This document shows, in pieces, positions 1 to 27,796 of a stretch of DNA of 27,796 bases (the first letter of the stretch is position 1; each line of letters opens with the position of its first letter). The translations under genes and the position numbers were made by a program. The stretch covers positions 1-27,796 of the IMG/VR virus record IMGVR_UViG_3300032285_002937; one strand, 5' to 3'. The notes below the pieces were generated by a model. That model had not been told where the DNA came from and did not search any database. It saw nothing but the letters and a program-made list of their open reading frames with translations. The stretch comes from a virus.

Positions 1-2952
1 AACAGGTAGAGTTCCAGTGACGCCAGTGGTTAATGGAAGTCCAGTAGCATTAGTCAACGTTATAGATTGTGGTGTTCCTAATATTGGAGTAGTTAGTATT
101 GGACTTGTATTCAATACGTTATAACCAGATCCAGTTGACAAGGTAACACCGGTACCACCATTCGTAACAGGAAGAGTTCCAGAAATTTGTGAAGTTGGGA
201 TCACTAAAGACGACACAAAGTTGCCGAAACTAATTTTTCTATAAAGATTGTCGGCACCGTTGGTGATAATAACTTGATTAGCAGAATATAATGTAGGGAC
301 TTCATTATTCACGGTGCTTGAAGAAATATATGAAAGATTCATATATCCAGAAGAATCACTTCTAGCAACTTGATTGACACCTATTACCGTTGCGACAGGC
401 TGCAAATTCAAGCCCATAAATGCACCAGTATTTGATGACGTTACAGCCGAAGTTGCGGATGTTGCATTACCATTCAATGCACCAGTGAATGTTGTTGCTG
501 ATGCAGTAGTTGCAACTAAATTGCCGGTGAATGTTGTTGCATTGGCAGTAGTCGCAACTAAATTACCAGTAAAGGTTGTTGCATTCACTCCCGAGAAAGT
601 AGGTGTTGCAGTCGTGTTGATATTTTGCGGCAAACTCAATAAAATATTACCAGTTGAAGCATTGGCAGTAACTTGATTTGTTGTACCAGAGATAGTATTG
701 ACACCGGTGTTGTTGATAGTATACGTACTACCAGTAACTGATGTTGATATGCCATTACCACCAGATATTGTTAGTGTGCCTCCGCCGGCAACGCTACCTG
801 AACCTGAACCTGCGCCTAATGAAATAGTAGTCGAGACCGCAACATTTGCAGCAGAGGTTACACGACCAACACTATCCACAGTGACAACTGGAATCTGAGT
901 TGTTCCACCGTATACTCCAGCAGTAACACCAGAACCAGGCAATCTAGAAGTGCTTAGTGTACCAGTGGTGATGTTATTTGCATTTGAAGTATCTGTTGTA
1001 GCCGATGTAGCCAATCCAGAAACCTGTGAGGTTGTGATTGCAATTCTTGTATTAGGTAACGAAGTAAGTCTTCCATAGGCGTCTACTGTAATACCAGTAA
1101 TAGTATTTGCCGTACTCAAGCCTGTAGTGTCTGGTGTTTGCACCGCAAGAGAATTTAATGATGTGCCATCAAAGTATGTTATTCGACCAGAAGTAAATGC
1201 TGTTTGATTTGTACCACCATCAGCAATTGCAATTGCACGAGCTAGACTGGAAACAGTGTTTGTTGATAATAGTCTATAGTATGAATTGGCATTGATACCG
1301 GAAACATCTTTAATCTCCCAATAACCTGACGTTTCATTCCATCGGATTGATGCATTTGCTGTTGCCGGGGATGGACGATATACATTAATCGATGACGTTG
1401 ATGCAGGTAATGAACTTCCTCCAGAATTTAGAGTAAAGTTATTTGAGTTGTATGTGGTAGATCCATTAATTTGGAAATTACCTTGAACAACCAATGCACC
1501 AGTAGTTTGAAGACTACCAAAAAGACCGGAAGTTGCAGTTAATGATCCCGTATTAACAGATGTATTGGCCTGTAGTGTATTAACGGTACCAGAACCAACA
1601 ACTGTAAGTGTTGCCGTATTAACAGATGAATTGGATTGTACAGTATTGAATGTTCCAGAATTACTAACAGTCAATATTGATGTATTAACAGATGTATTAG
1701 CCTGTAAAGTATTAACAGTACCAGAACCAACAACTGTAAGTGTTGTCGTATTAACGGATGCATTAGCCTGTAAAGTATTAACAATACCTGATCCAACCAC
1801 AGTAAGGGTCGTTGTATTAACGGACGCATTAGCCTGTAGAGTATTAACAGTACCGGAACCAGTAACCGTAATAGTTGCAGTATTAACCGAACTATTTGCC
1901 TGTAAAGTATTAACAGTACCCGAACCAGTAACTGTAATAGTTGCGGTGTTAACAGAACTATTTGCCTGTAAGGTATTAACGGTACCGGAACCAGTTGCTG
2001 TGATGGTTGCAGTATTTACAGACAAGTTTGATTGCAACGTGTATGCAGTTATCGAAGAAGTATTAACAGATGTATTAGCCTGCAGAGTATTAACAGTACC
2101 TGAACCAGTTACGGTAAGTGTTTTAGTATTTACCGATGCGTTAGATTGTAAAGTATTAACCGTACCTGAACCAGTAACCGTAATAGTTGCAGTATTAACC
2201 GAACTATTAGCCTGTAAAGTATTAACAGTACCAGAACCGGTTGCCGTGATGGTTGTCGTATTAACGGAACTATTGGCTTGCAGAGTATTGACTGTACCAG
2301 CACCAGTTACTGTGAGAGATGCAGTATTGACAGAATTATTCGATTGTAAAGTGTTTGTATATGAATCCGCAGTAACAATTAATTTGCTACCAACAGTTAA
2401 TGTTTGTCCAACAATACCATCAAGTGAAACATTCAATAGTCTACCATTAATATTATTTGTTAGTGTAATATTATTACCACTAATATCGTTAGTGACAGCA
2501 AGATACTTATTTAAAGTCGTATTGGCTGCAACTGATAGTGTATTATTTAATGTCGTGACACCAGTAACATTTAAAGCACCACCAATATTTGCAGTATTTG
2601 CAACAATAAGTCCAGTATTTGGAGCAAGAGCCAAAAGCAACCCACCAATGTTTGCTTGTCCAGTATTAGTTAGACCCAATGTATTATTGGTAAAATAAAC
2701 TTGGCCACTTACAGAAAGATTATTTTGAATGGTAGCAGAAGAACCTGCACCTGTTACTTGTAGGGCGGAAGCAAAAATCGCAGTAGTATTTACCTGCAGT
2801 GCAAGCGGACTACCATCCAGATATAGAGTTCCTGTATCTTTATGCCAATTGGTTTTACCAATACTATTAATTTCTTTGGCGGCAGCATTTGTGACCACCA
2901 ACCATTCAGAGAATGTATTGGCATTACTAAGTATTGAAACGGTATTAGACAT
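1..2952 (-). CDS. Tail fibre protein, repeat-rich, 3' end cut off by the window edge
   Basis: An open frame of 984 codons runs from the ATG at 2952 to the left edge without a stop; the C-terminus is missing. The N-terminus (MSNTVSILSNANTFSEWLVV, then a segment containing KDTGTLYLDGSPL) resembles the baseplate-attachment end of fibres in marine T4-like phages, from memory. The body is low in charge and rich in Thr, Ser, Asn, Gly and Val. It holds an array of 22-residue units (1571-2344), a 14-residue repeat (457-582), and near the edge a module with GTLPVTNGGTG, TSPILTTPILGTP and LTNATGLPLTTGV, a pattern very common in phage fibres. The likely product is a trimeric beta-structured fibre for host contact. 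The start overlaps the stop of the upstream 75-aa gene in ATGTCTAA. Which receptor it binds, and whether a C-terminal chaperone follows, cannot be seen. Confidence 0.85.
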   Translation of the reverse strand, partial: MSNTVSILSNANTFSEWLVVTNAAAKEINSIGKTNWHKDTGTLYLDGSPLALQVNTTAIFASALQVTGAGSSATIQNNLSVSGQVYFTNNTLGLTNTGQANIGGLLLALAPNTGLIVANTANIGGALNVTGVTTLNNTLSVAANTTLNKYLAVTNDISGNNITLTNNINGRLLNVSLDGIVGQTLTVGSKLIVTADSYTNTLQSNNSVNTASLTVTGAGTVNTLQANSSVNTTTITATGSGTVNTLQANSSVNTATITVTGSGTVNTLQSNASVNTKTLTVTGSGTVNTLQANTSVNTSSITAYTLQSNLSVNTATITATGSGTVNTLQANSSVNTATITVTGSGTVNTLQANSSVNTATITVTGSGTVNTLQANASVNTTTLTVVGSGIVNTLQANASVNTTTLTVVGSGTVNTLQANTSVNTSILTVSNSGTFNTVQSNSSVNTATLTVVGSGTVNTLQANTSVNTGSLTATSGLFGSLQTTGALVVQGNFQINGSTTYNSNNFTLNSGGSSLPASTSSINVYRPSPATANASIRWNETSGYWEIKDVSGINANSYYRLLSTNTVSSLARAIAIADGGTNQTAFTSGRITYFDGTSLNSLAVQTPDTTGLSTANTITGITVDAYGRLTSLPNTRIAITTSQVSGLATSATTDTSNANNITTGTLSTSRLPGSGVTAGVYGGTTQIPVVTVDSVGRVTSAANVAVSTTISLGAGSGSGSVAGGGTLTISGGNGISTSVTGSTYTINNTGVNTISGTTNQVTANASTGNILLSLPQNINTTATPTFSGVNATTFTGNLVATTANATTFTGNLVATTASATTFTGALNGNATSATSAVTSSNTGAFMGLNLQPVATVIGVNQVARSDSSGYMNLSYISSSTVNNEVPTLYSANQVIITNGADNLYRKISFGNFVSSLVIPTSQISGTLPVTNGGTGVTLSTGSGYNVLNTSPILTTPILGTPQSITLTNATGLPLTTGVTGTLPV
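457..582 (-). repeat. Three tandem 14-codon units in the fibre gene
   Basis: On the minus strand the protein reads ATTFTGNLVATTAN (582-541), ATTFTGNLVATTAS (540-499), then a diverged ATTFTGALNGNATS (498-457). The first two 42-base copies are close at the DNA level. TTFTG-type repeats are common in fibres of T4-like phages ahead of the tip domain. Confidence 0.85.
1571..2344 (-). repeat. Array of 12 tandem units (11 x 66 nt and one 48 nt) inside the fibre gene
   Basis: Read on the minus strand, the repeated unit is 22 codons with a consensus close to VNTLQANSSVNTATITVTGS followed by GT. I count eleven units of exactly 66 bases and one shortened unit of 48 bases near 2033-2080, which lacks the six-residue TGSGTV-type segment. 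Units differ mainly at third codon positions and in a few residues (for example TATITV, TKTLTV and TTTITA), so the array is old enough to have diverged but keeps its period exactly. The unit alternates short beta-type strands with Gly/Asn turns, which fits a trimeric beta-helix shaft where each unit adds one rung set. The fold is inference. Confidence 0.92.
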
Positions 2953-3172
2953 TTGGACCTTTTTCTAATAGTTTGAGCATCAAGTTCTTGATTTCCGATA
3001 AATCCGATTTTAATATATCTATATCAGACTTTATGTTATTTATTTCTTCTTTTTGAGTCTCCATTAACTTGCGTTTCATGAAGTATTCATCTCTTGCATT
3101 AGAATCTCGGTTAATGAGACCCATACTATTCGTATCACGAACAAGATGGGTACCAGGTATTTGTACAAGCAT
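2945..3172 (-). CDS. Small coiled-coil protein preceding the fibre gene
   Basis: This 75-residue protein has two parts. Residues 1-30 are polar and contain RDTNSMGLINRDSNARDEY. Residues about 31-72 form a charged amphipathic helix with leucine/isoleucine heptads (INNIKSDIDILKSDLSEIKN, then LMLKLLEK), a strong coiled-coil signature. It starts 2 bases after the stop of the 2158-aa gene, and its own stop overlaps the fibre start by 8 bases, so it is translated as part of the late operon. A helper of fibre attachment or trimerisation, or a minor structural part, would fit this position. I know of similar small genes next to fibres in marine myoviruses but cannot name a family. Function unknown. 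Confidence 0.75.
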   Translation of the reverse strand: MLVQIPGTHLVRDTNSMGLINRDSNARDEYFMKRKLMETQKEEINNIKSDIDILKSDLSEIKNLMLKLLEKGPNV

Positions 3173-3174
3173 AA

Positions 3175-6100
3175 TTAGAATGTCGTGTTAACTGTTGCCG
3201 GTAATGCAAGGCATCGTAAATCATTTAGATATGGAGTATATGTATGGTCTGAAGATACCAGTATAATTTTAATCGCAAATTGACTAAATGTACTATAAGT
3301 TTGTCCATTAGTACTGATGTAACTTACATAACCTTGGTCGGTGCCACCAGTTCCCGGCGCAAATACATATTCAATAGCATTATCGCGGGTCTGCGAATAT
3401 ACAGATTCACCATTTCTAATTTTATTCATCAATTGCCAAGAACCATCATCAAATTTTTGTGTGTCGTTTCTGTTCAGAATTTTATAGTACACTAAAATGT
3501 CTGTGTTAACAGGGCGATATGCTGTAATATACACATTCAAATCTCCTGAATCGTAACCAGCATCGAGTACAACTTTTTTAGTCACATACTTAGCAATCGC
3601 AGGACCACCCTTCGATGATGTTTCTCCGGTCACATATGCAGTAGCACCTGATCCTGGAGTAGTATTCGAATCAGCAATAATTAAAGTAGGTGTGGTAATA
3701 TAACCAGAGCCACCACCTGTTAGGTATATAGATTGAATAACACCACCAGAAATATTGGCGGCCGCAATAGCAATATTTGATGTATTGCTTCCATTCGATG
3801 CACCACCAACCACAGTTACCGATGTTGTCATTGCATTATATCCAGTACCGCCGCTAGATAACGTTATAACGGAATTCGACAACTCACAATTATTAATATT
3901 CCATCTAATTGCATATGATGATAACCCGGCATCAGAAATCATCGGACTAACAGCAGGATCAATGGATGTTAATTGTGCGTATACCGACAATGAATTATTT
4001 GTATTAGCCTGAAGAACACGTTCGCCTTGGCCATCGCTCAAGTAAATATCATCATATGTTGTTGTTCCAAATTTACCAGGAGTAATATTGACAGTACCCG
4101 CGGCAGAACCAGATTGTAAAGTTGCAGAATATGTATATCCAATAGATGTTGTTGTAGGAACAAAATCTGTGGTTGTCACATTAAATGCATCAACAAGAAC
4201 GTCTGTATTATTAACCGCATTAGTCTGTGATGTTATAGAATTCGCATTAAGATAATAATCAATTGTTTGATCAATAATTCTTCTTTCTGGCAATTTCTTA
4301 GGAACAACAAACTGAACAGTTGGACTTGAAGCCGTGGAGAATATGCAACGATCAATAGTAAACATCAAACTTTGATTCTGGTCTACAGTCCAAGTTTGTG
4401 CATTTTGTGAAATAAACAATCCACCAACATACGGAGCCGCAGCAATTTTACTAATTGCAGTTGGTGTATTATCTGTTGGTAAATTCTTAACTGAAGAAGA
4501 TACCGCAGTGTCTCCCGTTGCGGCAACCCACGCAGTGTACTCATTAGAACCACTACTCAAAACAAACGCATACAATACATTTGGTTGTATATAAATTGGC
4601 ACAGCAAAATTAAATGTCGTATATGTCGATGAGTCCAAATAATGTGGTGTATCAGAAATATTGATTTTTTCCCATGGTACAGAAATGACAGAATGATCTA
4701 AGGTGATACCATTTGGATATCCATTTTGCGTACCCACAATTGATAAAGACACCGGCGACCTATCGGCACTTGTTGCATCAGGTTTTGTTCTAAAAAAGAA
4801 ATTAACTGAAGATAAAAATGCACCGTTAGGGAAATTTTGGCTATCAATAATAAATGTTTGCGCCACAGGATCCCAAGGATTAAGAATTTTTGTAGATTTG
4901 TTTACGCTTACATTAGTTTTTGTGCTTACGAGAGTTTGTTCTCTCGTTGAAACAAAAGTTTTCTTTGCTCCAGAAGGTGATGCACCAAAATCTAAAGCCT
5001 GTGATGACGTACTTAGTCCAGATGCATAGAATGTAGCCTGTGAGAAAGTTGTGGCAGTAGTTGGGTCACCACCTAAACTATTGTCAAGACGGAAGATTCT
5101 TTCACCAGTATGGAAAACATTCGTAGGTACACAGAAGATACCATAAGCAGAACCGTGTGCATCAGATTTAATGACAGTTGAAGATGATGAACTATGAATA
5201 GAATAGATATCACCATTCGCGCATGTAATTGCAGAAGAAAGTGTGATTTTATCTGTTGCGGGATCAAATGCTGTAATTGTAGCAGATTGTCCGACACCAG
5301 TACCAGAAACAATCGAAAGTGTATTACCACTAGTACCAAAATAATTGGTAACATTTGCTGACAATGCGGATATTGTTAAAGTATTTGTTGTTGTTCCGGA
5401 AGTATTTGTATTTGATACAACACCAGCATAATGGTCTGTAGTAGAAATTGTGCCAGATGCAGTATAAGATTGATAAGTTCCGTTGGTATCAAAATTACCC
5501 GAAACAAGTTTGTAAGATCCTCCATTATAGGAAGTAGATGAACCATCACCGGCAACATATATTCTTGCAAATGTATTGGTTGGATAATTATAAACACCTA
5601 AAACAACCGCGGTCGGATGAAATACACCAACATTATCAACATATCCAACCACATCATCTTCATTGAATGTTCCAGTTACTCCAGTCAATTCAATAACGTT
5701 CGATTTACGTATATATTGATCAATCGAGAGACCATCAAAGAACGCAGATAATTCTGTGTTGAATAATAATCCTCTAGAACGGAATATAATTTGTTGTTTT
5801 CTTATCCAGGGCAGTATAGTAACGTCGGTGATATAACCGTTGTTAATTGCGTAAGTGTTACCTATACTGCTATATGGACCAATCAAACTATTTTGTTGTT
5901 GTACAGTTGTGGTTGTTGTTTTTGTGGTTGTTGTGGTATCAGTTTCAATAGCATGATAACCTTTATAACCATATGGGCTCCAGTTTTTATCATGACCCTC
6001 AACATAAATGTCTTTGGATGCTTGTGTTGAACTAGATACACTAGATGATGTGCCTGAAATAGTTTTCCAATCACCTTGGCTTATTATGCTATTTGTTGAA

Positions 6101-9100
6101 GATTCTCTCAGAACCGTCATATTAGGATCAGTAATCAGTAGAGCAGGCAACTGTGTATCATCTACCCAATTATCCATATTGGGAGTAATTGCAGTAATAC
6201 CTTCGGACCTAGGAACAGAGAATGGATTTAAATTAACAGTTCGGCTTGCGGTACTTTGCGAAACCAAATTTCCGGTCGTATAAGGTAGTGTGATATAATT
6301 TATCAATCCATCTTGATTAATTTTATAACCGAGAGTGCTTTGCGAAACTGGATTCAGTTTACCCATGTTATAGGTAACAGCCAATGGTTTCATTGGAAAA
6401 TTACGAACATTCTGGGATGCAGTCATCTGTCGAGTTCTTTTGTTGATAGCAACCAAGAAATCGCTACTGTAACTATCTGCCGTGGCAAAACTAGAAAAAT
6501 CATCAACCAGAATACCATTCTTAAATCTATTCAAACCATAGGCATCAGGAGTCTGTAGAGATTGGGCATTTTGTTCCAGTGTACTCAACGCAGTATAGTA
6601 TTCAATCTGATTAATTCTACTCTCTAAACCAGATATATCCTGCATAGTAAAACGCTTATGCTGAACTTTGTCAATAGACAAATCACCGGAGAACCCTACA
6701 GGCGCTTCAGTTGGTAAGAATCCAGTATATGGATTATGAATCAGATTGGCGATAACTAATGAACCTTCAGGTTCGGTAGGTAAATTTGGAGTTGTTGAAG
6801 GTGTGCCCTCAATAATCTGCAAACTCTTATCTTTGGTTAATACCAATTTATCCTTACGTGCCAAATAATAAGAATATGTTCCAGTGAATGTTGTCAAGTC
6901 TGTTGGCAACAATACTTCATTTATGCCACCGGAATTTGTGCGGAAAACAAATGTTGAAGATGCATTGACTCTCGATGGACGGAAATCAATAGAATCTCGC
7001 AACGGGTAAACAATTCCGCCAGAAGAAGGATAGTTTGGAATTTGAGTATATACTTCATTAGTATATGATGCAACACTAAACAATCCATCTCCGCCGCTAT
7101 GCACATAGTAATCAACAATAACAAGGATATTACCTGCGGGTTGCGGTGAACCAGACTTTAATGTTATATAAGCATGATCATAAAAACTATCTTTTTGTCC
7201 GGAATTAAAGGTGTAATTGGTTGTGATATTAGTGTATGTTGTTGGTATTGTAGCACCAACTGTAGGAATATTACCCGATGCACCGGTATCATAAATGGCA
7301 AGTACTCTCTTCACATCAACTACATACAAACTTTGTTTCGAACCTGGTGTAACTAGGCCCGCTTTTCTAATAAAAATTTGTCCGCCAGAAACACTATCAA
7401 CAAAAGTATTAGTATTAACGACTGTGCCACCAGAAACACTTGTAGTTTTGACATATGTTGTATTACCAGACACAAGTGTTTTAGTTCTTAGAATCTTTGT
7501 GCTATCACCGTTCTGAACGAAGGCTTTCGATAAAACTGAAGCTGTAAATGGTGCTAAATCGGTAGTTGAAGTAAAGAAATTTACAATTTGTGAAGGTGAA
7601 GATCCGGTAACCGACATACTTCTAGATGCATTCGCTGTTGAAGTCCAAATCAAAACATCGCCCACATTAATTTTGGTGTTTGTTCCTTTGTTCGTAACAA
7701 TCACAGTATAATTTTGTTTAATAACATCGGAACTTAATGTTCCCGTTGCAATCGGTACAACATCACCGGAATAACTAGAATATGTCAATTGAGCGGCGGC
7801 TGTACCTGGACCAGCAGGACTAAAAGAAACTCCATGATTCACAAGTGTTGTTGTATATGCTGTACCAGTCAAACTGGAAACATATGGATTTCCAATTCGG
7901 AAAATCATTTCAGGATTGATAGGGTTCTGCATTGACACATCACCCGTTAAAATATTACCTGCTTTATTTTCAACATCAATTACAGATGTACCATAAATAG
8001 TCGCTGGATACGATGCTTTACTCGCATACACTATAGTTTCCGAATCCTTGATTCCAAAGTTCAAATTAAATATTGATGTGGTATCGGGAGTAGCAGACCA
8101 AGGTTGGCTTACGGTAGCAGTATGTGTACTACCATCATATGCAGAAATAGTTCTAAAATCTCCAGCAGAAGTACCCTTAGTGATTGAAACCGTAACTCCA
8201 ACATATGCACTATTTGTTACTGAGAAATAACTAGGCAAAACAATCGTATTAGATGTAGCCGAAACGACATTTGCCGATAGGGCATTGTTCTGCAGGTCAT
8301 TTACATAAAATTTATATACTGACGTATTAGCTTGAGTGTCTGTGCTATTATGGTCGTAAATAATGTTCCTTAGATAACCAGAAGAAACAATAGTTGATGA
8401 ATATGCACTTGAGGTCGATACATTAACATTTGCAACCGAAACACAATGAATATCTATTGGTTGTGCCGCTTGATATGCACCCGAACCATTGTCGAAAAAT
8501 GAATGGTTATTTGCGCCACTTAATGTGTTAACATAAAAATAACTGCCGGTATCTATGAAGACTGGATTATTAGTTTGTGTTTTCGTTGTTCTAGCGCGAT
8601 TCGAAACAATATCTAAAGGCGCAGGATTTTCAATTCTATATCCATGCACATATGCCAGGCCCTTACCAACACTCATTGTATATTTGCTAGAATCTACATT
8701 TGTTTTTGGTGTTAAACTGAAGTCCTTAACAATGTAATCGCCGTTAGTTTCATAGTCACGTTTTGCAAAATAATCATCAATAACATTATATACAGAACCA
8801 TCAACCAACTTATAAACATTACCAGCATCAATACGAATCAATTGAATAAATCCATCATCATCACCCAACGTCAATGGACGAGTTTCCAGCGTTAATGTGA
8901 TCACATAACGGTCGGCACCTGGTGCCTGATAGTTGGAAGCACCAACAGCAGGATCCAACATGGAAGGATCATTAACATAATCATAAATTGTTTCGGTAAT
9001 ATTCAAACCAACACGAACACTAGGCGTATTGCTATACTTCGAAAGTATTACAGTTTGTGGATTTACTTGAACGAAAGTTCCATTGGAAATAACAATACCA

Positions 9101-9651
9101 TCAGAACGAGTATAATTACCAGAAATATAAAATACACCTTGTGCAATAGAAGCAACCGAACTTAAACCTGTAGCATCGGATGTTAATGTCTGTGCTGTTG
9201 TATTCGGCGATAAAGAATCATAAATGGTGTCTCCATCAACAAATTGTGTACCCGTCTTATAAGTAACAATTAATGTTGGTGGGTCGCCTGCACCGGTAGA
9301 GGTTAGAGTTGATACAGCAACTTTAATTACGCGAGCAACAACAGTACCTGTCGCATTTTGTATCAATCGACCATCAAATACCGTAGGATCAATTTGATTA
9401 CCATTTGAATCCGTATTTTGTAATTTTATGTAATAACAATTTAAATTTGTGGTGATTTGTCCACCAGTCACAGGAGAATTTTGTTTAAAAATATTATCAG
9501 CAAACTTAGTAATCTGATCCTGTAAAATAGTCTGCGATTGCGTAAGTTCTCTAGCCTGAACGGCAAAACCAGGTTTAAAAAGTATACGATGAAAGTTCTT
9601 TGTTGGATCAAAGTCATCGTAGTATGGATCAACGTTAAAGTTTAAAGACAT
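3175..9651 (-). CDS. Giant (2158 aa) baseplate-associated structural protein, DUF4815-like N-terminus
   Basis: The N-terminus (YYDDFDPTKNFHRILFKPGF, then VQARELTQSQTILQDQ) matches the start I recall for DUF4815-type phage structural proteins. Other recognisable blocks are GKGLAYVHGYRIENP (about 329-343), LRDSIDFRPS (about 880-892), YYLARKDKLVLTKDK (about 925-940), QDISGLESRINQIEYY (about 1000-1016) and WIRKQQIIFRSRGLLF (about 1280). Near the C-terminus (about 1930-2015) are glycine-rich GGTGY/GGGSGY repeats also present in gp6, gp7 and gp8. It follows gp8 by 9 bases with a good ribosome site. In T4 this part of the cluster holds gp9-gp12, none of which I recognise, so this protein probably forms the peripheral baseplate or fibre-anchoring shell. 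That role is inferred from family and context; no enzymatic motif was seen. Confidence 0.8.
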   Translation of the reverse strand: MSLNFNVDPYYDDFDPTKNFHRILFKPGFAVQARELTQSQTILQDQITKFADNIFKQNSPVTGGQITTNLNCYYIKLQNTDSNGNQIDPTVFDGRLIQNATGTVVARVIKVAVSTLTSTGAGDPPTLIVTYKTGTQFVDGDTIYDSLSPNTTAQTLTSDATGLSSVASIAQGVFYISGNYTRSDGIVISNGTFVQVNPQTVILSKYSNTPSVRVGLNITETIYDYVNDPSMLDPAVGASNYQAPGADRYVITLTLETRPLTLGDDDGFIQLIRIDAGNVYKLVDGSVYNVIDDYFAKRDYETNGDYIVKDFSLTPKTNVDSSKYTMSVGKGLAYVHGYRIENPAPLDIVSNRARTTKTQTNNPVFIDTGSYFYVNTLSGANNHSFFDNGSGAYQAAQPIDIHCVSVANVNVSTSSAYSSTIVSSGYLRNIIYDHNSTDTQANTSVYKFYVNDLQNNALSANVVSATSNTIVLPSYFSVTNSAYVGVTVSITKGTSAGDFRTISAYDGSTHTATVSQPWSATPDTTSIFNLNFGIKDSETIVYASKASYPATIYGTSVIDVENKAGNILTGDVSMQNPINPEMIFRIGNPYVSSLTGTAYTTTLVNHGVSFSPAGPGTAAAQLTYSSYSGDVVPIATGTLSSDVIKQNYTVIVTNKGTNTKINVGDVLIWTSTANASRSMSVTGSSPSQIVNFFTSTTDLAPFTASVLSKAFVQNGDSTKILRTKTLVSGNTTYVKTTSVSGGTVVNTNTFVDSVSGGQIFIRKAGLVTPGSKQSLYVVDVKRVLAIYDTGASGNIPTVGATIPTTYTNITTNYTFNSGQKDSFYDHAYITLKSGSPQPAGNILVIVDYYVHSGGDGLFSVASYTNEVYTQIPNYPSSGGIVYPLRDSIDFRPSRVNASSTFVFRTNSGGINEVLLPTDLTTFTGTYSYYLARKDKLVLTKDKSLQIIEGTPSTTPNLPTEPEGSLVIANLIHNPYTGFLPTEAPVGFSGDLSIDKVQHKRFTMQDISGLESRINQIEYYTALSTLEQNAQSLQTPDAYGLNRFKNGILVDDFSSFATADSYSSDFLVAINKRTRQMTASQNVRNFPMKPLAVTYNMGKLNPVSQSTLGYKINQDGLINYITLPYTTGNLVSQSTASRTVNLNPFSVPRSEGITAITPNMDNWVDDTQLPALLITDPNMTVLRESSTNSIISQGDWKTISGTSSSVSSSTQASKDIYVEGHDKNWSPYGYKGYHAIETDTTTTTKTTTTTVQQQNSLIGPYSSIGNTYAINNGYITDVTILPWIRKQQIIFRSRGLLFNTELSAFFDGLSIDQYIRKSNVIELTGVTGTFNEDDVVGYVDNVGVFHPTAVVLGVYNYPTNTFARIYVAGDGSSTSYNGGSYKLVSGNFDTNGTYQSYTASGTISTTDHYAGVVSNTNTSGTTTNTLTISALSANVTNYFGTSGNTLSIVSGTGVGQSATITAFDPATDKITLSSAITCANGDIYSIHSSSSSTVIKSDAHGSAYGIFCVPTNVFHTGERIFRLDNSLGGDPTTATTFSQATFYASGLSTSSQALDFGASPSGAKKTFVSTREQTLVSTKTNVSVNKSTKILNPWDPVAQTFIIDSQNFPNGAFLSSVNFFFRTKPDATSADRSPVSLSIVGTQNGYPNGITLDHSVISVPWEKINISDTPHYLDSSTYTTFNFAVPIYIQPNVLYAFVLSSGSNEYTAWVAATGDTAVSSSVKNLPTDNTPTAISKIAAAPYVGGLFISQNAQTWTVDQNQSLMFTIDRCIFSTASSPTVQFVVPKKLPERRIIDQTIDYYLNANSITSQTNAVNNTDVLVDAFNVTTTDFVPTTTSIGYTYSATLQSGSAAGTVNITPGKFGTTTYDDIYLSDGQGERVLQANTNNSLSVYAQLTSIDPAVSPMISDAGLSSYAIRWNINNCELSNSVITLSSGGTGYNAMTTSVTVVGGASNGSNTSNIAIAAANISGGVIQSIYLTGGGSGYITTPTLIIADSNTTPGSGATAYVTGETSSKGGPAIAKYVTKKVVLDAGYDSGDLNVYITAYRPVNTDILVYYKILNRNDTQKFDDGSWQLMNKIRNGESVYSQTRDNAIEYVFAPGTGGTDQGYVSYISTNGQTYSTFSQFAIKIILVSSDHTYTPYLNDLRCLALPATVNTTF

Positions 9652-9656
9652 GTTAT

Positions 9657-9661
9657 TCCTT
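9657..9661 (-). promoter_or_regulatory. Shine-Dalgarno site of the 2158-aa gene
   Basis: On the minus strand AAGGA lies 5 bases before the ATG at 9651. Its first base is the last base of the gp8 stop codon, so ribosomes ending gp8 finish on the site. It is one of the two clearest ribosome sites in the minus operon and fixes this start. Confidence 0.7.
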
Positions 9662-11049
9662 TAGTATCCTGATACAAATTTAATTTGTTCTGTTCCATCA
9701 TCACTTCTTGAGATGCTACTTCTATTTTCAATATACAAAATAGCACCAGAATATGGGATGAATGTTGGATAAGTAATTGTTAATACCGTTCTTGTTGCTT
9801 GACTACCAATGATACTTGTATCGGCTACCGGTACACCTGTTGTATTTATTAGTCTTAATTTATTGGTTGCAGGATCAAATGCAACTACTGTACCAATAAA
9901 TGATGCGGATCCTAATGTTTGATTTGGACTTTGAAATATTATTTCATCAGGACGATAATCTCCGTAGCCGGAAGCAACAATTAAATCTGTTGTACAACTA
10001 TAGACTGATGCATTGGCCCAATACGGATAAGTGTCTTGTGCAGTAGCATTCACCAAAACACCAACTTGTCTATAGTCAATTGGTGTATCATCAGAACTAC
10101 TTTTTGTTGGAATAATACCACCCTCAGTACCATTAAATTCTGCAGTAATCATAACATGGTTACATCCAAGTTCTAGTGCAGGATCGAATCCGTGGCCGCC
10201 GCGAGGAGAAACATTCGCAGAAAGTATTGCACCGGAACCATTTGCAGAAATGGCAATAGCTGTCGCTCCGCTATACATAGTTCCAGGATCACCAACAACA
10301 ATATTAGTAATTGATCCATTGGTGATTTCAGCATTGGCCGAAGCATTATAACCATCACCGGTAATTTGGATTGTTACTGGAGCAACATTAAGGTCGTAAC
10401 CGGAACCACCATTTATAATATTAATAACTTCGATATCACCTAAACCTGCAGCAGTATCCAATATACCAGCAGGATTGGAGTTTAATGGAACTGGCATCCA
10501 AACAGAATCCATAAAAGATCGTTTCGATCCGGCGGTAATGGTATACATGTATTTCCATTTGTAGCCATCAATCGATTGAAAAATATTATTAGTTCCAAAA
10601 GTTCCTGGTTGAAAAAAAGGTTCATTCAATGAAGGTGTATCATTTTGATTCCAAAGACATTTGAAAACCTGGTCATACCGATTTTTCACATAGAAATTTT
10701 TAATTAAATTACCATTCAAATCCAATTCAAACATATCAACATCATCACGGTAATAATCATATATTACACCAGAAGTCCAATCAACTCTTGGTATAACTGG
10801 ACTTATTCCATTGGTGGTAACTTTTTTAACGGCAAATATATTTTTAAGTACATTCTTTATATATTTTTCATCATCTGTAGGAGTGTCGGGATTATTATCG
10901 TCAGACCAAGGCTCAACTCGACCTATGAAACAATATATGGATGCAATTGATTGATTTACAGGAGGCGGAAGAATCGCAACCGGCGAATATACTGTTTGTC
11001 CAACTTGAGCTGTGCGACCAAAAGATGTGATGATATTTTTATTTGCCAT
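9661..11049 (-). CDS. 8: Baseplate wedge protein gp8
   Basis: The 462-residue protein carries the T4 gp8 landmarks in order: FIGRVEPWSDD (41-51, T4 IFITFGRSEPWS), PVIPRVDW (84-91, T4 VIPRRDW), DGYKWKYMYTI (161-171, T4 DGYVWEYLFEI), and the C-terminal SGAILYIENRSSISR (434-448, T4 SGEMIYMENRPPI) before a final hydrophobic strand. Gp8 bridges gp7 and gp10 in the T4 wedge. This version is about 130 residues longer than the 334-residue T4 protein. Much of the extra length lies at about 205-290 and includes INGGSGYDLNVAP and ISANGSGAILSANV, the glycine-rich module shared with neighbouring wedge proteins. It starts 14 bases after the 618-aa gene and ends 9 bases before the 2158-aa gene. Confidence 0.93.
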   Translation of the reverse strand: MANKNIITSFGRTAQVGQTVYSPVAILPPPVNQSIASIYCFIGRVEPWSDDNNPDTPTDDEKYIKNVLKNIFAVKKVTTNGISPVIPRVDWTSGVIYDYYRDDVDMFELDLNGNLIKNFYVKNRYDQVFKCLWNQNDTPSLNEPFFQPGTFGTNNIFQSIDGYKWKYMYTITAGSKRSFMDSVWMPVPLNSNPAGILDTAAGLGDIEVINIINGGSGYDLNVAPVTIQITGDGYNASANAEITNGSITNIVVGDPGTMYSGATAIAISANGSGAILSANVSPRGGHGFDPALELGCNHVMITAEFNGTEGGIIPTKSSSDDTPIDYRQVGVLVNATAQDTYPYWANASVYSCTTDLIVASGYGDYRPDEIIFQSPNQTLGSASFIGTVVAFDPATNKLRLINTTGVPVADTSIIGSQATRTVLTITYPTFIPYSGAILYIENRSSISRSDDGTEQIKFVSGY

Positions 11050-11063
11050 GATTTATTTATCTC

Positions 11064-12920
11064 TTAATTACCAACTCGGATTAAACCCCAATTTAATACA
11101 ATTGCATCTGAATGTGAAGAACCACCGCCGGAATCTGCATTAAGTACACTAATATTAAAACTACCAACAGCAACTCCACTAACAGAAACTATGTACGGAT
11201 TTGGTGTTGTTACTGAGTTTTGTATAGCAACAAAAGGAATATCATTAACACGTTTGACAAAACTGTTATTAACTGTAAATGTTACATAGGCTTGACCTGC
11301 AAGTGCGGCATTGTGCATTGTAATTTGACCAGAAATGCCGTTTGCAGTAACCGCAGTAGATTTACTGGTCAACTGTGTCACCATCGCATTTGCGGTGTAA
11401 GAACTAAACACAACTGTATTTGCTATAATAGTATTAGCGTTTACTGTTCCTGTTCCGTCATTTATACTTAATGTATTGCTTGCAGTAATGTTATTTGCGA
11501 AAGCATATAATACAGAACCGTTTGTTTGGCCATATGCTTGACGCAATTGATTTTGAATAAACAACTTACCTTGTGTAGCATCGTTAGAAATAATTCTACC
11601 TATCTGAACGACAGTATTTGAATTTCCACTTGTTGGTGCTGTGGTAGTTGTACGTCCTGGTGTTGTAGATAAGAATAAAATATCACCGGAATTACCTAAA
11701 CCAGAACCATTTAAGTTTTCAACGATACCTTGTGAGTATGCAAATCCGTATGCACCTGTAGGTATTGAATTAACAACAAAACCGGCGACCGTTGCATTAG
11801 CTGCTGAACTCGCATCAGCCAAAGTTACATTTGGAATTAAATTGGCAGTAAAACCACCAGTCAATCTAACTACTGAATTTGCAGGTATTGTTGCACCTGA
11901 TGCATTATAACAACGGTAGAAAAGAACTTTCGAAATAGAAGGTCTATCATTCGTAACGTCAGTATCAAGAACTAATGATTGTGTATTAGAAGAATACCAT
12001 AATTGTCCTGTTTGTTGTGGTATTACTCCGGCTTGTTGTGTCCAAAGAATCGAATTTGCTTGTGTGGTTATTGATGTAACATTCGAAAAGAAAATATTAC
12101 CTAATAATGTATTTGCAGTCAGATTACCTAAAACAACAAGATTTCTAGAAAATGTTGCTGAAGCTGATGTGAGATTATCAACAGAGATTGATTGACCTAC
12201 CGAGTTTGCAATCAGATTACCAGTCAAGGTTAGTGATTGCAGTTGAATTACTGCCGTGTTTTGTACAGCAGAATTTGCTTTATCAAATGCTGCTTGAGTA
12301 TATGCATTAGATGCCGCGGCCGTTGTTTGTTTTGTACCATCAGCAAAAGTTAGATATGATTGAGTGTTTAACGTCAATCCAGTATTTGTGAATCTCGCAA
12401 CAATATTCGAAGATGTTCCACCACCAACAATAATTTTAAGGTTGGCATTTGTTGTTGTAGTACCAACAATCAAATTACCTCCCGGCGATCCATTTAATCC
12501 TTGTGCGTACAAATAACCATCCAACGGTGATACTGCTGTTCCGATGTTATTGAACTCTACACCTGGTTGGTAGTTCTTATTCACAAACCCCATATCAATA
12601 AAATATGCCGAATCTGTTCCACCAGAACCAGTATTTGCAGTCACAACAATATCAGCAGATCCACCATCATCTAGATTCACCAAGTTTGTTTGTACGTATG
12701 ATGCTCCGGACCTAGCAAACTGTGCAACAGTATTAGGTAAATTTTGTGGATTACTACCAACATCCAAAACTTCATTCGAATACAAACCTTTAGCTAAAGT
12801 TTTTGCAGTTAGCTGGCCGGTCGCTCCAGATGGTATATCAACTCCAACAAATAGTGTATTTGCCGTATTTGCGTCAATTGCACTTATTGATGGTAATTGT
12901 GAAATTTTTACTGTTGACAT
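11064..12920 (-). CDS. Fibre-like virion structural protein (618 aa) between gp7 and gp8
   Basis: It begins MSTVKISQLPSISAIDANTA, a start typical of marine-phage fibre and structural proteins. Residues about 60-175 (VAQFARSGASYVQTNLVNL, DSAYFIDMGFVN, SPLDGYLYAQG, GNLIVGTTTTNANL) match a module I know from many phage fibres, followed by FADGTKQTTAAAS and a YTQAAFDKANSAV helical segment. The last 100 or so residues (LTSKSTAVTANGISGQITMH to SDAIVLNWGLIRVGN) resemble a beta-sandwich domain common at the end of phage tail and capsid decoration proteins. No catalytic motif is visible. Its place among wedge genes suggests a baseplate-attached fibre or decoration. The AGGA ribosome site at 12927-12930 lies 6 bases before the ATG. 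Confidence 0.78.
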   Translation of the reverse strand: MSTVKISQLPSISAIDANTANTLFVGVDIPSGATGQLTAKTLAKGLYSNEVLDVGSNPQNLPNTVAQFARSGASYVQTNLVNLDDGGSADIVVTANTGSGGTDSAYFIDMGFVNKNYQPGVEFNNIGTAVSPLDGYLYAQGLNGSPGGNLIVGTTTTNANLKIIVGGGTSSNIVARFTNTGLTLNTQSYLTFADGTKQTTAAASNAYTQAAFDKANSAVQNTAVIQLQSLTLTGNLIANSVGQSISVDNLTSASATFSRNLVVLGNLTANTLLGNIFFSNVTSITTQANSILWTQQAGVIPQQTGQLWYSSNTQSLVLDTDVTNDRPSISKVLFYRCYNASGATIPANSVVRLTGGFTANLIPNVTLADASSAANATVAGFVVNSIPTGAYGFAYSQGIVENLNGSGLGNSGDILFLSTTPGRTTTTAPTSGNSNTVVQIGRIISNDATQGKLFIQNQLRQAYGQTNGSVLYAFANNITASNTLSINDGTGTVNANTIIANTVVFSSYTANAMVTQLTSKSTAVTANGISGQITMHNAALAGQAYVTFTVNNSFVKRVNDIPFVAIQNSVTTPNPYIVSVSGVAVGSFNISVLNADSGGGSSHSDAIVLNWGLIRVGN

Positions 12921-12923
12921 TTA

Positions 12924-15900
12924 TTATCCTATTAAGATTGTGAATCCATCTTCTGTTATTATATTTCTACCATCTTCAGTTATAAGTTCAGGTATATATT
13001 GAACACCTAAAGGTCCATAAATTCTCACAGCACCGTCCGTCTCGTAAATATTTCTATTGACTGTCATAAATGAATTGGCATTGCTTGTCAAATTGGAAGT
13101 CAATACAATCAAATTGTTAACTGGATCAACTGAACTAACAGTTCTTACTGTATTATTTGCAACAAGAATTTTATCCCCAGAACGAACAATATCGTACAAT
13201 GGATAAGATGTATTGCTATATTCACCGTTATTTATAATGTCATATGAACCAGTCAGATAACTTATATTGAGTCTATTATTACCAGATACACCAGTTACAG
13301 AAGCAACGTTAGCAAAGGTGACCCAAACGTTATCTTCCAACGTCGCAGTTGCATACTTGATTGTGCTGGTACTTGTTGAATTGTCTGCTGCTCGCGTCGT
13401 TTGAACAGTAGTTGTCGGGATATATGAAGTTGGTGTATATCCGAGTTCGGCTTGTGCGCCCCAGAGGAGAACACCATCACCAACATTTCCATGATAAGCG
13501 TTTTGAGACAAACTTGTTGAATTTTGTAGTATATTCATTCCAGCGTTCTGGCTGCCAGAAAAAACGTTTGCTGTCGCCCAACATCTGTACCAACCATTAC
13601 CACAATTAATGATACCATAATTCAACACATTAGGTGAAAATACTGAAGTTACAATTCCAGTAACAAGATTCGCTACTATGCCAGGATATAATGGTTCGCG
13701 TGTAGTTATAAGTAATTGTATATTCTTAACTTCTTGAGCTTTTGCAAATACTGAAAAAGTGTATATTGTATTATTTGCAATTGCTTCCTGAGTTTGTGAT
13801 ACTTGTCTTTGTGAAGTTACCACACTGGAATTCTGTGTCAGTTTGGACACAAGAGATATTGCACCTGTTGGATTTACAGTAGAAACTAAATTGACAGCAA
13901 CGTTATCTGATGCACCATCATTGAATTGTGTCCAAGGCCTTGTAGATCCCACCTCAGCAGTATTTCTAAAATCTTCACTATATGTCAATAAATTATTAGC
14001 AGCAGGCTCCAACAACAAGAATGGAGGCGCACTCAAGTTTGCAGGATTATATTGATATCTTGGAATATTAATTGCAGCGGTTTGTAGAGTTCCGTTCGCC
14101 GCGAAATATGTTCCTGTATTCGCTCTTGATACGAATGTGGTTGTTGATGGTACATAATCGCGTGCAACGGTTCCGGTTACTATTTGGGCACCCCACAAAT
14201 ATACCGTTGCTCCAGACCCTCCGGTGGAAACCTGTAAACTAACTATGGTTCCTGTAGTTGTGGTTTTTTGAAGTGTTACTCGTTGCCAAGAAGTTGTGAC
14301 GCTAACCGCAAGCGTTGTAACTTCGCTCAAATTTGTATTGGATATTAGGTTTACCGACTGCGCGGAATCGGCCCTAATCCAAATACTAATTGTGTAAGTA
14401 GTTGCTGCTGCGGATGACACAGCTTGGTAAATTCCAGATGATGCCGCTAAAGTAACTCTGTCTGCATTTACACCCCCATTAGGAGATGTGGTGGCATCTG
14501 CGGTAACGGACGTTGTACCATACTTAACCCACGCAGCATTATCAAAATACTCCGAGTAACGTAACAAATTAGTATATTCTGGTGTAACATTAACAACTTT
14601 GGAATATACAAGTTGACCATAAGAATTTGATATTGAAATGAAACTCTCATTCGGGAAAATGAATCCTTGTGTGTTAGATCCAGAAAGTCCGTCAAATTGT
14701 ATGGTATTGCTACTTTGGTTGGTGAAATCACCAACAATTGCTGCACTTGATCCAGGATTTCCAGTATAGAATCCTAAAGTTTGACTTGATTGTGTAGCAT
14801 GTGCTAAATGTAAATTGAAACGATTATCAACTTTGACTGCATATCTACCAAGAACTTTTAGTCCAGTCGGATGCAACAAGTCCAATAGTACTTTTCTATA
14901 CTTTTCAATTTCTTTTCCTACAGTAATTTCATATGTGAAATTATTAAAATTTTCACTCTGTAAAACATCATAAGAACTTGGATGTCCAGTGCTATCCAAA
15001 TATTTACCGTTACCAATAACCAAACCATTTAAGAATGATGCGGTAGCCTTTGCTGTTCCATCACCATAAATTAAAACACCAGAAGTTGTATCATAACGGT
15101 CATCCGCAATTGCCAGAGTATACTTATTGGACATATCCATTGTGATGCTTTTACCATCAACATTCAATGACCCAAAAAAATTATTGGCTTTAGAAGTATA
15201 ATTAAACACTCTAAGTCTATATCTTGAAGCACTTGGTGGATAATCCTGAACAAGTAAGGATACCGAATCTACAGTCGCCTTGAAAGTTGCTACATCGACA
15301 TTTGCTCCCTGATATACAATATCACCTTTCTGAGCAATATTGGTGTAATCAACATTCGCAACAACAATGTCTTGCACCCTTATCGATACGTTTGGTGTTC
15401 CAATATAATCTTCACCATAATTATTAATTGTAATTGTCGTTATAGAGCCGGCACGATCTGTAATAGGAGTTAACACGGCTCCATCACCCATAATACCAGG
15501 AACAATTAATACTGCATTAGAAGATAAAGTGTTTGCAGAATTTACGCTAAGTAAAGGCAATGAATCGGTCTTATATCCCATACCACCCAATGAATATTTG
15601 TGTGGTGTATCATTAGTGGGATAAACATATTTTATAGAAGTGATAGCGTTTGTTGAAGGATCAACTGATATGACATTAGCATATGCTCCATAACCAGATC
15701 CACCCGAAAATACAATTTTATCATTTACTCTGTATCCATTTCCACCATTAATAATTAAAATTGGACTCAAAATACCAAGATTTTTTAAACTGGATGTGCC
15801 GGCACTATAAAGTGTAGAATATTGTGTATCCGCAGTTATAACCGGAGTCTTTTTAATACCTCCACCATGATTATCAATAATCAATGATGATATTGGGGAA

Positions 15901-17042
15901 CCAGTAAAAGAAATAAAATTTAATGTATTTGCAATTGTTGTATTTGCATTTGTTGTGTATGATTTAAACGCATAATTAGCCGAACCGATACTTATAGATG
16001 CTTTAGAGCCAATATAATTAACGGAAATAAAACTTACGTTTGAAGAAACATTTGCATCCGGATCTACACTCGCAACGCGAACCTGTGCTCCAGGAGCGTT
16101 AGTAATTTGAATTGCAGTAGTTACCGTTTGTGTGGAGATCGCTCCAGTATTACTATCGGTTACTGTAGGAGCATACACATAACCATAACCACCATTATCA
16201 ATAACAATACGCTGAATCGAACCGGTTGTAGTTTCTCCTACAGTTGCTGTTGCACCTATACCATTTTCAGATTCTAAAGCACCATATGCAATAACAGGAT
16301 CGCCGGTTTGGTATAATTCACCTCTATACTCCGGATTAATTTTAATTTGACTAATTTGTCCTACAATTTTACCGCGAAGTATGGTCGCACCAATAGTATC
16401 TGAAGATACGGCAACACCATTTAAAAAATATACATCTTGATCATTGTTGTCAACAACACGCACATATTCACCAGATTGAAATAATCTTTCAATGTTTGAA
16501 ATAAATATTTCAGTTTTATTTTTTGTAAATGTTGTATTTTCAATTACCGCAATAGATTTAGTCGTTTCACCAAAAATTCTATAATTGGCGGCCGCTAAAA
16601 AATTTATATTGTCAGATTTTACATTTAGACTTTTGGAAACATACCATTTACCGGCCGATGCTCTCAATACAGCATCTTTTGTATAGAAAAAATCAACATC
16701 AGAATTGTATAAAATTCTGAATAAAAATTTATAAGAAGCAGGAGTACCTTTTGTCTTATAAAGTTCTTTTGCTATTTTGGTAACAATTTTCTTATCTGTT
16801 AATACATCCACAGGAAAATAAGAAAGAAAATCATTATAAAAATAATCCAAAAATTCATTACTGGTTCGATCAATATCAATATAATTTAATATATTTTTAC
16901 TTCTATCAGTTACATTACCAGTTTCTTCCATCCACTCATAGTATGCTTGGAGGAATAAAACAAATTTTTCATAATCCGGATTTTCCCTGATAAATTCAGG
17001 TAACTGATTAGGAATCAGTAATGAGGTTTTATTTGTTATCAT
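12924..17042 (-). CDS. 7: Baseplate wedge protein related to the C-terminal half of gp7, with inserted lectin-like modules
   Basis: The 1372-residue protein aligns from its N-terminus with the C-terminal part of T4 gp7. NPDYEKFVLFLQAYYEWMEE (21-40) matches T4 NFEAFCEAYIQYLSD. KGTPASYKFLFRILYNSDVDF (98-118) matches T4 KGIEASYKFLFKVLYNEEVEI. YRKVLLDLLHPTGLKVLG (715-732) matches T4 SDVIRFVHPVGFGF. Between them lie several glycine-rich repeats (INGGNGYRVND, FSGGSGYGAYANV, INNYGEDYIGTPNV). Residues about 823-1222 hold two modules typical of phage carbohydrate-binding tail domains. The tail ends in a short duplication, ELITEDGRNIITEDGF. The stop of gp6 overlaps this start (ATGA). Gp7 builds the inner wedge in T4; the N-terminal half of T4 gp7 is not in this ORF. 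The T4 sequence is quoted from memory. Confidence 0.82.
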   Translation of the reverse strand: MITNKTSLLIPNQLPEFIRENPDYEKFVLFLQAYYEWMEETGNVTDRSKNILNYIDIDRTSNEFLDYFYNDFLSYFPVDVLTDKKIVTKIAKELYKTKGTPASYKFLFRILYNSDVDFFYTKDAVLRASAGKWYVSKSLNVKSDNINFLAAANYRIFGETTKSIAVIENTTFTKNKTEIFISNIERLFQSGEYVRVVDNNDQDVYFLNGVAVSSDTIGATILRGKIVGQISQIKINPEYRGELYQTGDPVIAYGALESENGIGATATVGETTTGSIQRIVIDNGGYGYVYAPTVTDSNTGAISTQTVTTAIQITNAPGAQVRVASVDPDANVSSNVSFISVNYIGSKASISIGSANYAFKSYTTNANTTIANTLNFISFTGSPISSLIIDNHGGGIKKTPVITADTQYSTLYSAGTSSLKNLGILSPILIINGGNGYRVNDKIVFSGGSGYGAYANVISVDPSTNAITSIKYVYPTNDTPHKYSLGGMGYKTDSLPLLSVNSANTLSSNAVLIVPGIMGDGAVLTPITDRAGSITTITINNYGEDYIGTPNVSIRVQDIVVANVDYTNIAQKGDIVYQGANVDVATFKATVDSVSLLVQDYPPSASRYRLRVFNYTSKANNFFGSLNVDGKSITMDMSNKYTLAIADDRYDTTSGVLIYGDGTAKATASFLNGLVIGNGKYLDSTGHPSSYDVLQSENFNNFTYEITVGKEIEKYRKVLLDLLHPTGLKVLGRYAVKVDNRFNLHLAHATQSSQTLGFYTGNPGSSAAIVGDFTNQSSNTIQFDGLSGSNTQGFIFPNESFISISNSYGQLVYSKVVNVTPEYTNLLRYSEYFDNAAWVKYGTTSVTADATTSPNGGVNADRVTLAASSGIYQAVSSAAATTYTISIWIRADSAQSVNLISNTNLSEVTTLAVSVTTSWQRVTLQKTTTTGTIVSLQVSTGGSGATVYLWGAQIVTGTVARDYVPSTTTFVSRANTGTYFAANGTLQTAAINIPRYQYNPANLSAPPFLLLEPAANNLLTYSEDFRNTAEVGSTRPWTQFNDGASDNVAVNLVSTVNPTGAISLVSKLTQNSSVVTSQRQVSQTQEAIANNTIYTFSVFAKAQEVKNIQLLITTREPLYPGIVANLVTGIVTSVFSPNVLNYGIINCGNGWYRCWATANVFSGSQNAGMNILQNSTSLSQNAYHGNVGDGVLLWGAQAELGYTPTSYIPTTTVQTTRAADNSTSTSTIKYATATLEDNVWVTFANVASVTGVSGNNRLNISYLTGSYDIINNGEYSNTSYPLYDIVRSGDKILVANNTVRTVSSVDPVNNLIVLTSNLTSNANSFMTVNRNIYETDGAVRIYGPLGVQYIPELITEDGRNIITEDGFTILIG
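12927..12930 (-). promoter_or_regulatory. Shine-Dalgarno site of the 618-aa fibre-like gene
   Basis: AGGA on the minus strand, 6 bases before the ATG at 12920. It lies across the end of the gp7-like gene: the GGA is its last codon (Gly) and TAA follows directly. Confidence 0.6.
13377..14576 (-). other. Two tandem lectin-like (carbohydrate-binding-type) modules within the gp7-like gene
   Basis: Module 1 (residues about 823-975) starts TNLLRYSEYFDNAAWVKYG and has YTISIWIRADS, SWQRVTLQ, VYLWGAQIVTG and DYVPSTTTFVSRANT. Module 2 (about 1015-1222) starts after PPFLLLEPAANNLLTYSEDF and has YTFSVFAKAQE, GNGWYRCWATA, VLLWGAQAELGY, TSYIPTTTVQTTRAADN. These are the recurring landmarks of the jelly-roll module found in many phage tail-fibre adhesins. 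By hand count, 14161-14460 is 137/300 G+C, against 83/300 for 16441-16740 in the same gene, which suggests a separate origin. Sugar binding is inferred from the family pattern. Confidence 0.75.
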
Positions 17043-19123
17043 TTACCAGACTTTGCAATAACTTTTACATTTACTGAATTTGGATCGAATTCATCAACAG
17101 AAATAATTCTATTGTATGTAGACGAAATAATTGTCGTGGTTGGTTTTGCGGATATTGTCAAGGCACCAAGATCGCTATTTATTTGATAGGGTGAAAAATT
17201 GGTGAGAGTTATAATACCATTAATATAATCAATTGTTCCTGCATTTGCATTTAGTATTGTTTTAACGTTAGTAATATTATTATAATAAGTTCTTAGCGTA
17301 CCATAACGTCCTTCCAAATTAACAACAAGTGAACCAAATTGTCCAGTTGTATCATTCACATTTGGAGTTACAGTAGCAATAGCATCCGTATAACCAGAAC
17401 CAGCAGAATCAACTACAATTTTACTAATCCTACCGGAAACAATTATTGCGTGTGCAGTAGCACCAGAACCATCACCCAAAATTGTAATTGTTGGTGCATA
17501 TTGATAACTGAATCCTGGGTTAAGAATCGAAATCGATTCAACTCCATTCGTCAGTTGTGGAACCTCTTCAATATAAACGCCATCAATAATATTAGCTAAA
17601 TTTCCAGGGTCGCGGAATTGCATGGCCGGAAAACTTGTTACTCCACTTTGCAGTATACTTTTTTCTAATTGTGTTCCGTAGTACAAATTATAACTGCTGG
17701 ATGAAGATAAATTAGGATAAAATTTCTTTTGCAATTTTATAGAAAAATCGCTACTGATTATAGAAGAACTGTAATTTTGAATCGAAGAAAGTAAATCATA
17801 AGAACTGAATGTTGAATTAAATGTATTTAAATTATTTTTAGCAAACGTTGTTATTGATGATTTAATACCAGATTCAAGTTGCAACGGCGTCTGTGAAGTT
17901 TTATTCGGATCGTAATATACACTAGCAGAAATATTTAAATATGTATAATCAGGATCAACAATATTTGGTTCTACTGTTAAAACACTAATTGGTTTAATAA
18001 CTTCAGAAATTAATCTTTGTTTTTGTGTTGCGGTTAAACTATAGCCGCCAGAAGGTTTTAATGAAACAAAAACTTGACCATAAACAGGAGGATCATTTTG
18101 TTCTCCACCCCAAACATTAACTGCATCAAAAGAAATACCTAAAGTATTTTGTTGCAGTATTGTAATGTAATCTTCTTTTGTTACTGCACGGTTTTGTGCA
18201 GAATATGATTTTGGTGCCTGAAACTTTATTGAAGAAATTGATTCTTTTGTTCCACCCTGTGATGCCGCAACAACGGGGTTGATACTAGAACTTGTCATTC
18301 CAGGAATACTATCCATCAGAACAAAATTATTTGCACCGGATGCCGAGGTTCCATCTGTTGAAATGTATGATAAAACAATCACATTATCATTATCCAATTT
18401 TTTACCAAGTACACCGTCACCAAAATAAATTTCATATGTGCCGGTTAAAGATTCTTGCAAAAAATATACAAGTGAACTGGAATTTAATTCCAAATAATTT
18501 GATGCACTTTGGTAAACATCATAATTAGTATTTGCATTATTTTGTTGCACGAAAACATTAAGTGTTGTTGTATCAATTGTTGCATCCGGTATTTCAAATA
18601 GTGCTTTAGGATTTGAAGTGGTATTTAAAACATATCTATATGTGGTTGGAATACCTTGTTTCAGTTCAATGTCACTAAAGGTCACAGAAGTATCATTATT
18701 ATTGTTTATAGTGGTCGATTCTGTTGTAACGAAATTATAGTTTACCCCACCAATTGCTTCAGATAAAAAATTCGTAAATCTAGGCAAAGTAAATGCTTCA
18801 TTTGGTGCAACACCATTTGCAGTAAAATTAATTGTTGCGGAAGGTGCAATAGCAGATTTTGGTGTGTAATTTAATAATTTTGCATGAGATACAACAGATG
18901 CTCTCTGTAATGCGGAATCCAAAAACATCTCATTAGCAACCATATTTAAATAGTATGCATTGTATTGCGTATTATATGCAAGTACATCCAAAATCGTAGA
19001 CAAAGCAGAACCTTGGAAATTATAGTCCTTAAAGGTGTCTTGTCCTTGTAAATATTGTATGAAACTATTCTTAATATTACTGAAATCCAATTCAGTAATT
19101 TGAATATTTGTATTTGACGCCAT
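17039..19123 (-). CDS. 6: Baseplate wedge protein gp6 (baseplate J-like)
   Basis: The 694 residues are close to the 660 of T4 gp6. The N-terminal block ITELDFSNIKNSFIQYLQGQ with FKDYNFQGSALSTILDVLAY (31-50) and YYLNMVANEMFLDSALQRAS (57-76) is the conserved gp6 head. The middle holds EIYFGDGVLGKKLDNDN (231-247), the region around residues 300-330 (FQAPKSYSAQNRAVTKEDYI) and VFVSLKPSGGYSLT, the typical baseplate J core. Gp6 dimers join the wedges into the ring of the T4 baseplate. A glycine-rich repeat (about 526-587: ILNPGFSYQYAPTITILGDG, then SGATAHA and VDSAGSGYTD) is inserted near the C-terminus. The start shares one base with the gp25 stop (TAATG) and the stop overlaps the next start by 4 bases. 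Confidence 0.95.
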   Translation of the reverse strand: MASNTNIQITELDFSNIKNSFIQYLQGQDTFKDYNFQGSALSTILDVLAYNTQYNAYYLNMVANEMFLDSALQRASVVSHAKLLNYTPKSAIAPSATINFTANGVAPNEAFTLPRFTNFLSEAIGGVNYNFVTTESTTINNNNDTSVTFSDIELKQGIPTTYRYVLNTTSNPKALFEIPDATIDTTTLNVFVQQNNANTNYDVYQSASNYLELNSSSLVYFLQESLTGTYEIYFGDGVLGKKLDNDNVIVLSYISTDGTSASGANNFVLMDSIPGMTSSSINPVVAASQGGTKESISSIKFQAPKSYSAQNRAVTKEDYITILQQNTLGISFDAVNVWGGEQNDPPVYGQVFVSLKPSGGYSLTATQKQRLISEVIKPISVLTVEPNIVDPDYTYLNISASVYYDPNKTSQTPLQLESGIKSSITTFAKNNLNTFNSTFSSYDLLSSIQNYSSSIISSDFSIKLQKKFYPNLSSSSSYNLYYGTQLEKSILQSGVTSFPAMQFRDPGNLANIIDGVYIEEVPQLTNGVESISILNPGFSYQYAPTITILGDGSGATAHAIIVSGRISKIVVDSAGSGYTDAIATVTPNVNDTTGQFGSLVVNLEGRYGTLRTYYNNITNVKTILNANAGTIDYINGIITLTNFSPYQINSDLGALTISAKPTTTIISSTYNRIISVDEFDPNSVNVKVIAKSGK

Positions 19124-19515
19124 TATCTGGACCTTTCAAGAACTAGGTTTACTGTTGTCGGTGAAGTATTATTTCCTATGTAGAATTGCAATGTTATATA
19201 ATATGCATTCTCATCTGCGTTCGGCGTCACAATAATTTCATCAATACTAACTCTTGTTTCATAATTTTTTATAACATTCTCTATATCTGCTTTGAGATTG
19301 CCGGAAGTTAAATTATTTACAGGTTCAAATAAAAGTTTATTAATATTAGAGCCAAGGTTTGGTTGAAATGGTCTCTCATAAAAATTTGTGAGCAATAAAT
19401 TTCTGACCGAGCGAATTACCGCTTGGTCATCATAACTTATTGCAACGTCATTTTTAACCGGAGTACGATTAAAAGTTAAGTCCAAATCTGAGTATATTTT
19501 TTTTAGTGTGGCCAT
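19123..19515 (-). CDS. 25: Baseplate wedge protein gp25 (GPW/gp25 family)
   Basis: A 130-residue protein of the size of T4 gp25 (132). The family landmark is LLLTNFYERPFQPNLGSNIN (41-60) followed by KLLFEP; KNYETRVSIDEIIVTPNADE (83-102) and the C-terminal strand YITLQFYIGNN complete the GPW/gp25 fold, which is also found in type VI secretion TssE. In T4 the protein ties gp6 and gp53 into the inner wedge next to the sheath. It starts 18 bases after the spike gene and shares one base with gp6. Confidence 0.96.
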   Translation of the reverse strand: MATLKKIYSDLDLTFNRTPVKNDVAISYDDQAVIRSVRNLLLTNFYERPFQPNLGSNINKLLFEPVNNLTSGNLKADIENVIKNYETRVSIDEIIVTPNADENAYYITLQFYIGNNTSPTTVNLVLERSR

Positions 19516-19533
19516 GTGTTATTTATTGTACAT

Positions 19534-20235
19534 TTATGGACCAACTTGGGACGTTGTAATCACTGCAGTAGCCACGCTAGATCCATTCATAATACCAGGA
19601 ACAAGGTGCGTATGTATGCTATATGCTTCTCGTAATGCTAAAATCGAATCTGAGGGCAGTCCAAGTCCGTCCATAACCAACGGAGCATACACCTGAGAGC
19701 CTGCTGTAACATTCGTCACCGCATTTATACTTCCGCTAGAGGATATACCGCCTGTGACTTTTAAATCGCCATTTACAACCACATCCGAATTAATTGTTGT
19801 TCCACCTTTGCCGGTTATTGTTGTTGATCCTTTTACCGTTGAATTTAAATCACCGGAAACAATTTGATTTACATCACCAAGAACATTCTCATTAACATTC
19901 CCATCAACTTGCAAATATGCATCTCCTTGCACATGCATAACTGAATTTCCAACTATAGTAATGTTGCATGTACCTTTAATTAAAACATTATTATCTTTTA
20001 CAATAATTTGATAATGATCTCCAACAACTTTGTGTATTTGAGTACCATCGGCTTGTGTTTCTGTGAATGTGCCGGTTCTATGTTGCAGCCGGATGCGTTC
20101 GGCTGTAGGAGTATCATCCATTTCAAACAGATGACCAGATTCTGTTTGAGTTACATTATTATAAGGATATTCTGCCTCATAATCAGACCTAGGCTCTACC
20201 CATGCAATTGAAGGTGGTAATGTTGTGTCAGCCAT
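19534..20235 (-). CDS. Central spike protein equivalent to T4 gp5C (beta-helix), with HxH apex motif
   Basis: Residues about 7-59 match the start of the C-terminal fragment of T4 gp5: EYPYNNVTQTESGHLFEMDD (22-41) and TPTAERIRLQHRTGTFTE (42-59) against T4 EYPYVHTMETESGHIQEFDD and TPGQERYRLVHPTGTYEE. Octad repeats with a V-x-G pattern follow (about 102-135: VQGDAYLQ, VDGNVNEN, VLGDVNQI, VSGDLNST), as in the triple-stranded beta-helix of gp5C. The helix goes on to about 165. The C-terminal segment (180-233) carries IHTH with His208 and His210, like the iron-binding HxH at the tip of P2 gpV and phi92 gp138 spikes. T4 gp5C lacks this and uses a separate PAAR tip. The gene starts 2 bases after the OB-fold gene. 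Confidence 0.9.
   Translation of the reverse strand: MADTTLPPSIAWVEPRSDYEAEYPYNNVTQTESGHLFEMDDTPTAERIRLQHRTGTFTETQADGTQIHKVVGDHYQIIVKDNNVLIKGTCNITIVGNSVMHVQGDAYLQVDGNVNENVLGDVNQIVSGDLNSTVKGSTTITGKGGTTINSDVVVNGDLKVTGGISSSGSINAVTNVTAGSQVYAPLVMDGLGLPSDSILALREAYSIHTHLVPGIMNGSSVATAVITTSQVGP
19612..19614 (-). other. First His codon of the HxH apex motif of the spike
   Basis: CAT at 19614-19612 encodes His208 and CAC at 19608-19606 encodes His210 in the segment SIHTHLVPG, 23 residues from the end of the spike. In P2-type spikes an equivalent HxH pair from each of three subunits holds one iron ion at the tip. Confidence 0.6.
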
Positions 20236-20237
20236 AA

Positions 20238-21125
20238 TTAACCTAATGTATTCTGTAATTCGGATGCTTTAGATTTAACCTCAGAAGTTATGCCATTAAG
20301 CAAGCCTCCGGTTTGTCCAGGTAAATTAACTTCACTATTTATTTGTGCAATTGTTGCTGCTGGCAAACTATCAATATATGATAATGTTGCAGTCACTTCT
20401 TGAACAACGGCTTGAACTTGTGTCACGGCATCTGCTACTGCCGCGGCTTGTTGTGCATAAGCTTCAACCTGCGCGGCATTTTGAATTGGAACAGTAGCAG
20501 CACTATTCGATATACCGGAACCAGGAGTAATAAATGAAGCAATAATTGCATCCTTGGCCAATCTAATTTCTTGCAAGAATACAATTGCCTGTGCTTTAGC
20601 CGCAGCAATGGTGGCCCTGATTGGAGTAGTAATATCAGGAACAGCACTTCTTGCAGAGTTGGTTGCGGAGATGGCCGAATTTGCTATAATCCCTCTTGCA
20701 AGGGGCACTATTGTTGGTTGTCCAACCGAACTTTGCACTTGTCCCTCAGGCACTTGCGGTCCAGCAGCAATTTCTGATTTTGTACGGGGGTCTTGAAACC
20801 CGGAATCTCCAGAAGGTGCAGTAGATTGTATGCCAGGTAATACACCCATCATTACGGGGGCTTGACCAGATTCACTATCCAAAAAGAATCCAACAATATA
20901 ATCACCTTCTCTTGGTGTTGAAAAATCTTTTGATCTATTCAATGGATATAAGGGAAGACACCAAGGTAAATCTTCAGTTGGAATTAATTTTTTATTGTCA
21001 GTATGCCATCCAAAAATACGAACTTGGCAACGTCCAACTTTTAATGGATCTTTTCTATTCTCAACAACACCCATCCACCAGACAAAACCATTAAGTCCAG
21101 CAAAATTATTAATCACTTTAGACAT
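20238..21125 (-). CDS. 5: Baseplate hub protein equivalent to T4 gp5 N-terminal part (OB fold), without lysozyme
   Basis: Residues 14-60 (FVWWMGVVENRKDPLKVGRC, then QVRIFGWHT, LIPTEDLPWCLPLYPLN) match the OB-fold domain of T4 gp5 (WFVGVVEDRMDPLKLGRVRV, then IPTEKLPW). The match runs through DYIVGFFLDSESGQAPVMMG (75-94), VLPGI and GFQDPR (109-114), where T4 has GFSDPTG. In T4 the lysozyme domain follows; here residues 140-295 are instead Ala/Gln/Val-rich with helical character (AYAQQAAAVADAVTQVQAVV) and show no T4-lysozyme E-D-T signature. The OB fold mounts the spike on the gp27 hub. The start overlaps the hub stop in ATGTCTAA; the spike gene follows after 2 bases. What the helical tail does is not known. 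Confidence 0.9.
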   Translation of the reverse strand: MSKVINNFAGLNGFVWWMGVVENRKDPLKVGRCQVRIFGWHTDNKKLIPTEDLPWCLPLYPLNRSKDFSTPREGDYIVGFFLDSESGQAPVMMGVLPGIQSTAPSGDSGFQDPRTKSEIAAGPQVPEGQVQSSVGQPTIVPLARGIIANSAISATNSARSAVPDITTPIRATIAAAKAQAIVFLQEIRLAKDAIIASFITPGSGISNSAATVPIQNAAQVEAYAQQAAAVADAVTQVQAVVQEVTATLSYIDSLPAATIAQINSEVNLPGQTGGLLNGITSEVKSKASELQNTLG

Positions 21126-22488
21126 TTTTGGTTTTTCCTTTTACCATATTTTTCCACAATGTTTGAGTATTATCTACGCCAGAATAAGGAGTAATTGAGC
21201 TATCTTTTGAAATCTCTAGTACAGTCTTATACTCGTACATGGTTATCATGTGTCTAACTGCGGTGATCAAATAGTTACCGGAATAAAATTTATCCGGTTC
21301 TTTTTTGTCTACCTTAGGATTAATGGACAATAAATCAAAACCTATAACCATACCGACTGTCAATAAAGGATCACCAGGAACAGAAATTCGGACCCTATTA
21401 TAATTAGCCAACGCTAATTGTGCAGTCCTATATGGAATGTAAGTCTCAGCAAAAATATCATTTGCTACTCCACCCGCAACTGACTTGACATATGGAACTT
21501 CTTGTTGACTGAAGTTTGAGAATACCAATTTTGTTACTGCTTCCGGGGTTTGATTCAACCCATGATTTTTTCTATTTTTATGGTTATTTGTTATCGCATA
21601 TTTGTTCAGCATTGTTGCTTTACTAACATAATCACCATAATCAAATTCTGTAATTTTATATCTTCTGAGTAAAGGGTCAACAGATATTAATTTATTAGCA
21701 AAAATACCAGAATTTATTCCATTCAAAGAGTCAAATGAATCTAATATTTCATATGTTGTAACATTATAAGCGGTCTTGTCAATTTCTTGTTGCAGAGGAC
21801 CATTACTTGTTATAACATTCTTAGGATTATAATTGTAAGTCCTGTAAGGTCCTTGTCTCATCAAAGATTGAATCGATCTGAAATTAAACCCATCACGATT
21901 TTCGTACAATAACATATCGCAACCTGGTTGATCTGGTCTAGGTCTTGCGTATATTGATAACCAATTTATGGCATCAAATGGTTTTATATTAGGAATAATA
22001 AAATCGTATTTGCCATAAGTCGATTCAATCGTATTCAATTTTTCATCCGGCACATCAAGATAATTTACAAGAATATCTTCAATGTTATCTTTTATTGATT
22101 GATGCTTATACGACTTACTAATTTTATATTGTTCGGACAATATCATTTCTTCCGAACAAAAATATAGACAATATGATTCGGTATTCATATTGCCCTCAAG
22201 TTTTCTTTTTCCAACTTTATAAACTCTGAAAACCTTATCAGTCAAATATTGAATATCATTAGTTTTACCATAACGTATTCTGATATATTCATTACCCATC
22301 AAATTCAAAGTTTCTATGTATCCCATAGATTCCGAGACCATTAAATAACCAGATGCAGTATTATTAAATAGGTCTTCATGATAAGACAATTCAACCAGTA
22401 ATGGTTTAAAATCAATTGTTCCTGCCGCCGTTAATAAATTTAACGTAACAAGTGAATAGTCTTTTGGAAATAATACAGAATTCGTCAA
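21118..22488 (-). CDS. 27: Baseplate hub protein, gp27-like, TTG start
   Basis: The 456 residues (T4 gp27 has 391) show a tail-hub pattern: PLLVELSYHEDLFNNTASGY (29-48) then LMVSES, YIRIRYGKTNDIQYLTDKVF (63-82), FIIPNIKPFDAINWLSIYAR, and a C-terminal half with RISVPGDPLLTVGMVIGFDL and FYSGNYLITAVRHMIT. Its place directly before the gp5 OB-fold gene is where the gp27 partner is expected, since gp27 and gp5 form the (gp27)3(gp5)3 hub and cell-piercing device. The first in-frame codon after an upstream stop is TTG at 22488, one base after the gp53 stop; the first in-frame ATG would remove about 49 conserved residues, so TTG is chosen. The gp27 assignment rests on context and general pattern more than on strong identity. 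Confidence 0.85.
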   Translation of the reverse strand: MTNSVLFPKDYSLVTLNLLTAAGTIDFKPLLVELSYHEDLFNNTASGYLMVSESMGYIETLNLMGNEYIRIRYGKTNDIQYLTDKVFRVYKVGKRKLEGNMNTESYCLYFCSEEMILSEQYKISKSYKHQSIKDNIEDILVNYLDVPDEKLNTIESTYGKYDFIIPNIKPFDAINWLSIYARPRPDQPGCDMLLYENRDGFNFRSIQSLMRQGPYRTYNYNPKNVITSNGPLQQEIDKTAYNVTTYEILDSFDSLNGINSGIFANKLISVDPLLRRYKITEFDYGDYVSKATMLNKYAITNNHKNRKNHGLNQTPEAVTKLVFSNFSQQEVPYVKSVAGGVANDIFAETYIPYRTAQLALANYNRVRISVPGDPLLTVGMVIGFDLLSINPKVDKKEPDKFYSGNYLITAVRHMITMYEYKTVLEISKDSSITPYSGVDNTQTLWKNMVKGKTKNV

Positions 22489-22489
22489 T

Positions 22490-23122
22490 TTATGTGCCCA
22501 TTAAGGTTTGTAACTGAGCTTCAACTTGTGACGCATATTTAACATTAATCAAATTGATATTGCGTTTTGCTTCATTTTGCTCAAGTTCATAATCATATAT
22601 GCCGATACTTTGATATTCTACAGTTTGAGTCACAGATGAACCGCTAGGAAAAATTTGTGTGCTTGTATTGTTTACACCAGCAGCATATGTAGTACCATCA
22701 ATTACTATTGTTTTTACAGTTTGTTCTAATGTATCACTATCGACAGTTGTAGTAACCTGCCTATATTCTTTTACTGTTTGTTGGACAGTTGCAATAACTT
22801 CAGCATAAGATTGATTCTCATTCGTTTTATATTTTGCAAACAAGTAATCACCAAATTGTCTGTATGTTAATGGCCAATCCCATTGAGGATCAAATAATTG
22901 ATTTGAAAACATAACCAACCAATATCTATATGAATCTCCATAATATTTGTCAGCAACAATTTCAGGAGTATCACCTTCTTGAATATCATATGAATAGAAA
23001 AGTAAAGGATCATTCAACAATGATTGTATAACTTCAACCCGAGACATTAGATTTGTCATCAATAGAACCGAACCTTTGTAGTCCGTCATATTAATTTTTG
23101 GTAAGGTTTTAAAGTACATCAT
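22490..23122 (-). CDS. 53: Baseplate wedge protein gp53 with LysM-like segment
   Basis: The 210 residues match the T4 gp53 size (196). Residues about 44-85 (YSYDIQEGDTPEIVADKYYG, then DSYRYWLVMFSNQ and FDPQWDWPL) correspond to T4 YIKGSPRPEELANAIYGNPQ, LYWVLLMCND and YDPYYGW. The block also reads as a LysM-type fold (GDT..IA..YYG..), which is how gp53 is described in the T4 baseplate. Gp53 links wedges to the gp25 and gp6 layer. It starts at ATGATG sharing one base with the gp48 stop; Met1 and Met2 are both possible. A Thr/Val-rich stretch follows (about 108-160), then a C-terminal helix. Confidence 0.93.
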   Translation of the reverse strand: MMYFKTLPKINMTDYKGSVLLMTNLMSRVEVIQSLLNDPLLFYSYDIQEGDTPEIVADKYYGDSYRYWLVMFSNQLFDPQWDWPLTYRQFGDYLFAKYKTNENQSYAEVIATVQQTVKEYRQVTTTVDSDTLEQTVKTIVIDGTTYAAGVNNTSTQIFPSGSSVTQTVEYQSIGIYDYELEQNEAKRNINLINVKYASQVEAQLQTLMGT

Positions 23123-24279
23123 TATCTCAACCCATCCTTCTCTCCGTTAAATCCAGCTTGCAGTTTGGCTTTGTCCAGGATAACAATTTCTTCGAATTGT
23201 AATGATAGGTGGGTTTGTACCGGGAAGCCGTCCTCATATGCGGCCCAACCATTTGGTGCATAATTTACGGAGATATTTTTCAATACGCAATCACCATATT
23301 TTGGTAAGTAACGGTTTTCATTTCCCCCCAATTTAAACTGAATATTAAATATTGAAGGTTGAATCAAAAACATACTATCTGTAGATGTGGTTTTACCGGC
23401 TTGTAATGATGGAGCATAATGCCACTTAAATGTTGAAATAATTCGATCAATATCATTTGCTTCTTGCTGCGATCTTGGAGACAAGGTGAAGTCCAACTGA
23501 AAACTTCTAAAACCAATTCCACGATAAATCATTTGAAGTTGCGGATTTATCGCATAGCCTCTAGCTTTCAACATAACATCTCTCAGGCCTTCATTACCTA
23601 AGCCTTTTAGTCCAGCAAGTTCATTGGCTACAAATATTGCGGCCGGATCGGTTGATGCTAGATTTCCCACAGATCCACCAAACGCCTTAATTGAACTGAA
23701 ATCAAGTTTTCCTGCCATTTCATCAATTGCACGAATCGAAGTTATGGTCGAACCTAAATCTTTAGTTAAACTTAATGTGTCATATTCAGCACTATAGTCT
23801 GCAGTTAAACTATCAGGCATATATAATGAAATGATTGACTGCAATTCCGTTGTTTGTGGTGTTATTGCAATACCTTTTGATATGACATCACCTAGGCTAG
23901 TAGAAAAAAATCCGCCAAGACCAACAGCATCGGCCGCAGAAGCAGCTTTTTCTTCTATGTAACCGGTGACCGAAGGGGCTAAAGATTTTACAGCATCTAT
24001 ACCCAACCCAACAACTTTATCTGTAGTTTTTAATCCAACAGTTTGCTGACTGCCTGCTAATGTAGGTTTTTCAGAAGAATATCCAGAAGGAATGATTTGT
24101 TTTACTGAAAAAGTCACATAATGCGATTGTGTTGGGTCTTTAGCCAAATCGTGTGGATAATTAACAGTATTGACGCCTTTGCCTTGGTAAAGCGCAGCTA
24201 ACGGTCCTTTAAGTATTTTACCGACTGTACCAGGTACTCCTATACCGGATAATGATGTTGGAATTGAAATAATGGCCAT
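23122..24279 (-). CDS. 48: Baseplate tail-tube cap protein gp48
   Basis: First gene of the minus operon, 385 residues (T4 gp48 has 364). The N-terminus has NTVNYPHDLAKDPTQSHYVT (37-56) followed by FSVKQI, typical of gp48 of T4-like phages. The C-terminal half has the tube-fold pattern NPQLQMIYRGIGFRSFQLDF (245-264), then TLSPRSQQEANDIDRIISTF and KWHYAPSL, plus LPKYGDCVLKNISVNYAPNG. Gp48 sits on the hub and, in T4 with gp54, starts tube polymerisation. A perfect late promoter element lies 32 bases upstream and AAGAGA lies about 8 bases before the ATG. No gp54 gene follows on this strand. Confidence 0.93.
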   Translation of the reverse strand: MAIISIPTSLSGIGVPGTVGKILKGPLAALYQGKGVNTVNYPHDLAKDPTQSHYVTFSVKQIIPSGYSSEKPTLAGSQQTVGLKTTDKVVGLGIDAVKSLAPSVTGYIEEKAASAADAVGLGGFFSTSLGDVISKGIAITPQTTELQSIISLYMPDSLTADYSAEYDTLSLTKDLGSTITSIRAIDEMAGKLDFSSIKAFGGSVGNLASTDPAAIFVANELAGLKGLGNEGLRDVMLKARGYAINPQLQMIYRGIGFRSFQLDFTLSPRSQQEANDIDRIISTFKWHYAPSLQAGKTTSTDSMFLIQPSIFNIQFKLGGNENRYLPKYGDCVLKNISVNYAPNGWAAYEDGFPVQTHLSLQFEEIVILDKAKLQAGFNGEKDGLR

Positions 24280-24310
24280 TATGGTCTCTTTTAAAAGATT
24301 GAGTATTGAT

Positions 24311-24318
24311 TATTTATA
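24311..24318 (-). promoter_or_regulatory. T4-type late promoter (TATAAATA) for the minus-strand baseplate operon
   Basis: On the minus strand the sequence is exactly TATAAATA, the T4 late -10 element used by gp55-programmed RNA polymerase. The expected start of transcription is about 24305, giving a leader of about 26 bases with AAGAGA before the gp48 ATG at 24279. No -35 is needed for this class. Its position at the divergent junction and ahead of the first gene of the operon supports it. Confidence 0.75.
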
Positions 24319-24755
24319 TGGCATATTCTGGCAAATTTACTCCAAAAAACCCACAAAAATATGTGGGAGATCATACCAATATAATATATCGCTCTTCTTG
24401 GGAGTGTAAAGTTATGTCTTGGCTCGATAGAAACTCAGATATTATATCATGGGCTTCTGAAGAATTGATAATTCCTTATGTATCTCCTGTAGATAGCAGG
24501 ACTCACCGATATTTTCCTGACTTTATAGTTAAAGTTAAAACCAAAGATGGTAAAACAAAAACAATGATTATTGAGGTTAAACCGAAAAAACAAACAAAAG
24601 AACCAGAAAAAAAGAAACGTGTGACTAAGCAGTATATACAAGAGGTTGTGACATGGGGTGTGAATCAGGCCAAATGGAAAGCAGCAACTGAGTATTGTTT
24701 AGATAGAGGTTGGGAGTTCAAACTAATAACGGAAGACCACTTAGGACTATCCTAA
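24318..24755 (+). CDS. 4: Head completion protein gp4 (nuclease-fold)
   Basis: From the ATG at 24318 the protein has 145 residues and begins MAYSGKFTPKNPQKYVGDHT, a start typical of gp4 in T4-like phages. Then come IIYRSSWECKVMSWLDRNSD (22-41), SWASEELIIPY and HRYFPDFIVKV, and TMIIEVKPKKQTK. The pattern Glu29, Asp68 (PDF), Glu86-x-Lys88 is that of a PD-(D/E)XK, TnsA-like nuclease fold. In T4, gp4 is needed after DNA packaging to finish the head so that tails can join; whether it cuts DNA there is unsettled. An upstream in-frame TTG at 24306 would add only four residues and is not preferred. It diverges from gp48. Confidence 0.92.
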   Translation: MAYSGKFTPKNPQKYVGDHTNIIYRSSWECKVMSWLDRNSDIISWASEELIIPYVSPVDSRTHRYFPDFIVKVKTKDGKTKTMIIEVKPKKQTKEPEKKKRVTKQYIQEVVTWGVNQAKWKAATEYCLDRGWEFKLITEDHLGLS

Positions 24756-24784
24756 ATAGTACCAGTACAATTCATTTACACAAA

Positions 24785-25315
24785 ATGTCCGCACTAACTA
24801 GAGCACCACAAAATACAAATCTTCTACAACCGACCAAGTTTTTACTGTCGTTTGATAGGATTGGCACAAGTCAATTTTTTTGCCAAACGGTTAATATACC
24901 AGGCATAAATTTAGGAAGTGCGCCAATTAATACTCCGGTATCAGATATTTATGCTCCGGGCAACAAAATAACTTATGATCAACTATCAATTAGTTTCATA
25001 ATCAATGAAGATTTGCAAACTTGGCAAGATATTCATTCTTGGTTTAGGTCAATTGCTTCACCAGAAGGTTTTAGTGAACGCAACAGATTATCGGATATGC
25101 AAACACAGTTCAGCAAGAATAAACAAAAAAATTATTCCGATGCAACTTTAACTGTAATGTCAGCACTAAACAATCCTCTAATGAGAATACAATTTTATAA
25201 TGCATTCCCAACATCGTTGTCGAGCATAGAATTCGATACAACAAAATCTGCAGATGCTATAGTTACAGCTTCTGCGTCATTTAGATTTGACTATTTTAAC
25301 TTTATTGATGCTTAA
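24785..25315 (+). CDS. Tail-tube-fold structural protein (gp19/gp54-type), exact role uncertain
   Basis: From the ATG at 24785 the protein has 176 residues. NTNLLQPTKFLLSFDRIG (10-27), FFCQTVNIPGINLGSAPINT (31-50), YAPGNKITYDQLSISFIINE (56-75) and QTWQDIHSWFRSIASPEGF (78-96) form the pattern of the phage tail-tube superfamily: first strand, C-x-x-x-x-PG loop, P-G-(D/N)-(K/R)-x-x-Y/F-D strand, and a helix with a W. The C-terminal part has the FYNAFPTSLSSIEFDTT pattern that resembles the LW.TNVGEL.LDWD segment of T4 gp19. It is too distant from gp19 to be called the main tube protein with confidence. As no gp54 is present beside gp48, it could be a tube initiator or a second tube-like component. 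An upstream in-frame start at 24710 would overlap gp4 and is not favoured. Confidence 0.75.
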   Translation: MSALTRAPQNTNLLQPTKFLLSFDRIGTSQFFCQTVNIPGINLGSAPINTPVSDIYAPGNKITYDQLSISFIINEDLQTWQDIHSWFRSIASPEGFSERNRLSDMQTQFSKNKQKNYSDATLTVMSALNNPLMRIQFYNAFPTSLSSIEFDTTKSADAIVTASASFRFDYFNFIDA

Positions 25316-25318
25316 TAT

Positions 25319-25347
25319 TTGATTTTTGTTTTGTTATATGCTATAAT
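25319..25347 (+). promoter_or_regulatory. Sigma70-type extended -10 promoter for uvsY
   Basis: TTGATT (25319-25324), a 17-base spacer, then TGCTATAAT with a perfect TATAAT at 25342-25347 and the extended TG one base before it. The expected start is about 25354, 19 bases ahead of the uvsY ATG. It lies in the largest non-coding gap of the window, at the change from virion genes to recombination genes. Confidence 0.75.
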
Positions 25348-25355
25348 TGGCATAT
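25336..25355. promoter_or_regulatory. 6-bp inverted repeat around the -10 box of the uvsY promoter
   Basis: ATATGC (25336-25341) and GCATAT (25350-25355) are perfect inverted copies separated by the 8 bases TATAATTG. The repeat is centred on the -10 box. It could be an operator or, with the following T-rich bases, a weak terminator for the genes upstream. With only two G:C pairs per arm, chance is possible. Confidence 0.35.
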
Positions 25356-25372
25356 TTATTTTGTGAGATATT

Positions 25373-25807
25373 ATGGAAAATTTAGAACAAGTTTTGAAAA
25401 TGTGGGAAAAAGATGCTGAGATTGATCAGACAGAACCTGGAAAAGAACTCATTCGCATACCCACAATACACAGCAAATACCTAAACATACTTACGAAGCA
25501 CAAAGTTTCATCAAAGAAAGCAAACTTTGATTATTTGCGTATGCGTAAAGTTAAATGGGAATACTACACCGGCAAAATGTCCCAAGAAGAATTGGACCAA
25601 AACGGTTGGGAACCATTCAGGTATACACTAAAATCGGATATATCCACATATCTGGAATCCGATTCAGATTTGATTAAGTTATTGGAAAAGAAAATCTACC
25701 ACGAAGAAGTTGTTTCGGTTATTGAAGCAATCATGGGAGAATTGAAACAGCGCACCTGGCAATTACGTGAATATATTTCATGGGAAAGATTCATCGGTGG
25801 GCAATGA
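25373..25807 (+). CDS. uvsY: Recombination mediator UvsY
   Basis: The 144 residues match T4 UvsY (137) in size and pattern: a short N-terminal helix with LEQVLKMWEKDAEID (4-18), HSKYLNILTKHK (33-44; T4 has LYSKWLNKHSS), KVKWEYYTGKMSQEEL (59-74; T4 has KARLDYYSG), then KSDISTYLESDSDLIKLLEK and a C-terminal helical block. UvsY loads the UvsX recombinase onto gp32-coated single-stranded DNA. UvsX itself is not in the window. An extended -10 promoter precedes it. Its stop overlaps the next start by 4 bases (ATGA). Confidence 0.92.
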   Translation: MENLEQVLKMWEKDAEIDQTEPGKELIRIPTIHSKYLNILTKHKVSSKKANFDYLRMRKVKWEYYTGKMSQEELDQNGWEPFRYTLKSDISTYLESDSDLIKLLEKKIYHEEVVSVIEAIMGELKQRTWQLREYISWERFIGGQ

Positions 25808-25998
25808 AAAAGGATCATAAATCTAGGTTACACACAAAATTTCCTTTTGGTAAATATAGCGGTTATTATTTTAAAGATATACCCGATGAATATTTAAATT
25901 GGGCGGCAAAAAATTTTTTGCAAGAGAGATATAAACCATTATTAACAATGATTGTAGAAGAAATTGAATATCGATATTTTAATCTCAAAAAAAGATGA
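25804..25998 (+). CDS. Small DUF3820-like protein between uvsY and uvsW
   Basis: From the ATG at 25804, coupled to the uvsY stop, the protein has 64 residues. FPFGKYSGYYFKDIPDEYLN (13-32) followed by W fits the DUF3820 pattern (P-F-G-K-Y-x-G, then D-(I/L)-P-x-x-Y-L-x-W). Members are small proteins found in phages and bacteria, and the motif also occurs joined to exonuclease domains. Its function is not known. Lying between two recombination genes and overlapping both, it may act in DNA repair or replication; that is inference. It overlaps the uvsW start by 35 bases. Confidence 0.8.
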   Translation: MKKDHKSRLHTKFPFGKYSGYYFKDIPDEYLNWAAKNFLQERYKPLLTMIVEEIEYRYFNLKKR

Positions 25999-27499
25999 GG
26001 TCTATTTAAATATAAAATGTGAAAAACATATTGCTCAAGAGTTATCTGAGTACTTTACGTTTTATGTTCCTGGTCACCAGTTTGTTCCGGCTTTTCGAAA
26101 TAAAATTTGGGATGGAAAAATACGTCTATTCTCACTCCAAAATAATAACCTATATTATGGATTGTTAACATATCTTGAAGAGTTTTGCAAATCAAGAGAG
26201 TATAGTTTTGAATATGATGAGACTAGACCAGATATTCAAGATGAATTTAGTGTATATCATGCAACAAAATTCATAGAGTCTTTGAATTTACACTCTCAGA
26301 ATAAACCAATTTCAGTTAGAGAACATCAAATAAATGCATTCATTCACGGAATGCAAAATCGTAGGGCATTATTGCTCTCTCCAACAGCATCAGGCAAATC
26401 GTTAATAATTTATCTATTCATTAGACAGTTATTAGATTATCAAAACTTAAAGGGTTTGATTATTGTACCAACAACATCTTTGGTTGAACAATTATACTCA
26501 GATTTTGCAGACTATTCAAGTCATAACGATTTTGACGTTGAAACGAATGTGCATAGAATATACCAAGGTAAAGATAAAAATTCAAATAAGAATTTGACAA
26601 TATCAACTTGGCAATCGATGTACCAATTACCAAAAGAGTATTTTGCACAGTTTGATTACATCATTGGTGACGAGGCTCACCTATTCAAGGCACAGTCTTT
26701 GACTTCCATACTCACAAGTTGTATCAATACAAAATATAGAATTGGTTTGACCGGTACTCTTGACGGAACAAAAACACACAAATTGGTTCTTGAGGGTCTT
26801 TTTGGTACTGTTGAGAAAGTCATCAGCACAAAAGAACTGATTGACAAAAAACAATTAGCAGACTTTGAGATAAAGTGTTTGATATTGAAACATGATGATG
26901 CTATGTGTTTGCAACTAAAAGACAAAACATATCAAGATGAAATTTCATACCTTATCAGTAACGAGCAGCGTAACAAATTTATCAAAAATCTTGCGGTAAG
27001 TATGAACACAAATACACTAGTATTGTTTCAAATGGTTGACAAACACGGCAAAATATTATATGATATGATTAGAAACACCGAAAACATCGGTGATAGAAAA
27101 GTATTCTTTGTTCATGGTGGAACAGACACCGAAGATAGAGAGAATATAAGAAAGATAATGGAAGAAGAAAATGATGCAATTGTTGTTGCATCATTCGGAA
27201 CGTTCTCTACTGGTGTAAACATTAGAAATTTACACAATATTATATTTGCTTCACCTTCTAAGTCAAGAGTTCGCAATCTGCAATCAATTGGTCGAGGCCT
27301 GCGTCAAGCAGAAGGTAAACAAATTGCAGTTTTGTATGATATTGCAGATGATCTGAGATTCAAAAAGCATATGAATTTTACTCTGAAACATTTTATCGAG
27401 AGGTGTCGCACATACAATGAAGAAAAATTCACATATAAATTTTATAAGATAGGATTAAAAAATGCAGGAAATAAAGATAGTCCGACTCAACACCGGTGA
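25964..27499 (+). CDS. uvsW: Recombination helicase UvsW, TTG start
   Basis: The 511-residue protein has all the landmarks of the T4 superfamily 2 helicase UvsW: an N-terminal DNA-binding domain with FRNKIWDGKIRLF (44-56; T4 has FRYGNWDGRIRLL), the Walker A loop SPTASGKS (139-146), IIVPTTSLVEQ (166-176), DEAH (236-239), LTGTL (262-266), VVASFGTFSTGVNI (407-420) and QSIGRGLRQ (440-448), ending in EEKFTYKFYKI. UvsW unwinds branched DNA and RNA-DNA hybrids and switches replication from origins to recombination. Only TTG at 25964 fits as start: in frame it follows TAG three codons upstream, the first in-frame ATG is about 130 codons in, and the N-terminus aligns with T4 from there. Confidence 0.95.
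   Translation: MNIDILISKKDEVYLNIKCEKHIAQELSEYFTFYVPGHQFVPAFRNKIWDGKIRLFSLQNNNLYYGLLTYLEEFCKSREYSFEYDETRPDIQDEFSVYHATKFIESLNLHSQNKPISVREHQINAFIHGMQNRRALLLSPTASGKSLIIYLFIRQLLDYQNLKGLIIVPTTSLVEQLYSDFADYSSHNDFDVETNVHRIYQGKDKNSNKNLTISTWQSMYQLPKEYFAQFDYIIGDEAHLFKAQSLTSILTSCINTKYRIGLTGTLDGTKTHKLVLEGLFGTVEKVISTKELIDKKQLADFEIKCLILKHDDAMCLQLKDKTYQDEISYLISNEQRNKFIKNLAVSMNTNTLVLFQMVDKHGKILYDMIRNTENIGDRKVFFVHGGTDTEDRENIRKIMEEENDAIVVASFGTFSTGVNIRNLHNIIFASPSKSRVRNLQSIGRGLRQAEGKQIAVLYDIADDLRFKKHMNFTLKHFIERCRTYNEEKFTYKFYKIGLKNAGNKDSPTQHR
27434..27441 (+). promoter_or_regulatory. Possible late promoter inside the end of uvsW
   Basis: TATAAATT matches 7 of 8 bases of the T4 late element and would start transcription at about 27447, 15 bases before the ATG at 27462 and just upstream of an AGGA ribosome site (27451-27454). 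In an AT-rich genome one mismatch is not strong evidence. Confidence 0.3.
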
Positions 27500-27796
27500 A
27501 GATATCATAGCCTCAGTATACGGAGGAGAACTTGAGGGTGGTTATATTATGTCAGAACCTATGACAATTGATTTCCAAACCAGAGGTCAAAATTCTGCTG
27601 TGGTTATGGGATATTGGTTACCTACACAATTAACAGAAGTTAATGAAGTTTTTATAAAGACAGAAAACATTATGTGTATTATGCAACCAAATAATGACTT
27701 TCTTGCTTACTACACCAACTCTTTGAAGAAACTCAAAAGACTGAAAGATGTAGAAAACTCTGTGGAAAGTATGACTGATGATCAAGTGACAGAAAC
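27462..27796 (+). CDS. Small conserved phage protein after uvsW, 3' end cut off
   Basis: An open frame of 111 codons runs from the ATG at 27462 to the right edge. AGGA lies 7 bases before it and the start overlaps the end of uvsW by 38 bases. The N-terminus MQEIKIVRLNTGEDIIASVY, then YIMSEPMTID, VVMGYWLPTQ and VFIKTENIMCIMQPNNDF, recalls small proteins of marine T4-like phages with a (K)IVRL-x-TGE-(D/E)-I-I pattern and five or six short strands, reminiscent of an Sm-like barrel. I know no function. It is followed by a charged helix (LKKLKRLKDVENSVESM). Confidence 0.8.
   Translation, partial: MQEIKIVRLNTGEDIIASVYGGELEGGYIMSEPMTIDFQTRGQNSAVVMGYWLPTQLTEVNEVFIKTENIMCIMQPNNDFLAYYTNSLKKLKRLKDVENSVESMTDDQVTE

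Follow-up and report, generated by a model that had tools for sequence, protein, structure and literature searches.

A putative tail-fibre shaft of 22-residue repeats, variable in length in some uncultured phage lineages and nearly constant in another

The shaft repeat of the adenovirus fibre comprises about 15 residues, and duplications of a small domain in the T4 adhesin are reportedly linked to host range, judging by the title of Tetart 1996. Those duplications resemble the repeat described here in being short and in lying in a tail-fibre gene, but they concern an adhesin, whereas the present repeat lies in a shaft before a collar. For the adenovirus fibre, shaft length has been studied as a trait (PMC9690795); its shaft is likewise placed between an attachment tail and a receptor knob, although both the virus and the repeat are unrelated to those considered here. 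In the Enterococcus phage EfV12-phi1 an in-frame tandem duplication arose in a putative tail-fibre gene in the course of coevolution with the host (PMC6365445). The likeness lies in an in-frame tandem duplication of varying number; the unit in that phage is however new and 1.8 kb long, while the present one is 66 nt, degenerate and common to a whole family. The T4 fibre proteins gp34 and gp12 are long, fibrous and beta-rich, with repeated elements along the shaft, aliphatic beta-strands and Gly, Ser and Asn in the turns (PMC5537660), features with which the present array can be compared. They differ in that helices and a loop of variable length form part of the gp34 repeats, and in that the gp34 triple beta-helix has no clear sequence motif, in contrast to the strict 22-residue (2 x 11) motif found here (PMC5537660). 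In most pelagimyophage genomes the tail fibres are encoded downstream of VrlC, and the host recognition cluster resembles the present locus in having fibre genes directly downstream of VrlC; repeat and fibre length are unmentioned in the portion of that paper drawn upon (PMC7029224). Among the literature matches listed, no title or opening abstract described a 2 x 11 repeat family, which may still be published, or a lineage with a fixed shaft length.

The window analysed here, that is the whole stretch of 27,796 nucleotides, is a 27.8-kb virus record with T4-like baseplate and tail genes, the T4-like module comprising wedge subunits, hub and tail lysozyme, tube cap and tube. Within this module, directly downstream of a VrlC-like gene, lies an open frame with a tandem array of 22-codon units. 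The reading that we favour, with a probability of about 0.7, is that the array encodes a modular fibre shaft, with recombination acting on individual units and a length that varies freely in some lineages and is probably under selection in another. The features of the locus are as follows.

1..2952, minus strand: tail-fibre-like gene, an open frame of 984 visible residues, cut by the window start.
2578..2952, minus strand: N-terminal domain, residues 1-125, with a probable role in attachment (HMM of relatives, window included).
2353..2577, minus strand: pre-array segment, residues 126-200, with predicted short strands mostly in six-residue steps (pLDDT 38-63, low).
1579..2352, minus strand: repeat array of eleven 22-codon units and one 16-codon unit (translation, Tandem Repeats Finder).
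2041..2088, minus strand: short unit of 16 codons, 22 minus 6 (translation).
1516..1578, minus strand: decayed 13th unit of 21 codons (translation).
1261..1494, minus strand: collar domain, residues 487-564 (HMM from 27 relatives, E 1.3e-26).
1..1260, minus strand: distal fibre part, with the tip beyond the window (translation, ends of relatives).
2945..3172, minus strand: ORF of 75 residues, the stop of which overlaps the fibre start (translation, tblastn).
3175..9651, minus strand: VrlC-like baseplate protein, the upstream neighbour (phrog_358, a family with no function named; records annotated VrlC).

The translation revealed 12 in-frame units on the minus strand from 2352 to 1579, counted from a TLQ motif, of which 11 have 22 codons and one has 16. 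The initial annotation had described a twelve-unit array of 66-nt units at 1571-2344 with one unit shorter by 18 nt; the array is real and is the same one read in another phase, and the 12 units are present, although the decayed 13th unit (21 residues, 1516-1578) had been left uncounted. This last unit shares 43-57% amino-acid identity with the other, 22-codon units and, across the stretch that aligns, 87% with the short one. Thr, Asn and Ser abound in the units, which closely resemble one another; over residues 201-479 the residue identity at a lag of 22 is 0.72, whereas 200 shuffles never exceeded 0.24 across lags 4 to 49. Tandem Repeats Finder reported periods of 66, 132, 198, 246 and 312 (scores 245-831) and a period of 33 over part of the array (score 93). 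Differences between units, which were said to fall at wobble positions, do so for the most part (0.23, 0.14 and 0.48 per first, second and third codon position). The mean DNA identity between units was 71%, versus 66.0 ± 0.9% in 300 re-codings of the array peptides with the codon usage of the fibre gene outside the array, which indicates that the units have a common ancestry beyond what the peptide requires. A plus-strand frame of 377 residues over the array (1565-2698) was attributed to the array period being a multiple of three.

Viral contigs were searched for relatives in five rounds, two of them with N-domain profiles that retrieved 188 and 210 confirmed relatives, of which 80 were kept from each. 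The known kin of the window fibre are uncultured contigs. No relative was found among phage records by protein search with the whole ORF or with the N-terminal 200 residues of L006 at the sensitivity used, none of 59 pattern matches to the N-domain profile in genome contigs was confirmed, and the best PDB sequence match of the N-domain had an E value of only 0.069. No very close relative of the window was found, the best VrlC identity being 67%. The family is thus far one of uncultured phage contigs, in which it is widespread, and it may help annotation, since the N-terminal domain of the window has no PHROG match and no Pfam model above cut-off.

Profile HMMs revealed a common architecture of an N-terminal domain of 125 residues, a shaft, a collar of 73 residues and a variable end. 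The collar is present in 81 of 98 unique proteins; 10 of the 17 without a match are cut off and 7 are not. The shaft ranges from none to about 890 residues, the collar starting at residue 89-90 in L109 and L112, with no room for an array, and at about residue 1015 in L002. Among 82 full-length unique relatives, a custom-built HMM recognised an S74-like chaperone C-terminus in 66, the other 16 having other ends. For six relatives Pfam identified S74 at the end of four, Gp10_C in one and nothing in one, and PHROG assigned four to tail-fibre families, one to a 'tail protein' family and one to nothing. The best stretches of the PHROG tail-fibre matches reach the C-terminal end of the relatives, the part absent from the window. 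The array would accordingly be a repetitive shaft, flanked by the N-terminal domain, with its probable role in attachment, and by the collar, to which an exchangeable end is joined.

The window ORF itself had no PHROG match, and in Pfam a single match to PrpR_N, which was below cut-off and was set aside. The end of the window gene is cut off, and hence its identity as a fibre rests on relatives and neighbours, both of which support the earlier proposal of a tail-fibre shaft. All 102 of the loci with 1.2 kb or more of upstream sequence had a VrlC-like match upstream of the fibre; 15 of these loci had been retrieved with VrlC itself. A tblastn match to the 75-residue ORF was found beside the fibre in 101 of 104 upstream regions. 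Among the VrlC loci the fibre start is visible in 31 of 35, L121, L122, L125 and L126 being those without it. These neighbours, together with the tips of the relatives, suggest that the product functions as a fibre in the virion.

The spacing of LQAN-type motifs was counted in 84 shafts, the window included, after nine loci without a usable shaft and near-duplicates had been left out. Of 866 spacings 351 are at 22 and 149 at 11, and multiples of 11 account for 513 of the 850 spacings between 5 and 90, versus 8.5% in composition shuffles; the shafts of kin are not independent, so that these counts describe and do not test. With the window, L003, L054, L055 and the fixed-length clade described below excluded, multiples of 11 still make up half. 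The next clear spacings are 5 (38 cases versus 2.6) and 27 (31 cases versus 1.5, 9 of the 31 coming from L002). Spacings of 9 and 13, with 27 and 34 cases and together summing to 22, probably stem from a second motif inside the unit. The 22-residue unit would then be a pair of 11-residue elements, each probably a strand and a turn, and shaft length would shift chiefly in steps of whole elements (11 or 22), with occasional steps of roughly half an element (5 or 6). The 16-codon unit of the window may be such a half-step. A spacing of exactly 16 occurs in 11 of the 83 other shafts, and spacings of 12, 17 and 21 in 13, 13 and 12; the short unit is therefore not unique, and a special half-step is only a suggestion. 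The proposal that it belongs to a privileged 11n+5 class was weakened by this similarity of 16 to its neighbours in frequency. Spacings of the form 11n+5 constitute 10.6% of all, versus 10.2% in shuffles; among the 337 spacings not divisible by 11 they number 90.

The fold of the shaft was modelled with AlphaFold as a monomer. The model of residues 1-545 had a weak mean pLDDT of 55 and was excluded from the fold search; that of eight units had a mean pLDDT of 68, also weak. In the models most of the array has a pair of strands in every 22 residues, and in the eight-unit model the strands mostly alternate between 7 and 9 residues with a 22-residue period. Comparison of the latter by VIA-align gave as top matches SufB/SufD, SRRP, tapirin and pectate lyases, which we take to be beta-helix folds, with Z up to 14.1, a result that carries the tool's warning on repeats. 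These observations are in keeping with a single-chain solenoid in place of a triple-stranded fibre, namely a parallel beta-solenoid (a right-handed beta-helix, curlin-like or LRR-like) with one coil for every 22-residue unit. We regard this alternative as a credible one, though not the one that we would choose. In PDB sequences the repeat profile matched a single protein, Crov588, which would also agree with a solenoid; it is a non-fibre protein with repeats of the same 22-residue period that are presumably FNIP / LRR repeats (E 0.02 with profile A3 and 1.3e-4 with A4). In the A3 alignment the Gly, Phe and Asn columns agree and the hydrophobic positions look out of step by eye, so that little weight is placed on this match. 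'Curlin associated' phage proteins also appear in the viral Foldseek list, with a weak best E value of 0.017. However, Foldseek against the PDB and viral models gave no match at E <= 0.001, and the curlin family is absent from the Pfam matches of six arrays up to E 10, a search in which filters drop weak matches. Moreover, a monomer run at a mean pLDDT of 68 is incapable of showing a trimer, the state that the favoured reading presumes for the fibre. Tailspikes are trimers of beta-solenoid coils, and a solenoid would consequently alter the fold of the shaft and not its role. On these models the shaft may be either a triple-stranded fibre or a solenoid bundle. No gp34- or gp12-type match was found for the window ORF or repeat profile A3 in Pfam, PHROG or PDB sequence searches. 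A match of DUF3244 to the bare window array scored 29.1 bits against a cut-off of 25 and was rejected, as it was listed for none of five other arrays. Pfam matches of bare arrays in general were to different families for each array, as periodic sequence gives.

The length of the shaft falls into two regimes. A tree of the N-domain was computed for 78 rows, with L075, L109 and L112 left out, and lengths were compared pairwise among 73 proteins, with these three and five near-duplicates left out. In the clade of the window (the window and eight others, support 99/95) the number of residues before the collar ranges from 213 to 860, that of the window being 486. Within it, L053 and L074 differ by 176 residues, or 8 x 22, and L053 and L084 by 5. 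Elsewhere L037 and L042 differ by 11 and L033 and L034 by 6. Outside the fixed clade, 6 of the 11 close pairs of unequal length (N-domain identity of at least 0.84) differ by 11n, 11n+5 or 11n+6, chance predicting 3, and the remaining five differ by 47, 91, 189, 206 and 12. Pairs outside that clade with more than 90% N-domain identity were of equal length in 6 of 12 cases, and below 90% identity the median length differences were 76-129. For some variable members, such as L064 and L056, the length before the collar includes non-array stretches.

The second regime is that of a clade of 17 tree rows (support 100/98), in which the length before the collar is 513-515 throughout. Among its 15 non-redundant members all 105 pairs agree within 2 residues, at N-domain identities of at least 0.5 and with a shaft identity having a median of 44% and reaching down to 36%. 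The 58 other proteins range from 179 to 1014 residues and none is at 513-515. An out-of-sample check was performed by a new search with the N-domain of this clade, in which 24 of 79 fetched loci were unseen and distinct, near-twins remaining among them (L145/L146, L134/L136). All 14 of the new members of the clade (support 99/95) were at 511-515, 13 of them at 513-515 and L155 at 511, and the 10 newly fetched proteins outside it had 179-443 residues before the collar. The expectation of the initial annotation that such arrays may allow rapid change in reach between related phages thus agrees, as far as residue number goes, with the clade of the window, with its range of 213 to 860, but not with the fixed clade, which holds its length although the sequence of the shaft and the composition of its units diverge. 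The interpretation of length given there is therefore borne out in part. A constant unit number together with a lack of homogenisation between units, which it had named as evidence to the contrary, is not the pattern found in the fibre family.

A neutral array is the next alternative, according to which slippage and recombination turn units over, length is functionally irrelevant, and the fixed clade reflects less recombination or common descent. The wide scatter of length across most of the family is what neutral drift would give, and in five members of the fixed clade (L108, L111, L114, L116 and L119) the units are less alike, with a within-array DNA identity of 0.44-0.49. In the L004-L094 part of the same clade, however, this identity is 0.54-0.57, with maxima of 0.83-0.99, compared with 0.58-0.63 and maxima of 0.91-1.00 in the length-variable L053, L074 and L084. 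The former arrays are nearly as self-similar as the variable ones, and missing recombination is therefore a poor explanation of their fixed length. Turnover in them was also evident from comparison of positions. Among L004, L005, L006, L010, L086, L087 and L094, 2-13 of the 15-17 units have their best match at the same place, the highest number, 13, belonging to L006 and L010, the N-domains of which are 99% identical. When seven fixed-clade members were compared in pairs whose N-domains share 72-89% DNA identity, 6-13 of 15-17 units proved no further from another unit of the array they belong to than from their positional counterpart in the relative; this sets the best of many units against one and is hence biased towards turnover. 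Alignments of L004 with L005 and with L013 contain gaps of +22 and -22 that cancel. The units of related arrays have partly lost positional correspondence, and in L004-L094 length is unchanged in spite of this turnover. We consider a neutral array unlikely on balance, although it retains some weight.

In the favoured reading of a modular fibre shaft, recombination between units would duplicate, remove and overwrite them. Its outcomes would vary widely in length in the lineage of the window, and in the other lineage those that restore one length (511-515 residues before the collar) would persist. The trait selected in the fixed lineage is then probably total length, and not unit number or sequence. 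That one lineage stays at almost one length suggests that shaft length may matter to the virus. A stronger version, which we put forward tentatively and at somewhat below even odds, is that the shaft is a length ruler, total length being selected in one lineage while units are shuffled, replaced and compensated, and sister lineages, that of the window included, having been released to move largely in 11-residue quanta. If so, reach and not sequence would be the inherited trait.

The strong likeness of the units and their richness in Thr, Asn and Ser could also point to a multivalent binding surface, in which the units are receptor-binding repeats and their number sets avidity and not reach; adhesin repeats often bind ligands. 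This is improbable, as tip-like domains sit beyond the collar in relatives, L109 and L112 leave no room for an array, and the fixed clade keeps its length while the units diverge. A repeat number falsified by collapsed or expanded short-read assembly is very improbable, for although all data are metagenome contigs and exact repeats reach 86 nt in L094 and 69 nt in L064, the longest exact repeat in the window array is just 41 nt, which ordinary short reads should span, L006, L007 and L009 yield the same protein from different records, and 31 fixed-clade loci agree within four residues.

On a common base, and for the most part with a common collar, the family offers a natural series of fibres that extends from proteins lacking an array to a shaft of about 890 residues. 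Since length is locked in one lineage and free in others, the effect of length on adsorption is testable by comparison. L017, L018, L019 and L044 all have a length of 272, an observation suggesting that fixed length may extend beyond one clade.

The length of the fibre before the collar may be fixed in more than one clade of the relatives recovered from uncultured viral contigs, since four loci (L017, L018, L019 and L044) all have 272 residues in this region with gap-free shaft identities of 70-88%. Another small clade with nearly equal N-terminal domains (L183, L184, L187, L190 and L193) has lengths of 432, 432, 359, 443 and 432 residues, respectively. The difference between 432 and 443 represents a single 11-residue step and that between 359 and 432 is no multiple of it. 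Very short versions of the fibre were also found. Two of these (L109 and L112) are without the array, the collar being reached already at residues 89-90, and three others of 360-369 aa (L099, L104 and L107) have the S74-like chaperone-type end and no match to the collar. The fibre of L014 is nearly identical to those of L010 and L011 except that it is missing one stretch past the collar, ends early and has a dissimilar C-terminus (1368 versus 1626 aa), which is either a real difference or an effect of assembly.

Three further features of the window lie in the fibre gene, immediately upstream of it and in the baseplate cluster.

481-585, within the minus-strand fibre gene past the collar: smaller second repeat of 42 nt (14 codons), 2.5 copies
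2945-3172, minus strand: 75-aa ORF of coiled-coil appearance between the gene for the VrlC-like baseplate protein and the fibre gene
12924-17042, minus strand: 1372-aa protein within the baseplate cluster

The stop codon of the 75-aa ORF overlaps the start of the fibre gene. Of 104 loci, 101 carry a match to this ORF upstream of the fibre gene, the exceptions being L032, L036 and L039. Our guess is that the product is perhaps an assembly partner of the fibre. The 1372-aa protein matches a baseplate wedge family at its start and phrog_5939 (tail protein) over residues 972-1337.
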